Positions 1 through 64,000 of a stretch of DNA of 64,000 nucleotides are shown here, in pieces. The notes below the pieces were generated by a model. It worked only from the letters and a program-made list of their open reading frames with translations. It was not told the origin of the DNA and did no database searches. A program made the translations under genes and the position numbers. Where the stretch lies: the NCBI RefSeq assembly GCF_001463705.1, contig NZ_BBWH01000010.1, forward strand, positions 62,001 to 126,000, in the 5' to 3' direction. Position 1 is the stretch's first letter. The number at the start of each line of letters is the position of its first letter. Origin of the DNA: Aureimonas sp. AU12. GTDB lineage: Bacteria > Pseudomonadota > Alphaproteobacteria > Rhizobiales > Rhizobiaceae.

Positions 1-755
1 CGGATGTCAGCTTCGCGGTCGAGGGTCGCACGCTCCTGCACCCGCTGACGATCGATCTGCCGCCCGGCCGCATCGTCGCGCTCGTCGGCCACAACGGATC
101 CGGCAAATCAACACTGCTCAAGCTTCTGGCGCGCCAGACCCGTCCGACGAGCGGAACGGTTTCCTTCGCCGGGCAGGACCTCGGGGCTTGGAGCGAGCGC
201 GAATTTGCCCGCGCAGTCGCCTATCTCCCCCAGTCGACGCCGCCGGCGCCCGGCATGCGAGTGCGCGAACTCGTCGATCTCGGGCGCTATCCCTGGCACG
301 GGCCCTTCGGGCGCTTCGGAGCCGACGACCGTGCGAAGGTCGAGGAGGCCCTGGCGCTTACCGGCACGGGCGAGTTCGCCGACCGTCCGGTGGAAGCGCT
401 CTCAGGGGGCGAGCGGCAGCGCGTCTGGCTGGCGATGCTGATGGCGCAGGATGCCGGCTGCCTCCTTCTCGACGAGCCGATCTCGGCGCTCGACATCGCC
501 CACCAGATCGACGTTCTCACCCTCGTGCGCGATGTCAGCCGGCGCAAGGGCGTCGGTGTCGTCATCGTCCTCCACGACATCAACATGGCCGCGCGCTTCT
601 GCGACGAGATCGTCGCGCTCAAGGGCGGGCGGCTTGTGGCACGCGGAAGCGTCGATGAGGTGGTGACCTCGACGGTGCTCGAACGCATTTATGGCATCGC
701 CATGTCGACGATGCGGCACCCCCAGAGGAACGAGCCGGTGGCCTTCGCACTTTGA
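1..755 (+). CDS. Iron-siderophore ABC transporter ATP-binding protein (5' truncated)
   Basis: This is the cytoplasmic ATPase of an importer of the FecE/FhuC/FepC class, which powers uptake of ferric siderophores across the inner membrane. The reading frame is open from position 3, so the start lies outside the window. Visible motifs are a Walker A (GHNGSGKST, near 93-119), the signature LSGGERQRVWLAML (near 400-440), Walker B LLLDEPISALD and the switch histidine in VLHDIN. The C-terminus matches the usual 250-260 residue family length. Permease and binding-protein genes are presumably upstream. The assignment to siderophores rather than haem or vitamin B12 rests on overall sequence style and on the AraC regulator next door, so substrate is inference. 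Confidence 0.88.
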   Translation, partial: DVSFAVEGRTLLHPLTIDLPPGRIVALVGHNGSGKSTLLKLLARQTRPTSGTVSFAGQDLGAWSEREFARAVAYLPQSTPPAPGMRVRELVDLGRYPWHGPFGRFGADDRAKVEEALALTGTGEFADRPVEALSGGERQRVWLAMLMAQDAGCLLLDEPISALDIAHQIDVLTLVRDVSRRKGVGVVIVLHDINMAARFCDEIVALKGGRLVARGSVDEVVTSTVLERIYGIAMSTMRHPQRNEPVAFAL

Positions 756-773
756 TCGCATTACGGTCGCAAA

Positions 774-808
774 CTGAACTTTTTCATCACACCAGATAAA
801 AAAGTCAG
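774..808. promoter_or_regulatory. AT-rich inverted repeat between siderophore ATPase and AraC gene
   Basis: An inverted repeat (CTGAACTTTTT at 774-784 against AAAAAAGTCAG at 798-808) pairs perfectly apart from one bulged A. It lies in an AT-rich patch 19 bases after the ATPase stop and about 240 bases before the AraC start. It could be a weak terminator or part of an operator. I could not match it to a Fur, Irr or RirA consensus. Confidence 0.35.
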
Positions 809-1048
809 AATTGTGAGATTGAACGGATCGTTCGTGTCGGTTACGGATTGGTGCGCGTCAGGATTGTCCGAAAGTAGGATCCCGGCACGATCGATGGTCC
901 GATTGCCGTCGAGCAGCAAGGCTGCGATGATGATCGACGTTTCTGGACGGACGACTCTCGCTTGTGACCCGGGGGCATTGGGGGGCCCGGCTCCCGAAGA
1001 TCAACCGGTCTGACAAGCCGGTGCAGGAGATGAGAAGTTTGGCTGATC

Positions 1049-2050
1049 ATGCCTCAGTTCGCACCCAACCCGGCACGCATACCGGCCTTTGAGCCGGCTT
1101 CCTCCGTTTTGCCTCTCTCGATCGTCGAGACGCACCGAGCCTTGCCGGCCCTCAACGACCGGACGGCCTTTCCCCTCGCCTTGCGATCGATCGACGAGGG
1201 ACGGGTGACATTCGTCGACAGCCTGCGCAAGATCGGCCAGATGACGGCGCTGACGATGAGCACGCAGACCGGATTTCGGGCCGAGCCGACGGGAAGCCTC
1301 GATGTCTACGGTCTCTCCTTCACCACCTCCGGGACCGCCGTCCGATGCGGCGCTTCCGTCGAGGCAACGAGTTCGCCGGGCACCGGCTCGATCTATCATC
1401 TTCCCGATCTCGAATGGATCGACGTGTCGCCCCAGTTCAAGACGTGGGGGCTCTTCATCGAGCGCGAGCTTCTCGATCGCCAATACGAGGCGCTGACCGG
1501 CGAGAGCCCGAACGGCCGGATCAAGTTCGTTCCGGTGATCGAACTGACGTCGCGGCCCCTGAAAGCGTTCGTGCGCAGCGTCCGCATCCTGCACGAGGCG
1601 ATCATGATGCGGCCGCAGCAGCATGGGCTGGATTTCCCGCTCCTGCAGGAACTTCTCATCCAGCAACTGCTGACGCACTGGCCGCGCGTCGGGGACGACG
1701 TGGTCACCGCCGACGCATCCTCCGCAGGGACGCTGGGGCGCGCGCGCGAATTCATCGCGGCGAACCTGACGACGCCGATCACGGTGGCCGACGTCGCTGC
1801 GGCCGCCGGTGTCAGCGTCCGAGCGCTCCAGATGGCGTTTCGCCGGGAGCTCGACCAGTCGCCGTTGTCCTTCATCCTCGCAGAGCGGTTGGATCTCGCC
1901 CACGCCCAGCTTCATCTGGCGGGGGATGCGCGCGCGGTTTCGCAGATCGCCTACGGCGCTGGCTTCCTTCACATGAGCGACTTTTCCCGCCGCTACCGCG
2001 AGCGGTTCGGCTGCACGCCGACGGAAACCCGGCGCAACCGCCGGCCCTGA
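1049..2050 (+). CDS. AraC family transcriptional regulator
   Basis: A 333-residue DNA-binding regulator. The N-terminal two thirds resemble the AraC-binding-like effector domain (PF14525 type), and the last 100 residues hold the two helix-turn-helix motifs of the AraC/XylS family (VADVAAAAGVSVRALQMAFR, then the second HTH with AYGAGFLHMSDFSRRYRERFG). The ATG at 1049 has a GGAGATGAG stretch about 20 bases upstream, which is long for a ribosome site; an in-frame stop at 1031-1033 limits earlier starts. It follows the siderophore ATPase gene on the same strand with a 293-base gap, so control of iron uptake is plausible. The effector is unknown. Confidence 0.85.
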   Translation: MPQFAPNPARIPAFEPASSVLPLSIVETHRALPALNDRTAFPLALRSIDEGRVTFVDSLRKIGQMTALTMSTQTGFRAEPTGSLDVYGLSFTTSGTAVRCGASVEATSSPGTGSIYHLPDLEWIDVSPQFKTWGLFIERELLDRQYEALTGESPNGRIKFVPVIELTSRPLKAFVRSVRILHEAIMMRPQQHGLDFPLLQELLIQQLLTHWPRVGDDVVTADASSAGTLGRAREFIAANLTTPITVADVAAAAGVSVRALQMAFRRELDQSPLSFILAERLDLAHAQLHLAGDARAVSQIAYGAGFLHMSDFSRRYRERFGCTPTETRRNRRP

Positions 2051-2070
2051 AGCCCGCGAAGGGCTTCAGG
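2046..2070. terminator. Hairpin terminator overlapping the araC-type stop codon
   Basis: A perfect 10-bp inverted repeat (CCTGAAGCCC at 2046-2055, loop GCGAA, GGGCTTCAGG at 2061-2070) lies between two convergent genes. The TGA stop of the AraC gene (2048-2050) is inside the 5' arm. There is only a weak T-rich tail, so termination efficiency is uncertain. Confidence 0.65.
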
Positions 2071-2102
2071 ATCGACTCTTCACCATCCGTTCGCGAAGGC
2101 GC

Positions 2103-3395
2103 TCATGCGCCCTTGCGAATCCGCAGGATCGTCGAGTCGCCGCCGCCGCGCTGCTCGGTCACGGCAAAGACGGCGCCATCGGGTCCGACCTTCACGTCGC
2201 GGATGCGAGCCTCGAGCGGGATACGCTCCTCATTGACGACCTTGTCGCCGTCCATCTTCAGGACCACCAGCCCCTGTGTCACCAGCCCGCCGACCAGCAC
2301 GTTGCCGGCCCAGCCCGGAAATTCCGCGCCTTGGTAGACGGCCATGCCGGAGGGGCCGATCACCGGATCCCAGTAATAGGCCGGCTGCTCCATTCCGTCC
2401 TTGGCCGTGATGCCCTCTCCGATCGGCGTGCCCCCATAGGCGATGCCGTAGGTGATCACGGGCCACCCATAGTTCTTACCGGGCTCGGGACGGTTCAACT
2501 CGTCGCCACCGCGGGCACCGTGCTCCACCGTCCAAAGGCGTCCATCCCCATCGAGCGTGGCCGACTGCAAATTGCGATGGCCGTAGGACCAGATGGCATC
2601 CTGCGCACCCGACTGCCCGACATAGGGATTGTCGGCCGGAATTGTGCCGTCAGCGTTGATGCGGAAGATCTTTCCGAGTCCGCTGTCGAGATCTTGCGCC
2701 TGATCGCGGATCGGGGTGTCAGACCGCTCGCCGACCGTGACGAAGAGCTTGCCGTCGGGCGCGAAGACCAGCCGCGAACCGAAATGCTTGTCGCCGTCAT
2801 AGCCGGGCGTCTGCTGGAAGATGACCTTCAGGTCTTCGAGCGCGGCGGTGTCGCCGGTCGCAGCGAGCTTCGCGCTGGCGACCGACGTGCCGTTGACGCC
2901 GCCCTCGCGCGGCTCGGAGAAGGTGAAGTAGATCAGCCCGTCGCTCGCGAAGTTCGGGCCGAGCGCCACGTCGAGCAGTCCGCCCTGTCCGCCGGAGACC
3001 ACCTTCGGCACCTCAGATACTTCGACGCGCTGCTCGCCGTCCGGCGAGACGATCATCATCTGGCCGCCCTTCGCCGTGACGAGCATGCGCCCGTCCGGGA
3101 GAAACTCCATCGCCCAGAGGTGCGGCAGGCCGCTGGCGACCGTCTCGACGGCGACCTTCGTCAGTTCGGCCGGCTGCGGAGCGCGTGTCTGACCGGCGAA
3201 GGCCGGGCGCTGGTCCGGCGCGTTGGGCGCCGCCGTCTCGGCGGGCTGGCCCGCGCCGCCGCCAGCGTCCGGCAGGTTGCCGTCGACATGGCTGAGTCGG
3301 TCGGCTTCGTTGCCGGTGGCCTGCGCCATCGCGCCGCCGGCGCCGATCAGCGTCGTGGCGAGAAGGATCGCGAGGGTAGAGGAAGAGCGTCGCAT
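2103..3395 (-). CDS. PQQ-dependent soluble aldose sugar dehydrogenase (GSDH/Asd family)
   Basis: A periplasmic six-bladed beta-propeller enzyme that would oxidise aldose sugars to lactones with PQQ and calcium. The chosen start gives MRRSSSTLAILLATTLIGAG, a clear Sec signal peptide; an in-frame ATG 14 codons upstream (3437) is an alternative with more basic residues. A Pro/Ala-rich linker precedes the propeller. Hallmarks of PF07995 are present: GERSDTPIRDQAQDLDSG, SYGHRN and TVEHGARGGDELN followed by NYGWP. No PQQ biosynthesis genes occur in the window, so whether the organism makes the cofactor cannot be judged here. The gene converges on the AraC gene. Confidence 0.9.
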   Translation of the reverse strand: MRRSSSTLAILLATTLIGAGGAMAQATGNEADRLSHVDGNLPDAGGGAGQPAETAAPNAPDQRPAFAGQTRAPQPAELTKVAVETVASGLPHLWAMEFLPDGRMLVTAKGGQMMIVSPDGEQRVEVSEVPKVVSGGQGGLLDVALGPNFASDGLIYFTFSEPREGGVNGTSVASAKLAATGDTAALEDLKVIFQQTPGYDGDKHFGSRLVFAPDGKLFVTVGERSDTPIRDQAQDLDSGLGKIFRINADGTIPADNPYVGQSGAQDAIWSYGHRNLQSATLDGDGRLWTVEHGARGGDELNRPEPGKNYGWPVITYGIAYGGTPIGEGITAKDGMEQPAYYWDPVIGPSGMAVYQGAEFPGWAGNVLVGGLVTQGLVVLKMDGDKVVNEERIPLEARIRDVKVGPDGAVFAVTEQRGGGDSTILRIRKGA

Positions 3396-3617
3396 GCGAG
3401 GGCCTCGTCGGTTGGTGCGTGGCGCCTTGCGCGCCATTCATGACAGTTCAAGTGGATGCCGCTCGCGCGCGCTCAACACGTCTCGCGTTTAGTTGAGAGC
3501 GGCGTGTAGACCTGCCTGTGGTTCGCTGCCCTGTCGCTGGACAGACCGTTTGACGGGAAGCGCGGCGCGATCACCCGACCTTGCGTTCGAAGACTTTATC
3601 GGCGCGGCAAAGCTGCT

Positions 3618-4556
3618 ATGGCTCGGCCCGTGACGAACAACGATCTCCCAGAACCGCCCCGCACCGCCGTCTACGGCGCCCCGCCCCTCGACCTCGTGGA
3701 CGTGCCGCCCGACGCCGCGCAGCTCTCGCCACTACGGCCGGGGTCGCAGGCGATCGAGGCGCTGCCCGATGGCGCGCTCGACGACCTCGTCGTTGCCGCC
3801 CCCCCCGGCTCGATCGAACGCCGCTTCGTGCTGGCGCATGCGCTGCGCGCGCTGAGGCCCGGCGGCACGCTCACGGTGCTGGGTGCCAAGGACAAGGGTG
3901 GCGGGCGCCTTCGCGGCGAGCTGGAAGGGTTCGGCTGCGAGGTGGCGGAGCGCTTCAAGGCCCGCCAGCGCCTCTGCACCGTCACCCGGCCGCCGACACC
4001 ACAGGGTCTCGACGAGGCCATCGCCGAGGGATCGCCCGTCCTGGTCGAGAAGATCGGCCTGCAGTCGCAGCCCGGCATCTTCTCGTGGAACCGGATCGAC
4101 CCCGGCTCGGCGCTGCTCGTGCGTCATCTTCCGGCCTTTGCCGGCCATGGGGCGGATCTCGGCGCGGGGCTCGGCATCCTCTCACGCGCCGTGCTCGCCT
4201 CCCCGAAGGTCGAGGCGTTGACGCTCATCGAGATCGACCGCCGCGCGGTGGACGCGGCGAAGCTGAACGTCACCGACCCGCGCGCGCGCTTCAACTGGGC
4301 CGACGCGCGCGAGACGAAGCTGACCGAACTCGATTTCGTGGTGACGAACCCGCCCTTCCACGCCGAAGGGATCGAGGATCGCGGCCTCGGCCAGGCTTTC
4401 ATCGCCAGCGCTGCCCGGATGCTGCGCCGCTCCGGCACGCTGCTTCTCGTCGCCAACCGGCACATGCCCTACGAGGCAGCGCTGCGCACGGCCTTCCGCA
4501 GCGTCGAGACGCGTGTGGAAGAGGCCGGCTACAAGATCTTCGAAGCCCGCAAATGA
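3618..4556 (+). CDS. Class I SAM-dependent methyltransferase, RsmC-like
   Basis: A 312-residue protein with the two-part layout of RsmC/RlmG rRNA guanine-N2 methyltransferases: a degenerate N-terminal domain (about residues 1-150) and a catalytic Rossmann domain. The SAM-binding glycine loop is ADLGAGLGILSR and the catalytic NPPF motif appears as VVTNPPFHAEG near residue 244. By family it should modify 16S rRNA in assembled small subunits, but the exact target nucleotide is inference. Its TGA overlaps the ATG of the downstream pseudouridine synthase (ATGA at 4553-4556), so the two rRNA-modification genes are translationally coupled. Confidence 0.85.
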   Translation: MARPVTNNDLPEPPRTAVYGAPPLDLVDVPPDAAQLSPLRPGSQAIEALPDGALDDLVVAAPPGSIERRFVLAHALRALRPGGTLTVLGAKDKGGGRLRGELEGFGCEVAERFKARQRLCTVTRPPTPQGLDEAIAEGSPVLVEKIGLQSQPGIFSWNRIDPGSALLVRHLPAFAGHGADLGAGLGILSRAVLASPKVEALTLIEIDRRAVDAAKLNVTDPRARFNWADARETKLTELDFVVTNPPFHAEGIEDRGLGQAFIASAARMLRRSGTLLLVANRHMPYEAALRTAFRSVETRVEEAGYKIFEARK

Positions 4557-5293
4557 CGAAGACCCCGACGTCGCGCCTCGACAAGCTGCTCGCCAACATG
4601 GGGTACGCCTCGCGGCGCGAGATCCAGCTCCTCGCCAAGAACGGCCGCATCCGGCTGGACGGCGCGCCCGTGCCCCGTGCCGACGACCGCATCGCGCTGA
4701 CGCCCGATCTCGAAACGCGCCTCGTGGTCGACGGCGAGGCGCTCGATCCGCTGCCGGGCTTCATCCTGATGCTGAACAAGCCGCTCGGCGTCACCTGTTC
4801 GCACAAGGAGGCGGGACCGCTGGTCTACGATCTCCTGCCCTCGCGGTGGCGCCGGCGCGACCCCGCCATTTCGACGGTGGGGCGGCTGGACAAGGAGACG
4901 TCCGGCCTCCTGCTGATGACCGACGACGGCGCGCTCCTCCACCGCATCATCTCGCCGAGCCGCCACGTCGCCAAGCGCTACCGCGCCCACCTCGCCCGGC
5001 CGATGAGCGGTCGCGAGGCCGAGCTGTTCGCTGCGGGTACGTTGATGCTGGAGGGCGAGGACAAGCCCCTCGCCCCGGCAGAACTGGAGATGATCGGCCC
5101 CCAGGAGGCGCTGCTGCAGGTGCATGAGGGGCGCTACCATCAGGTCCGCCGGATGTTCGCCGCCACCGGCAATCACGTCGAGACCCTGCACCGCGAGTCC
5201 GTCGGCGGCCTCGCCCTGCCGGCCGATCTCGAGCCGGGCGCGATCCGCCGGCTGACCGAAGCCGACATCGCCGCGATCTTCGCGCCGTCCTGA
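4553..5293 (+). CDS. rsuA: 16S rRNA pseudouridine synthase, RsuA family
   Basis: This 246-residue enzyme would convert a uridine of 16S rRNA (U516 in the reference enzyme) to pseudouridine. Residues 7-50 form an S4 RNA-binding domain (SRLDKLLANMGYASRRE). The catalytic core carries GRLDKETSGLLLMTDDG with the conserved Asp at residue 113, followed by the C-terminal signature EGRYHQVRRMF. The ATG at 4553 overlaps the stop of the methyltransferase gene, and earlier in-frame ATGs would produce a frame buried in that gene. RsuA and the related RluB/RluE enzymes share this fold, so the precise target is less certain than the family. Confidence 0.87.
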   Translation: MTKTPTSRLDKLLANMGYASRREIQLLAKNGRIRLDGAPVPRADDRIALTPDLETRLVVDGEALDPLPGFILMLNKPLGVTCSHKEAGPLVYDLLPSRWRRRDPAISTVGRLDKETSGLLLMTDDGALLHRIISPSRHVAKRYRAHLARPMSGREAELFAAGTLMLEGEDKPLAPAELEMIGPQEALLQVHEGRYHQVRRMFAATGNHVETLHRESVGGLALPADLEPGAIRRLTEADIAAIFAPS

Positions 5294-5563
5294 CAGGCGG
5301 CAGGTCGCCGCCCTTCTAAACTCCGCGCCATCGACCGCCCTTGATCGCGACCGCCTTGTTCATCTGACGAAGAGACGCGATCTCGGATACCGCTGACCGT
5401 TCAGTTCTGGCGCTGCGCTACAGTCATGCAAAGGCACGATCGAACGATCGCGCATCGATCCGCCCGTCAGTGATCGCACCGCGACGCAGCCACCGCACCG
5501 AATCTGGTGTCCCTCAAGCACCGGGCGGGCGGCTCGGCGCCGTCCGCCCGCACTCGCATCGCC

Positions 5564-7339
5564 TCAGGTCTTCGCGGCCCAGGCGTCGAGCGCCTGCTTG
5601 AAGACGCGATCGCCGGGAATGCCCTTCTCGATCGACATCAACGCCCGCTGTCCCGTCGAATAGGCGATGGGGATGTCGATCCATTCCTCGCGCCCGAGCA
5701 GGCCGAGATTGCTGTCGACGGCCTGCTTGAGGTCGTTGAGGGCGATGATGAAGAAGCCGTCCGAGATCTTGCCGGCGACGCCGATCAATGGTTCGCCGCG
5801 CGCCTGCTCGGTCGGCTTCAGGGCCAGCCGCTGCACGTTCTCGATCTGGCCGCCGGCGAAATCGGCGGGCGTGTCGAACATGATCTCGATGACGTGGCTG
5901 GCCGGCAGCGTCGTGTCGGCGTTGCGACGGATCGTCAGCGTCATCTTCAGATTGTCGTTCGGCACGTCGGCGACGGCGCGGATCGCCGGCTCCGCGGGCT
6001 GACCTTCGGCCGGCGGCTCGCTGATCACGCTCCAGACGACGTTGCCGACCTCCTGCGAGCCCTCGCGCGTCGCCGAGCGCTCCTCGTAGAACACGGCCCT
6101 TTGCCCGACCGGCACGGTGCCCGGCGTTGCGGCCGGCGGCGTCGAGGCGACGACGGGCGGCACGACGGTCACCGTTTCCGGCGCCACGATGGGCGCGGTC
6201 TCGACCGGCGGCGGCGAGACCGAGGCGGTGGCGACGTCGGTGCCCTCCTCGAAGGCATTGGCCGCGCCCGCACCCGGACCGGCATCGACCTCGGTCCCGT
6301 CCGGCAGCAGGCGCTGGGTGAAGCGGCGGGGCTGGACACCGCCCGCGGCCGGCGCCGTCGCGGGAACCGCCTGGTCCGTGGCGGTGCCGCTCGGCGGCGT
6401 CGCGGTGGCGGCGGGCGCGTCGGTGGCCGCGGGATCCGCCGTCTCGCCGGCATCGGTGGTGGGCGGCGTGGTGGTGGCGGGGAGCGACGCGACGTCGCTG
6501 CCGCCGGACAGCGCCGTGCGGATCTCGTCGCCGTAGAACCAGCCGGCAGTGCCGAGGCCGGCCACGAGCAGCAGCGTCAGCCCCGCGGCGAGAGGCGTCC
6601 GGCTCTTGCGCTCGCGCCGTACGGGGTAGCGCGGCGCCGAGACATCGGCGGTCGGGATGGCCGGGCGGTCCTGGCCCTGTGCTTCCGGCCGTTGCGAGAC
6701 GCGATCGTCGAGCGACGAGAAGGGCGGCGAAGCCGGCCGCAGCGCCATGGCGCGACGCGACGCCGGCGTGTCGGCAACCGGCATATCCACCTCGTGCGGA
6801 CCGATCTCGCCGACGCGGGCCTCGGGATCGGCATCGACGCGTTGGGGCCGAAGCGAGGCCTGCGAGGCGATCGACGCGGGTTCCGAACGGTTCTCGTCGC
6901 CGCGCACGACGGGCCGCGCCGGATTGGCGGGAGGCTTCGTGGTGGGCGTGGTGCGGGGAAAGGGCGGCGGCGCAGGACGTTCCGCTGCAACCGGGGGCGG
7001 CGCGGGACGCTCCACAACGGGCTGCACCGGGCGAACCGGCTCGGCCTCCGGCTCACGCCGCTCGCCGACGAACGGCGCCGAGGCGACGGTCGCCGCATCC
7101 GCCGGCTCCTGCGCGGGATCGACGGAGGCCGGGTCGTAGTGGGCTTCGGTCTCGCGGATCGCGTCTTCGAGGACACGCAGGCGCGCCTCGACGATGTGAT
7201 CCTCGAGCGGAGGATTGGCCGCCTGGATCTGGCGATTGATCGCCGAGCGCGCCTTCTCGTAGACCTTGGCCCGCAGTTGCGGTGTCGCGCTGGGCAAGCC
7301 GTCGATCGTCTTGCGGAGAACGGCGGTCAGATTCGCCAT
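5564..7339 (-). CDS. Conserved membrane-anchored proline-rich hypothetical protein
   Basis: A 591-residue protein of a type commonly found beside purA in Hyphomicrobiales; no function is known to me. Residues 1-60 are helical (MANLTAVLRKTIDGLPSATP). A Pro/Arg-rich low-complexity stretch follows, then one membrane span near 243-270 (LAAGLTLLLVAGLGTAGWFY), an Ala/Thr/Pro-rich linker of about 170 residues, and a compact C-terminal domain of about 180 residues ending in DALDAWAAKT-like sequence. The layout suggests a cytoplasmic head, one span and an extracytoplasmic folded domain. ATG 7339 is chosen; a GTG four codons earlier (7351) is the alternative. The spacing to purA is about 260 bases. Confidence 0.8.
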   Translation of the reverse strand: MANLTAVLRKTIDGLPSATPQLRAKVYEKARSAINRQIQAANPPLEDHIVEARLRVLEDAIRETEAHYDPASVDPAQEPADAATVASAPFVGERREPEAEPVRPVQPVVERPAPPPVAAERPAPPPFPRTTPTTKPPANPARPVVRGDENRSEPASIASQASLRPQRVDADPEARVGEIGPHEVDMPVADTPASRRAMALRPASPPFSSLDDRVSQRPEAQGQDRPAIPTADVSAPRYPVRRERKSRTPLAAGLTLLLVAGLGTAGWFYGDEIRTALSGGSDVASLPATTTPPTTDAGETADPAATDAPAATATPPSGTATDQAVPATAPAAGGVQPRRFTQRLLPDGTEVDAGPGAGAANAFEEGTDVATASVSPPPVETAPIVAPETVTVVPPVVASTPPAATPGTVPVGQRAVFYEERSATREGSQEVGNVVWSVISEPPAEGQPAEPAIRAVADVPNDNLKMTLTIRRNADTTLPASHVIEIMFDTPADFAGGQIENVQRLALKPTEQARGEPLIGVAGKISDGFFIIALNDLKQAVDSNLGLLGREEWIDIPIAYSTGQRALMSIEKGIPGDRVFKQALDAWAAKT

Positions 7340-7595
7340 GAATTGCTGCACTCACTCGAAGGACTGGGACACGCTGCGTTCGATGTCTCGCGACGATGCC
7401 GCCGGCCCCGGCATCACCTGCGCAGACGCCCTTCGTCCCCGACATGCCGACGACCACCCGGAAGGGCAGCCGCCGCCCTGCACCCACGGCCTGCGAAAGC
7501 AGTCGTCGGCGCAGAAGCGCATCGGGAAGGCGAAGGGCGGTCCGGCGCGTCCTTCGACATTCCAACCGCTCAGAGCACCTTATATCAAGTTTTCC

Positions 7596-8888
<1,293 letters not shown>

Positions 8889-9101
8889 TCTGTCTCCTCG
8901 GAAGGGCCCTCGGCCCTCGCTGTTCGGGTGTTTCGGGCATGCCAATGCCTCGGCTGGCGCCGACTCCCGGTCCAAATCGGCCGGACTATAGTGAAAGCCC
9001 GTCCGGGATGCGAGGGAGGGAGGGCCCGATTCACAGGGTGCCGGTGCGCGGGCTGGCGGCTCACATTGCGCGGGCGCGCCGATCCGGCCTATGCAGCCCG
9101 C

Positions 9102-10043
9102 ATGCTGCAGACACTCCGCCACCCTTACGTCCTTCTCGGCCTGACGGCCTTCATCTGGGGCGCCAACTCGGTGGCGGGCAAGCTGGCGGTCGGCCACGTC
9201 TCGCCGATGATGCTGACCGTGCTGCGCTGGGCGATCGCCAGCGCTCTCCTCGCCCCCTTCGCCCTGCCCGTCCTCCGGCGCGACTGGCCGCTCGTTCGGC
9301 CCCGCCTCGGCTATTTTGTGATGCTCGGGCTTCTTGGCTTCACCGGCTTCAACTCGCTCTTCTACGTGGCGATGAATTACACGAGCGCGATCCACTCGAC
9401 GATCGTGCAATCCTCGATGCCGCTCGTGGTCTTCGTCGGCATGTTCCTGGTGTTCCGGGCGAAGGTGACGGGATTGCAGGTCGCCGGGTTCTCGCTGACG
9501 CTCCTCGGCGTCCTGCTCACCGCTGGGCACGGCGACCTGACGACGCTCGCCGCCCTCGATCTCAACCACGGCGACGCGCTGATGCTGGTCGCCGTCCTCT
9601 TCTTCGGCGCCTACACGATCATGCTGTCGCGCAAGCCGGCGATCCACTGGCTGAGTTCAATCTTCCTGATCTCGCTGACGGCCACGCTCACGTCGCTTCC
9701 CGTCGCCATCGGCGAGTGGGTGATCGGCGCCCAGCGCTGGCCGGATGCGCAGGGCTGGGGGGTGGTCGCGTTCAGCGTGCTCCTGCCCTCGATCCTGTCG
9801 CAGAGTCTCTACATCAAGGGCATCGAGATGATCGGCGCCAACCGCGCCAACCTCTTCGTCAACCTCGTCCCGATCTTCGGCACGATCCTCGCGGTGGCCA
9901 TCCTCGGCGAGCCGCTCTTTACCTATCACGTCGTGGCGCTCGCGCTCGTCCTCGGGGGTATCACCATCGCGGAACGCGGCAAGCAGCGGGCGCGGGTGGC
10001 CGATCAGCCGGCGACGCCGGTGGAGGTGGAGACGCGAGGGTGA
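9102..10043 (+). CDS. DMT/EamA family transporter
   Basis: A 313-residue integral membrane protein with about ten predicted spans arranged as two EamA repeats, the layout of drug/metabolite exporters (RhaT/YdcZ-like superfamily). The first repeat starts [20 protein letters not shown] and the second near the middle at [18 protein letters not shown]. These proteins export amino acids, nucleosides or small drugs; the substrate cannot be told from sequence. The start at 9102 places the first span at residue 8. It is divergent from purA and is followed by a 338-base gap carrying a palindromic repeat and the serA terminator. Confidence 0.85.
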
Positions 10044-10120
10044 GGGGACGGGGGGACCCCGTCGCGGAGGTCACAGGGGGTTGCGTCCGCCCGGCTCCTC
10101 CCCCTCACACACCAAACGGG

Positions 10121-10230
10121 TCGTCATCCGGGCTTGACCCGGGATCCATGCCGCCGCGTTTGACCTTTGACACCAAGGACGAGCGACGAGCGCCGCGGCA
10201 TGGATCCCGGCTCTGGGGCCGGGATGACGA
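10121..10230. repeat. Long intergenic inverted repeat (REP-like palindrome)
   Basis: Two arms of nearly 40 bases (10121-10158 and 10191-10230) are imperfect reverse complements; each carries the unit GTCATCC-(G/C)GG and a GGGATCCATGCCG stretch. The element occupies a gap between the exporter and serA and codes for nothing. A short relative built from the same unit lies at 12059-12089. The form resembles the extragenic palindromic repeats common in alphaproteobacterial genomes. Apart from this and the terminator at 10331-10356, I see nothing in the 10044-10381 gap. Confidence 0.75.
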
Positions 10231-10330
10231 TGGAGGAAAGGTCGTTGTCACGCTGAGCTTCGGCTTGTGGTCAGGCCTACCCCTGAACAGCGAGCGACTC
10301 GATGTCCTCCCCGAACCATCCCTCCATACG

Positions 10331-10356
10331 AAAAAAGGCGGCCCTTGCGGACCGCC
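10331..10356 (-). terminator. Rho-independent terminator of serA
   Basis: On the minus strand, an 8-bp stem (GGCGGTCC / GGGCCGCC, one G-U pair) with a GCAA tetraloop is followed by six T residues (10331-10336). It starts 25 bases after the serA stop. Confidence 0.9.
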
Positions 10357-10381
10357 CCTCCTCTTCAATGCTTATGCAGTC

Positions 10382-11974
10382 TCAGACCTCGAACGTCAGC
10401 AGCTTCGCCTGCCCGATGCCGTTCAGCGCCTCGACCTGCGCGATGAAGGCGTCGCTCAACGGCTCGTCGAGATAGAGCAGCGCGATGGCGCTGCCGCCCT
10501 GCTCGTCGCGGCCGAGATGGAAGTTGGCGATGTTGATGCCGGCCTTGCCGAAGGTCATGCCGAGTTCGCCGATGACGCCGGGCACGTCCTTGTTGGCGGT
10601 GTAGAGCATGTAGCGGCCGACATCGGCCTCCATGTTGATGCCCTTGATCTGGATGAAGCGCGGCTTGCCGTCCGAGAAGCAGGTGCCCGCCACCGAGCGC
10701 GTCTGCTTCTTGGTGGTCACCGTCACCTTGAGGTAGCCGTCGAAGACGCCCGACTTGTCGCGCCGCACCTCGGAGACGGCGATGCCACGCTCCTTGGCCA
10801 TGAGCGGCGCCGAGACCATGTTGACGGTCTGGACCTGCGCCTTCATCAGCCCGGCCAGCGCCGCCGAGACGAGCGCGCGCGTGTTCATCTGGGCCGGCGC
10901 GCCGTCGAAGAGGATCTCCACCGCGTCGATCGGGTCTTCCGTCAGCTGGCCGGCGAAGGAACCGAGGATCTCCGCAAGCTTGACGTAGGGCGTCAGCAGC
11001 GGCGCCTCCTCGGCCGTGATCGAGGGCATGTTGAGCGCGTTCGACACCGCGCCGTTGACGAGATAGTCGGCCATCTGCTCGGCCACCTGCAGCGCCACGT
11101 TCTCCTGCGCTTCCGTCGTGGAGGCGCCCAGATGCGGCGTGCAGACGACGTTCTCGAGGTGGAAGAGCGGCGAGTCGGTCGCCGGCTCGGTCTCGAACAC
11201 GTCGATGCCGGCACCCGCCACCTGACCGGACTTGATGGCCTCGGCGAGATCCTTCTCCACGATCAGGCCGCCGCGCGCGCAGTTGATGATGCGCACGCCC
11301 TTCTTCATCGTGGCGATCGCCTTGGCGTCGATGATGCCGCGCGTCTTGTCGGTCATCGGCGTGTGCAGGGTGATGAAGTCGGCGCGGCGGAAGAGTTCGT
11401 CGAGCTCGACCTTCTCGATGCCGAGCTGCGCGGCGCGCTCGGCCGAGAGGAACGGGTCGAAGCCGATCACCTTCATCTTGAGGCCGACGCCGCGCGAGGC
11501 GACGATCGAGCCGATATTGCCGCAGCCGATGACGCCGAGCACCTTGCCGGTGATCTCCACGCCCATGAAGCGATTCTTCTCCCACTTGCCGGCCTGCGTC
11601 GAGGCGTCGGCGGCGGGAAGCTGGCGGGCCACGGCGAACATCATCGCGATGGCATGCTCGGCCGTGGTGATCGAGTTTCCGAAGGGCGTGTTCATCACGA
11701 TGATGCCCTTCCGGCTCGCCGCCGGGATGTCGACGTTGTCGACGCCGATGCCGGCGCGGCCGATGACCTTCAGCTTGGTCGCGGCGTCGATGATCTTTTC
11801 CGTGACCTTCGAGGCGGAGCGGATCGCGAGGCCGTCATACTGGCCGATGACCTCGAGGAGCTTGTCCTTGTCCTTGCCGAGATCGGGCAGGTAGTCGACC
11901 TCGACGCCGCGATCCTTGAAGATCTGGACGGCGGTCGGGGAGAGCTTGTCGGAAACGAGAACGCGGGGTGCCAT
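10382..11974 (-). CDS. serA: D-3-phosphoglycerate dehydrogenase
   Basis: SerA oxidises 3-phosphoglycerate to 3-phosphohydroxypyruvate with NAD+, the first step of serine synthesis. The 530-residue length is that of the long form: substrate domain, NAD-binding Rossmann domain (VLGVIGCGNIGS), an intervening ASB domain and a C-terminal ACT domain that typically binds serine. The catalytic Arg/Glu/His set lies in the INCARGGLIVE and CTPHLGAST segments. It lies 135 bases downstream of serC on the same strand, with a small palindromic repeat between them, so the two pathway genes are probably co-transcribed. Confidence 0.97.
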   Translation of the reverse strand: MAPRVLVSDKLSPTAVQIFKDRGVEVDYLPDLGKDKDKLLEVIGQYDGLAIRSASKVTEKIIDAATKLKVIGRAGIGVDNVDIPAASRKGIIVMNTPFGNSITTAEHAIAMMFAVARQLPAADASTQAGKWEKNRFMGVEITGKVLGVIGCGNIGSIVASRGVGLKMKVIGFDPFLSAERAAQLGIEKVELDELFRRADFITLHTPMTDKTRGIIDAKAIATMKKGVRIINCARGGLIVEKDLAEAIKSGQVAGAGIDVFETEPATDSPLFHLENVVCTPHLGASTTEAQENVALQVAEQMADYLVNGAVSNALNMPSITAEEAPLLTPYVKLAEILGSFAGQLTEDPIDAVEILFDGAPAQMNTRALVSAALAGLMKAQVQTVNMVSAPLMAKERGIAVSEVRRDKSGVFDGYLKVTVTTKKQTRSVAGTCFSDGKPRFIQIKGINMEADVGRYMLYTANKDVPGVIGELGMTFGKAGINIANFHLGRDEQGGSAIALLYLDEPLSDAFIAQVEALNGIGQAKLLTFEV

Positions 11975-12058
11975 GGAAGTGATCCTGTCGAAAGACCGCG
12001 GCGGCAGACGCTCGGCACGCGGTAGAGAAGGAAAAGGAAAAGCGCCGGGGGTTCAATG

Positions 12059-12089
12059 TCGTCATCCCGGCCTCGTACCGGGATGACGA
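12059..12089. repeat. Perfect 12-bp palindromic repeat between serC and serA
   Basis: TCGTCATCCCGG (12059-12070), a 7-base loop, and CCGGGATGACGA (12078-12089) form a perfect hairpin with no T-tract. It shares its unit with the larger element at 10121-10230. A stable hairpin here could protect or partly terminate the serC-serA message. Confidence 0.75.
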
Positions 12090-12109
12090 CTGCACTGAAC
12101 CTTTGGCCG

Positions 12110-13288
12110 TCAGGCCGCGGCTTGCGCCAGCGTCGCTTTCTGCTGCGCGAACGCGTAGGCGATCCACGGCATCAGCGCTTCCAGATCGGACGCCTCCACC
12201 GTGGCGCCGGCCCAGATACGCAGTCCCGGAGGGGCGTCGCGATAGGCACCGACGTCGAGCGCGACGCCTTCCTTTTCGAGCATCGAGGCAACGCCCTTGG
12301 CGAAGGCCTCCTGCGCGTCCTTCGGCAACGCGACGACGCTCGCGTCGGTGAACTGCAGGCAGACCGACGTGTTCGACCGCGTCGCCTTGTCCTTCGCCAG
12401 GAAGCCGATCCAGTCATTGGCCTCGACGAAGCGCTCGATCACGGCGAGATTGTCGTCGGCGCGCTTCTTCAGCGCGGGCAGGCCGCCGATCCGCTGGCCC
12501 CAGGCGAGCGCATCGAGATAGTCCTCGACGCAGAGCATTGAGGGCGTGTTGATCGTCTCGCCCTTGAAGATGCCCTCGATCAGCTTCCCACCGGAGGTCA
12601 GCCGGAAGATCTTCGGCAGCGGCCAGGCCGGCTTATAGGTGGTGAGGCGCTCGACGGCGCGCGGGCTGAGGATCAGCATGCCGTGCGCAGCCTCGCCGCC
12701 CATCACCTTCTGCCAGGAGAAGGTGACGACATCGAGCTTGTCCCAGGGCAGGTCCTGCGCGAAGGCCGCCGAGGTCGCGTCGCAGATGGTCAGGCCCTTG
12801 CGATCGGCAGGAATGGCGTCGCCATTGGGCAGACGCACGCCGGAGGTCGTGCCGTTCCAGGTGAAGACGACATCGTGGTCGAAGTCGAGCGAGGCGAAAT
12901 CAACGATATCGCCGTAGCCGGCCTCGAAGACGCGGGCGTCCTGGAGCTTGAGCTGCTTGACAGCGTCCGTCACCCAGCCCGAACCGAAGCTTTCCCAGGC
13001 CACCATGTCGACCGGCCGCTCACCGAGGAGCGACCACATGGCCATCTCGACGGCGCCCGTGTCGGACGCGGGCACGATGCCGACGCGGTAGTCGGCGGGC
13101 ACGCCGAGAATCGAGGCGGTGTCGTCGATCGCCTTCTGGAGCTTGGTCTTGCCGACCTTGGCGCGGTGCGAGCGGCCCAGCGCTGCATCTTCGAGCGCCT
13201 GGAGGCTCCAGCCCGGGCGCTTGGCGCAGGGGCCGGACGAGAATCGGGGGTTGGCCGGACGCGTGGTCGGCTTTTCGGTCGTCGCCAT
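12110..13288 (-). CDS. serC: Phosphoserine aminotransferase
   Basis: SerC transfers an amino group from glutamate to 3-phosphohydroxypyruvate to yield phosphoserine, using pyridoxal phosphate; it may also serve pyridoxine synthesis. The 392-residue protein starts with [18 protein letters not shown], typical of the alphaproteobacterial branch of the family. The PLP lysine lies in [15 protein letters not shown]. Two ATGs are adjacent (13291, 13288); the GAGAGG ribosome site is four bases from the first and seven from the second, so the second is preferred. The leader has a conserved RNA structure that includes this ribosome site. Confidence 0.96.
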
Positions 13289-13291
13289 CAT

Positions 13292-13329
13292 CTATCCTCT
13301 CAGATAGTCAGCGCCTCGTTGGGGAGGCG
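13292..13329 (-). ncRNA. serC leader RNA element
   Basis: Immediately before serC the minus strand folds into two small perfect hairpins: CGCCTC-CCCAAC-GAGGCG (13329-13312) and CTATC-TGAGAG-GATAG (13307-13292). The second has the Shine-Dalgarno GAGAGG in its loop and right arm and abuts the start codon. This order, the CAACGAGGCGCUGAC stretch between the hairpins and the gene context match what I recall of the serC motif, a conserved cis-regulatory RNA reported in Alphaproteobacteria. Its ligand, if any, is not established. Match is from memory, not from a covariance-model search. Confidence 0.75.
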
Positions 13330-13423
13330 TGTCCCGCGTCGGCAATTAGGCCCGCTGCGAGTTGTCGTCAAGCGACATGTCGATGACGCCTTGCCCGGGT
13401 TTCCGTTCACGAGCGACCCTGAA

Positions 13424-13465
13424 ATGCCGGAAGGCGGCAGGCTCGCGCCCGCCGCCTTCCGGCAT
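13424..13465 (-). terminator. Hairpin terminator after the first outer-membrane barrel gene
   Basis: ATGCCGGAAGGCGGC (13424-13438) and its exact reverse complement (13451-13465) give a 15-bp stem with a 12-base loop, 18 bases after the stop of the barrel gene. The T-tract is weak. It separates this gene from serC. Confidence 0.75.
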
Positions 13466-13483
13466 CGTCCTCAAAGATAAAGC

Positions 13484-14308
13484 TCAGCCGAACTTGTAGC
13501 GCAGGCCCAGCTGGATCGTGTGGCGGTCGAAGCCGTCGTCCTCGCCGAGGATCTTGCTGCCGGGCGCGCCGATCGAGGCGCCATCGAACGAGTAGGTGTC
13601 GCCCCCGTCGACGTTGAGGTAGCGGTAGCCGACATCCAGTGCCAGGGACTGGGTCATGTTGTAGGCGACGCCCGCGTTCAACGCGTAGGCGAAGCGCCAG
13701 GAGTTCTCGCCCTTGAACCCGATCGAACCCACGGGATCGGCCGGACCGCCGCACGGGTCGGAGACGTCGCAGCCTCCGCCGGCATCGAGCGAGATCGAGG
13801 TGTCGTCGTAGCTGAGGTGGACCGCGCCGAGACCGCCGCCGACATAGGGGGTGAAGCCGGCGAAGGTGCCGAGATCGGCATAGACATTGGCCATCAGCTC
13901 GTAAGCCTCCAAATCGCCCGCGCCGCCGAGCGCGTTGCAGGCGGGATCGCCGGCGCAGATCAGCGAGTCCGTCGCGGTCGTGGTCAGCTCGTCCTTCCAG
14001 TAGTGGAAGGTCGCGTCGGTGCGCAGCCAGTCGGTCGCCTGATAGCCGATGCCGACGCCGCCATCGAAGCCCTCGTCGAGATCGAGACGCGAGAAGCCGG
14101 ATACGAGCGTCCCGGTGGGATCGACGATGCGCTGCGTCACGTCGAGATCGGCGCTGAAGTCGTAGGAGACGTCGCCGCGCACGTAGAAGCGGGATGCCGG
14201 CGCCGCGGCGACGATTTCGGGAGCCGACAGGATATCGGCAGCCTGGGCTGCACCGAGGGAGCCGAGAAGGAAGGCAACAGCCAGGAAGCGGGAATTGCGG
14301 TCGAACAT
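13484..14308 (-). CDS. Outer membrane beta-barrel protein (Omp25/Omp31-like)
   Basis: A 274-residue outer-membrane barrel with a signal peptide ending ...GAAQAADI; cleavage after AQA is likely. The mature part has alternating hydrophobic/polar strands, a glycine-rich periplasmic-turn pattern (VGIGYQATDWLRTDATFHYW) and a C-terminal aromatic ending (LGLRYKFG), typical of OmpA-like/Omp31 barrels in Hyphomicrobiales. Two cysteine pairs occur in predicted loops, which is unusual for this family. ATG 14308 gives the signal peptide; the upstream extension lacks signal features. A perfect CtrA-type palindrome lies 73 bases upstream, and a similar barrel gene is next door in tandem. Confidence 0.88.
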   Translation of the reverse strand: MFDRNSRFLAVAFLLGSLGAAQAADILSAPEIVAAAPASRFYVRGDVSYDFSADLDVTQRIVDPTGTLVSGFSRLDLDEGFDGGVGIGYQATDWLRTDATFHYWKDELTTTATDSLICAGDPACNALGGAGDLEAYELMANVYADLGTFAGFTPYVGGGLGAVHLSYDDTSISLDAGGGCDVSDPCGGPADPVGSIGFKGENSWRFAYALNAGVAYNMTQSLALDVGYRYLNVDGGDTYSFDGASIGAPGSKILGEDDGFDRHTIQLGLRYKFG

Positions 14309-14380
14309 GGAAGCGCCTTCGGAAGGGGTCGGGCGACACGACGTTGCGTCACCTCTTGCCGAAGACCTTCGTGCCCACGT

Positions 14381-14399
14381 GGTTAACGAAGCGTTAACC
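14381..14399. promoter_or_regulatory. Predicted CtrA binding site upstream of outer-membrane barrel gene
   Basis: GGTTAACG-AAG-CGTTAACC is a perfect 19-base palindrome that contains TTAA-N7-TTAA, the full CtrA box (TTAA at 14383-14386 and 14394-14397). A second pair of TTAA half-sites with nine-base spacing follows at 14407-14423. The site is 73-91 bases before the ATG of the barrel gene, a reasonable promoter position. CtrA control of envelope proteins, including Omp25 in Brucella, is known as far as I recall. Confidence 0.7.
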
Positions 14400-14484
14400 A
14401 CGTTCCTTAACCCTCTGCGTTAACCAGTTTCACACCATTTTGGGTTGTCCGATGTCTTGGCCGAACTTGCCTGTTCGCCCAACG

Positions 14485-14511
14485 AAAAAGGCCGCCCGAG
14501 GGGCGGCCTTT
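14485..14511 (-). terminator. Rho-independent terminator of the second barrel gene
   Basis: AAAGGCCGCCC (14487-14497), loop GAG, GGGCGGCCTTT (14501-14511) make an 11-bp stem. Read on the minus strand it is followed by a T-run (14485-14489), 27 bases past the stop of the second barrel gene. Confidence 0.92.
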
Positions 14512-14538
14512 CGCATGAAAACGATGAAACGTCGTGGC

Positions 14539-15336
14539 TTAGAAGAAGGAGTAGCGAAGGCCCGCACGAACCGTGTGCAAATCGAAGCCGTTGTCCTTGC
14601 CCTGGATGCCGCTGGCGCCGGCCAGCTTGTCGGTCGCATCGAACTCGAAGGCGTCGCCATCGTAGATGCGCGTGTAGCGATAGCCGACGTCGAGTGCGAG
14701 CGAGTGGGTCAGGTCGATGCTCGCACCGGCCATAAGCGCGGTGGCGAAGCGCCAGCTGTCTTCGCCCTGATGCACGCCGACGTAGTTTTTGGGATCGCCG
14801 CAGACGTTCGAGCAGACTTCGTTCTTCATGTCGCCATAGGACACGTTGGCGAAGCCGATACCCGCGCCGAAATAGGGCGTGATCGGTCCGAAGTAGGGCA
14901 GGTCGACATAAGCGTTGGCCATCGCCGTCCAGATGTCGGCATCCGACGTATCGTTGAAGCGGCAGTCGCCACCATACGAGTAGGCGCAGGCGCTGGAGCC
15001 CTTCACGTCGAAATTGTAGTAGTCGACGGCAAGATCGGTGCGGAAATGCTCGGCGAAGCGGTAACCGACGCCGGCGCCGACGCTGTAGCTGTCGTCGAGC
15101 TTGATCGAGGAATAGCGGAAGTCGTCGCCGTACTGGTTGGTATGCGCGTCATACGAGCGGAACGAGCCGTCCGTCTCCGACGAGAAGGCGTAGCCCGCGT
15201 CGGCGCGGATGTACCAGCCGCTGTAGTCGTCGGGAACGGGCTCGGCCACCGGCAAGGGCTCGAGAATGTCCGCCGCGTTCGCGAAGGACGGCAGGAGTGT
15301 CGCGGACGCCATCAGGGCGAGGACAAGCCGAACCAT
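14539..15336 (-). CDS. Outer membrane beta-barrel protein, tandem paralogue
   Basis: A 265-residue barrel with signal peptide MVRLVLALMASATLLPSFANA and the first strand in SGWYIRADAGYAFS. The C-terminal strands (DVGYRYTRIYDGDAFEFDA, and the final RAGLRYSFF with terminal Phe) are closely similar to the adjacent barrel, including a near-identical IQGKDNGFDLHTVRAGLRY stretch, so the two are tandem duplicates that have diverged. Terminal Phe is the classic outer-membrane assembly signal. It has its own strong terminator. Its AT-rich leader (about 15390-15420) has two close TTAA half-sites with the wrong spacing for a full CtrA box. Confidence 0.87.
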   Translation of the reverse strand: MVRLVLALMASATLLPSFANAADILEPLPVAEPVPDDYSGWYIRADAGYAFSSETDGSFRSYDAHTNQYGDDFRYSSIKLDDSYSVGAGVGYRFAEHFRTDLAVDYYNFDVKGSSACAYSYGGDCRFNDTSDADIWTAMANAYVDLPYFGPITPYFGAGIGFANVSYGDMKNEVCSNVCGDPKNYVGVHQGEDSWRFATALMAGASIDLTHSLALDVGYRYTRIYDGDAFEFDATDKLAGASGIQGKDNGFDLHTVRAGLRYSFF

Positions 15337-15491
15337 GGTCAGATCTCCAGAATTCGTAATGGTGAGCGGCTTGAGTTCCGCAACACGTCGAAATCTAAAG
15401 ATTAATGATTAACGCTTGGTTTATGTGCTGAAGGGTAGTGGACAAAGACCTCCACCCTCCTTCCGACCTGCGGCGCGGGCAGCGGGCCCGG

Positions 15492-16841
15492 TCAGGCCGC
15501 TTCCCGGCGCAGCACGCCGATGATGTCGTCGACCACGCTCGTCACCAGAACGGGATCGTCGCCCTCGGCCATCACGCGGATCAGCGGCTCGGTGCCGGAG
15601 GGCCGGATGACGAGACGGCCGCTGTCGCCCAGCCGATCGCGCCCGAGGCTGATCGCCTCCTTCACTCGCGCCAGTTCCAGAGGCTCGCCGCCGGCAAAGC
15701 GGATGTTCTTGAGAACCTGCGGCACCGGCTCGAACTTGCGGCAGACCTCCGAGACCGTGCCGCCGGCCTTGCGGACCACCGCCAGCACCTGAAGCGCCGA
15801 CACCAGTCCGTCACCGGTCGTGCCGAAGTCCGACAGCACGATATGGCCGGACTGTTCGCCGCCGACATTGTAGCCATGCTGGCGCATGTGCTCGACGACG
15901 TAGCGGTCGCCGACCTTCGTGCGCGCGAGCTGGATCTGCCGCTCGTTGAGGAAGCGTTCGAGGCCGAGATTGGACATGATGGTCGCCACGACGCCGCCCG
16001 CCGCGAGGCGCCCGTCGTCGGCCCAGGCCTCGCCGATGACGGCCATGATCTGGTCGCCGTCGACGATCTCGCCGTGCTCGTCGACGATCAGCACGCGATC
16101 GGCGTCGCCGTCGAGGGCGATGCCGATGTCAGCGCGCACTTCGCGAACCTTGGCGCACAAAGCCGCCGGGCTCGTCGAACCGCAGCTGAGATTGATGTTG
16201 GTGCCGTCGGGATCGACGCCGATCGCCACGACGTCGGCCCCCAGTTCCCAGAGAACGTCGGGCGCGACCTTGTAGGCCGCGCCGTTGGCGCAATCGATGG
16301 CGACGCGCACGCCCTCCAGAGACATCTCACGCGGCAGCGTGCGCTTGGCGAACTCGACATAGCGGTCGCGGCCGCCATCGTCGTAGCGTCGGGCGCGGCC
16401 GAGATGGGCGCCGTCCGCCAGCCGGCGCGACAGGTCCTCGTCGATCAGCCCGTTGATCTCGGCCTCCAGCTCGTCCGACAGTTTGTAGCCGTCGGGGCCG
16501 AACAGCTTGATGCCGTTGTCGTCGAAGGGGTTGTGCGAGGCGGAGATCATCACGCCGATATCGGCCCGCATCGAGCGCGTTAGCATGGCGACGGCGGGCG
16601 TCGGCATCGGACCGAGCATCAGCACGTCGACGCCGACAGCGGTGAAGCCGGCGCAGAGCGCGGGCTCGATCATGTAACCGGACAGGCGCGTATCCTTGCC
16701 GATGACCACGCGGTGCCGGTAGTTGCCACGCCGGAACGCCAGTCCCGCGGCCATCCCGACCTTCATCGCGATCTCGGGCGTCATCGGATGACGATTGGCC
16801 CGGCCACGAATGCCGTCGGTGCCGAAATAGGACTTACTCAT
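15492..16841 (-). CDS. glmM: Phosphoglucosamine mutase
   Basis: GlmM interconverts glucosamine-6-phosphate and glucosamine-1-phosphate, feeding UDP-GlcNAc for peptidoglycan and LPS. The 449-residue length is standard. It begins [14 protein letters not shown], contains the phosphoserine active-site loop [14 protein letters not shown] near residue 100, the metal loop DGDADR and the C-terminal [12 protein letters not shown] motif. It lies downstream of ftsH on the same strand, a conserved order in this bacterial group, but a terminator between them suggests a separate promoter in the 165-base gap. Confidence 0.97.
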
Positions 16842-16950
16842 GGCGGGTTCCCCGAAGGCCGAATGTTCCAGCGTCTACCGGGAGCAGCATCGCACAGGAA
16901 GTCAAAAAGAATATCAGCGTCTGGCTGGCGTGAAGCCGGGCGCTGACGCG

Positions 16951-16976
16951 AAAAGGGCGAACCTTTCGGTCCGCCC
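16951..16976 (-). terminator. Rho-independent terminator of ftsH
   Basis: A 9-bp stem (GGGCGGACC / GGTTCGCCC with one G-U) around a GAAA tetraloop is followed on the minus strand by TTTT (16951-16954), 31 bases after the ftsH stop. Confidence 0.88.
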
Positions 16977-17006
16977 TCCTTCTATCGATAGGCTTTTGCC
17001 AGAGGC

Positions 17007-18947
<1,941 letters not shown>

Positions 18948-19009
18948 TATCCGTCCTGGGATTGCGCCTCGGCGCCCGCACGTCTTGCGACACGAGGGAC
19001 CATGACTTG

Positions 19010-20368
19010 TCAGCGAAGATAGGTGTCCGCCAAATCCTTGCCAACAGGCTCCGTGCCATTTGCGGCAATTTGGAGCCCCGCGGTTAATGCGAAGGGTGTC
19101 CGGACCGGCAGATTGGCCGCGATCCGCCAGCCGATCCGGCACCGGAGCGGGAGTTCGGCGGCTCCGGGAAACCGTTCGAGAAGGTGGCGATGCGCCGCGC
19201 GCACCCGTCCCGAATCATCGGTGAGAACCGGCAGGGTGCGGTCGCGCCAGTTTCCAAGGCCGATGGCGCCTAGCGCGAGAACCGGACCCACATCCGGATC
19301 GGGAACCGCCCGGGCGTCGATGTCGAAACGGCCGTCGAAACAGACGGCTAACAGTCCGAGTTGCACGGGGGCCGGCGCCGAGCGGCCGAACTCGCGGTTC
19401 CACTCGAGCCGTCCCCCTCGCCGCTCGATCCGGCAACCTGCCAGAGTCGATGAGACGTCGCCCTCGCAACTCAACCGCTCCCCGAGGCGGGCGATGGCCT
19501 GCGTGGCAGGCGCCTCGGCGCCGCCACCGGCAGCCGTCACGAAGCGAGACAGCAGGGGCTGGTCGGCCGATTGCCAACGGTCGATCACGATCGCGCCAGC
19601 ATCGGTCAGTTCGAGCCGCCCTTCATGCCGAAGCTCCGCCAGACGAAGCGCGAGAGCGGCATCGGCGGCGTCGCGCTCGCGGCCCGCCGACCCGAGAGCC
19701 GCGAGCGCAGCATCCCGATCGACCTCGCCGCGATCGATCGCCAGCCGAAGGGCGGCCCGCCGGTAACGCACGTCGCGATTGGTCGGATCGTCGATCGCCC
19801 GAAGGCCGGCGCGGCGAACGTCCTTCGCGAGAGCGCCGCGCTCGATGCCGAGAAACGGGCGCAGCAGAACGAGGCCGGGTTCGAGATCGCGCCAGTCGCG
19901 CATGCCCGCCGAAGCCGGGCCGAGGGCGCCGCGCTCGCGGGCGAGGAGATGCGTTTCGATCTGGTCGTCGCGGTGATGCGCGGTTGCGAGCGCGCCGGCG
20001 CCAAGGCGCCTGGCTTCCAATGCAAGGAGCCCGTAGCGCGCGGCGCGCGCGGCGGCCGCAAGGTTGCCCCGAAGGGCCGCGGGCTGCCAGTTCAAAGTTC
20101 GATGCGGCAGGCCGAGTTCGCCGCAGATCTCGGCGACGAAGCGCGCTTCGGCGGAGCTTTCCGGTCGCAAGCCATGATCGACGGTCGCGACCGCCAGCGG
20201 CGGCACTAGCGCATCGCTCGTCCGCCACTCGGCGGCCGCGATCAGCATGGCCAGCGAATCGGGACCGCCCGAGACCGCCAGCAGGAGACCCGGCGCGATC
20301 GCCCTCGCCGCCTGTCCGGTCCGCCAACCCTGACGCAGCGCGCCGGCGCGGGACCCGAGATCGCTCAT
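19010..20368 (-). CDS. tilS: tRNA(Ile)-lysidine synthase
   Basis: TilS adds lysine to the wobble cytidine of the CAU-anticodon isoleucine tRNA, changing its codon from AUG to AUA and its charging from Met to Ile; the gene is essential in most bacteria. The PP-loop ATP pyrophosphatase motif SGGPDS is at residues 33-38, followed by TVDHGLR and the [12 protein letters not shown] metal-site segment. The 452-residue length and the C-terminal domain fit the longer TilS form. It lies between cpoB and ftsH, its usual location in this group. Confidence 0.94.
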
Positions 20369-20411
20369 GTGACGGCGGCGGGGCCGCGGGCCTTGCGAGC
20401 GGCCGGTCGAC

Positions 20412-21425
20412 TCAGGAACAGCTCGCCGACTTTTCCTCGACCTGAAGTTTGCGCTTCACGTTGGCGCTCATCTGCGGATACCGCTTGGCGACTTCGCGAT
20501 AGGTGACGCAGGCCGTCTCGCGATTGTCGAGATGGGCGAGCGACATGCCGAGCTTCAGCATCATCTCGGGCGCCTTGCCGGCCTTGGGATGGGACTTCTG
20601 AGCGTTAAGGAAGACCTCGGCGGCATCACGATACTTGGCCTGCGCGTAGAGGCTCTCGCCGAGCCAATACTGCGCGTCCGGCGCGTCCTCGGACGTCGGA
20701 TAGGCCTGCGTGTACTGGCGGAAGGTCGTCTCCGCGAGGTGGTAGTCGCCGGCCAGCATGTAGTTGTAGCCCAGGCTGTACATCTCGACGGGCCCGTTCG
20801 TGGCAATCGAGGCGACCTTGCCGGAACCCGCAGCAGGCGCCGGGACGGCGGCGGTCGGCGTCCCCGCCTGCTCAGCAAGGCTGGTGTCGAGGATCGAGGC
20901 GATCTCGTCGGTCTGCGCCGGGGGCGCGGCGGCCGGCGCGGGCTTCGAGGCCGCCGGCAGCGACAGCGAACCGGTCTGCGTCGCGTCGGTGGCCACTGGC
21001 GGCTCGGCCGAGGCCACCCGGGCCGCACCGGCGGCCGGCGCGTCGCTCGGCGGGGCCACTTCGGTGCGGCGCTGCGGGGTCGCCGACGAGGATCCGCCGC
21101 CCGCCTTTTCCAGATCCTGGAAGCGGAACTCGTTGTCTTCCTGCGTCTTGCGCAGCTGCTCCTGCAGCTGCAGCACGAGGAAGGACAGTTCCTCCACCTT
21201 GCCGGTCAGCCGCCGCATTTCCTCTTCCATCTGCGTCAGGCGCACGCCCCCATCGGAGGCCTGCGCCATCAGCACCGGTGCGGGCGCGGCGGGCTGGGCG
21301 GCGATGCGCGCGCGCGGCGCTTCGTCGCCGAGACCGAAGGGCAGATTAAGGGCTGCGGCAGGTCCGGCCGCGACGAGCGTCGCCAGCGAGAGCGCGGCAA
21401 GGCGGGGGAGAAGCATTCGGGCCAT
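20412..21425 (-). CDS. cpoB: Cell division coordinator CpoB (Tol-Pal system YbgF)
   Basis: CpoB is a periplasmic protein that links septal peptidoglycan synthesis to Tol-Pal driven outer-membrane constriction. The 337-residue product starts with a signal peptide (MLLPRLAALSLATLVAAGPAAA). A trimerisation coiled coil follows (MEEEMRRLTGKVEELSFLVLQ), then an Ala/Pro-rich linker, and C-terminal TPR repeats (YNYMLAGDYHLAETTFRQY, YWLGESLYAQAKYRDAAEVF) matching the family. ATG 21425 is chosen for its AAGGG nine bases upstream; 21434 is possible. It follows pal, with a hairpin terminator between, so it may be partly uncoupled from the tol operon. Confidence 0.92.
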   Translation of the reverse strand: MARMLLPRLAALSLATLVAAGPAAALNLPFGLGDEAPRARIAAQPAAPAPVLMAQASDGGVRLTQMEEEMRRLTGKVEELSFLVLQLQEQLRKTQEDNEFRFQDLEKAGGGSSSATPQRRTEVAPPSDAPAAGAARVASAEPPVATDATQTGSLSLPAASKPAPAAAPPAQTDEIASILDTSLAEQAGTPTAAVPAPAAGSGKVASIATNGPVEMYSLGYNYMLAGDYHLAETTFRQYTQAYPTSEDAPDAQYWLGESLYAQAKYRDAAEVFLNAQKSHPKAGKAPEMMLKLGMSLAHLDNRETACVTYREVAKRYPQMSANVKRKLQVEEKSASCS

Positions 21426-21574
21426 ACGGAACATCCCTTGGGGATCGGTCGGGCACCATCCCTCGCGGGCGTCACGAGAGGCGGCTCCGAAGACCTGTCG
21501 ACGTTCACCGGCATCAAGAGGCCGAAGGCGTCCAAAGTTTGTCGCCCCTAGCACAAGCCGGTGCGCCGCAACGC

Positions 21575-21597
21575 AAAACGGCCCCGAAGGGCCGTTT
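21575..21597 (-). terminator. Rho-independent terminator after pal
   Basis: AAACGGCCC / GGGCCGTTT form a 9-bp stem (21576-21584 with 21589-21597) and a CGAA-type loop; the minus-strand tail is TTTT. It begins 28 bases after the pal stop. Confidence 0.88.
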
Positions 21598-21624
21598 CGT
21601 CGTTCCAACTGTTGCCGGAATGTA

Positions 21625-22182
21625 TCAGGAACCGGCGCCCGAGAGCACCGTGACGGCGCGGCGATTCTGCGACCAGCAGGAGATGTCGTCGCAAACGGCC
21701 ACCGGCCGCTCCTTGCCGTAGGAGATGGTGCGCATCCGGTTCGCCGGAACGCCCTGCGAGGCCAGGAAGTCGCGCGTCGCCGCGGCGCGGCGGGCGCCGA
21801 GGGCGAGGTTGTACTCGCGCGTTCCGCGCTCGTCGGCATGGCCTTCCACGACGATCTGGTAGCGCGAATACTGGTTCAGCCACTGGGCCTGCTTGGCCAG
21901 GGTCGCTTGAGCGTCGGCGCGGATCGAGGTCGAGTCCGTGTCGAAGAAGATGCGGTCGCCGACATTGACCGTGAAGTCCTGGGTCGTGCCCGGCGCGGCC
22001 GAACCGCCGGCACCGCCGCCGCCGAGGCCACCGGCTCCGCCGAGGCCGCCGGCACCGCCAAGGCCGAGGCCCGCCGCGTTGTCCGGCAAGCCGTTGTTCT
22101 TCTTGGCGCAACCCGAGACGGCGAGCGCTGCGATAAGCGCGAGTGCGATCCGGCTATGGGCCCCTGTTGCGATGCGGCGCAT
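21625..22182 (-). CDS. pal: Peptidoglycan-associated lipoprotein Pal
   Basis: Pal is an outer-membrane lipoprotein whose OmpA-like domain grips peptidoglycan and is positioned by TolB. The 185-residue product has a lipobox LAVSGC with the acylated Cys at residue 25, then a glycine-rich linker (repeated GGAGGLGG) that is longer than in enterobacteria, and the OmpA C-like domain with the meso-DAP binding NxxLGxxRA signature (YNLALGARRAA) preceded by GHADERGT. Two late cysteines (CDDISCW) match the alphaproteobacterial form. It follows tolB by 111 bases. Confidence 0.96.
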   Translation of the reverse strand: MRRIATGAHSRIALALIAALAVSGCAKKNNGLPDNAAGLGLGGAGGLGGAGGLGGGGAGGSAAPGTTQDFTVNVGDRIFFDTDSTSIRADAQATLAKQAQWLNQYSRYQIVVEGHADERGTREYNLALGARRAAATRDFLASQGVPANRMRTISYGKERPVAVCDDISCWSQNRRAVTVLSGAGS

Positions 22183-22293
22183 GGCCGTCTCCTTCGATAC
22201 TGTGAATGTTTCGTCCGCTGCGGTTTACCATGTTCAAGGTTAACGAGCGGTCAATGCGGGGGCTCGGCGTTCCGGCTTTCCCGACCCCCTGCC

Positions 22294-23604
22294 CTACTCG
22301 AGGGCGGGCGACCAGGCGGGATCCGAGCCGTAGTTCGGGGTGGCGACGCGCTGCTCGTTGCGGCCGGTAAGGTCGATCGAGTAGAGTTGCGGCCCGCCGC
22401 TGCCCTGCGCGTCGCGGAAGAACATCAGGACGCGCCCGTTCGGCGCCCAGGTCGGTCCCTCGTTGTGAAAGCCCGAAGTCAGGATGCGCTCGCCCGAGCC
22501 GTCCGGCTTCATCACGCCGATCTGGAACTGGCCGCCCGACTGCTTGGTGAAGGCGATGAGATCGCCGCGCGGCGACCAGACCGGCGTCGAATAGGACGCG
22601 TTGCCGAAGGAGATGCGCTGCTGACCCGAGCCATCGGCACCCATCACGTAGATCTGCGGGCGCCCGCCGCGATCGCTTTCGAAGACGATCTTCGAACCGT
22701 CCGGCGAGAAGGAGGGCGAGGTGTCGATCGCCGAGGTTGACGTCAGGCGCGTGGTGGCGCGGGAACGCAGGTCCATCGCGTAGATGTTGGCGTTGCCCTC
22801 CTGCTGAAGGCTCATCACCACCTTCTGCCCATCCGGCGAGAAGCGCGGCGCGAAGGTCATGCCGGGGAAGTTGCCGACGGTCTCGCGCTGCCCGGTCTCG
22901 AGTTGCAGGAGGTAGACGCGCGGCTCGCCCTGGCCGAAGGACATGTAGGTGACCTCCTGCCGGTTCGGCGAGAAGCGCGGCGTCAGCACGAGGTCGCCGC
23001 CCTCGGTCAGGTAGCGCACGTTGGCACCGTCCTGGTCCATGATGGCGAGGCGCTTGCGACGCTTGTCCTTCGTGCCGGTCTCGTCGACATAGACGATGCG
23101 GGTATCGAAATAGCCCTTCTCGCCCGTCAGCCGCTCGTAGATCGCATCGGCGATGATGTGGGCGACGCGGCGCCAGTTGTCGGGGCTGGCATAGAACTGT
23201 TGCCCGTCGAGCTGCTGGCCGGCATAGGTATCCCAGAGCCGGAACTCGACGCGAAGCCGCCCGTCCGCCTCGGGGGTCACGCGGCCGGTGACGAGGGCCT
23301 GTGCGTTGATCACGGTCCAGTCCTGGAAGCGCGGCGTCGCGTCGGGGCCGATGTCCTTCTGGATGAAGGCGGCCGGGTTGACGGGCGCGAAGAGGCCGGA
23401 GCGCTTGAGGTCGGCGGTCACCACCTCGATGACCTTCTGGCCGAGCGCATCGCGCGACTGGAAGGACGGCAGCGCGATCGGCAGCGGCGCGACGGTGCCC
23501 TTCGTCACGTCGACCTCGACCTCGGCGCGGGCCGGGGCGCAGACGGCAAACACTGCCGTCGTGGCTGCGAGTGCGAAGGCGAGTGTTCGGATATGGCGCT
23601 TCAT
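22294..23604 (-). CDS. tolB: Tol-Pal system translocation protein TolB
   Basis: TolB is the periplasmic propeller that binds Pal and is pulled by TolA. The 436-residue product has a signal peptide ([20 protein letters not shown], cleavage after ARA), an N-terminal alpha/beta domain and five to six WD40-like beta-propeller blades marked by repeated FSPDG(S/Q)K units. Length fits the family. ATG 23604 places the signal peptide at the start; the upstream frame is not signal-like. Unlike the tight tolQ-tolR-tolA spacing, it is preceded by a 231-base structured gap after tolA. Confidence 0.96.
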
Positions 23605-23835
23605 GGCGGGACCTTCCCGTTCGTCGGTCGGGCTTGTCGCCCCGCCTTTGGATCGGCCGGGCACCCGTTCAGTCATTGCGATCAGGGCGGACCGACCGAA
23701 AGGGTCGGCGGAACCCTACGGAGCCCCCAAGCGACCAAGGCCGGCACGGGGCTCCGAGGGGCGGACTCCCCAAGCGAAACGCCATGGACGTTCCGCTTGG
23801 TCAAAGAATGGCGCGTCGATGGCGCCCGGGCCGGA
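23605..23835 (-). other. Structured tolA-tolB intergenic region
   Basis: This 231-base gap has several inverted repeats: CCGACC/GGTCGG near 23691-23710, a perfect GGAGCCCC (23720-23727) / GGGGCTCC (23748-23755), and an imperfect hairpin with ten pairs at 23774-23800. No open frame with coding character is apparent. It may hold a promoter for tolB-pal, a transcript-processing site or an attenuator. Confidence 0.5.
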
Positions 23836-24957
23836 TCAGAACATCTGGCTGGGGTCGAAGTTGAACGTGACCTTCGACCAGGTGTCGTACTTCTCGGCCG
23901 GCAGATTGTAGGGCGCGCATCGGCGCACCGCGCGCACGGCCGCCTCGCCCGCCGCACGCTGCGCCGTGGAGCCGGACCCGCCGTCGAGGATCTGCGGCAT
24001 GCCCTCGATCTCGCCGGAGGGGCTGAGCTGCATCGAGATCTTGACCACGAAGTTTCCGGCGTCGGCATTGCCGGCCGGCGGGTTCCAGCACTTCTCGACC
24101 TGTCCGCGCAGTGCATCCATCTCGTTCTGCGAGAGCGAACCGCCGGTGGCCTTCTGCGCGCCGAGCGACGCCGTCTGCGTCGAGCGCTTGGCACCGCCGC
24201 CGGCCGAGTCCTGCTTGTTCAGCAGCGCGGCGACGGTGTCCTCGAAGGTCTTCTCGTCGGACTTCTGCGAGTCGGCGGTCTTGGTTTCCTTCGTCTTCTC
24301 CGTCGATTTCGCCTTGTCGGGGGTCTTGGTCTTCTCGGGCGTCTTGACGGCTTCCTTCACCGGCTCGGGCTTGGGCTCGGGCGGCTTCTCGGCGACCTTC
24401 ACCGGCTCGGGCGGCTTGGGCTTGGCCTGGGGCGTGGGAACGTTGCGCGGCGGCGCGGGAACTTCCGGCGGCTTCTCGGCGAGAAGCTCGGCCAGTTCGT
24501 CGATTTCGGTCGGCGGCTCGGGCGGCGTCGGTTCCTCGGGCTTGGCTTCCGCGACCTCGGGGGGCGCAGGCGTCGGCTCGGGAACGGGGGCCGGCGTCGG
24601 CTCGGGCGGCGTCGGGGTCGCAGCCGGCGGGGGCGGCGGCGGCGCTTCGGCGGCAGCGGTCTTGATGCTCTCCTGCGGCGCCTGCTTGGGCGTCGGCGGC
24701 GTCGGCAGATCGACCTTGTTGTCGCCGACGTTCTGGGCGTCGGTCGGCACGGTTTCCGGCCGCTGGGTGGGCTTGGGCGCCGAAATCGGGGCCTCGGGCG
24801 CCTTCTCGTCGCCCTGCGTCGCTTCGCTGAGGTCGGAGATCAGGGTGACCGGAAGCGCCTCGCCGCCCATTTCGAGCGGCTCGGGCGAGCCGAGCGACCA
24901 CAGTCCCCAGGTGAGGACGGCGGCGTGGAGAGCGGTGGAGATGCCGACGGATTTCAT
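23836..24957 (-). CDS. tolA: Cell envelope integrity protein TolA
   Basis: TolA spans from the inner membrane to the outer membrane and transmits proton-motive force from TolQR to Pal-TolB. The 373-residue product has one N-terminal span (ISTALHAAVLTWGLWSL), a Pro/Glu/Lys-rich middle of about 200 residues that serves as the extended arm, and a C-terminal TonB-like domain containing the paired cysteines of TolA (VEKCWNPP and RRCAPYNLP). The middle is rich in proline rather than the alanine-rich helix of enterobacteria. ATG 24957 is ten bases after the tolR stop. Confidence 0.93.
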   Translation of the reverse strand: MKSVGISTALHAAVLTWGLWSLGSPEPLEMGGEALPVTLISDLSEATQGDEKAPEAPISAPKPTQRPETVPTDAQNVGDNKVDLPTPPTPKQAPQESIKTAAAEAPPPPPPAATPTPPEPTPAPVPEPTPAPPEVAEAKPEEPTPPEPPTEIDELAELLAEKPPEVPAPPRNVPTPQAKPKPPEPVKVAEKPPEPKPEPVKEAVKTPEKTKTPDKAKSTEKTKETKTADSQKSDEKTFEDTVAALLNKQDSAGGGAKRSTQTASLGAQKATGGSLSQNEMDALRGQVEKCWNPPAGNADAGNFVVKISMQLSPSGEIEGMPQILDGGSGSTAQRAAGEAAVRAVRRCAPYNLPAEKYDTWSKVTFNFDPSQMF

Positions 24958-24967
24958 GGCGCGCGCG

Positions 24968-25423
24968 TCAGCTTCCCGCAGTGTCCTGGGCCGTGACAAG
25001 GCCGATGTTGCGGAAGCCCGCCGCCGAGATGCGGGCCATGACCTTCATCACCGTGCCGTAGCCGGCATTGCCGTCGGCGCGCACGAAGATGCGCTCCTCG
25101 TAGCCGGCCTCGGCGATCGCCTGCAGCTGTGCGACGATCGCGTCCTCGGCCACGGGCGTGTCCTGCAGGAAGATCTCGCCGCCGGCCTGGACCGAGATGG
25201 TGATCGGCTGGGTCTTGGCGCTGAGCGACTTGGCGGCGGTCTTGGGCAGTTCGAGCGGCACGCCCACGGTCATCATCGGAGCGGCCACCATGAAGATGAT
25301 GAGCAGCACCAGCATGACGTCGACCATCGGCGTCATGTTGATCTCGCTCATCGGCGCCCGGCGCTTGCCGCGCCGGCGGCGCGATCCACCGCCGGATGAT
25401 GCGGCGCCCGTCGACATGCCCAT
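24968..25423 (-). CDS. tolR: Biopolymer transporter ExbD/TolR family, TolR
   Basis: TolR forms with TolQ the proton-driven motor of the Tol system. The 151-residue product has a basic glycine/serine-rich N-terminus, the proton-conducting helix INMTPMVDVMLVLLIIFMV with the conserved Asp, and a periplasmic domain ending in FRNIGLVT-like sequence. ATG 25423 has GAGGGA nine bases upstream. It follows tolQ by 66 bases and precedes tolA by 10, so translation of tolR and tolA is closely linked. Confidence 0.95.
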   Translation of the reverse strand: MGMSTGAASSGGGSRRRRGKRRAPMSEINMTPMVDVMLVLLIIFMVAAPMMTVGVPLELPKTAAKSLSAKTQPITISVQAGGEIFLQDTPVAEDAIVAQLQAIAEAGYEERIFVRADGNAGYGTVMKVMARISAAGFRNIGLVTAQDTAGS

Positions 25424-25489
25424 GGTGAAAGTCCCTCAGATGGCCGGTCCGGCCGCTTGGTGTTCGTCGTTTCGGAATTAGCCGCGCTT

Positions 25490-26206
25490 TCAGCGCGCGG
25501 CGGACTTCTCGTCGATCTGGCGCGACAGGATGGAGGAAAACTCGTCGGCGAAGGCTTCGAGCCGCATGCCGAGCTTGCCGGCATCGGCCGAGAGCTTGTT
25601 GTAGGCGATGACGGCCGGAATGGCGGCGACGAGGCCGACGGCGGTGGCCAGCAGCGCCTCGGCGATGCCGGGCGCGACGACCGCAAGGCTCGTCTGCTCC
25701 GACGCGGCGATCGACTGGAACGAGGTCATGATGCCGACCACCGTGCCGAACAGGCCGATGAAGGGGGCGGCCGAACCGACCGTGGCGAGGAAGCCGAGAC
25801 GCGATTCGAGATCGTCCATCTCGCGCGCCATGGTAACGTCCATGGCCTTCTCGATGCGGGTCTGCAGGCCGATCGGCGAGCGGGCGCCCTTCTCGAAGGA
25901 CTTCTTCCACTCGCGCATCGCCGCCACGAAGAGCGCGCCCATGCCTGACGTCTTGCGATCCGACAGCGTGTGGTAAAGCTCCTCGAGCGACTGGCCGCTC
26001 CAGAAGTTGGTCTCGAAATTGTTGAGCTGGCGACGGAAGCGGGCGTAGCGCGCCGCCTTGTCGAAGATGATCGCCCAGGTCCAGACGGAGGCGGCGAGCA
26101 GTCCGATCATCACGAACTTGACGACGAAGCCGGCCTGCCAGAACAATCCGAGAATCGACATGTCGCTGCCATGGGCGGCAAGCGCAGTCTGGGCGACATC
26201 GTTCAT
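25490..26206 (-). CDS. tolQ: Tol-Pal system protein TolQ
   Basis: TolQ is the five-subunit stator of the Tol motor, related to ExbB and MotA. The 238-residue product has three membrane spans: near residue 30 (FVMIGLLAASVWTWAIIF), and two in the second half (ATVGSAAPFIGLFGTVVGIM and LLATAVGLVAAIPAVIAYN), the latter pair carrying the conserved small and polar residues of the ion path. A GAGGA directly abuts the ATG, an unusually short spacing. It leads the tolQRAB-pal group and follows ybgC after 297 bases. Confidence 0.95.
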   Translation of the reverse strand: MNDVAQTALAAHGSDMSILGLFWQAGFVVKFVMIGLLAASVWTWAIIFDKAARYARFRRQLNNFETNFWSGQSLEELYHTLSDRKTSGMGALFVAAMREWKKSFEKGARSPIGLQTRIEKAMDVTMAREMDDLESRLGFLATVGSAAPFIGLFGTVVGIMTSFQSIAASEQTSLAVVAPGIAEALLATAVGLVAAIPAVIAYNKLSADAGKLGMRLEAFADEFSSILSRQIDEKSAAR

Positions 26207-26503
26207 TCCTCGGGTCCCTCGATCATCCTGGTGGCCCGTTCGCGAGCCGTGCAGCCACGGCCCGACCCCGCTGCGCGGCTGGTGAGCCGACGTGGCGATG
26301 CATCGATCCGGCCTCGTGCCGACTTATGGGCGTCCCACCCTTTCGCCGGACAATCCGGTGAAAGAATGGCGCGGCAAGGACTTCCGCCGCACCGCTCATC
26401 AAGCATCGTTAGGGTTAACAATTCGTTGCCAGCATGGCAGAGCCAGCCGGGCGACACGATTTTTTTGCAGTGCGGCATCGCCGCCTCGAAGCTTGGCGCG
26501 AGA

Positions 26504-26995
26504 TCAGTCCGCCCGTTCGGGCGCGATCGGCTGCGGCTCGCTCGCTCTCGGCGCGGATGCCCCCTCCCCCAACCGGTCGGCCACCGCCTGCGGCATGCGC
26601 CGGGGCTTGCCCTCCGGCGAGATCACCGCGACCTTCACCTTGGCTTCGACGAGCACGACGCCGTCGCGCAGAATGCGCTGATCGAGCACGACGCGCGCGC
26701 CGCCCAGCAGCGCCGTGCGGGTCTCCACCACGAGCACGTCGTCGATCCCAGCCGGTCGCAGGAACTCGATCTCCATGCGCCGCACCGCGAACGCCATCGG
26801 CTCGCCGAACGCGCCCGCCATCAGCTCGCGATGGCCGATGCCGTGGAGGCGCAGGTAGTCCGTGCGGCCCCGTTCGAGGAAATGCAGGTAACGGGCGTGA
26901 TAGACGACGCCGGAAAAGTCCGTGTCCTCGAAATAGACGCGCACATGGAGCGCATGGCCGAAATCGGTGAGTTGGCCTGAAAGGTCGGATGTCAT
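26504..26995 (-). CDS. ybgC: Tol-Pal associated acyl-CoA thioesterase YbgC
   Basis: YbgC is a hot-dog-fold thioesterase encoded with the tol genes; its acyl-CoA substrate in vivo is still debated. The 163-residue product carries the family signature VRVYFEDTDFSGVVYHARYLHFLERGRTD split across residues 17-45, with the catalytic Asp in EDTD and the YHARY segment. ATG 26995 has AGGAGGG six bases upstream. It stands between ruvB and tolQ, the usual order in this group. The 297-base gap to tolQ contains a hairpin (CTTTCGCCGG / CCGGTGAAAG near 26339-26363) and probably a tolQ promoter. Confidence 0.93.
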   Translation of the reverse strand: MTSDLSGQLTDFGHALHVRVYFEDTDFSGVVYHARYLHFLERGRTDYLRLHGIGHRELMAGAFGEPMAFAVRRMEIEFLRPAGIDDVLVVETRTALLGGARVVLDQRILRDGVVLVEAKVKVAVISPEGKPRRMPQAVADRLGEGASAPRASEPQPIAPERAD

Positions 26996-27131
26996 CGGCG
27001 CCCTCCTACAGCATCGCCGGCGTCGGTCCAAGATCGGCAGGCACCGGGCGCGCGGCGTGGGAGCGCTTGACCCCGGCGTCGTGGGCCTCGTGGCTCGTGG
27101 CTCGTGGCTCGCCGATAGGCGCATCGCGTCG

Positions 27132-28181
27132 TCAGCCGTCCTCGTCCTCCGCCGTGAACAGGCTGGCCTGCGTGCCCTGATAGCTCGGCGGCACGGCGAG
27201 GCCGATGTGGCGGAAGGCGTGCTGGGTCAGCATGCGGCCGCGCGGGGTGCGCTGGATGAAGCCCTGCTGCAGGAGGTAGGGCTCGACGATGTCCTCGATC
27301 GCGTCGCGCGGCTCGGAGAGCGCGGCGGCGATGGTCTCGATGCCGACGGGACCGCCGCCGAAATTGATCGCGATGAGATCGAGATAGCGCCGGTCGAGCT
27401 GGTCGAGCCCGAGCGTGTCGACCTCGAGCCGCGTCAACGCCTCGTCGGCGATGCGCCGGTCGACGATCTCGACATCCGCCATCGTGGCGAAGTCGCGCAC
27501 CCGGCGCAGCAGCCGGCCCGCGATGCGCGGGGTGCCGCGCGCCCGGCGTGCGATCTCGCGGGCGCCGTCCTCGCCCATCGGCAGGCTCATCAGCCGCGCC
27601 CCGCGCTTCACGATGTGTTCGAGCTCGGGCACGGTGTAGAAGTTCAGCCTGACGGGAATGCCGAAGCGGTCGCGCAGCGGCGTCGTCAAAAGGCCGATGC
27701 GCGTCGTCGCCGCCACCAGCGTGAACTTCGACAGGTCGATCTTCACCGAGCGCGCCGCCGGCCCCTCACCGATAATCAGGTCGAGTTGGAAATCCTCCAT
27801 CGCGGGATAGAGGATCTCCTCCACGGCGGGCGAAAGGCGGTGGATCTCGTCGATGAAGAGGACGTCGCGCTCCTCCAGATTGGTCAGCAGCGCCGCGAGG
27901 TCGCCGGCCTTGGCGATCACCGGGCCCGAGGTCGAGCGGAAGTTGACGCCGAGTTCCTTGGCCATGATCTGCGCCAGCGTCGTCTTGCCAAGGCCGGGCG
28001 GGCCGACGAAGAGCACGTGATCGAGAGCCTCGCCGCGCGTCTTGGCCGCCTCGATGAAGATCTTGAGGTTGGCGCGCGCCGCCGCCTGGCCGACGAAATC
28101 GTCGAGCCGCTGCGGGCGCAGCGTCGAATCGACGTCCTCGCCGCGCTTTTCGGGGGTCAGAAGGCGGGTGGGCTGGCTCAT
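27132..28181 (-). CDS. ruvB: Holliday junction branch migration ATPase RuvB
   Basis: RuvB is the AAA+ hexamer that pumps DNA through Holliday junctions held by RuvA. The 349-residue product has the N-terminal [11 protein letters not shown] segment, Walker [13 protein letters not shown], Walker [11 protein letters not shown], sensor [18 protein letters not shown] and the C-terminal winged-helix with TPRGRMLT, all in place. It follows ruvA by 49 bases and is therefore in the same transcript as the toxin-antitoxin pair further upstream. Confidence 0.97.
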
Positions 28182-28230
28182 GGCACGGGCGCTACCAGTT
28201 CGGGCCGCCCCGTGTCGAGGCGGCCGCTGT

Positions 28231-28854
28231 TCAGGATCGGCTGAGCGCCTTCAGGCCCAGCCGGATGAGCGTGGTCGAGGCCGCGTCCTCGCCGCCTTCG
28301 CGCACGGCCGTCGCGACAGCACCGGCCGCCTGCTCGCGCGAATAGCCGAGATTGACGAGCGCCGAGACCGCGTCGGCGATCGGCGCGGGCGCCGTGCCCT
28401 CCCCGATCTCGCGCTTCAGGCCGAAGCTCTCCTCGGATCCGGCGCCCGAAAAGGCCGGCGCCTTGTCCTTCAGTTCGGCCACGATACGGGCGGCGACCTT
28501 CGGCCCGACGCCCGGCGCGCGCGCCACCATCGCCTTGTCCTGCAGGGCGACGGCGTTGGCGAGGTCGCCCGGCGACAGGATGCCGACCACGGCGAGCGCC
28601 ACCTTGGCACCGACGCCCTGAACGTTCTGCAAGAGGCGGAACCAGTCGCGCTCGGCCGCCGACGCGAAGCCGTAGAGGCGGATCATGTCCTCGCGAACAT
28701 AGGTCTCGATCAGCAGCACGGCCGCTTCGCCGACACTGCCGAGGCCCGCCAGCGTGCGCGCGCCGCAGAAGGCGACGTAGCCGACGCCATGGACGTCGAT
28801 CACCACATGGTCCTCGCCGATCTCGTCGACGGTGCCCTTCAACTTGCCGATCAA
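28231..28854 (-). CDS. ruvA: Holliday junction branch migration protein RuvA
   Basis: RuvA is the tetrameric DNA clamp that recognises Holliday junctions and loads RuvB. The 207-residue protein begins [19 protein letters not shown], the standard family start, then two helix-hairpin-helix motifs ([34 protein letters not shown]) and the C-terminal RuvB-binding domain ([18 protein letters not shown]). The start codon is TTG, overlapping the stop of the vapC-type gene (TTGA at 28851-28854). Translation should therefore depend partly on ribosomes that finish the toxin gene. Confidence 0.96.
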
Positions 28855-29276
28855 GGATGCGTCTCCGGCGAGAGGATATCGAGGTCGGGGAAATAGGTGC
28901 GGTAACGCCCGGCATCGCGGGTCAACAGGCGATGGCCGGCAACCAGCGCATGGGCGCCGATGAGAAAGTCCGGCAAGGTCCGCTCACGTGCTCCGCCGCG
29001 CTCGCGGTAGAGGCGATGAGCCTGCCCGGCGGGATAGGCGGCCGCGAAGGGAAAGTCCTCCTCGACGCATTCGAACGGCTGCAGCATCGCCCTGAGGAGC
29101 CGGCCGTTCGCAAAACGCTGCGTCACTTCGGCCCAGACGATCGCGTTGACGCAGATCCGACCGGCTTCTTCGGCGTCCAGCAGCATACGGGACGACCAAA
29201 GCCGCTGGTCCGGCACGGCATCGACGCCGACGAGATCGAGGATGATGTTGGAGTCAACGAGGGTCGAGATCGTCAC
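28851..29276 (-). CDS. vapC: PIN-domain ribonuclease, VapC-type toxin
   Basis: A 141-residue PIN-domain protein, the fold of VapC toxins that cleave tRNA or rRNA when released from antitoxin. Acidic active-site residues are visible: Asp8 (LVDSNIILD), Glu in [11 protein letters not shown] near 49, Asp in [10 protein letters not shown] near 101, and the conserved [12 protein letters not shown] ending near residue 130. It overlaps the antitoxin gene by 23 bases and its TGA overlaps the TTG start of ruvA. This pair is an insertion, since ruvC-ruvA-ruvB are normally contiguous in related bacteria. Confidence 0.85.
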
Positions 29277-29523
29277 GCGGGCCTCTCAGGGAGTCCATGA
29301 ATTCATCGGTCGTCATCCCCCCGAGATCGATCGTTCCGCGCATCTGGTCGAGATGACGTTGAAGCCGCTCGCGGCGCTGTTGCGGCGTCTCGTCCAGCCG
29401 CTTGGCCACGACCTCCACCGCCTCGCCGCGTTCCACGAACTCCACCTCGCTCCCCGGCCCGATCCCGAGCTTGTCGCGGATCGGCTTGGGGATGGTGACC
29501 TGGCCCTTCTCGGTGACGCGCAT
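29254..29523 (-). CDS. vapB: AbrB/SpoVT-type antitoxin (VapB-like)
   Basis: An 89-residue antitoxin. Residues 1-45 form a swapped-hairpin AbrB DNA-binding domain (MRVTEKGQVTIPKPIRDKLG, then GSEVEFVERG), and the charged C-terminus with DLGGMTTDEFMDSLRG is suited to bind the PIN toxin groove. ATG 29523 is preferred over a GTG ten codons upstream because GAGGAGG lies eight bases before it. That ribosome site spans the spacer and right arm of a perfect inverted repeat likely to be the operator for VapBC autoregulation. It starts 55 bases after ruvC. Confidence 0.87.
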   Translation of the reverse strand: MRVTEKGQVTIPKPIRDKLGIGPGSEVEFVERGEAVEVVAKRLDETPQQRRERLQRHLDQMRGTIDLGGMTTDEFMDSLRGPRDDLDPR

Positions 29524-29524
29524 C

Positions 29525-29547
29525 GGTAATACCTCCTCGGTATTACC
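29525..29547 (-). promoter_or_regulatory. Perfect inverted repeat: predicted VapBC operator including the antitoxin SD
   Basis: GGTAATACC (29525-29533) and GGTATTACC (29539-29547) are exact reverse complements separated by five bases. In the minus-strand message the GAGGAGG Shine-Dalgarno of the antitoxin begins in this spacer and ends in the second arm. AbrB-type VapB proteins bind such palindromes. The same sequence in RNA could hide the ribosome site in a hairpin. Confidence 0.75.
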
Positions 29548-29561
29548 TGTCACGGATAAGA

Positions 29562-29576
29562 GAACAGGTCAAGAAC
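29562..29576 (-). promoter_or_regulatory. LexA (SOS) box between ruvC and vapB
   Basis: GAAC-AGGTCAA-GAAC on the plus strand, which is GTTC-N7-GTTC on the coding strand, exactly matches the direct-repeat SOS box described for Rhizobiales and other Alphaproteobacteria. It lies two bases after the ruvC stop and 38 bases before the antitoxin ATG. TTGACC within it could serve as the -35 of an internal promoter; I see no convincing -10. Confidence 0.75.
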
Positions 29577-29578
29577 AT

Positions 29579-30109
29579 CTAGAGGCCGGCGAAGGCGGCG
29601 CGAGCCTGCGCCGACTGCCGGTGATGGGTATGACAGATCGCGATGGCCAGCGCGTCGGCGGCGTCGTCCGTGTCGAAGGTCGCCTTCGGCATCAGCACCT
29701 TCACCATCATGTGGATCTGCTTCTTCTCGCCGTGGCCGACGCCGATCACGGCCTTCTTCACCGCGTTCGGCGCATATTCGGCAACCGGCAGGCCGGCGAG
29801 CGCGGGCACCAGCATGGCGATGCCGCGGGCCTGGCCGAGCTTCAGCGTCGCCACCGCGTCCTTATTGACGAAGGTCTGCTCCACCGCCGCCTCTTCCGGC
29901 TGGAAATTGTGGAACACCGTCTGCAGCCCGTCGTGGAGCTGGCGCAGGCGCGAGGCGAGGTCGAGCGTGTTGTCGGACGTCACCGTGCCGCTCGCGACGA
30001 AGCGCAGCGAGTTGCCGAGCGTCTCCACCACGCCCCAGCCGGTGCGGCGCAGGCCCGGATCGATACCGATGATGCGAATGGTCCGCCCCTGCAACATGTT
30101 GGTCTTCAC
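29579..30109 (-). CDS. ruvC: Crossover junction endodeoxyribonuclease RuvC
   Basis: RuvC resolves Holliday junctions by paired nicks. The 176-residue product has the RNase H-like fold with the first catalytic Asp in [14 protein letters not shown], Glu in [13 protein letters not shown], and the last acidic pair in [19 protein letters not shown] 30109 has AGGG six bases upstream; a second ATG at 30097 is possible. In relatives ruvA follows directly; here a toxin-antitoxin pair intervenes. Upstream on the other strand is a serine hydrolase gene, and a one-mismatch SOS box is 44-58 bases before the start. Confidence 0.96.
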
Positions 30110-30152
30110 CCATCGCTTACCCTGATGGGAGGCAGCGATAAAGACAAATCAT

Positions 30153-30167
30153 GAACGGAGCGGAAAC
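30153..30167 (-). promoter_or_regulatory. Near-match LexA (SOS) box upstream of ruvC
   Basis: GAAC-GGAGCGG-AAAC on the plus strand matches the GAAC-N7-GAAC SOS box at seven of eight fixed positions. It is 44-58 bases upstream of the ruvC ATG, a sensible promoter location, but one mismatch leaves LexA binding uncertain. Confidence 0.5.
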
Positions 30168-30253
30168 GAAGACGGATTGGGCGAAAGTACCCTGGCCTTC
30201 AACAAGTGGTGACGGACCTCGAACCGCCGTGTTTGCCGGCCCATTTCGCCTGC

Positions 30254-31351
30254 ATGAACCGACCGCTCTCCCGCCTCTTCGCCGCGCTGGCCGCCGGCTT
30301 CCTCCTTCTTCCGGTCGCAGCCATGGCACAGGATCCGCCCGCCGCGCCGGTGCCGGCCGAGCTGCGCGAAGGTTCGCCACAGGTATCTCCAAGCTTCGCG
30401 GCGTCGGTCGAGCGGGCCCGATCGCTTCCCGCGCTGGAAACGCTGCTGATCGCCACCGAGGGCGAGACGCGGATCGACGAGGGCTTCCGGGGCAACCGGA
30501 CGAGCACGGCGACCAACATCAAGTCCGCCTCGAAATCGGTGATCTCGGCGCTGGTCGGCATCGCCATCGACAAGGGCCTGATCGAGGGGACAGACCAGCC
30601 CATCGCCGACTTCCTGCAAGCGGACTTCCCCGCCAACCCAGACCCGCGTCTGGCGCAGGTGACGGTCGGCAACCTCCTGTCGATGCAGGCCGGGCTGGAG
30701 CGCACGTCGGGCGCCAATTACGGCGGCTGGATCTCGTCGCGCAACTGGGTGCGCGATGCGCTCGCCCGCCCCTTCGCCAGCGATCCCGGCGGGCCAATGC
30801 TCTACTCCACCGGCTCGACGCATCTCCTCTCGGCGATCCTGACGAAGGCAAGCGGGCGCTCGACGCTGGCGCTGGCACGCGACTGGCTGCGCCCGGCGGG
30901 GGTGGAGATAACGGACTGGGAGCGCGACCCGCAAGGGGTCTATCTCGGCGGCAACCAGATGGCGATGACGCCGCGCTCGCTGCTCGCCTTCGGCGAGCTT
31001 TACCGGCGCGGCGGCACGTCCACCGAGGGCACCCGCATCCTTTCGAAGGACTGGATCGATCGCTCCTGGACCCCGCGCACCACCTCGCGCTTCCACGACG
31101 GGCGCTACGGCTACGGCTGGTTCATCGACCGCTTCGCCGGCCATGACGGGGTCTACGGCTGGGGCTATGGCGGCCAGATGATCTACGTCATCCCGGACCT
31201 CGCGCTCACCGTCGCCATCACTTCGGACGAGAACCAGCCCTCGGGCCGCAGCGGCTATGTGCAGGAGCTGCACCGGCTCGTCGCCGAGACGATCGTGCCG
31301 GCGGCCGAGGCGCAGCGCACCGCCCCGCCGCCCGCGCCGCCCAAGAGCTGA
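30254..31351 (+). CDS. Secreted serine hydrolase of the beta-lactamase/transpeptidase-like family
   Basis: A 365-residue exported protein (signal peptide MNRPLSRLFAALAAGFLLLP, cleavage after AMA) of the class C beta-lactamase-like family (PF00144). The nucleophile motif SASK is at residues 91-94. The second motif appears as YST (in LYSTGSTH) rather than YAN or YSN, and the third region is GWGYGG in place of KTG, so it is more likely an esterase or D-amino peptidase-like enzyme than a drug-hydrolysing AmpC. It sits on the opposite strand between ruvC and yebC, interrupting a normally compact set. Confidence 0.85.
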   Translation: MNRPLSRLFAALAAGFLLLPVAAMAQDPPAAPVPAELREGSPQVSPSFAASVERARSLPALETLLIATEGETRIDEGFRGNRTSTATNIKSASKSVISALVGIAIDKGLIEGTDQPIADFLQADFPANPDPRLAQVTVGNLLSMQAGLERTSGANYGGWISSRNWVRDALARPFASDPGGPMLYSTGSTHLLSAILTKASGRSTLALARDWLRPAGVEITDWERDPQGVYLGGNQMAMTPRSLLAFGELYRRGGTSTEGTRILSKDWIDRSWTPRTTSRFHDGRYGYGWFIDRFAGHDGVYGWGYGGQMIYVIPDLALTVAITSDENQPSGRSGYVQELHRLVAETIVPAAEAQRTAPPPAPPKS

Positions 31352-31358
31352 CGCAAGG

Positions 31359-31388
31359 AAGGCCGCACCGAGGATCCGGCGCGGCCTT
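31359..31388. terminator. Hairpin between convergent serine hydrolase and yebC genes
   Basis: AAGGCCGC (31359-31366) and GCGGCCTT (31381-31388) give an 8-bp stem with a 14-base loop, between two convergent stops. Tails are only moderately T-rich. Confidence 0.6.
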
Positions 31389-31414
31389 CATCGTTTCGAT
31401 CGTTCAAGGGTTGA

Positions 31415-32164
31415 TCAGGCGGCCGAGAGCTTGGCCATCGTCTCTTCGTCGACCTCGAAGTTGGCATAGACGTTCTGCACGTCGTCGTCGTCGTCGAGAT
31501 TGCCGATGAGGCGCAGCACGCTCTGCGCCTTGTCCTCGTCCACCGGCGTGCCCGTCTGCGGGCGCCAGATCGTCTTGACGCTCTCGGCCTCGCCGAGGCT
31601 CGTTTCCAGCGCCGCCGCGACCTCGCCGAGATCCTCGAAGGCGGTGATGATGCGATGACCGTCCTCGTCGGACTGGACGTCGTCGGCGCCCGCCTCGATC
31701 GCCGCTTCCATCACCTTGTCGGCGTCGCCGACTTTGGCGGGATAGGTGATCTCGCCGACATGGTCGAACATGAACGACACCGACCCGGTCTCGCCCATCG
31801 CCCCGCCGGCCTTGGTGAAGTAGGAGCGCACGTTCGAGGCCGTGCGGTTGCGGTTGTCGGTCAGCGCCTCGACGATGACCGCGACGCCGCCGGGACCGTA
31901 GCCCTCGTAGCGGACCTCGTCGTAGTTCTCGGCGTCGGCGCCCGACGCCTTCTTGATGGCGCGGTCGATGTTGTCCTTGGGCATCGACTGCGCCTTGGCA
32001 TTGGCGATGGCGAGGCGCAGGCGCGAGTTCATCGCGGGATCGGGCAGGCCGGCCTTGGCCGCCACCAGGATCTCGCGGGCGAGCTTGGAGAACATCTTCG
32101 AGCGCACCGCGTCCTGCCGGCCCTTGCGATGCATGATGTTCTTGAATTGGCTATGACCGGCCAT
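31415..32164 (-). CDS. yebC: YebC/PmpR family protein
   Basis: A 249-residue member of the YebC/TACO1 family. Family members were first described as transcriptional regulators and more recently as factors that help ribosomes through difficult proline stretches. The conserved start [19 protein letters not shown] is intact, as are [13 protein letters not shown] and [19 protein letters not shown]. Length is typical. It is oriented toward ruvC as in many bacteria, but a serine hydrolase gene on the opposite strand lies between them. Confidence 0.95.
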
Positions 32165-32333
32165 CCGTCACCTTCTCGTCGTCAATCGGGATGGCCGTCC
32201 TATAAAATCTTCGGGCCTGCGCGTCCAGCAAGCGCCATGACGCGCTGCGGGCGAAGCGATGACGCGAATATGAGTTGGCCGCCCGTTCCCGCCCGATAGT
32301 CTGCCTTCCATGGCAACGGCGAGGGGAACGCGG

Positions 32334-33173
32334 ATGCTCGGACGAACCCTGGGTCTGGGAAGTTTGGCTGTTCTCGTGGCCTTCGGGTCCGGCACCACAT
32401 CAGCGGTGGCGCAGGACCGACGGGCGGTGCCCTCCACCTGCCTCGCCATCGCCGAGACGCTGCCGAAGGCGCGCTTCGCCGCCTTCACCGATCGCAGTCG
32501 GCCGCCGGTCTGGAACGCGGCGTTGACCCGCGACGAGGTGGAGATCACCTATATCCATCACTCGACCTACCTGATCGAGAGCGCCGGCGGCGTTCGCATC
32601 GCGACCGACTTTTCCGGCCTGTCCGGGCCGGGCGACCCGCCGGACATCGTGACGATGAACCATGCCCACTCGACCCACTACACCGACTTTCCCGACCCGG
32701 CGATCCCGCATGTGCTGCACGGCTGGAACCCGTCCGGCGGCCCGGCGCGCCATGCGCTGGAGGTCGACGACGTCTTCGTGCGCAACGTTCCAACCGACAT
32801 CAACCGCTTCGGCACGTTCGAGGCCGACGGCAATTCGATCTTCGTCTTCGAGGTCGCGGGGCTTTGCATCGGCCATCTCGGCCACCTGCACCACCAGCTG
32901 ACCGAAGAGGACTACGCAGCGATCGGCCGGCTCGACGTGTTGATGGTGCCGGTGGACGGGTCGTGGACGATGAGCCAGTCCGGCATGGGCGAGATCGCCG
33001 AGCGCCTGCACTCGTCGGTGGTGCTGCCGATGCATCGCTTCCGCACGCCGATCGAGCGCTTTCTGCAGCAGATCCCCGAATTTGCGGTCGAGCGCCGCCC
33101 CTCGGCCTCGATCACCCTGTCGATGCGCACCTTGCCGCGCAACCCGACCGTGATTCTCCTCGACGGGGTTTGA
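32334..33173 (+). CDS. Exported metallo-beta-lactamase-fold hydrolase (UlaG-like)
   Basis: A 279-residue protein with a signal peptide (MLGRTLGLGSLAVLVAFGSG, cleavage near VAQ) and a metallo-beta-lactamase-like fold of the UlaG/RomA branch: THHSTYLIESA-like substrate start (IHHSTYLIESAGG), NHAHSTHY for the metal histidines, HLGHLHHQL and LPMHRFRTP. The canonical HxHxDH is replaced by NHAHSTHY, so metal binding may be altered. ATG 32334 is chosen because GAGGGGA lies seven bases upstream; ATG 32310 has no ribosome site. Substrate unknown. It is divergent from yebC. Confidence 0.75.
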   Translation: MLGRTLGLGSLAVLVAFGSGTTSAVAQDRRAVPSTCLAIAETLPKARFAAFTDRSRPPVWNAALTRDEVEITYIHHSTYLIESAGGVRIATDFSGLSGPGDPPDIVTMNHAHSTHYTDFPDPAIPHVLHGWNPSGGPARHALEVDDVFVRNVPTDINRFGTFEADGNSIFVFEVAGLCIGHLGHLHHQLTEEDYAAIGRLDVLMVPVDGSWTMSQSGMGEIAERLHSSVVLPMHRFRTPIERFLQQIPEFAVERRPSASITLSMRTLPRNPTVILLDGV

Positions 33174-33180
33174 GCGCCGT

Positions 33181-33408
33181 TCAGGCGATCGAGCCCTCCT
33201 CGTCGTCCGAGGGATCGTCGTCGTCGCCGTCGTCTCCCTCAACGATCGCGACGAGGATCTCGCGCTCCTCGTCGTCGTCGAGCTGGAACAGCGAGGAGGT
33301 GCGCAAGGCCGGATGCGGGCCGAGGCCCCGATAGATCGGGGGCGCCGAGGTGAGAAAGGAAGCAAACGCGACGCCGATCGCGAAGAGGTGCAACCGGATC
33401 TTCGCCAT
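33181..33408 (-). CDS. Small exported acidic protein of unknown function
   Basis: A 75-residue product starting MAKIRLHLFAIGVAFASFL, a likely signal peptide or membrane anchor, followed by a short linker and an acidic tail in which Asp/Glu dominate (DDDEERE, GDDGDDDDPSDDEEG). GGGAGGG stands five bases before the ATG, which is the strongest reason to accept this start. The frame is open further upstream but would overlap ymdB. It follows ymdB on the same strand. I recognise no family; the acidic tail suggests cation binding or interaction with a basic partner. Confidence 0.6.
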   Translation of the reverse strand: MAKIRLHLFAIGVAFASFLTSAPPIYRGLGPHPALRTSSLFQLDDDEEREILVAIVEGDDGDDDDPSDDEEGSIA

Positions 33409-33502
33409 CTGCCCTCCCTCGCCGGCCCGCGGCTCTGCCCGACCTGTGGGCTGCGACAGGAGAGCACGGGAATGGGGCGGCTTTCCGCCGCCCCGCCGGC
33501 GC

Positions 33503-34324
33503 CTACCAGAAGCTTGGCACCACCGGCTCCAGCCGGGGCCCGATGCGAACGGCCGAGACCTTTTCGGCCAGCCCGGTGCGGTCGGAGATCTCGACCGCCA
33601 GACCGCAGATCGTCGCCGGCCCCTGCGCCGCCTCGAAGCGGCCGCGCGGCACGCGGGTGAGGAAGCGGTTGAGCGGCTCCTCCTTTTCCATGCCGAGCGA
33701 GCTGTCGTAGTCGCCGCACATGCCGGCATCCGACTGGTAGGCCGTGCCGCCGGGCAGGATCTGGTGGTCGGCCGTCGGCACGTGGGTGTGCGTGCCGACG
33801 ACCACGGAGGCCCGCCCGTCGAGGAAGTGCCCGACGCACTGCTTCTCGCTCGTCGCCTCGGCATGGAAGTCGACGATCACCGCGTCGGCCTGCTCGCCGA
33901 GCGGGCAGGCCGAGACGATGTCGCCGATGGCGCGGAAGGGGTCGTCGAGTTCGGGATGCATGAAGGCGCGGCCCATGACGTTGGCAACGAGCACCCGCGC
34001 GCCGTTCTTCGCTTCGAACAGGCCGGAGCCGCGGCCGGGCGTGCCCGGCGGGTAGTTGGCGGGGCGCAGGAACCGGTCGTGGCGCGAGGCGAAGGTCAGC
34101 GCCTCGCGCTGGTCGAAGACGTGGTTGCCGGTGGTCACGACATCGGCGCCGGCCGCGACCGTCGTCTCGAAGATGTCTTCGGTGATGCCGAAGCCGCCGG
34201 CCGCGTTCTCGCCGTTGACCACCACGAAGTCGAGCCGCCAGTCTTCGACGAGGCCCGGCAGGCGCTCGAACACCGCGGTGCGCCCGGTGCGCCCGACCAT
34301 GTCGCCCAGAAACAGGAACCTCAT
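33503..34324 (-). CDS. YmdB-type metallophosphoesterase (TIGR00282 family)
   Basis: A 273-residue calcineurin-like phosphoesterase of the TIGR00282/YmdB family; the Bacillus member hydrolyses cyclic nucleotides and influences RNA turnover and biofilm choice. Dimetal motifs are LFLGDMVGRTGR, VNGENAAGGFG, TTGNHVFDQ, VDFHAEATSEK and VVGTHTHVPTAD. Its ATG overlaps the stop of the GST gene (ATGA at 34321-34324), so the two are coupled. The 5-FTHF cyclo-ligase/ymdB/yebC neighbourhood is common in this group; GST and the CAP gene are additions. Confidence 0.92.
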   Translation of the reverse strand: MRFLFLGDMVGRTGRTAVFERLPGLVEDWRLDFVVVNGENAAGGFGITEDIFETTVAAGADVVTTGNHVFDQREALTFASRHDRFLRPANYPPGTPGRGSGLFEAKNGARVLVANVMGRAFMHPELDDPFRAIGDIVSACPLGEQADAVIVDFHAEATSEKQCVGHFLDGRASVVVGTHTHVPTADHQILPGGTAYQSDAGMCGDYDSSLGMEKEEPLNRFLTRVPRGRFEAAQGPATICGLAVEISDRTGLAEKVSAVRIGPRLEPVVPSFW

Positions 34325-34953
34325 GCCGCGAGTGCGGCCTTGGCCGCCTTCAGCTTGGCGAGCGCCCGCACCACGGCCTCTCGCTCGCCCACGCGGTCCA
34401 CCCAGTCCGACAGCGCGGGAAAGCGCGCGCGGGCGTCGAGATCCTTGAGGCCGGACACGGCCCAGGAATAGTTCATCATGTCGGCGATCGAATAGTCGCC
34501 GGCCAGATAGTCGGTGTCCTTGAGGCGGGTGTCGAGGACGCCGAGGAGGCGGGCCGATTCCTTCTCGAACCGCTGGATGGCGAAGTCGCTGCGCTCGGAG
34601 GCGTTCTTGAAATAGTGGATCTGCCCGATCATCGGCCCGGTGCCGCCGGCCTGGAAGAACATCCAGGCGAAGGTCTCGGCCCGCGCCGCGCCGGAGCGAG
34701 CGAGGAACCGGCCGCTCTTCTCGGCGAGATGGACGAGGATGGCACCGGACTCGAAGACCCGCGTCTCCTCGTCGCCCTCGCGGTCGAGGATCGCGGGGAT
34801 CCGCCCGTTCGGGTTGATCGCAAGAAAGTCGGATTCCTTCTGTTTGCCGGTGGAGATATCCAGAAGGCGCAAGTCGTAGTCCAGCCCGCACTCCTCCAGC
34901 ATGATGACCGGCTTCTCGCCGTTCGGGGTGGTCCAGGTGGTGAGCTCGATCAC
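34321..34953 (-). CDS. Glutathione S-transferase family protein
   Basis: A 210-residue GST of the Ure2/YfcG-like class, cytoplasmic, using glutathione to reduce or conjugate small electrophiles and disulphides. The thioredoxin-like N-domain has TTPNGEKPVIMLEECGL at the active site (Thr/Asn in place of catalytic Tyr/Cys, as in Nu-class enzymes) and NPNGRIPAI with the cis-proline; the helical C-domain carries YSIADMMNYSW, the N-capping box. The start codon is GTG at 34953. Translation is linked to ymdB by a 4-base overlap. Confidence 0.9.
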   Translation of the reverse strand: MIELTTWTTPNGEKPVIMLEECGLDYDLRLLDISTGKQKESDFLAINPNGRIPAILDREGDEETRVFESGAILVHLAEKSGRFLARSGAARAETFAWMFFQAGGTGPMIGQIHYFKNASERSDFAIQRFEKESARLLGVLDTRLKDTDYLAGDYSIADMMNYSWAVSGLKDLDARARFPALSDWVDRVGEREAVVRALAKLKAAKAALAA

Positions 34954-35048
34954 GATGCGACTCCGATGACGATGATCCCTGCCTCGCGAAGTAGCGCGCC
35001 GGGCCGATAAAGACGACGCCCGATCCGATGGGCGCAGAGGAATATCCC

Positions 35049-35591
35049 GTGACCACGAAGATCCTGCCCGGCGCTCTCGTCGCAGCGCTGCTCCTTTCGG
35101 CCTGCGCCTCCAAGCCGGTGGACACCTCGCTCGTTGCTCCGCTGGCGATCGATCGCGGCCCGGCGCTCGCCGCCGTCAACGCCTTTCGCGCCGAGAACGG
35201 GTTGAAGCCGCTCACCGTCAACGAGAAGCTGATGCAGGCGGCGGCGTGGCAGTCCTCGGCCATGGCGACGCGCGACCGGATGGACCACGAGGTCGCCGGC
35301 GCCCTGCCGGGCCGCGTCGCCCAGTTCGGCTACGCTTGGGGCACGGTGGCCGAGAACATCGCCAAATCCTACAAGGATTACGACGCCGCCATGGTGGCGT
35401 GGATCCACTCGCCGGGGCACCGGCGCAACCTCCTTGACCCCCGCGTCACCGAGATCGGTTTTGCCGGCGAGCGGCTGAAGGCGGGCGGCGCGCCCTACTG
35501 GACGCAGATCTTCGCCTCGCCCTCGCGCCGCGTCAGCGCCGCTCCGGCTCAGAAGCCGATGCGCTGGGGGCCAGAACTTCGCTTTCCGTGA
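35049..35591 (+). CDS. CAP-domain (SCP/PR-1-like) lipoprotein
   Basis: A 180-residue predicted lipoprotein. A GTG start at 35049 with GAGGA upstream gives a short signal ending in the lipobox LLSAC with Cys19. The rest is a CAP domain: AVNAFRAENGLKPLTVNEKLMQAA, then HEVAGALPGRV, WGTVAENIAKSY and the signature WIHSPGHRRNLLDPRVTEIGFA. Bacterial CAP proteins are secreted or envelope-bound and of mostly unknown activity. Its 3' end overlaps the convergent 5-FTHF cyclo-ligase gene by 59 bases. Confidence 0.88.
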   Translation: MTTKILPGALVAALLLSACASKPVDTSLVAPLAIDRGPALAAVNAFRAENGLKPLTVNEKLMQAAAWQSSAMATRDRMDHEVAGALPGRVAQFGYAWGTVAENIAKSYKDYDAAMVAWIHSPGHRRNLLDPRVTEIGFAGERLKAGGAPYWTQIFASPSRRVSAAPAQKPMRWGPELRFP

Positions 35592-36141
35592 TCACGAGAT
35601 CGAGGCGGCGGTCCTGCGCGTCGGTCGGCACGGCCGGTGCCTCCTGCGCAGCGAAGGCGAGGCCCACCGTCACAAGCCGGGGATGGATGAGCGACAGGCG
35701 CGCGATGGCGCGGTCGTAAAAGCCCTTGCCATAGCCGATGCGCGCGCGCTTCCGGTCGAAGGCGAGCATCGGCACGAGCATGATGGCGGGGTCGAGCTTT
35801 GCTGCCCCCTCGCCCGGCGCATGGGTTCCGAAGCCCTGCGGCTCCAGGACGCCGTCGCGCAGCAACTCGCGAAACTCAAGGTCGCCCGCGACAATGGCGG
35901 GCACCGCGAGCCGCGCCCGGCGATCGGCCAGCGCAGCCATCAGCGGGCGGGGATCGACCTCCGAGCCGATCGGCAGATAGGCCGAGATCACCGTGCCGGC
36001 GTCGAAGGCGAGCACCGCCAGCGCATGTTCGGCCATGGCGAACGAGGCCTCGATCCGCCGCGCGGTGGGGAGTGCGTCGCGCCGCGCCTTCGCCTCGCGC
36101 CGCAAGGCCGCCTTGCGTTCGCCGATCCCGTCCGTCGTCAT
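35533..36141 (-). CDS. 5-formyltetrahydrofolate cyclo-ligase
   Basis: A 202-residue enzyme that uses ATP to convert 5-formyl-THF to 5,10-methenyl-THF, clearing an inhibitory folate. Signature segments are LRREAKARRDAL, ISAYLPIGSEVDPRPL, LVPMLAFDRKRARIGYGKGFYDRAI (read in two halves) and the C-terminal LDLVITE. It is known as YgfA in E. coli, where the 6S RNA gene stands just upstream; the same order is seen here. Its C-terminal codons overlap the CAP gene on the opposite strand by 59 bases. Confidence 0.93.
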   Translation of the reverse strand: MTTDGIGERKAALRREAKARRDALPTARRIEASFAMAEHALAVLAFDAGTVISAYLPIGSEVDPRPLMAALADRRARLAVPAIVAGDLEFRELLRDGVLEPQGFGTHAPGEGAAKLDPAIMLVPMLAFDRKRARIGYGKGFYDRAIARLSLIHPRLVTVGLAFAAQEAPAVPTDAQDRRLDLVITESEVLAPSASASEPERR

Positions 36142-36347
36142 GTCCGAAGCCCTCCTGATCCCGCGATCGCCGAAGAGCGTTCGTGACCGACCTGAGGGAT
36201 CCCATACAAAAGGAATTCGGAATACAGCTTTCGGGAACCCTCAAGGCGGATCATGGTCGCGTCTGTGCCGTGACGGCGCATGCCGGCCGCTGCACGTCGA
36301 CGCGGCAACGGACTTTGGTGCCCTGTCATATTGAACGCATGGGGAGG

Positions 36348-36508
36348 AGTGACGAGCCACCTCGGCCGATGAGAAAGTTGATCCCGGGAACCTACAGAGT
36401 AGGTGGGCGCCGTGTGCCCCAGCCCACGGGCCGAAGCAGGGACAGCTCCCTAGGGGATGCGTAAGGCCCCGGGGAATGTGTTATCCCTGTCGCACCGTGC
36501 AGCCCGTC
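36348..36508 (-). ncRNA. ssrS: 6S RNA (approximate ends)
   Basis: The 465-base gap between bluB and the 5-FTHF cyclo-ligase gene contains a strongly structured non-coding stretch. On the minus strand it includes ACATTCCCCGGGGCCTTACG, a CCCTAGGGAGCTGTCCCTGC segment, and GCGCCCACCTACTCTGTAGG followed by TTCCCGGGAT, which I recognise as typical of alphaproteobacterial 6S RNA. Its outer arms can pair (TCCCCGGGG with TTCCCGGGA). A promoter-like TATATC at 36521-36516 with TGGCAC 17 bases upstream would start transcription near 36508. 6S RNA mimics an open promoter and sequesters sigma-70 polymerase. I assign strand and ends from context, not from a covariance search. I see no gene in 36142-36347. 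Confidence 0.72.
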
Positions 36509-36606
36509 GAGGCCAGATATAGGCCGTGCCGCGCCGGAGTGCCAGTGACGATCCGCCCTTCGTCCGCGCTCTTTTCGCGCCGACGCTCGCAGCGGGGCCG
36601 GAGCCG

Positions 36607-37257
36607 TCAGCGCCGGATCAACCGCTCGGCGGCCGGGCGGCGATGCTCCCAGCCGGCGCGCTCCAGTTCGGGTGTGTCGGCGGACGCGACGGGATAGCCG
36701 AGGCAGAAATAGCCGATAAAGGTCCAATGCTTGGGCACGTCGAGCGCCTGCCCGATCTCGGCGGGATCGAGGATCGAGACCCACCCGAGGCCGATCCCAT
36801 CCGCACGCGCCGCGAGCCACAGCGTGTGCACCGCCATGACCGCCGAATAGGCGGCGGTCTCCACCATCGTGCGGCGGCCGAGACCGTGCCCCTGCTCCGG
36901 GTCCGGCTCGGCGAACACGGCGAACTGCACGGGCGCGGCGTCGAAACCCGCAAGTTTCAACCCGGCGTAGAGCGCGGCGCGCTCGCCCGCCTGTTGCCCG
37001 AGCGCCGCCCTGTTCTCCCGCTCGAACGAGGCGCGCACCGCCACCCGCCGCTTGGCGTCCGCCACCTCGACGAAGCGCCAGGGTTCGCAGAGGCCGACGG
37101 AGGGCGCGAGCGAGGCGGTGGCCACGAGACGTTCGAGTGTTCCCGGCGGCAGGGGGTCGGGGCGAAAGCGACGCACGTCGCGGCGCCAGCGCAGGAGATC
37201 GCCAAGGTTCTCGCGGAACGCATCATCGAAGAGTGGCCCGGCGCGAGCGGCGCTCAA
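36607..37257 (-). CDS. bluB: 5,6-dimethylbenzimidazole synthase
   Basis: BluB cannibalises reduced FMN with oxygen to make the lower ligand of vitamin B12. The 216-residue nitroreductase-fold protein has the BluB-specific features RWRRDVRRFR, SLAPSVGLCEPWRFVEV, GIGLGWVSI and the C-terminal GYPVASADTPELERAGWE. The start is a TTG that overlaps the zapA stop (TTGA, 37254-37257), so it appears translationally coupled to a cell-division gene. No other cobalamin genes are in the window. General nitroreductase is the alternative, but the C-terminal motif argues for BluB. Confidence 0.85.
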   Translation of the reverse strand: MSAARAGPLFDDAFRENLGDLLRWRRDVRRFRPDPLPPGTLERLVATASLAPSVGLCEPWRFVEVADAKRRVAVRASFERENRAALGQQAGERAALYAGLKLAGFDAAPVQFAVFAEPDPEQGHGLGRRTMVETAAYSAVMAVHTLWLAARADGIGLGWVSILDPAEIGQALDVPKHWTFIGYFCLGYPVASADTPELERAGWEHRRPAAERLIRR

Positions 37258-37613
37258 CCCCGTTCGAGCTTCAGCGTGATGCGCTCGATGACGTCGGAGA
37301 CGCCGAGGAGATGGTCGGTCAGGCGCTGGTCGCTCTGCGCGGCGAAATGCGAGGCATCGCCCTGCCGGTCCTGCAACTGGGCGATTTCGGCTTCGAGAGC
37401 CGCGACGCGCCGGCGCTGCTCGTCGAGTTCGTCGGTCGCCATGATCGCGGCCATCACCGTCAGCCGGAGATCCCCGATCTCGCCGAAGGAGCCGCGCAGT
37501 TCGGTCATCCGCGCGTCGACTTCGGCGGCCAGCCCCTGCAGATGGGCCTCCTCGCCCTCGGCGCAGGCCATGCGATAGGTCTTGCCATCGATGCTGACGA
37601 CGATCTGGGGCAT
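37254..37613 (-). CDS. zapA: Cell division protein ZapA
   Basis: ZapA stabilises FtsZ bundles at the division ring. The 119-residue product has the family start PQIVVSIDGKTYRMACAEGE, a globular head and a C-terminal coiled coil (ATDELDEQRRRVAALEAEIA). It is preceded on the same strand by a DUF4164 gene 59 bases away, the usual pair in Hyphomicrobiales, and is followed directly by bluB rather than by the 6S RNA. Confidence 0.92.
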   Translation of the reverse strand: MPQIVVSIDGKTYRMACAEGEEAHLQGLAAEVDARMTELRGSFGEIGDLRLTVMAAIMATDELDEQRRRVAALEAEIAQLQDRQGDASHFAAQSDQRLTDHLLGVSDVIERITLKLERG

Positions 37614-37672
37614 GGGAACAATCCTGTACGGGGCGCCGGGCGTGGCGCTCGGGTTCGAGCGCGGCCGAAGGG

Positions 37673-37951
37673 TCAGGCGCGGCGGGCGAGAACGTCGCGG
37701 ATGGTTTCCATCGCCGTGACGAGACGGCGCGAGACCTCGCGGTTGGCCGCCTCGAGGCGCTGGGCTCGCGTCAGCGCCGTGTCGAGTTCGGAGGCGAGGC
37801 GCGAACGGTCGGCGGTCATGCGCTGCACCTCCTCCTCGGCGGAGACGACGATGTGGTCGCGCGAGAGGCGCGCATCCACCGCGCCTTCGAGACGCTCCAT
37901 CGCCTGCTGCAGGCGAAGGGTCGCGTCTTGCAGCGGGGTCCCGGCTCCCAT
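37673..37951 (-). CDS. DUF4164 family coiled-coil protein
   Basis: A 92-residue helical protein of the DUF4164 family, found next to zapA in Hyphomicrobiales and of unknown function. Heptad-like leucines and charged residues run through most of its length (LQQAMERLEGAVDARLSRD, TALTRAQRLEAANREVS). ATG 37951 with AAAGGG upstream is preferred over longer frames. The zapA neighbourhood suggests a role in cell division, by association only. Confidence 0.8.
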   Translation of the reverse strand: MGAGTPLQDATLRLQQAMERLEGAVDARLSRDHIVVSAEEEVQRMTADRSRLASELDTALTRAQRLEAANREVSRRLVTAMETIRDVLARRA

Positions 37952-38333
37952 GAGCGCCCTTTCTCGTTCCATTCGTCCCGGCCGATGCCCGCCGCCGCGG
38001 CGCGGCCGACACCTCGTCTCCCGCTTTAGCCGCATCGCGGCGGCGTGAAAAGCGCCGCGTCCCGATTGGCCCCGTGCGGCTGCGCCCGGCAATTGACAGG
38101 AGCCGGCAGCCCGTGATGTCTGCGACGGCAAATAACGGCGCGCTCGAAGGGCTCGCGCGCGCGAAAAGCCGGCCTTGCCCCTTTCCCCGGCGCTCGAACG
38201 CTTTATGAAGCGGATGAACTTGGATGCCGGGCCCCGTGGGTCGGACGTCCCCGCAAGTCTGCCGCGCCCGGCCGTCCGCCGTCGCGGCTCCGGACGGCCC
38301 ATCCCGGACCCGTCCCTCCAGGAGAAGAAGACC
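37952..38333 (+). promoter_or_regulatory. Upstream region of gap with candidate promoter
   Basis: This 382-base divergent gap holds no coding frame with good character. TTGACA at 38093-38098 is a consensus -35; the hexamer 17 bases on (ATGTCT) is a poor -10. In many relatives a transketolase gene (tkt) lies directly before gap; there is no remnant of it here. Confidence 0.4.
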
Positions 38334-39350
38334 ATGGCAGTTCGCGTCGCCATCAACGGATTCGGCCGCATCGGCCGGAACGTGCTCCGCGCCATCATCG
38401 AGTCCGGCCGCACCGACATCGAAGTCGTCGGCATCAACGACCTCGGCCCCGTCGAGACCAACGCCCACCTCATCCGCTTCGATTCGGTCCACGGCCGCTT
38501 CCCGGGAACCGTCGTCGTGTCCGGCGACACGATCGACGTCGGCCGCGGCCCGATCCACGTCTCGGCCGAGCGCGATCCGAAGAACCTGCCCTGGGCCAAG
38601 CTCGGCGTCGACGTCGCGCTCGAGTGCACGGGCATCTTCACCGACCCCGCGAAGGCCTCGGCGCATCTGGAAGCCGGCGCCAAGAAGGTCGTGATTTCCG
38701 GCCCGCTCTCCTCCTCGCCGAACGGCGAGAAGACGATCGTCTTCGGCGTCAACCACGACACGCTGGCCGCCGGCGACACGATCATCTCGAACGCCTCCTG
38801 CACCACCAACTGCCTCGCCCCGGTCGCCAAGATCCTGCATGAAGCCATCGGCATCGACACCGGCTTCATGACGACGATCCACTCCTACACCGGCGACCAG
38901 CCGACGCTCGACACGATGCACAAGGACCTCTACCGGGCTCGTGCCGCCGCCCTGTCGATGATCCCGACCTCGACGGGCGCCGCCAAGGCGATCGGCCTCG
39001 TGCTGCCGGAACTGAAGGGCAAGCTCGACGGATCCTCGATCCGCGTGCCGACCCCGAACGTCTCGGTGGTGGACTTCAAGTTCGTCGCCAAGCGCTCGAC
39101 GAGCGTCGAGGAGATCCAGGGCCTGATCCGCGCCGCGGCCGACGGCCCGATGAAGACCATCCTCGGCTACACCGACGCGCCGAACGTCTCCCACGACTTC
39201 AATCACGACCCGCATTCGTCGGTCTTCGCCATGGATCAGACGAAGGTGCTCGACGGCACGTTCGTGCGCATCCTCTCCTGGTACGACAACGAATGGGGCT
39301 TCTCGAACCGCATGTCGGACACCGCGATCGCCCTCCACAAGGTCGGCTGA
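38334..39350 (+). CDS. gap: Glyceraldehyde-3-phosphate dehydrogenase, type I
   Basis: Gap catalyses reversible oxidative phosphorylation of glyceraldehyde-3-phosphate with NAD(P)+. The 338-residue tetramer subunit starts [18 protein letters not shown] (dinucleotide fold) and has the active site [10 protein letters not shown] with Cys156. The C-terminal [13 protein letters not shown] is intact. GGAGAAGAAG precedes the ATG. It heads a plus-strand group with a glycolipid-binding-like gene and pgk, and the next ATG is only five bases after its stop. Confidence 0.97.
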
Positions 39351-39355
39351 GCGCC

Positions 39356-39919
39356 ATGCTCTTCCGGCCCCTCGCCGCGCGCAACGTCCGCTGGGCGCCG
39401 CTCGACGGCGAGGGGCTGGAGCACCTGCATCTGACGGCGACGCCGGATGGGATCGCGGCGCGCTCCGTCGTGATCGGCGAGCGCGGCGGGGTGTCCTACG
39501 GCGTCTCCTACGACATCCGCTGCGACGCCGAGTGGCGCGTCACGCAGCTTCACCTCGAAGCCGCGCATGGCGACCGGCTGGCGCTCACGAGCCCTGAACC
39601 CGGCCGGTGGCTCGCCGCCGACGGCACCGAGCGCGCCGATCTCGCCGGCTGCATCGACATCGATCTCGCCGGCACGCCCTTCACCAACACGCTGCCGATC
39701 CGCCGTCTCGGGCCCGCGCTCGGCACGGCCACCGAGCTTCGCATGGCCTACGTGCCGTTCGACACGTTCGAGCCCTTCGCCGATCAGCAACGTTACCGTG
39801 CCATCGAGCCCGGCCGGCTCTATCGCTACGAGGCGGTGGACGGCGCGTTCGACGCCGACCTGCCGCTCGACGAGGACGGCCTCGTTCTCGACTACCCCAC
39901 CCTCTTCCGCCGCCTCTAG
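39356..39919 (+). CDS. Putative glycolipid-binding domain protein
   Basis: A 187-residue protein resembling the putative glycolipid-binding family (PF06475), a beta-rich fold of unknown biological role. The N-terminus ([17 protein letters not shown]) and the C-terminal [17 protein letters not shown] and LYRYEAVDG segments are family-like. No signal peptide is visible. It is placed between gap and pgk, five bases after gap, so it is almost certainly co-transcribed with two glycolytic genes. That position is unusual and may hint at a metabolic role. Confidence 0.78.
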
Positions 39920-39956
39920 CCCGCGAACAGGCCGGGCCGCACCGATGGAGACCCCG

Positions 39957-41150
39957 ATGACCCTCTTCAAGACGCTCGACATGGCCGACCTCTCGGGCAA
40001 GCGCGTCCTCGTGCGCGTCGATCTCAACGTGCCGATGAGGGATGGCGCGGTCACCGACGCGACGCGCATCGAGCGCATCCTGCCGACGATCCGGGCCGTG
40101 ACCGAACAGGGTGGCAAGGCGATCCTGCTCGCCCATTTCGGCCGGCCGAAGGGCAAGGTGGACCCCGCGCAGTCGCTGGAGCCGATCGCCGCGGTGCTGA
40201 CGGAGAAGCTCGGGCGTCCCGTGGGTTTCTCGGCCGACTGCGTCGGCCCGGTGGCCGAGGGCATCGTCGCCAACATGGCGGCCGGCGACGTTCTGCTCCT
40301 GGAGAACACGCGCTTCCACGCGGGCGAAGAGGCCAATGACGAGACCTTCGTCGCCGCCCTCGCTTCGCTCGGCGACGTCTACGTCAACGACGCCTTCTCG
40401 GCGGCACACCGCGCCCACGCCTCGACGGAGGGGCTCGCCCACCATCTGCCTTCCTATGCCGGCCTCACCATGCAGGCCGAACTGGAGGCGCTGGAAAAGG
40501 GTCTCGGCAAGCCCGAGAAGCCGGTGATCGCCATCGTCGGCGGCGCCAAGGTCTCGACGAAGATCGATCTCCTGCAGAACCTGGTGAAGCAGGTGGACTG
40601 CCTCGTCATCGGCGGCGGCATGGCCAACACGTTCCTCGCCGCGCAAGGCAAGGATGTCGGAAAGTCGCTTTGCGAGCACGATCTCGCCGATCTCGCGCGC
40701 ACCATCCTCGCGAACGCCGAAGAGGCCGGCTGCACCATCCTCCTGCCGACCGACGCGGTGATCGCCCGCGAGTTCAAGGCCAACGCCGCGAGCAAGACGG
40801 TGCCGGTGGACGCCGTGCCGGCCGATGCGATGATCCTCGACGTCGGCACCGAAAGCGTCGCGGCGATCACCGCCTGGATCGACAAGGCCAAGACGCTCGT
40901 CTGGAACGGCCCGCTCGGCGCCTTCGAGATCCAGCCGTTCGACCGCGCGACGATGGCGGCCGCAAAGCACGCCGCCGCGCGCACGAAGGCGGGCCATCTC
41001 GTGTCGGTCGCCGGCGGCGGCGACACGGTGGCGGCGCTCAACGCGGCCGGGGTGGCCGGCGACTTCACCTATGTCTCGACGGCGGGCGGCGCCTTCCTCG
41101 AATGGATGGAAGGCAAGCCGCTGCCGGGCGTCGACGCCCTCAAGGCCTGA
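39957..41150 (+). CDS. pgk: Phosphoglycerate kinase
   Basis: Pgk makes ATP from 1,3-bisphosphoglycerate and ADP. The 397-residue product has [15 protein letters not shown] (substrate arginines), [20 protein letters not shown], the [15 protein letters not shown] segment and the nucleotide-binding [11 protein letters not shown] near the C-terminus. ATG 39957 with GGAG six bases upstream is chosen; an in-frame ATG at 39945 is possible. Together with gap it forms a lower-glycolysis operon. Confidence 0.97.
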
Positions 41151-41169
41151 CGCGACACAGCCAAGACCG

Positions 41170-42015
41170 ATGCGCGACGCCGCCCTCTCCTGGCTTCTCC
41201 TGCCGGTCTACGTCTGGCAGGGGATCGGCCTTCGACGCCGCATCGAGCGGATGATCCCGCCGGCCGGCCCCGCTCACGGCGCCTTTGGCCATTGTGCCGG
41301 GCAAAGGGACGTGACGGCCACGCATGGGTCGCCCGACGGCGACGACCTGGGTGACGGCGGCGCGATCCGCCTTCTCGTCCTCGGCGACAGTTCGGCCGCG
41401 GGCGTCGGGGTCGAGCGGATCGAGGAGGGCCTTGCCTGTCGCCTCGCCGAGCGGCTGCATGTCCTCACCGGCCGCCCCGTCTTCTGGCGCGCGGCAGGCT
41501 TCAACTCCGCCGTCTCGGCGGACCTGCGCGATCATGTCGTTCCGAACCTCGTCCGCGAGCCCTACACGCACATCCTGCTGACCACGGGCACAAACGACGT
41601 GAAGAACTTCCACGGCGCGCGCCGCTTCAAGCGCGAGTTCGGCGGCCTGCTCTATACCCTGCGCGCCCGTTGGCCGGACGCGCGCATCGTCTGGTCGCCG
41701 CCGGTGGACATGCTGCGCGTGCCCGCGCTGTCGCCGGGTCTGGCGAAGGTGCTGCATCACCGCGATCGGGTGCTGGCCCGCCTCGGCCGACGCTTGTGCC
41801 TGGAGCGCGGCATCCTGCCCGCCACGACATTGCCCCGTGTCGAGCAGGCGGGTTTTGCCCGCGACGGCTTCCACGCCTCGGCGGACGGCGCCGCCTACGC
41901 GGCGGGGCATCTGGCGGGCTATGTGCTCGGCGCGGCCGGCACCAACTCGTCGCTCATCAGGGCCGCGACCGGGCGCGACGCCGGTGCGAAGCCAAGCGGC
42001 GAAGCGGGCTCCTGA
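41170..42015 (+). CDS. SGNH/GDSL-family hydrolase
   Basis: A 281-residue esterase-like protein. Block I is LLVLGDSSAAGVG with the nucleophile Ser74, block III is LLTTGTNDVKN and block V is DGFHAS, giving the Ser-Asp-His triad of SGNH hydrolases. The N-terminus has a short hydrophobic stretch (LSWLLLPVYVWQGIGL) that may anchor it in the membrane. Substrates could be lipids or acylated glycans. It begins 19 bases after pgk. Its last 97 bases overlap the convergent diguanylate cyclase gene. Confidence 0.83.
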   Translation: MRDAALSWLLLPVYVWQGIGLRRRIERMIPPAGPAHGAFGHCAGQRDVTATHGSPDGDDLGDGGAIRLLVLGDSSAAGVGVERIEEGLACRLAERLHVLTGRPVFWRAAGFNSAVSADLRDHVVPNLVREPYTHILLTTGTNDVKNFHGARRFKREFGGLLYTLRARWPDARIVWSPPVDMLRVPALSPGLAKVLHHRDRVLARLGRRLCLERGILPATTLPRVEQAGFARDGFHASADGAAYAAGHLAGYVLGAAGTNSSLIRAATGRDAGAKPSGEAGS

Positions 42016-42920
42016 TCCTCGCCGACGCGGAACGTGTTGCGACCGGCGAGCTTGGCGGCGTAGAGGGCGGCATCGGCTCGCGCGACCAGCCGCTCCGTGT
42101 CGTCGCCCCGATGATGCGCGACGCCGATGGACGCCCCGATCCGGCAGATCACCGTACCTTCGACGATGGGCTGACGCAGCGCTGCGACCGTCGCCGCAGC
42201 CAGCGTCTCGGCCAGACCCGCCTCGCCTTCGAGGATCACGGCGAACTCGTCGCCGCCGATCCGCGCCACGAGAAGAGCCCCCTGGCAGACCGATGCGATG
42301 CGCCCCGCCGCCGCCTTCAGCACGCGGTCTCCCTGCGCATGGCCATGGGTGTCGTTGACGGCCTTGAACCCGTCGAGATCGACCAGCAGCAGCGAGAACC
42401 CGCCCTGATCGGCGACTGGTGCCGTCAGCCCGTCGAGCCGGGCCTGGAACGACATGCGGTTGGCCAGCCCGGTCAGCGGCTCGTGTTCGGCCACATAGCG
42501 CAGGCGCTCCAGAAGCACCCGTTCGTCGGTGATGTCCCGCTTGACCCCGAAGATGCGATGCGCCGTGCCGTCGCGCCCCTCCACGGTGGCGGTGATGCGG
42601 ATCCAGCGTCGCCGACCGAGCAAGGTGGTGATTTCGGCATCCAGCTCGAATTCGCCGAGAGTGCGGATGGCCTCGTCGCGCAGCGTGTCCAACTCCGCGC
42701 GGCTGGCCGCCGAATAGCATTCGAGGATGCGGCGGCGGTCGGGCACCCTGTCGCGCGGCAGGTCGAACAGGCGGTACACGCCCTCGGTCCAGAGCAGCCG
42801 CTCGCCCGGAAGCGAGCATTCCCACACGCCCATGCGGGCGGCCCGGAAGGCCAGTTCGAGAACTCGGCGATCGTGCGAGAGCGCGCGAGATGCGCTTGTT
42901 TTGCTATCAGGATGGGTCAT
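41919..42920 (-). CDS. PAS-GGDEF diguanylate cyclase
   Basis: A 333-residue signalling protein with an N-terminal PAS-like sensor (about residues 25-125, ending in GVKRDITDERVLLERLRYV) and a GGDEF domain (about 135-300). The active-site motif RIGGDEFAV is intact, so it should make cyclic-di-GMP from two GTP. The inhibitory I-site RxxD is absent: the aligned positions read QGAL. Product feedback is therefore probably weak. There is no membrane span, so the sensor is cytoplasmic. ATG 42920 is chosen; 42965 adds 15 residues. It overlaps the SGNH gene tail-to-tail by 97 bases. Confidence 0.87.
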   Translation of the reverse strand: MTHPDSKTSASRALSHDRRVLELAFRAARMGVWECSLPGERLLWTEGVYRLFDLPRDRVPDRRRILECYSAASRAELDTLRDEAIRTLGEFELDAEITTLLGRRRWIRITATVEGRDGTAHRIFGVKRDITDERVLLERLRYVAEHEPLTGLANRMSFQARLDGLTAPVADQGGFSLLLVDLDGFKAVNDTHGHAQGDRVLKAAAGRIASVCQGALLVARIGGDEFAVILEGEAGLAETLAAATVAALRQPIVEGTVICRIGASIGVAHHRGDDTERLVARADAALYAAKLAGRNTFRVGEDQEPASPLGFAPASRPVAALMSDELVPAAPST

Positions 42921-43047
42921 CGGCAAACCTGTCCGTTCGCGACGGAATTCGAACGTGGCACGCAATGGTTGCGATTGTATATCGACGTAACACGTCAGTG
43001 GCTGGCTATCGAACCAACCGGCTTGATCGGAGGGCTATTTCATCGGC

Positions 43048-44079
43048 TCAGTCCCCCTCGTCCTCGTAGCCCACGAGATGCAGCGGGCGGGCGCGCACAC
43101 CCTTGAGCGCGCACCAGCGCACCAGCGCCTCCTCGCGCCCATGCGTCACCCACACCTCCTGCGGGGCGATCTCGGCGATGGTCTCGACGAGTTCGTCCCA
43201 GTCGCAGTGATCGGAGAGGATCAGCGGCAGCTCGACGCCGCGCTGGCGGGCGCGTTGGCGTACGCGCATCCAGCCCGACGCGAAGCACGAGACGGGATCG
43301 GGAAAGCGCCGCGCCCATTTGTCGGCAAAGGCGGAGGGTGGGCCGACGACGATGGCGCCGGCAAAATCCGCCTTCTTCGCCCCGTCCTCCGTCTTCGAGG
43401 CCGCGATCGTGGCGGGCCTGAGATCGCCGAGCGCGATGCCCTCGCTCTCGTAGAAGTCGCAGAGCTTCTTCAGCGCGCCGTGGATGTAGATCGGGCTGTC
43501 ATAGCCCTCCTCGCGCAGCATGCGGATGACCCGCTGCGCCTTGCCGAGCGCATAGGCGCCCACGAGATGGGCCCGCTCGGGAAATTGGCGGGTGGACTGG
43601 ATCAGCTTGCGCATTTCGGCGCGCGATTCCGGGTGGCGGAAGACCGGCAGCGCGAAGGTCGCCTCGGTGATGAAGACATCGCAGGGCACCGGCTCGAAGG
43701 GCTCGGCCGTCGGGTCCTCGCGCCGCTTGTAGTCGCCGGACGCGACGATCCGCATGCCGCCCCATTCGACGAGGATCTGCGCCGAGCCCAGAACGTGGCC
43801 GGCTGGGTGGAAGGAGACGGTGACGCCGTTGATCACGGTGCGCTCGCCCCATTCGGCGGTCTGGCGCGTCACCGCGAAATCCTCGCCGTAGCGCAGGGCC
43901 ATGATCGCAAGCGTCCGGCGCGTCGCCATCACCGCCTCGTTGCCGGGGCGCGCGTGGTCGGCATGGCCGTGGGTGACGAGCGCGCGCGCCACCGGCTTCA
44001 CCGGATCGATGTAGAAATCGCCGGGCGGGCAGTAGAGGCCCTTCGGGGTCGGTCGCAGGAGATCTTCGAAACGGGCCAT
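43048..44079 (-). CDS. Ligase-associated DNA exonuclease (metallo-beta-lactamase fold)
   Basis: A 343-residue mRNA 3'-end-processing-factor-like nuclease (TIGR04122 type) normally encoded with an ATP-dependent DNA ligase, an Lhr-type helicase and PdeM. The metal motif THGHADHARPG is at residues 36-46, with SFHPAGHVLGSAQ, ASGDYKRREDP and the C-terminal LILSDHCDWDELVE and WVTHGREE completing the beta-CASP-like core. The ligase gene is not adjacent and is absent from the window; the helicase and PdeM are 5 and 11 kb away. Confidence 0.88.
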   Translation of the reverse strand: MARFEDLLRPTPKGLYCPPGDFYIDPVKPVARALVTHGHADHARPGNEAVMATRRTLAIMALRYGEDFAVTRQTAEWGERTVINGVTVSFHPAGHVLGSAQILVEWGGMRIVASGDYKRREDPTAEPFEPVPCDVFITEATFALPVFRHPESRAEMRKLIQSTRQFPERAHLVGAYALGKAQRVIRMLREEGYDSPIYIHGALKKLCDFYESEGIALGDLRPATIAASKTEDGAKKADFAGAIVVGPPSAFADKWARRFPDPVSCFASGWMRVRQRARQRGVELPLILSDHCDWDELVETIAEIAPQEVWVTHGREEALVRWCALKGVRARPLHLVGYEDEGD

Positions 44080-44228
44080 GGCGTCGCAGATAGGCCGCCA
44101 TGCGATGGCTGGAAGAACCGGGCGCAGTCAGCGACGACCCTTGGGCCCGGCACCGTCCGGGAGAAACCGCTTGCGCCCGGCGCTCGCGCGCCGCCATAAG
44201 CCTCTCGCCCTTCCGGAACCGATCCCCC

Positions 44229-45158
44229 GTGCCGCTCGACCCCCACCGCTCCGGCGACCCGCTCGCCGACCGCCGCGCCGACTATGCGGAAGCCTATGCA
44301 AAGGCGCGCGACTTCGCCGCAGCCGCCGACCTGATGCGCCAGGCGCTGGCGCTCGCGCCCGGCTGGACGCTCGGGCGCATGCGGCTCGCGAGCTTCCTCG
44401 AGGAGGCCGGCGCACGCGAGGAGGCCGGAACGGTCTATGCGCAGGTCGCCGCCGGCAATGCGGACGATCCCTACGGCGCCGGTCTGAAGCTTGCCGCGCT
44501 CGGCCTCGCGCAGGCACCCGCCGCGCCGCCGCCGGCCTTCGTCGCCGGCCTGTTCGACCAGTATGCCAACGGCTTCGAGACGCAGCTCGTCGAGCGCCTC
44601 GGCTACCGCGTGCCCGATCTCCTCTTCGCGACACTCGCCGAAGTCGCGGACGAGCCCTTGCATTTTGTCCGCGCGCTGGATCTGGGCTGCGGCACCGGCC
44701 TGATGGGCGAACGCCTGCGCCCCGTATGCGACCGGCTGGAGGGCATCGACCTCTCGGTCGGCATGCTCGAAAAGGCCCGCTCCAAGCGCCTCTACGACAC
44801 GCTGACCGAATGCGACGTGCTCGCCGCCGGCAAGGGGCACGAGGGCAGCTACGACTGCGTCGCCGCCGCCGACGTCCTTACCTATCTCGGCGACCTCGCG
44901 CCGGTCTTTGCCCATGTCGCGACCCTGCTCGCCCCCGGCGGGCTCTTCGCCTTCTCGGTCGAAGCCGACGACGAGGCGGCCGGTTTCACGTTGCGCCCCT
45001 CGCTGCGCTACGCCCACGCGCCTGCCGAACTCGCCCGCCTGCTGATGCTCGCCGGCTTCGAGCCGCTGCTCGAGCAGCGGGCCGAGCTGCGCCGCGACCG
45101 GGGCGAGCCGGTGCTGGGCGCGATCATCGTCGCGCGCCGCCTGTCTCACCTGGCATAG
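44229..45158 (+). CDS. Predicted methyltransferase with N-terminal TPR-like region
   Basis: A 309-residue protein resembling COG4976 (methyltransferase with TPR). Residues 10-75 form helical repeats (YAEAYAKARDFAAAADLMRQ, then APGWTLGRMRLASFLEEAG). The SAM-binding domain starts near 150 with ALDLGCGTGLMGERL, followed by GIDLSVGMLEKAR and VAAADVLTYLGDL. The GTG start at 44229 removes a low-quality extension that would reach 44100. The methyl acceptor is unknown. It is divergent from the exonuclease gene. Confidence 0.8.
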   Translation: MPLDPHRSGDPLADRRADYAEAYAKARDFAAAADLMRQALALAPGWTLGRMRLASFLEEAGAREEAGTVYAQVAAGNADDPYGAGLKLAALGLAQAPAAPPPAFVAGLFDQYANGFETQLVERLGYRVPDLLFATLAEVADEPLHFVRALDLGCGTGLMGERLRPVCDRLEGIDLSVGMLEKARSKRLYDTLTECDVLAAGKGHEGSYDCVAAADVLTYLGDLAPVFAHVATLLAPGGLFAFSVEADDEAAGFTLRPSLRYAHAPAELARLLMLAGFEPLLEQRAELRRDRGEPVLGAIIVARRLSHLA

Positions 45159-45238
45159 CTCCCCTGCGCACCAGCCGATTGCGCTTGTCCGCAGCTCGGC
45201 TCATTGTTTCGCAGATGCGAGAGAGAAGGAACAAAGCC

Positions 45239-45949
45239 ATGCCGAGCGCCGGGATCGAAGCGGGCGACCAAGCGGCGGCTCCTTTGCCAAGCGAGACGCT
45301 GCGCGAAAGCCAGGCGCTGCGCCGGGCCCATCGCTTCGGCAACTGGGCAGCCACCGCGACGCGCCATTCGCCTTGGGAAGACGCGCTCGGCGTCCTCGCG
45401 GGCGTGACGCTGACGGCCGTCGGCATCGCCATTCTCGGCCATCTCGGCTTTCTCACCGGCGGCATGGCGGGCCTCGCCTTCGTCGTCCATTATCTCACCG
45501 GATGGAATTTCGGCGCGGTCTTCTTCGTCCTCAACCTGCCGTTCTACGTCTTGGCCATCGGCCGCATGGGCCGCTCCTTCACGATCAAGACCGCCTTCGC
45601 GGTGGCGCTTCTCTCGGTCATGACCGCGTTTTCCGGCGACGTTCTGCGCTTTGCCGACGTCCAGCCGCTGCTCGGCACCTGCCTCGGCGGGCTGATGATC
45701 GGCTTCGGCCTGCTCGCCCTCTTCCGCCACCGCGCGTCGGCCGGCGGCGTCGGCATCCTCGCCGTCTACCTGCAGGACCGCTTCGGCTGGCGCGCCGGCC
45801 TCACACAGATGAGCGTTGATCTCCTCGTCCTCGTCTCCGCCTTTGCCGCCGTCTCACCGCTGGCCGTGCTCTATTCCGTGATCGGCGCCGTCGTCCTCAA
45901 CCTCTTCCTCGCCATCAACCACCGCACCGACCGCTATCTGGCGGTCTGA
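45239..45949 (+). CDS. YitT family membrane protein
   Basis: A 236-residue membrane protein with five to six predicted spans, matching the YitT/DUF161 family: VLAGVTLTAVGIAILGHLGF, LTGGMAGLAFVVHYLT, FGAVFFVLNLPFYVLAI and a glycine-rich FRHRASAGGVGILAVYLQ near the end. The C-terminal DUF2179 extension of many members is missing. Function is unknown. ATG 45239 follows GAAGGA by nine bases. It is 80 bases after the methyltransferase gene. Confidence 0.83.
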   Translation: MPSAGIEAGDQAAAPLPSETLRESQALRRAHRFGNWAATATRHSPWEDALGVLAGVTLTAVGIAILGHLGFLTGGMAGLAFVVHYLTGWNFGAVFFVLNLPFYVLAIGRMGRSFTIKTAFAVALLSVMTAFSGDVLRFADVQPLLGTCLGGLMIGFGLLALFRHRASAGGVGILAVYLQDRFGWRAGLTQMSVDLLVLVSAFAAVSPLAVLYSVIGAVVLNLFLAINHRTDRYLAV

Positions 45950-46038
45950 ACTCAACCTTCGCGTGTGAATCGGCCCTTGCGTTTGTTGACACTGCGCCCG
46001 GCAAATGATTTCGCTCGCAGAAAGCAGGAGTTTCCAGC

Positions 46039-46422
46039 GTGCGCACAATGACGCAGCTTATCCGTTATGGCTTCGTCGGCGTTCTCAATACTGCGATCAC
46101 CGCGGCCGTCATTCTCGCACTGACCTTTTTGGGCTTCGACCTACTGCTGGCGAACGCGCTTGGCTTCGCCGCCGGCCTTCTCAACAGTTTCCTGCTAAAC
46201 CGCCGTCTGACGTTCAGGGCTGGCGCGAGTTCGACGCGGACGAAACTCAGTTTTCTGGTCGGCTTCGCGCTGTGCTACGCGCTAAATCTCTCGATCGTCA
46301 TGGCGCTGGACGGCGTGCTGCATCCTGCGGCAACCCAGTTGGCGGGAATGATCGTCTACAATCTCTCGTTCTTCGCATGGATGAAGTTCCGGGTGTTCAA
46401 GGTGGAGACCCATGCGAACTGA
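46039..46422 (+). CDS. gtrA: GtrA family flippase-like membrane protein
   Basis: A 127-residue protein with four membrane spans (YGFVGVLNTAITAAVILALT; LANALGFAAGLLNSFLLNRR; FLVGFALCYALNLSIVMAL; LAGMIVYNLSFFAWMKFRVF), the GtrA/DPMS family layout. GtrA is thought to flip undecaprenyl-phosphate-linked glucose to the periplasm. The start is GTG at 46039 with AGGAG eight bases before. It overlaps the glycosyltransferase gene by 11 bases and forms the first gene of a three-gene gtr-type cluster. Confidence 0.9.
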   Translation: MRTMTQLIRYGFVGVLNTAITAAVILALTFLGFDLLLANALGFAAGLLNSFLLNRRLTFRAGASSTRTKLSFLVGFALCYALNLSIVMALDGVLHPAATQLAGMIVYNLSFFAWMKFRVFKVETHAN

Positions 46423-47380
46423 GTATCGCGCAGACCTCGTGATTCCCTGCTTTCACGAGGAGGATGCGCTTCCCGAGACGGCGCCTGTGATCCTCGCCTA
46501 CATGCGCGGATGCGTCGAGGATCCGACGAACGGCCTTACCGGCTTCAGGATCCTATTCGTTGACGATGGAAGCCGCGACCGGACCTGGCCGATCATCGCT
46601 GCTCTCGCCGCAGAGAACACCGAAGCGGAAGGCGTGAAGCTTTCACGCAATTTCGGCCATCAGGGTGCGCTGCTCGCGGGGCTCGCTCATGCGGACGCCG
46701 ACGTCGTGATCTCGCTCGACGCCGATTTGCAGGACGACATCGCCGTCATCCGCGACATGCTGCGGGCCTACGAGGCCGGCAACGATCTGGCGCTTGGCGT
46801 CCGGTCCGATCGCAGGAGCGATCGGTGGGCGAAACGCGAGACGGCACGGCTCTACTACCGGATCCTGTCGGCCCTTGGCGTCCGCATCGTGCCGGATCAC
46901 GCCGATTTCCGGCTGATGTCGCGACGCGCCCTGAAGGCGCTACTTGCCTACGACGAAGCCAATCTCTTCCTGCGCGGGATCATCCCGCTCATCGGGTTTC
47001 CGGTGGCGCTCGTCCCCTATGCCAGACTGGCACGCACCGCGGGCGAGACGAAATACACGATGCGCAAGATGCTGCGACTGGCGATCGACGGGATTACGTC
47101 CTTCTCCGTCGTGCCGCTTCGCGCCATCTCTGTGCTTGGACTGATCGTCTTCGGACTGTCCGTCGCGGCCGGCCTCTATGTGGTGCTGCAGCGTTTTCTG
47201 TTGCCGAGTTCGGTGGTGCCCGGCTGGGCATCGACACTGCTGCCATTGCTGCTGCTCGGCGGCATCCAGATCCTGTCGGTCGGCGTCATCGGCGAGTATC
47301 TCGGCAAGATCTACCTCGAGACCAAGCGGCGCCCTCGCTTCACCGTCGAACGCCTGACAGATGTCTCCCGTGACCACTAG
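46412..47380 (+). CDS. gtrB: GtrB-type family 2 glycosyltransferase
   Basis: A 322-residue enzyme that would transfer a sugar from a nucleotide donor to undecaprenyl phosphate. The GT-A domain has ILFVDDGSRDRTW, VKLSRNFGHQGALLAGL and the metal-binding VISLDADLQDD near residue 105, a very strong match to bactoprenol glucosyltransferases. Two C-terminal spans (AISVLGLIVFGLSVAAGLYV, STLLPLLLLGGIQILSVGVI) and YLGKIYLETKRRP complete the family pattern. It overlaps the next gene by 20 bases. Confidence 0.93.
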   Translation: MRTEYRADLVIPCFHEEDALPETAPVILAYMRGCVEDPTNGLTGFRILFVDDGSRDRTWPIIAALAAENTEAEGVKLSRNFGHQGALLAGLAHADADVVISLDADLQDDIAVIRDMLRAYEAGNDLALGVRSDRRSDRWAKRETARLYYRILSALGVRIVPDHADFRLMSRRALKALLAYDEANLFLRGIIPLIGFPVALVPYARLARTAGETKYTMRKMLRLAIDGITSFSVVPLRAISVLGLIVFGLSVAAGLYVVLQRFLLPSSVVPGWASTLLPLLLLGGIQILSVGVIGEYLGKIYLETKRRPRFTVERLTDVSRDH

Positions 47381-49070
47381 GGTTCGGCCCGTCGAGGCCC
47401 TTCTCGGCGTCGCGCTGGTCGGCCTCGCGCTGCTGTTCGTCCGGCACTACGTCTCTATCGAGCATCCCGCCTACATCTGGGACTGGGGTGGCTATTACGA
47501 CATCTATCGGCGCTTCTCCCGGCTTCTGGCGAGCGATGCCGGCGCGTTCTGGACGGCCCTGCAGTCGTCCGTCGCCTACGACAATTACAACGCCGCCCCG
47601 GTCGTCCCCATCCTGCCGGTCGCGCTTCTCTTCGAGGAAGGACGCAGTCCCTTCGTCGCAGCGATCGTGGTCGTCTACCTTATCCCGGCGAGCCTGCTGA
47701 TGGGGCTGTTGGCGCGCAGGGCCCTGCGCGAGGCGAAGGTCGAGCTCGGACGGCTCGAATCCTGCCTGCTCCTGTTCATGAGCCTCGCCTTCTTCCCGAT
47801 CTGGCCGTCGGCGCTGCGGGGCATGCCTGACTCGGTCGCGCTGATTCCGCTCGGTCTTGCCACACTGATCCTGCTTCGCACCGATTTTCTGCGGCGGGCC
47901 TCGCTCGTGCAGGCCTTGCAGATCGGCCTTCTCGTCTGGTGCGCGTTCCTGCTGCGACGGTGGTATGCCTTCGCCTGCCTTGGGCTGCTGTCGGCGTCGG
48001 CCCTGTTCTGCCTGATCTCCGTCCTGCGCTCTCCGGAGCGGAGCGTCTCCGCGATCGTGCGTCCCGCACTCCTGCACATCCTCGCCGGGCTCGTCATCGT
48101 CGCGTGCCTTGCCGTCGTCCAGCGCCCGCTGGCGCTGGAGATCCTGCGCACCTCCTACGCCGACATCTATGCCGGGTATCAAGTCGCATTCCCCACTCAG
48201 TTCTGGATCCTCTGGGTTCGTCTCGGCACGCCGCTGGTCGCACTCTTCGCCATCGGGCTTCTGCTGGCGGCTATGGCGCGCAACACCACGATCCTGTTCT
48301 GCACGCTGGCCGGCGTCCTCGCCCATGCCGGCTTCATCCGGACGCAGTCGCCCTCGATCCAGCACACGTTGCCGCTGTTCTTCTGGATGTTCCCGGCCAT
48401 CGCTTACGGCGTTGTCGTGCCAATCCAGGGGATGGCGCGAAGTTTCGCGTGGCCTTCGGCAGCGCTCGCCGCCACGTTCTTCGCCTCGGCCTTCCTCGCG
48501 TCCTTCTTGCCGGGGCCGCGGGCCGCCCTTTCGTCGCTGACCTTCCTCTATCCCGCCCACCCCATTCTTCCCCTGCAGCTCGAGAATTACGACGAGTATC
48601 GACGGCTGGTAAGCGACCTGCAGACGCAGACGGATGCGAAGGATCAGGTCGGCGTGTTCGCCTCGAGCGAGGTTCTGTCCGACGCGTTGCTGCGTGTTCT
48701 CGATCCCGCTTCCGCCGATCGCTTTGCCATCGTCTCGCAGGTCGATCTCGTCGAAGGCCTCCGCCTCGCCCCGCTGCGTGCGCGATATGCCGTCGTCACG
48801 ACGCCGCCGACCATTCACATGCAGCCCGAGTTCCAGCACGTGATCACGCTGCCGGCCGAGAGCATCGCGACGGGAACCGGTTTCGGCGCAGCCTATCGCC
48901 AGATTCTCGGGCCCTATCGCCTGGGAGCGACGATCGAGGCCTTCGTCTTCGAACGACAGCGCCCGCTCACCGACGCCGATATCGCCGAGATCGGGACCTC
49001 TCTTCGTGCCATCTATCCCAACTGGACCCTCGACGGGACCGAGAGGATCCGAGCCGCAACGGTGCAATAG
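47361..49070 (+). CDS. Multi-span membrane protein, probable GT-C glycosyltransferase (gtr cluster)
   Basis: A 569-residue protein with about ten to eleven spans and a C-terminal soluble domain of about 150 residues. The first periplasmic loop after span 1 has an acidic/aromatic stretch (IWDWGGYYDIYRRF), as expected for a GT-C catalytic loop that takes a lipid-linked sugar. It would be the serotype-determining transferase, equivalent to GtrC/GtrX, which varies widely and is rarely recognised by sequence. It overlaps gtrB by 20 bases. The acceptor (O-antigen, another glycan) is unknown. Confidence 0.72.
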   Translation: MSPVTTRVRPVEALLGVALVGLALLFVRHYVSIEHPAYIWDWGGYYDIYRRFSRLLASDAGAFWTALQSSVAYDNYNAAPVVPILPVALLFEEGRSPFVAAIVVVYLIPASLLMGLLARRALREAKVELGRLESCLLLFMSLAFFPIWPSALRGMPDSVALIPLGLATLILLRTDFLRRASLVQALQIGLLVWCAFLLRRWYAFACLGLLSASALFCLISVLRSPERSVSAIVRPALLHILAGLVIVACLAVVQRPLALEILRTSYADIYAGYQVAFPTQFWILWVRLGTPLVALFAIGLLLAAMARNTTILFCTLAGVLAHAGFIRTQSPSIQHTLPLFFWMFPAIAYGVVVPIQGMARSFAWPSAALAATFFASAFLASFLPGPRAALSSLTFLYPAHPILPLQLENYDEYRRLVSDLQTQTDAKDQVGVFASSEVLSDALLRVLDPASADRFAIVSQVDLVEGLRLAPLRARYAVVTTPPTIHMQPEFQHVITLPAESIATGTGFGAAYRQILGPYRLGATIEAFVFERQRPLTDADIAEIGTSLRAIYPNWTLDGTERIRAATVQ

Positions 49071-49143
49071 ACGCAAGCCGCGACGACGCGGCACGCCGGA
49101 GCTGCCTCTTGGCCTTTGGCGGATCGGGCATACCTTTGCCTGG

Positions 49144-51738
49144 GTGACCCTGCTCGCCCCGCCCCGTCCGACTGATGTTCCCGGCTTCGCCCTGCCGGAG
49201 CCGTTTCTGCGATGGTTCGCGGCCAAGGGCTGGGCGCCGCGGCCGCATCAGCTCGACCTGCTGGCGCGGGCCGAGAACGGCGCGTCGGTGCTGCTGATCG
49301 CGCCGACGGGGGCGGGCAAGACGCTGGCGGGGTTCCTGCCCTCGCTCGTCGACCTGACGCGCCGGCCCAAGCGCCGGCCGGGCACGCGCCCGCCGGGCAT
49401 CCACACGCTCTACATCTCGCCTTTGAAGGCGCTGGCGACCGACATCCAGCGCAACCTCGCCGGTCCCGTCGAAGAGATGGGGCTGAAGATCACGATGGAG
49501 GCCCGCACCGGCGACACGTCGCAGTCGCGCCGCCAGCGCCAGAAGCTGACGCCGCCCGACATTCTGCTGACGACGCCCGAGCAGTTGGCGCTTCTGATCT
49601 CGGGCACGGATGCCGAGACCTTCTTCTCGGACCTTCGCTACGTCATCTTCGACGAGTTGCACTCGCTGATCACCTCCAAGCGCGGCCACCTTCTGGCGCT
49701 CGGCCTCGCGCGGCTGCGCAAGCTGCGCCCTGCCATCCAGACGATCGGCCTCTCCGCCACCGTCTCGGACCCCGACGAGCTGCGCGAATGGCTGGTGGCG
49801 CAGGTGCCCGAGCGCATCGATCCCGACACGGGCGAGATCTTCCCGGGCCACAGCCCGATGGCCGATCTCATCGTGGTGGAGGGCGGCGCCAAGCCGGAGA
49901 TCACCATCCTGAAATCGCGCGAGCGCGTGCCTTGGCAGGGGCACACGTCGCGCTATGCGATGCCGGAGGTCTACGAGGCTATTAAGGCGCACAAGACGAC
50001 GCTGCTCTTCGTCAACACGCGAAGCCAGGCCGAGAACCTGTTTCAGGCGCTGTGGCGGATCAACGAGGAGACGCTGCCGATCGCGCTGCATCACGGCTCG
50101 CTCGACGTGTCGCAGCGCCGGCGCGTCGAGGCGGCAATGGCGGCCAACGAGCTGCGCGCCGTGGTGGCGACCTCGACGCTCGATCTCGGCATCGACTGGG
50201 GCGACGTCGATCTCGTGGTGCATGTCGGCGCGCCGAAGGGCGCCTCGCGCCTCGCCCAGCGGATCGGGCGATCCAACCACCGGATGGACGAGCCTTCGAA
50301 GGCGATCCTCGTGCCGGCCAACCGCTTCGAGGTGATGGAGTGCCAGGCGGCGCTCGACGCCAACTATCTCGGCGCGCAGGATTCGCCGCCGATGCGCGAG
50401 GGCTGCCTCGACGTCCTCGCCCAGCACGTTCTCGGCATGGCCTGCGCCGCCCCCTTCCGCGCCGACGACCTCTATGCCGAGGTGACGGCGGCGGCGCCCT
50501 ACAAGACCCTCGACCGCGAGACTTTCGACGCGGTGGTGGATTTCGTGGCGACGGGCGGCTACTCGCTGCGCGTCTACGAGCGCTACGCCAAGATCCGGCT
50601 GACCGAGGACGGCACGTGGCGGGTGACGCACCCGTCCGTAATCCAGAACTACCGGATGAACGCGGGCACGATCATCGAATCGGAATCGCTGCTCGTGCGG
50701 CTGGTGCGCGCCAAGACGAAGTCGGCAATCTCGCGCGGCGGGCCGGTGCTCGGCAAGATCGAGGAGAACTTCCTCGAGACGCTCAGCGTGGGCGACACCT
50801 TCCTCTTCTCCGGTCAGGTGCTGAAGTTCGAGGGCATCCACGAGATGGAGTGCCTGGTGACGAAGACGCAAAGCGAGGAGGCCAAGGTCCCCTATTACGG
50901 CGGCCAGAAGTTTCCGCTGACGACCTTTCTCGCGGAGAAGGTGCGCGAGATGCTGGGCGACCGGGAAAAGTGGGGGGCGCTGCCCTCGCAGGTCGGCGAG
51001 TGGCTGGAGATCCAGAGCCGCAAATCCGTCATTCCCGGCCCGAACGATCTCCTCATCGAGACCTTCCCGAACGGCAACCGCTTCTTCCTCGTGGCCTATC
51101 CGTTCGAGGGCCGGCTCGCGCACCAGACGCTCGGCATGCTGCTGACACGCCGGCTGGAGCGCCTGCGCGCCAAGCCGCTCGGCTTCGTCGCCACCGACTA
51201 TGCCCTGTCGATCTGGGGGCGCGGCGATCTCGGCGCGATGATCGCGGACGGGCGCCTGAAGCTTGACGAACTCTTCGACGAGGACATGCTCGGCGACGAT
51301 CTCGAAGCCTGGATGGCCGACAGCTGGCTGTTGAAGCGCACCTTCCGGCAATGCGCCATCATCGCCGGCCTCGTCCTGCGCCACCAGCCCGGCCGCGAGA
51401 AGACCGGGCGGCAGATGACGGTGTCGTCGGATCTCGTCTACGACGTCCTGCGCGCCCACGAGCCCGACCACATCCTCCTGCGTGCCACCTGGGCGGACGC
51501 GGCGACCGGCCTCCTCGACGTGCGCCGCGTCTCGGATCTCCTCGCCCGCATCAAGCACCACATCCTGCACCGCGACCTCGACGAGATCTCGCCGCTGGCT
51601 GTGCCCATCATGCTGGAAGCCGGCCGCGAGCGTGTGGAGGGCGAGGCCCGCGACGAGCTTCTGGAGGAAGCGATGGAGCAGGAGATGGTCATCAAGGCGC
51701 TGAGCGAAGTGACGGATTTCAGGTCGAACTATCTCTGA
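49144..51738 (+). CDS. Ligase-associated DEXH-box helicase (Lhr-like)
   Basis: An 864-residue superfamily 2 helicase of the Lhr-type, TIGR04121 class. Walker A APTGAGKT is at residues 53-60, motif II is FDELH (DEXH) near 171, motif III is LSATVSD, and motif VI is QRIGRSNHRMD. The winged-helix and C-terminal DUF-like segments follow (GGPVLGKIEENFLETLSVGD). GTG at 49144 is the best start because the longer frame from 49006 has no helicase-like sequence. The partners are the exonuclease at 43.0 kb and PdeM at 54.8 kb; this three-gene set acts in DNA damage response by family association. Confidence 0.9.
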   Translation: MTLLAPPRPTDVPGFALPEPFLRWFAAKGWAPRPHQLDLLARAENGASVLLIAPTGAGKTLAGFLPSLVDLTRRPKRRPGTRPPGIHTLYISPLKALATDIQRNLAGPVEEMGLKITMEARTGDTSQSRRQRQKLTPPDILLTTPEQLALLISGTDAETFFSDLRYVIFDELHSLITSKRGHLLALGLARLRKLRPAIQTIGLSATVSDPDELREWLVAQVPERIDPDTGEIFPGHSPMADLIVVEGGAKPEITILKSRERVPWQGHTSRYAMPEVYEAIKAHKTTLLFVNTRSQAENLFQALWRINEETLPIALHHGSLDVSQRRRVEAAMAANELRAVVATSTLDLGIDWGDVDLVVHVGAPKGASRLAQRIGRSNHRMDEPSKAILVPANRFEVMECQAALDANYLGAQDSPPMREGCLDVLAQHVLGMACAAPFRADDLYAEVTAAAPYKTLDRETFDAVVDFVATGGYSLRVYERYAKIRLTEDGTWRVTHPSVIQNYRMNAGTIIESESLLVRLVRAKTKSAISRGGPVLGKIEENFLETLSVGDTFLFSGQVLKFEGIHEMECLVTKTQSEEAKVPYYGGQKFPLTTFLAEKVREMLGDREKWGALPSQVGEWLEIQSRKSVIPGPNDLLIETFPNGNRFFLVAYPFEGRLAHQTLGMLLTRRLERLRAKPLGFVATDYALSIWGRGDLGAMIADGRLKLDELFDEDMLGDDLEAWMADSWLLKRTFRQCAIIAGLVLRHQPGREKTGRQMTVSSDLVYDVLRAHEPDHILLRATWADAATGLLDVRRVSDLLARIKHHILHRDLDEISPLAVPIMLEAGRERVEGEARDELLEEAMEQEMVIKALSEVTDFRSNYL

Positions 51739-51945
51739 CAGAGTTGCCTCTTGTCTTGGTGTATCCGCACTGACCAGCATATCGGTTCAATGACGGTCGT
51801 TGTCGCCGGCCCATATGGCACCCTCTGCCCCAGCTGACGGCGCGAACAGCGAACGCGCGCACTACGCCTGTGACGCGCAGTACAGGCCCTTCCACCGCTT
51901 CCGGTTGAAACATACAGTTAGAAGCCGAATCGAGGAGAGGTGCCC

Positions 51946-53040
51946 ATGAGTATGGAAGAAAAACTTCGCGCGCTAAGCGAGCGGATCAAAAACCACTCCA
52001 GCGCGATGCTGACGGAAGAAGCCGTCAAGACGTCAGTTGTTCTGCCCTTTTTGAACGCACTGGGCTACGATGTCTTCGACCCGGCGGAGGTCATTCCTGA
52101 ATTCACGGCGGATGCCGTGGGAAAAAAGGGCGAGAAAGTCGATTATGCCATCAAGATCGATGGCCAAATTCGAATACTTATTGAATGCAAGCCGCTAACA
52201 ACAAATTTAGATAAAGTTCATCTTGCTCAGCTTTATCGATATTTTTCTGTAACAGATGCAAAATTTGCGATCCTAACTAATGGTCGAACCTTCAACTTTC
52301 ACACCGACCTTGAAGCCCCTAACAAACTTGATGATCGCCCATTCCTAACATTTGATCTTTCTGAACTTAATACCGCTCTTTTCCCGGAGCTCACAAAATT
52401 TGTTAAGGACGGCTTCGATGTTGAAGGCGTTCTTCAATCAGCACATCGGCTAAAATACACTTCTGGTATCAAGAAGAAGATTAGCGAACTTATGGACGAG
52501 CCGAACGAAGATTTCATTCGAATGGCGATTGCAGACGTCTACGAAGGTCGCTTCACAGCGGCGATCAAAGAACAGTTCGGGCCAATGGTGAAAAACGCGT
52601 TCCGCGAAATGCTCAGAGATATGGTTCAGTCTCGTATCACGTCTGCACTTGCGACGACGAACGTCGTCGAGATGGAACCGGTCGAAGCCCCAAAGGCGTC
52701 CGACGAGGAGGAGATCGTAACTACCGAGGAGGAAAAAGAAGGGTATATGATCGTCCGTGCTATTGCGCGAGAGGTGATCCCTGCAAGCAGAATCATGATG
52801 CGCGATCAACGCAGCTATTGTGCAATTCTCGTAGACAATAACAATCGTCGACCTCTAGCTCGTTTATGGTTCAACAGATCCGTTAAATACATCAGCATAT
52901 TTGAAGGCAAAGAAGAAAAGAAATTTAGAATAGATACGCTGGACCACATCTACGATTACAGTGAAAATATACGGTCGACAGCAAGATCCTACGCGGCCAC
53001 TCAAGCAAAAGAACAAACGCCTGAGGTGGCCGAGCAGTAG
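51946..53040 (+). CDS. Orphan HsdR N-terminal-like (PD-(D/E)XK) nuclease-domain protein
   Basis: A 364-residue protein whose N-terminal 160 residues match the HsdR-N type nuclease domain (PF13588/COG4748). The PD-(D/E)XK elements are visible: KVDYAI (Asp66) and ILIECKP (Glu80, Lys82). The remaining part is helical and ends with a small domain (residues about 260-340). No helicase motor, specificity or methylase subunits accompany it. The gene is strikingly AT-rich against its surroundings (30 percent G+C in 52201-52260) and uses AT-ending codons, a sign of transfer. GAGGAG lies seven bases before ATG 51946. Function unknown; restriction-type defence is a guess. Confidence 0.83.
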   Translation: MSMEEKLRALSERIKNHSSAMLTEEAVKTSVVLPFLNALGYDVFDPAEVIPEFTADAVGKKGEKVDYAIKIDGQIRILIECKPLTTNLDKVHLAQLYRYFSVTDAKFAILTNGRTFNFHTDLEAPNKLDDRPFLTFDLSELNTALFPELTKFVKDGFDVEGVLQSAHRLKYTSGIKKKISELMDEPNEDFIRMAIADVYEGRFTAAIKEQFGPMVKNAFREMLRDMVQSRITSALATTNVVEMEPVEAPKASDEEEIVTTEEEKEGYMIVRAIAREVIPASRIMMRDQRSYCAILVDNNNRRPLARLWFNRSVKYISIFEGKEEKKFRIDTLDHIYDYSENIRSTARSYAATQAKEQTPEVAEQ

Positions 53041-53060
53041 ACATTCATAGCATGCTGTAA

Positions 53061-54545
53061 TCAATGCCCCGCCGACATTTCCAGCGCATCCGCCCGGTTC
53101 TGGATGGTCAGCTTGTCGACGGTGGTCTGGGACGCCGCGTTGAGGCCGATCACTTCGGTTTCCACGCCGGCCTTGCGGAAGCGCAGCACCACCTTGTCGA
53201 GGGCGCCGACGCCGGTGAGGTCCCAGATGTGGGCGCGCGAGACGTCGATCACGACGCGGGCGAGCGGCTCCCTGGTGTCGAAGGCCTCGATGAACTGGCC
53301 GGCCGAGGCGAAGAAGACTTGGCCCTCCACGACATAGGTCCGCTCGCGACCGTCCACCGAGCGGGTGGAGGAGACCGCGAAGATCTGGGCGATCTTGGAG
53401 GCGAAGAACAGGCCGGAGAGAAGGACGCCGGCGAAGACGCCGAGCGCCAGATTGTGGGTCCAGACCACGATGATCACAGTCGCCAGCATCACCACCGAGG
53501 AGCGGCGCGGATGGGTGACGAGGCTCTTCAGCGAGCCCCAGTCGAACGTGCCGATCGAGACCATGATCATGATCGCAACGAGCGCCGGCATCGGGATGAC
53601 AGCCACCCAGTCTCCAAGCACCACGATCATGAACAGCAGCGCGACGCCGGCAAAGAAGCAGGACAGCCGGCCGCGCCCGCCGGAGCGGATGTTGATGCCG
53701 GACTGGCCGATCATGGCGCAGCCCGCCATGCCGCCGAAGAAGCCGGTGACGAAGTTGGCGATGCCCTGCCCGACGCATTCGCGGTTCTTGTCGGACGGGG
53801 TGTCGGTGAGATCGTCGACGACCTGCGCGGTCATCAGCGACTCCAGAAGGCCGACCATGGCGATGCCCACCGAATAGGGGGCGATGATCCGCAGCGTCTC
53901 GAAGGTGAAGGGCACGTCGGGCAGGAAGAAGGTGGGGACGCTCGACGGCAACTGGCCCATGTCGCCGACATTGCGCACGTCGATGCCGAAGACGAGCGCG
54001 GCCGCGGTGACCGCCACGATGGCCACGAGCGGGGACGGCACCGCCTTCGTCAGGTACGGGAAGAGGTAGATGATGGCGAGCGCCGCGGCGACGAGCACGT
54101 AGGTCATGGCGGGAACGCCGATGAGTTCGGGCAGCTGCGCCAGGAAGATGAGGATCGCCAACGCGTTGACGAAGCCGGTCATCACCGAGCGCGAGACGAA
54201 GCGCATGAGGTCGCCGAGCCGGGCGAAACCCGCGATGGCCTGGATCGCGCCGGCCAGCACCGTGGCGGCGAAGAGATATTGAAGGCCGTGGTCGCGAACG
54301 AGCGTCACCATGAGCACGGCTGTCGCGGCGGTGGCGGCCGAGATCATGCCAGGGCGCCCGCCGAAGATCGAGATCAGCACCGCGATCGAGAAGGAGGCGT
54401 AGAGGCCGACCTGCGGATCGACGCCGGCGATGATCGAGAAGGCGATGGCCTCGGGGATCAGGGCGAGCGCCACCACGAGCCCGGAGAGAAGATCTCCCCG
54501 GACGTTGCCGAACCAGTCGGCTTTCCAGTTTTGGGTCGAGAACAT
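53061..54545 (-). CDS. SulP family inorganic anion transporter
   Basis: A 494-residue transporter with about twelve spans and a C-terminal STAS domain. The N-terminus ([20 protein letters not shown]) is the SulP signature region; [20 protein letters not shown] and SGGRGRLSC-type stretches follow. The STAS part begins near residue 385 ([20 protein letters not shown]) and contains [19 protein letters not shown]. Members move sulfate, bicarbonate or other anions with sodium or protons; bicarbonate is a reasonable possibility but the substrate is unproven. No Shine-Dalgarno is apparent before ATG 54545. It stops 20 bases from the convergent HsdR-like gene. Confidence 0.9.
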
Positions 54546-54846
54546 GGGAGGAAACAACGAGTATCTGGACGACGTCCCACGCACCCTCGACGGGCCGTGC
54601 GGTCGCAAATTGTCGAACGTCGTCTGGATGGGCCGAGGGATAGGCGCCCGGCATAGCCACCCGGGAAAGACGTCGCCCGGGTCCTTGTGCGCGGGCTTCA
54701 TCGCTTAAAAACCGGTAAAGATCAACTGGCCATGGTTTCATGGCCTGGGCGGCCGGGCGGGATGACGCAGGGCCTTGCGATCGCCACGAAGATGGATTCT
54801 TCAGGGAACAAGAGACGAACAGCTGACGACTTCAGAGCGAACGCGC
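54546..54846. other. Divergent SulP/pdeM promoter region
   Basis: This 301-base gap contains a perfect inverted repeat GGCCATG (54728-54734), loop GTTT, CATGGCC (54739-54745), and a perfect SOS box at 54806-54820. TTGCGA at 54775-54780 could be a -35 for pdeM; no clear -10 is visible. I see no coding frame with genuine character. Confidence 0.5.
54806..54820 (+). promoter_or_regulatory. LexA (SOS) box upstream of pdeM
   Basis: GAAC-AAGAGAC-GAAC is an exact match to the alphaproteobacterial SOS direct repeat GAAC-N7-GAAC. It ends 26 bases before the pdeM ATG, where bound LexA would block initiation or elongation. This fits the DNA-damage role of the gene. Confidence 0.75.
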
Positions 54847-55566
54847 ATGAACATGATCCAGCGGCGACTGCGACAGGGCGAGCAGGCCGGCGTCGAGACC
54901 GAGTTGAACGGCGGCACGCTCGTCTGCGACCCGTCGGGCATCCTGTTCTCGCCGGGCGAGAGCCTTCTCGTCGTTTCCGACCTGCATCTGGAGAAGGGCG
55001 CGGCCTTTGCCCGGCGCGGCATGATGCTGCCGCCCTACGACACCGCCGCCACGCTGGCGCTGCTCGAATCCGCGATCCGGCGCTACGAGCCGCGGCGTGT
55101 CGTGTGCCTGGGTGACAGCTTCCACGACCGGCACGGCGCGGCCTTCATGCCGGCGATCTACCGCGAGGCGCTGAACGCCCTGATGAAGGGGCGCGACTGG
55201 ATCTGGATCGTCGGCAACCACGACCCGGAGCCGCCGGCTCTCTTGGGCGGCGAGACCACCGAGGAGGCTGCGATCGGCCCCTGGCTGCTGCGCCACGAGC
55301 CGACGCCGCACCCGCGCGCAGGCGAGATCGCGGGCCATCTCCATCCGGTGGCGAAGGTTTCGGGCAACGGGCGTTCGGTGCGCGGCGCGTGCTTCGCGAC
55401 CGACGGCACGCGCATGGTGATGCCCTCCTTCGGCGTCACCACGGGCGGGCTCAACGTTCTCGACCGGGCCTTCGCGGGGCTCTTCGCGCCCGAGTGCGCG
55501 AAAGCCTACGTCATCGGCGTCTCGCGCATCTACCCGATCCCCTTCACCGCGCTCTGCGCGCGGTGA
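54847..55566 (+). CDS. pdeM: Ligase-associated DNA damage response endonuclease PdeM
   Basis: A 239-residue calcineurin-like phosphoesterase of the TIGR04123 class, a nuclease encoded with ligase, Lhr-type helicase and exonuclease in many bacteria. Dimetal motifs are VVSDLHLEKG, CLGDSFHDRHG, IVGNHDPEPP and AGHLHPVAK, all intact. ATG 54847 puts the first beta strand in place; an earlier ATG at 54775 would add 24 residues and swallow the SOS box, so it is unlikely. It stands alone here, away from its usual partners, and is probably LexA-controlled. Confidence 0.9.
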   Translation: MNMIQRRLRQGEQAGVETELNGGTLVCDPSGILFSPGESLLVVSDLHLEKGAAFARRGMMLPPYDTAATLALLESAIRRYEPRRVVCLGDSFHDRHGAAFMPAIYREALNALMKGRDWIWIVGNHDPEPPALLGGETTEEAAIGPWLLRHEPTPHPRAGEIAGHLHPVAKVSGNGRSVRGACFATDGTRMVMPSFGVTTGGLNVLDRAFAGLFAPECAKAYVIGVSRIYPIPFTALCAR

Positions 55567-55587
55567 AGGGTCTGTGAGCTTCGACGC

Positions 55588-56082
55588 TCAGTAGGCCGCG
55601 ACTTCGTTCGTCGCGAAGGCGAGCGCGACCATGCAGGCGACCACGACGAGCGTCAGCACCAGCCGCTGGCGGGCGAACCACGGCGTCTCGATGCGGCCTT
55701 CCTGGATGGCGGTGACGTCCCAGACGCCCTGCACGATGAAGGCGACGGCGAAGCCGACGAAGGTCCAGGGCGCCGGCATCAGGACGATCACCCAGGCCGC
55801 GATCGAGGGCAGCACCGAGAGCGCCACCGTGGTCGGGCTCTTGCGGCCGTTCTCGTTCAGCGCCGCGCCCCAGCGGATGCCGCCGAGGAAGGACAGGATG
55901 ATCGCGGCATAGGCCGAGACCGCGAACCAGAGATCGGGCGGCGCCATGATTTCGGAGTTCGACAGGATGAGCGCGGTGCCCACGACGAAGGGGATGAGCC
56001 CGCCGATCCCCAGGATCCAGGTGGCGCGCACGAGCTGGTCGGCCCGCGAGCGGAGCGGTGCGTCGTGATGGTCGGTTGTCAT
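55588..56082 (-). CDS. DUF3429 family membrane protein
   Basis: A 164-residue protein with about five spans (ATWILGIGGLIPFVVGTALI, AAIILSFLGGIRWGAAL, LSVLPSIAAWVIVLMPAPW, VGFAVAFIVQGVWDV, and a last span near the end). The SFLGGIRWG motif is the mark of DUF3429, whose function is unknown. It follows a TIGR02186 gene by four bases on the same strand. The stop is 21 bases from convergent pdeM. Confidence 0.82.
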   Translation of the reverse strand: MTTDHHDAPLRSRADQLVRATWILGIGGLIPFVVGTALILSNSEIMAPPDLWFAVSAYAAIILSFLGGIRWGAALNENGRKSPTTVALSVLPSIAAWVIVLMPAPWTFVGFAVAFIVQGVWDVTAIQEGRIETPWFARQRLVLTLVVVACMVALAFATNEVAAY

Positions 56083-56086
56083 GCGT

Positions 56087-56917
56087 TCAGTCCCGTTTGA
56101 AGATGATCCGGCCGAACCAGCCGGTGAAGATGGCGACCGCCACCGCCAGAAGTCCGTAGAGGATGCCGTTGCGCGCCGCGAAGACCGAGATCTGGTTCTC
56201 GATGCCGGTCTTGACCACCCAGAGGTCCTCGCTTCTCTCGCGCACGAAGACGCCTTCGCGAAACAGGATCGCACGCGCCACGTGCCGCCCCACCGGCAAG
56301 TCGGCCGGCAGAACGAGATTGGCGCGAAACAGCGTCGACGACACGAACTCGATCGACCCCACGGTCTCGGTGAAGAGACCGCTGGACGTCTTGAGGCGAC
56401 GCAGGGCCTCGGCATATTCGTCCACCTTCCCTGCCCCGGCCTGACGCACCCGCATCGGCTCGAAGGCGAGGTCGTCGGTGCCGATGCTCATCTGCCGCAG
56501 CACGAGCGGCGGGGCGATGTCGCGCACCGGCCGGGTGCTCGCCAGGGAATAGGAGGTGGGCACATCGCGGAAGCGCTCCGATCCGCGATTGATCCAGACG
56601 CCGAAGAAACGGCTCTTCTCGCGCACCACGAGATCGCGCTTGGGGCCCTCCAGCAGGACGACGATGTCGTAGCGCCCCTGCCGCAGGATTTTCTGGTCGG
56701 CATTGTCGAGCGCCCCGAACACCACGAGCCGTGCACCGCCGAAGCTGGTGCCGACCGCGATCGTATCGGTGGAGAGGCCGATCTCGAAGGATTCGGCCAC
56801 CGGCCGCGCGTCGACGGGCTCTTCCGCTCCGCTTGGCGTTGGCTCGGCGAGCGCCTGCGCGCTCGCGGGCAGCGCCAGGAGAAGCCCCAGCGCCGCAAGG
56901 GCCAGGAGCGCCCTCAC
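56087..56917 (-). CDS. TIGR02186 family protein (putative transmembrane protein)
   Basis: A 276-residue protein with a signal peptide (ALLALAALGLLLALPASAQA), an extracytoplasmic beta-rich domain and one C-terminal span (GILYGLLAVAVAIFTGWFGR) ending FKRD. This matches the alphaproteobacterial TIGR02186/PF09608 family, almost always next to a TauE/SafE permease. It starts at GTG 56917, overlapping the permease stop (GTGA). Together they may form a sulfur-compound or other anion export system, an inference from gene neighbourhood. Confidence 0.87.
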   Translation of the reverse strand: MRALLALAALGLLLALPASAQALAEPTPSGAEEPVDARPVAESFEIGLSTDTIAVGTSFGGARLVVFGALDNADQKILRQGRYDIVVLLEGPKRDLVVREKSRFFGVWINRGSERFRDVPTSYSLASTRPVRDIAPPLVLRQMSIGTDDLAFEPMRVRQAGAGKVDEYAEALRRLKTSSGLFTETVGSIEFVSSTLFRANLVLPADLPVGRHVARAILFREGVFVRERSEDLWVVKTGIENQISVFAARNGILYGLLAVAVAIFTGWFGRIIFKRD

Positions 56918-57843
56918 ACGCTTTCACCGCTCGGCAGCGAGATCGAAAAGATCTCGCCGGGCACCACGACGAGTTCGGCGAAGAGGCGGATGGCGACGGC
57001 GAGAACGAGCAGCGCGAGGAGCGCGCGCAGCTGCTCGCCGCGCAGCTTGCGGCCGGCCTCGGCGCCGAACTGCGCCCCGACCACGCCGCCGATCATCAGG
57101 AGAAAGGCCAGCACGATGTCGATCGTGCCGTTCGTCGCCGCCTGCAGCACCGTGGTCGAGGCCGCCGTGAACATGATCTGCACGAGCGAGGTGCCGATGA
57201 CGACGCTGGTGGGAACGCGCAGGAGATAGATCATCGCCGGCACCATGATGAAGCCGCCGCCGACGCCCATGACCGAGCCGAGAATGCCGATCACGAATCC
57301 GAGCCCGAGAATCGGAATGGCGGAAACGTAGAGCTTCGAACGCTTGAAGCGCATCTTCAGCGGCAGGCGCTGGATCCAGTTGTGGTGGCTGGATCGGCGC
57401 ACCTCGCCCGAGCCCCCGCCCTTCACCCGGCGCATCGCCTGGACGCTCTCGCTGAGCATCAAGGCACCCACCGTGCCGAGCATGACGACGTAAAGGATGG
57501 AGACGGCCAGATCGAGCTGCCCGATGCGGCGCAGCAGCGTGTAGAGCCAGACGCCGACGGCCGAGCCCAGAACGCCGCCGACGATCAGCATCGCCCCGAG
57601 CTTCAGGTCGACCGTGCCGCGCTTGTAGTGCGCCAGCGCCCCGGAGAAGGAGGCGGCGATCACCTGGTTGGCGCCGGTGGCGACGGCGACCGCCGGGGGA
57701 ATGTTGTAGAAGATGAGAAGCGGGGTGATCAGAAACCCGCCGCCGACGCCGAACATGCCCGACAGGAAGCCGACCGCCGCGCCCATGCCGACGATGACGA
57801 AGATGTTGACCGAGATCTCGGCGATCGGGAGATAGAGCGTCAC
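56914..57843 (-). CDS. TauE/SafE (TSUP) family permease
   Basis: A 309-residue membrane protein with eight to nine spans. The two repeat motifs are FLSGMFGVGGGFLITPLLI and ILGSVMGVGGGFIMVPAMIY, the signatures of the TSUP family, which exports sulfite, sulfonates or sulfoacetate. GTG 57843 (TLYLPIAEISVNIF) is preferred as the start since the upstream extension is Pro-rich and unconserved-looking. It is followed by the TIGR02186 gene with a 4-base overlap and preceded by the podJ terminator. Confidence 0.9.
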   Translation of the reverse strand: MTLYLPIAEISVNIFVIVGMGAAVGFLSGMFGVGGGFLITPLLIFYNIPPAVAVATGANQVIAASFSGALAHYKRGTVDLKLGAMLIVGGVLGSAVGVWLYTLLRRIGQLDLAVSILYVVMLGTVGALMLSESVQAMRRVKGGGSGEVRRSSHHNWIQRLPLKMRFKRSKLYVSAIPILGLGFVIGILGSVMGVGGGFIMVPAMIYLLRVPTSVVIGTSLVQIMFTAASTTVLQAATNGTIDIVLAFLLMIGGVVGAQFGAEAGRKLRGEQLRALLALLVLAVAIRLFAELVVVPGEIFSISLPSGESV

Positions 57844-57883
57844 GGGCGTCGTCTCGCGAGGCGAGAGGGATGGCTGCACCGGA

Positions 57884-57916
57884 AAAGGGGCGGAACCGTC
57901 TTGGCCCGCCCCCTTC
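57884..57916 (-). terminator. Rho-independent terminator of podJ
   Basis: A G/C-rich stem (AAGGGGG-CGGG / CCG-CCCCTT, one bulge) between 57884 and 57916 is followed on the minus strand by TTTT (57884-57887). It lies 30 bases after the podJ stop and ahead of the permease gene. Confidence 0.75.
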
Positions 57917-57945
57917 CCCAAGTCAATTCACGCGAGGGGCCCCGT

Positions 57946-60900
57946 TCAGGCGTCCTTGCGCTCCAGAAGCGCGCGGATCAGCGGCTCGTCGATCTTGCCG
58001 GTGGCCTGCAGGCCCGACTTCTCCTGGAACTCGCGGATGGCGGTGGTGGTCTGCGAGCCGACCACGCCGTCGGGGCGACCCGGGTTGTAGCCGAGCTTGA
58101 TCAGGATCGCCTGCACGTTGCGCACGGCCCGGCCCATGTCGACCGAGGCGGTCTGGTCGCCCTTGGCGGACCAGGCTGGCGGGATCTCCACCGTGTTCGC
58201 GCCCTCGTTGCGGGCGGCCGGCTTCCAGGCGGCGACCTCGGCGTCGATGCGGGTGCGCACCTCCGGCGACAAGGTCTTGCCGACCTCTTCCATCTTGGCC
58301 AGCGCGTCCTTGTCGCCGGCCTGGCCGACGATCTGGAACCAGCGGTAGGACTGCGACAGGTCCTGCTCGACGCCGGCACCGCGGGCATAGAGGATGCCGA
58401 GATTGTACTGGCTGTCGCGCATGCCGTGATCGGCAGCCTTCACGAACCACTGCGCCGCCGTCTCGGGGTCGGACTTGCCCTCGATGCCGGTGGCATAGAG
58501 CACCGCCAGATTGTGCATGGCGCGGATGTTGCCCTGGTCGGCGGCCAGGAGATACCAGTCGCGCGCAGCGCCCGTGTCGCGGCCGATGCCGTTGCCCTTC
58601 TCGAAGAGCGTGCCGACCGAGTACTGTGCCGGGGCGAAGCCGCGCGAGGCGGACTGACCGAACCAGTTAAGCGCGGCGACCGGATCGGACGGCGCGGACC
58701 GGCCCTCCATCAGGCGCAGACCCACCTCGAACATCGCCATCGGCTCGCCCTTGGCGACGGCTTCGCCGAGCGCGGCGGGGCCGATGCCGTCGGGCATGGC
58801 GGGAACCGCGCCACGCGCCGCTTCCGGCAGCTTGGCCTCGGCGCTGGCGAGGAGCGTGCCCTGCGCCGTTGCGGCAACCGGGGCAACGTTTACGGCGGGC
58901 TCGGCGGCGACTTCGGCCGTCACCGGCATCGTCGCGGTGGCAGTGATGGGTGCTTCGACCGTCGGCAGTTCGGCAGCGGGTGCCTCGGCGACCACGGGCG
59001 GCGCCACCTCTTCGGTCGCAGCGCTCATCTCGGCCGGGGCCGGGGCCGGGACGATCGTCGCGGTGCTTTCGGTGTCGAGCACCGGAGCGGGCGTCTCGAT
59101 TGCCGGGGTCGGAGCTGCGGCGGCGATCTGCGAGCCGTCGTCGACTTCGGCGACCGGCGCGGCGACGACGCCGTCCTGCGGGCCGAAATAGGCGCGGCCG
59201 AGCGGCATGGCCATGAGCGCCAGAAGCACCGCGCCCACCGCCATGAGGATCGGCTTGCGACGACGGCCGGCCTGATCCTTCGTGGTCAGGCCATCGGCGT
59301 CGGCATCGGTCCGGTCACGGATCGCCTCGGCTTCGGCGGCGGCCGCCATCGCCGCCTTGCGGGCGGCAGCGATGAAGTCGGCCTTGGCCAGCGGCTCGCC
59401 CGTCGGTGGCTCGATGCCGCGCTGCTGCTGGCGCACGCGCTCGATGAGCGCGGCGATGTCGGGCGCGCCGGAGCCGGGCTCGAGCGGACGATTGGCCTCG
59501 CGTGTCGCGACGCTCTCGGCGGCGTCGATGGAGGGTGCGTCGATGAGCAGGGGCGCATTCGAACGGATCAGGGCGGCAGGTTCCACGCTCGGCAGGGTCG
59601 CGGCGACGGGATCCGCCATGACGGCGACGGTCGGATGCACGCGTTCGGCGAGGGTCGGCACCTCGGCGGCCGGCTCCTTGCCGCCGCGACGCGTTAGGTG
59701 ACGGTTGATCGCGGCGCGAAGGCCCTTCGGCTCGGCGTCGGGTGCGGCCTCGGAGGCGGCCCAGTCGATGCGACCGGCCGAATCCTGCGACGGCTGGACC
59801 GTCTTCGACTCGTTCGCCGCATCGCTGCGCAGCTCGCTCTCGATCGCCGTCAGCCGCTCGACGATCTTGTGCAGCGTCGTATGGACGGCGTCGAACACGC
59901 CGAAGGCGCGCTCGTCGCTTTCGCGGCAGAGGGTCTCCAGATTGCGCAGGTCCTGCGCGAGTTCGCGTACATACTCGTTCTCGCGGCGTCCATCCTCGCC
60001 CTGCATGCGGCGCACGGCCTCGTCCGCAGCGGTGCGGGCGGCCATGAGGATCGAGTCGCGGTTCTCGTCGAGCTGGCGCTCCAGCGCGTCGAGGCGGCGG
60101 GAGACCTCCGAGCCCTCTTCGCCGAACGCGATCGGCGCACCGGCGAGATGATCGGCGAGACGGCCGATCTGGGCTTCGAGCGCCATCATGACGGCGGGAT
60201 CGACGCCCTTGGCGCCGGCCGACAGCTCGATGCGCTCGGCCAGTTCCGTCAGGCGCGCCTCGAAACGAGACGACGTGTCTTTGGGTTCGGAGTTGGCGAA
60301 GAGGATCTCGACGCGCTCGGCAAGCGTGTCGATGCGGCGACCGAGATCGGCATCGGGCCGGGCGCCCAGTTCCTCGACGCGCTCGGTGAGGACCGCGATC
60401 TGTTCCGACAGGAGATCGGCGTCGCCGGCCTCGGACAGGCGCTCGACGCGCGAGGCGATCTCGGCGACGCGCGCCTCGATCCGCTCGATCGGCGCCATGT
60501 CGAGGGAGACCTGACGATGGACGGTGGCCGAGACGATCGCCGCGGAAATCTCGTCGAGTCGCTCTTCCAGAACCGAGAAATGATCGAGATCGGGTTCGCG
60601 AATTTCGGCGGCCAGCAGTTCGACGCTTTCGGCCAGCGCCTGGATGCGCGCCTCCATCTGGTCGATCTGCAGGATCTCGGGCAGGCCGACGAGCGCCAGC
60701 TCGATCTCGCCCATGCGCTCCGACAGGCGGGCGATGCCGCCTTCCACAGCCTTGGTTGAGAACCGCTCGGCCATCGCGTCGAAGCGGGCATCGAGGGCTT
60801 CGGGAGCGTTCTGCTCGACGATGAGGTCGAGCTTGGTGCGCAGCGCGCCGAGTTCGTCGCGCAGGAAGCGCGTCAGCGTCTCCTCGGTCTGGATCCGCGC

Positions 60901-61806
60901 GGTCTCGAGATAGCGCGACTCGAACTCTTCCCAGCGCTGTTGGACGGCGAGGATCTGCTCCTCGGTGGCGAGCGAGCGGAGCGAGCCGCGCAGACGCTCC
61001 AGCTCGACGCGCAGATCGCGCTTGGCCTGATTGTCGAGCTCGATGCGGTCGCCGATGCGGGTCTCGAACGCATCCCAGCGCCGCTGCACGGCTTCGACGG
61101 ATTCTTCGCGCGCCAGCTGGCCGACCATCGCGGCGACCGAATCGAGTTCGGTGCGCAGCGCGTCGAGCGAGGTCTGGTCGGCGGTGCCGGCGGTCAGCTC
61201 GGTCAGCGCCTCCATGATCTCGAAGATCTCGGCGCCGATCCGATCCGGCCCCTCGCGGTCCGCGATCATCTGCTTGAGGTCGGCGAAGGAGCGGCGAAGT
61301 TCTTCGAGGCGCGGCGAGAGGTCGGGCGTCTCGCGGGCCTGGATATCGGCGCGAAGAGCCGACAGCTCCTCCGCGAGATCCTTCACCATGGCGAGCGTCG
61401 CGCCCTGAAGCTGGATCTGCTCGACCTCGCCGGCGATCGTGCCCATGCGACGCTCGATCGGCGAACCCGCGCGGGTCGGCCTGGTCCGGGGCGCGGGACG
61501 ATCCGACACCGGGTCGGCGCTCAACTGCCGTTCCACGGTCAGGGCGGAGACGGCGTCGGCGAGCGACGGGCGACGGGCGCGGCGCTCGGCAGCCATCATC
61601 CGCATCCGCTCACCCGGCGCCTCGCTTGCTTCCGACAGGGACGACTCGTCACCGGTCGCGGCCGGCTCGTCGCGCTTGGCGCTCGACAGTCTGGACAGGC
61701 GGGCTTCGAGGTCTTCGAGGGTCTTCGACAAGGACGAAAAGGAGGAATCGGACGATTTCGCGTCGGTTTCGGCTCGTACCTTCAAGTGCGGTTCATTCCG
61801 AGACAT
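57946..61806 (-). CDS. podJ: Polar organelle development protein PodJ
   Basis: A 1286-residue polarity scaffold. The architecture is that of PodJ: cytoplasmic coiled coils over residues 1-840 (repeated heptads such as LSKTLEDLEARLSRLS), one span near 850-870 (PILMAVGAVLLALMAMPLGR), a Pro/Ala-rich periplasmic linker, Sel1/TPR repeats at about 1020-1170 (AALNWFGQSASRGFAPAQYS) and a C-terminal peptidoglycan-binding domain near 1220-1284 (LIKLGYNPGRPDGVVG). In Caulobacter and Agrobacterium PodJ marks a growing or new pole and recruits kinases. ATG 61806 has GAGGAG nine bases upstream; 61899 is an in-frame alternative. Confidence 0.88.
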   Translation of the reverse strand: MSRNEPHLKVRAETDAKSSDSSFSSLSKTLEDLEARLSRLSSAKRDEPAATGDESSLSEASEAPGERMRMMAAERRARRPSLADAVSALTVERQLSADPVSDRPAPRTRPTRAGSPIERRMGTIAGEVEQIQLQGATLAMVKDLAEELSALRADIQARETPDLSPRLEELRRSFADLKQMIADREGPDRIGAEIFEIMEALTELTAGTADQTSLDALRTELDSVAAMVGQLAREESVEAVQRRWDAFETRIGDRIELDNQAKRDLRVELERLRGSLRSLATEEQILAVQQRWEEFESRYLETARIQTEETLTRFLRDELGALRTKLDLIVEQNAPEALDARFDAMAERFSTKAVEGGIARLSERMGEIELALVGLPEILQIDQMEARIQALAESVELLAAEIREPDLDHFSVLEERLDEISAAIVSATVHRQVSLDMAPIERIEARVAEIASRVERLSEAGDADLLSEQIAVLTERVEELGARPDADLGRRIDTLAERVEILFANSEPKDTSSRFEARLTELAERIELSAGAKGVDPAVMMALEAQIGRLADHLAGAPIAFGEEGSEVSRRLDALERQLDENRDSILMAARTAADEAVRRMQGEDGRRENEYVRELAQDLRNLETLCRESDERAFGVFDAVHTTLHKIVERLTAIESELRSDAANESKTVQPSQDSAGRIDWAASEAAPDAEPKGLRAAINRHLTRRGGKEPAAEVPTLAERVHPTVAVMADPVAATLPSVEPAALIRSNAPLLIDAPSIDAAESVATREANRPLEPGSGAPDIAALIERVRQQQRGIEPPTGEPLAKADFIAAARKAAMAAAAEAEAIRDRTDADADGLTTKDQAGRRRKPILMAVGAVLLALMAMPLGRAYFGPQDGVVAAPVAEVDDGSQIAAAAPTPAIETPAPVLDTESTATIVPAPAPAEMSAATEEVAPPVVAEAPAAELPTVEAPITATATMPVTAEVAAEPAVNVAPVAATAQGTLLASAEAKLPEAARGAVPAMPDGIGPAALGEAVAKGEPMAMFEVGLRLMEGRSAPSDPVAALNWFGQSASRGFAPAQYSVGTLFEKGNGIGRDTGAARDWYLLAADQGNIRAMHNLAVLYATGIEGKSDPETAAQWFVKAADHGMRDSQYNLGILYARGAGVEQDLSQSYRWFQIVGQAGDKDALAKMEEVGKTLSPEVRTRIDAEVAAWKPAARNEGANTVEIPPAWSAKGDQTASVDMGRAVRNVQAILIKLGYNPGRPDGVVGSQTTTAIREFQEKSGLQATGKIDEPLIRALLERKDA

Positions 61807-62070
61807 CTCATCGCTCCTCTCGCCACCCTGCCCTGCCGAGGCGGCGGCCCGGCCGGTCGACCGGCCTGTTCCCAGCGAAGGTTCGATCTCCCACGCCATT
61901 GCGTTAAGGAGATAGAAAGATAAGCGGGATTGAAGCTGGATTCGCGTGAATGAAACCTTGTGGTCCGGGATCAAAAAATTAATATCAATTTCGGGCGAAG
62001 GTGTCGCAGCCGGATGTTCCGCAACGTACACCCCCTAGTCGTCGTCGCAAGCGCAGATACATAGAATGAT

Positions 62071-62559
62071 ATGACCCAGCTCAAAACGGCAGATCCCATA
62101 GAAGAGACAGAGTTCAAGGTTGGTATAGACCAACTTCTCGGTCTTGCCGACGACCCGCTGGACACGTCGAGAACGAGCTTCAAGATCGGAGATCTTGCCC
62201 GCGAATTCGGCGTGACGCTGCGGACGTTGCGATTCTACGAGGATCGGGGACTTCTCAGTCCCGAGCGCCGGGGGACGACGCGGCTCTATTCCCGGCGCGA
62301 CCGCATGCGGCTTCGTCTGGTGCTGCTGGCCAAGCTGCTCGGCTTTTCGCTGACCGAAGCCAAGCAGATCATCGAGATCTATTATCAGGCTGATGGCCGC
62401 CGCAAGCAGCTGGAACTGGCGCTGGATCGCTTCGAGGAGCAGAGGCAGATCCTGCTTGAACAGAAGCGCGACATCGAGGAATCGCTTCACGCGATGGACG
62501 TTTCGCTGAAGTTCGTGCGCGACCGGCTCCATGGCGGCGCAGAGACCGGCAACGCCTGA
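62071..62559 (+). CDS. MerR family transcriptional regulator
   Basis: A 162-residue regulator. The winged helix-turn-helix is at residues 36-105 (FKIGDLAREFGVTLRTLRFY, EDRGLLSPERRGTTRLYSRR, LLGFSLTEAKQIIEIYYQ) and is followed by a dimerising coiled coil. There are no cysteines for metal sensing, so it is not a metal- or redox-sensing MerR of the classic type. The 34 residues before the domain are unusual for the family. It is divergent from podJ across a 264-base gap and could regulate it. A putative CcrM site GATTC is at 61939-61943. Confidence 0.88.
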   Translation: MTQLKTADPIEETEFKVGIDQLLGLADDPLDTSRTSFKIGDLAREFGVTLRTLRFYEDRGLLSPERRGTTRLYSRRDRMRLRLVLLAKLLGFSLTEAKQIIEIYYQADGRRKQLELALDRFEEQRQILLEQKRDIEESLHAMDVSLKFVRDRLHGGAETGNA

Positions 62560-62757
62560 CGCCCGCCGGCCCGCATCGCGGGCTCTCAAACCCCGCTCGT
62601 TGTATTGTTCGCGGCCGCGCGCTGAATTGCAGGGGCTTGCGTGCAACATCGCTGCGAACGCAGCCGCAGTTAGCCGTCGGGCGAGCCCTCGCGACCCGCG
62701 ATGATGAACAAAAGATGAAGCAGACCCCGCGGATGCCTTGCATTCTCGGAAGGTAAC

Positions 62758-62777
62758 CTATGCGCAAGGACGCATAG
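62758..62777. repeat. Perfect 7-bp hairpin in MerR-small gene spacer
   Basis: CTATGCG and CGCATAG flank a six-base loop (62758-62777). Another small perfect hairpin (GCTGCG/CGCAGC with a two-base loop) lies near 62650-62663. The 286-base spacer (62560-62845) between the MerR gene and the small gene is rich in such structures and has no T-tract; it may hold the small gene's promoter or an unannotated RNA. Confidence 0.4.
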
Positions 62778-62845
62778 CTCTTTGTGCTGCGCTGCATCAT
62801 ATTGGCGTTGGGAGACAACTCGCCCGCAATGCCAGAAAGCCTACC

Positions 62846-63055
62846 ATGATGACCGTCCGTACCGAACGCCTCGAAACGCTTCCGACCCGCCTCGGCGTCT
62901 CCTTCCGCCGTCCGGTGACCCTCGACCGCTCGCGTCCGTCGAACCGTTCCCTGCAGGCCAGCGGTCGTCCGGTCTTTCTCGACATGGATCCGCTGACGAG
63001 CCTCGCCGCCATCCGCGGTTCGATGTTCGAAGCCGGCGCCCCCCACCGCGCTTGA
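62846..63055 (+). CDS. Small hypothetical protein
   Basis: A 69-residue product starting MMTVRTERLETLPTRLG. The codons have high G/C third positions like verified genes in the window, and a strong plus-strand terminator follows 62 bases after the stop, which supports an expressed unit. AGAAAG stands eight bases before the ATG as a weak ribosome site. The protein is basic in its first half (RRPVTLDRSRPSNRS) with no signal peptide. I recognise no family. Confidence 0.55.
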   Translation: MMTVRTERLETLPTRLGVSFRRPVTLDRSRPSNRSLQASGRPVFLDMDPLTSLAAIRGSMFEAGAPHRA

Positions 63056-63116
63056 TCGATCCCGCGCGCCGTCAGCCGTAAGGCCGGTCGCGCGCCGCTG
63101 TTCGTACGAAATGTCG

Positions 63117-63148
63117 AAGGCCCGACGCCCCCCCGTCCGGGCCTTTTT
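63117..63148 (+). terminator. Rho-independent terminator after the small gene
   Basis: AAGGCCCG (63117-63124) and CGGGCCTT (63138-63145) form an 8-bp stem with a C-rich loop, followed by TTT to give a T-run of five. It is on the plus strand. Confidence 0.85.
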
Positions 63149-63225
63149 GCTGTCGAGCGCGCGGAATGGGCGCATCCGCGAGCAGGATGGCCGCCGTGTC
63201 CTCAGCGCGCCGGCCCCTGCAGGGA

Positions 63226-64000
63226 TCAGGCGAGCGGATTGCGGTTGCGCCGGAGATGCAGCGTCACCCATTCCTCCCGCCGCAGCGTTTGGCGATGGAA
63301 GAGGCCCTGCTGGCGATAGGCCGCCAGGACCGCGTTGCGCTGCCGGGCCAGAATTCCCGACAGGATGACGTCGCCGTCCGGCGTCAGGTGCCGGGCCAGC
63401 GTCGGAGCAAGCTTCATCAGCGGTCCCGCAAGGATGTTGGCGACGATGAAGTCGAACGGCGCGAACTCGCGGAAGGCCGGCGCAGAGAAGCCGGTCGCTG
63501 TCGCCAGCGAGACGAAGTCGTGGACGCCGTTCGCCCGCACGTTCTCGCGCGCCACGGCGACGGCTACCGGATCGATGTCGGTAGCCAGCACGGGAATGCG
63601 CGCCAGCTTGGCGACGGCGATGGCCAGAACCGCGCTGCCGGTGCCCAGATCGAGCGCCACCGCCGGGCGGCGACGGCGGATCACCGTCTCGATCATCGAC
63701 AGGCAGCCGGCCGTGGTGCCGTGATGACCGGTGCCGAAGGCCTGCCCCGCCTCGATCTCGATGGACAGATCGTTGGCGCGAACGCGCTCGCGGTCATGCG
63801 CGCCGTGGACGAGGAAGCGCCCGGCGCGCACCGGCTTCAGCTCGGCCAGAACCTGCGCCATCCAGTCGATCTCGGGCAGATCCTCGCGCGCCACCTCGAA
63901 GCCGGCGAAGGCATCGGTGACGGCCCATTCGTCCACCGCGTCGGCATCCTCGAAATAGACGGAGACCTCGTGGATGTCGGCGGCCTCGTCGATCTCGGTG
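63226..64000 (-). CDS. prmA: Ribosomal protein L11 methyltransferase (5' truncated)
   Basis: PrmA trimethylates ribosomal protein L11. The visible 258 residues cover the C-terminal catalytic part: [20 protein letters not shown], the SAM loop [14 protein letters not shown], the catalytic NPPF-equivalent region [14 protein letters not shown] and the ending [10 protein letters not shown]. The frame stays open past position 64000, so the start lies outside. The [10 protein letters not shown] motif is diagnostic for PrmA. It converges on the small gene. Confidence 0.92.

Follow-up and report, generated by a model that had tools for sequence, protein, structure and literature searches.

The ruv region of Aureimonas sp. 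AU12 most probably contains an internal ruvAB promoter whose -35 hexamer is fused to a LexA operator, and a VapBC-type toxin-antitoxin module inserted behind it has added an operator of its own, such that transcription would be under two-repressor control. The locus lies in a stretch of 64,000 nucleotides (contig NZ_BBWH01000010.1, positions 62,001 to 126,000; the whole stretch is referred to here as the window), the nearest named relative of which is Aureimonas pseudogalii (97% by RuvC), and the genes ruvC, vapB, vapC, ruvA and ruvB follow one another in that order on its minus strand (Table 1). This reading draws on what is directly observed, namely the anatomy of the locus, the conservation of the box and of its spacing, the identity of the genes, a LexA box elsewhere in the same genome, and the variability of the module.

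Table 1. Features of the ruvC-vapBC-ruvAB locus in the window
Feature	Position	Strand	Basis or remark
LexA-like box upstream of ruvC, GTTTCCGCTCCGTTC	30153..30167	-	one mismatch to GTTC-N7-GTTC
ruvC	29579..30109	-	Pfam PF02075, TIGR00228
candidate LexA box GTTCTTGACCTGTTC	29562..29576	-	exact GTTC-N7-GTTC; conserved at ruvC-vapBC-ruvA junctions
candidate -35 hexamer TTGACC, within box	29567..29572	-	fixed geometry across loci
candidate -10 position CAGGTA, 17 nt from -35	29544..29549	-	TARGTA in most relatives
candidate VapBC operator	29525..29547	-	perfect 9-bp inverted repeat, 5-nt spacer; overlaps -10 position and Shine-Dalgarno
vapB Shine-Dalgarno GAGGAGG	29532..29538	-	inside operator (spacer and right arm); from sequence
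vapB, AbrB/MazE-type antitoxin	29254..29523	-	PF04014 6e-12, TIGR01439; ATG at 29523
vapC, PIN-domain toxin gene, overlaps vapB	28851..29276	-	PF01850 2e-6; D8, E50, D103, D121
ruvA, TTG start, 4-nt overlap with vapC stop	28231..28854	-	TIGR00084
ruvB	27132..28181	-	TIGR00635

The box begins two bases past the ruvC stop codon, a TAG that ends at 29579, and 14 bases past the box lies GGTAATACC-GAGGA-GGTATTACC, whose 9-bp arms are exactly complementary. Both elements had been described in the first-pass annotation, as GAAC-N7-GAAC two bases past the ruvC stop and a perfect 9-bp palindrome holding the Shine-Dalgarno sequence, and on re-reading the coordinates, spacing and sequence are all as it gave them. 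In the window vapBC lies between the candidate LexA-controlled promoter and ruvA, and no terminator was found between them. Pfam and NCBIfam profiles identify RuvC, RuvA, RuvB, an AbrB/MazE-type antitoxin and a PIN-domain protein; the antitoxin gene is followed by the overlapping toxin gene, with PF04014 and PF01850 both above their cut-offs. VapC falls far below the cut-off of the NCBIfam VapC equivalog NF047959 (27 versus 80 bits), and is therefore treated as a divergent VapC-like PIN protein, the pair being named VapBC-like by its anatomy. Its residues D8, E50, D103 and D121 are those that we take to be the acidic catalytic residues of PIN domains. A sequence search of solved structures found no relative of VapC, and for VapB only four marginal matches (E 0.0004 to 0.0095, to a short hypothetical protein and engineered or designed proteins), of which no use is made. 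A phage origin of the module was considered and rejected, the antitoxin having no match in the phage collection.

The motif GTTC-N7-GTTC is given as the alphaproteobacterial LexA box in PMC3323433, PMC9578287 and PMC12700426 (here and below, papers given by PMC number are cited from excerpts of their text unless the main text is named), and ATGTTC-N6-TGTTC fits the Caulobacter LexA consensus, (T/A)TGTTC(N6)TGTTC (PMC13384398). The lexA gene of the same genome (G000:C1:59966-60682, minus strand) has GTTCCGTATGTGTTC upstream, with the box at 60725-60739. GTTC-N7-GTTC is also found upstream of ssb, of a dnaE gene (DNA polymerase III alpha, two boxes) and of an splB-like gene, a PA0069-type radical SAM gene by family that we equate with splB because its relatives in L162 and L165 weakly match spore photoproduct lyase. 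Sites predicted to bind LexA have been reported ahead of splB, and dnaE is cited as SOS regulated in Caulobacter (PMC3323433). Four of the 20 own-genome box regions picked from 100 of the 141 matches are tied to SOS-type genes by family, and most of the others are inside open reading frames or beside unnamed ones. At recA of this genome a forward scan found no box, and only a one-mismatch, reverse-oriented site (GTACTCTTTTTGTTC) was seen by eye. Both observations count against the LexA reading.

Across the order, the pattern GTTCTTGACNTGTTC occurs at 66 sites (65 fetched, plus the window) in 58 of 397 genomes, compared to 3 control sites. These comprise 15 with an AbrB-type vapBC between ruvC and ruvA, 22 ahead of ruvA in loci that lack an intact AbrB module, 21 ahead of other genes and 8 that look intragenic, the division of the last 29 being judged from open reading frames. 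A radical SAM gene follows 10 of the 21 other-gene sites, identified by family search in L162 and L165 and by a near-identical start in eight, and the boxes of L139–L141 precede a similar gene, of which the one searched matched ImuA weakly and below cut-off. The pattern is not a class-wide feature, with only 9 sites in 385 genomes (own included) versus 4 control sites, and the 8 non-window sites have no ruv or vap homologue nearby.

Some further boxes are noted here in their own right. In the window, GAACAAGAGACGAAC at 54806-54820 (plus strand) is 26 bases before the ATG of 54847-55566 (plus strand), the gene for PdeM (TIGR04123), a ligase-associated DNA-damage-response endonuclease, which makes this gene another candidate for LexA control. 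The window's third GTTC-N7-GTTC, at 18219-18233, is inside ftsH and is probably a chance occurrence. In L125 and L127, from two genomes of one family, a box (at 1501-1515 in each) and, after it, additional GTTC repeats precede a gene for a short protein, which is perhaps strongly LexA-controlled; an NCBIfam search with the L127 protein found no match.

Neither element is rare alone: GTTC-N7-GTTC is seen 3 times in the window against an expectation of 1.66 (21 of 100 dinucleotide shuffles reach 3), and there are 19 nine-bp inverted repeats with loops of 3–8 nt. Of 20,000 mononucleotide shuffles of the 55-nt gap between ruvC and vapB, 0.125% contain the box and 0.045% the inverted repeat. These shuffles, like the junction, ruvC-upstream and VapC-fossil shuffles below, preserve base composition only. 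What decides that the box is real is its conservation and not the lone motif. First, it is present in all 55 distinct ruvC-vapBC-ruvA junctions tabulated, perfectly in 50 and with one mismatch in five, and shuffled vapBC junctions have a perfect box in 0.2% of cases and one with up to one mismatch in 5.4%. Secondly, none of these 55 junctions departs from GTT and TGTTC within the box, while the columns next to them vary. Thirdly, a VapC match is found in 16 of the 21 genomes of the genus, in all 16 between ruvC and ruvA and behind the box. Box and operator are both conserved over dozens of species, and conservation at the junctions rules out a chance match for the box. Junctions without an intact vapBC have the box in 11 of 76 cases.

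The 126 distinct ruvC-ruvA-linked junctions kept for this comparison were drawn from 80 named ruvC loci, 16 genus loci and 56 ruvA-upstream regions. Selection of the named and genus loci was based on RuvC or VapC and took no account of the box, and the 56 regions, mostly one per genus, were hand-chosen from 150 listed RuvA places (387 of the 397 genomes matched). That survey omitted 18 listed genomes with box sites already fetched by pattern, and because these contain the 15-mer site it leans against boxes. The 11/76 is composed of the table before additions (3 perfect, 3 one-mismatch and 65 boxless vapBC-less junctions, i.e. 6/71 with a box) plus L146, L148, L178, L181 and L184, the five vapBC-less, ruvC-linked loci among those 18; the remaining vapBC-less box sites, most of them in family f23, fall outside the frame of 76 junctions. 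L081 (the same as the window), L188 (a duplicate) and other duplicates by an 80-nt key were dropped, L203, L212, L221 and L225 were left out with no detectable ruvC, and in L206, where BLAST missed ruvC, its stop was placed by hand. Nine loci with no ruvA found beside ruvC were set aside, namely eight from Jiella and L010, a box-bearing locus on a contig that breaks off within vapB. We note that in these Jiella loci (L012, L021, L033, L036, L037, L043, L054 and L067) no ruvA was found in the 4 kb that follow ruvC, which suggests that their operon is split, and that in L195, L197, L213, L216 and L219, from several families, 0.7 to 1.3 kb separates ruvC from ruvA with no VapB or VapC match.

The box appears to belong to ruvAB rather than to the toxin-antitoxin genes. 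It directly precedes ruvA without a toxin-antitoxin module in several loci (e.g. L121, L123, L129 and L150; also L078), in L133 the slot behind it holds a Phd-type antitoxin and a PIN toxin, an AbrB-type gene stands alone in L122 and L154, and L024 and L137 contain module fragments. No box (up to one mismatch, within 130 nt upstream) is found at any of 13 same-family vapBC loci outside ruv, which are plasmid loci (12 alphaproteobacterial and one cyanobacterial) drawn from 30 listed of 132 records. In correction of the first-pass reading, the box is not tied to the toxin-antitoxin module, and because the box precedes ruvA without such a module, and also a Phd-PIN module, it is best viewed as a ruvAB SOS promoter element behind which toxin-antitoxin genes were inserted. 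Among the 39 vapBC-less junctions that are 10 nt or longer, 4 (L018, L024, L058 and L072) have an apparent VapC C-terminus just before ruvA, versus 0.1% of composition-preserving shuffles, and these remnants point to past loss of the module. The locus fetched as a fourteenth control, L243 (NZ_CP069303.1), is itself a ruvC-vapBC junction with a box; the 4.6-Mb record bears the label of a Shinella plasmid but probably represents a chromosome.

A box is also associated with ruvC itself. Of 84 loci, 71 have GTTY-N7-GTTC at -65 to -25 relative to ruvC, compared to 0.5% of shuffles preserving base composition, and with this conserved box a second SOS promoter in the operon is probable. The junction box of the first-pass annotation is thus joined by a second candidate LexA box, upstream of ruvC in the window (Table 1). 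Putative LexA sites have been reported in ruvCAB promoters of Alphaproteobacteria (PMC3323433), and Caulobacter ruvC is described as a late SOS gene (PMC12700426).

The module behind the junction box is intact and highly variable. All 55 VapC genes have an open reading frame, with D8, E50, D103 and D121 invariant in 55/55, and vapC overlaps ruvA by 4 nt in 34 of the 55 loci. Among pairs with at least 92% RuvC and at least 85% RuvA identity, VapC is below 60% identical in 101 of 164 (the pairs not being independent). For example, Neorhizobium galegae bv. officinalis (L048) and N. vignae (L052) share 100% identity in RuvC and 99% in RuvA, compared to 43% in VapB and 47% in VapC, and their DNA identity drops shortly after vapB begins, about 80 nt past the ruvC stop, and returns where vapC meets ruvA. 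The window and A. pseudogalii have the same module (VapC 93%). The VapC tree appears to intermix species, in line with swapping, and four modules with another operator seem to cluster with plasmid VapC proteins. The toxin-antitoxin module is, by these comparisons, often swapped between near-identical ruvC and ruvA flanks with the box unchanged.

A first alternative is that LexA binds and the SOS response matters for ruvAB only, with VapBC a passive selfish insertion in which autorepression balances toxin and antitoxin, so that damage gives rise to no toxin activity; we give this somewhat less than an even chance. A co-transcribed antitoxin normally neutralises its toxin, which favours a passive role, as do the lineages with a box and no module (L078, L121, L123, L129 and others), the decayed modules of L024 and L137, and the many junctions without toxin-antitoxin genes. 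Against it are the 55 intact VapC genes with their invariant acidic residues, and Caulobacter HigB, which is under the same kind of control and has toxin-dependent phenotypes (PMC13384398). This alternative overlaps with the two-repressor reading in its regulatory part, and we put the chance of a mostly passive module at about one half.

The swapping also suggests a broader scheme, which we put forward tentatively and consider rather doubtful: the space that separates ruvA from the putative SOS promoter of ruvAB may be a conserved docking slot of this order, in which toxin-antitoxin modules are exchanged by recombination through the flanks and the LexA box and promoter do not change. The result would be allelic diversity of these modules within an operon whose products resolve recombination intermediates, so that SOS, toxin-antitoxin state and branch migration form one switch, with selection favouring module diversity. 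Such diversity would be expected if the modules act against incoming DNA or phage, or mark kin in recombination.

A further alternative, which we consider unlikely, is that the insertion lowers RuvAB, with VapBC autorepression tying RuvAB supply to the antitoxin and the cost being kept because the module is addictive. An operator that covers both the Shine-Dalgarno sequence and the -10 position is consistent with this, as is the overlap of vapC and ruvA in 34/55 loci, and module loss seems to leave VapC fossils in 4/39 vapBC-less junctions. However, the putative SOS promoter of ruvC (box in 71/84 loci) could supply ruvAB by read-through, and a terminator scan found none between the promoter of ruvC and ruvAB in the window.

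The geometry of the junctions bears on the two-repressor reading. A GTAWTAC-type operator is present in 46 of the 55 vapBC junctions, and its left arm starts at position 31 from the box start in 46/46, the intervening sequence being variable; this places TTGACT 17 nt ahead of TARGTA. TA is present at the -10 position (spacing 16–18) in 21 of the 22 sites before ruvA without an intact AbrB-type vapBC, and in 20 of the 21 other-gene sites compared to none of the 8 presumed intragenic sites. This pattern suggests that the box and the -10 form a separate promoter unit. Five junctions in two other families have GTTT- or GTTG-N7-GTTC in the same place and lack the GTAWTAC operator; four of these have a TTCTTAC-type repeat instead, and four have, by eye, a -35-like hexamer before the box and a -10-like hexamer directly after it, 17 nt apart. 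A predicted LexA site and a predicted antitoxin site, both conserved, thus appear to be stacked on one candidate promoter of the toxin-antitoxin genes. The claim of a two-repressor promoter is accordingly upheld as to the stacked box and operator, for which there is comparative evidence, and is weaker as to the promoter in the window itself, where the -10 position is CAGGTA, unlike the TA of most relatives, and where a strict consensus sigma-70 scan found no promoter.

The presence of TTGAC inside the box, with a -10 position 17 nt on, would also fit a constitutive promoter of the toxin-antitoxin genes only, with a CTTGAC -35 and coincidental GTTC half-sites. This seems very improbable: GTT and TGTTC extend beyond the -35 and are invariant in 55/55 junctions, the five junctions that lose TTGAC keep a one-mismatch GTTC-N7-GTTC (in four of them, by eye, between -35-like and -10-like hexamers), and the box is absent from the 13 same-family vapBC loci elsewhere. 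That the box is a second antitoxin site of the VapBC operator, as its constant nearness to the operator at fixed spacing might suggest, is scarcely credible given that it persists with other operators, with a Phd-type module, without any toxin-antitoxin genes and before unrelated genes, and is missing from 13/13 same-family vapBC loci outside ruv.

Returning to the reading that we favour, in which VapBC was inserted between a LexA-controlled internal promoter and ruvA, LexA would cover the -35 and VapBC would cover the -10 and the antitoxin Shine-Dalgarno sequence. DNA damage would lead to LexA cleavage, and output would then be set by free VapBC; with two operators on one promoter, full firing would be expected only with LexA cleaved and free VapBC scarce. 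Toxin, antitoxin, RuvA and RuvB would rise together, with RuvA and RuvB on the same message. Binding by LexA and VapBC, promoter activity, co-transcription into ruvAB, induction by damage and toxin activity are all predictions from sequence in this scheme, and its steps draw on the anatomy of the locus and on cited knowledge of the families.

In E. coli, a toxin-antitoxin pair is located after dinB in an operon for which Singletary 2009 is reportedly the reference. The pair is yafNO and the operon, dinB-yafN-yafO-yafP, is SOS regulated (PMC9578287); it resembles the locus described here in having a toxin-antitoxin pair within an SOS-regulated DNA-damage operon, and differs in that YafNO is not VapBC and the LexA box is gammaproteobacterial. 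A closer parallel is higBA of Caulobacter crescentus, which is repressed by LexA and HigA and drives the downstream gene higX (PMC13384398). Both are alphaproteobacterial type II toxin-antitoxin promoters with LexA and antitoxin sites, predicted ones in the locus described here, and with the same LexA consensus, and both have a third gene downstream, which in Caulobacter is driven mainly by the same promoter. They differ in that the Caulobacter toxin is of the HigB family and restricted to the crescentus/vibrioides lineage, in that its downstream gene is an envelope regulator and not a repair gene, and in that its LexA site came with higBA, whereas here the site is also present without a toxin-antitoxin module (PMC13384398). 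In some Vibrionaceae there are separate LexA sites before ruvC and ruvAB, and in others one or two genes are inserted between ruvC and ruvAB (PMC3323433); the separate sites and inserted genes parallel the two candidate sites and the inserted module described here, but the box is different and no toxin-antitoxin genes are named in the excerpts of that paper.

The association of vapBC with ruvAB has itself been described in Rhizobium leguminosarum 3841, where vapB-vapC lies directly upstream of ruvA-ruvB (RL3987–RL3990) and all four genes are reported as needed for root attachment by insertion sequencing (PMC11406972). Judged by the published description of the locus, vapBC adjoins ruvAB as it does here; the main text of that paper has no occurrence of 'lexa', and in the parts covered the promoter and its conservation are not discussed. 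Among the matches listed in the open-access literature, a LexA-controlled vapBC in ruvCAB was not found, the main text of the Makarova 2009 toxin-antitoxin survey (PMC2701414) does not contain ruvA, ruvB or ruvC, and the excerpts of a Bosea VapBC paper (PMC8522696) contain no 'ruv'. The first-pass description of a new damage-response design is nonetheless too strong, being preceded by Caulobacter higBA (PMC13384398), E. coli dinB-yafNO (PMC9578287) and R. leguminosarum vapBC-ruvAB (PMC11406972); with these already described the arrangement is not wholly new, and it is the evolutionary pattern that is unusual. The published SOS-regulated toxins that we found are each described in one species or lineage, whereas in many soil and plant bacteria, from several families of one large order, a core recombination operon retains the same regulatory slot and the toxin pair in it is repeatedly swapped, such that the role of a damage-induced toxin-antitoxin system becomes testable. 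The module may aid repair through growth arrest while RuvAB works, may be a parasite anchored in a needed operon, or may be under diversifying selection, and the arrangement suggests a possible reason why vapBC-ruvAB insertions in R. leguminosarum affect root attachment.
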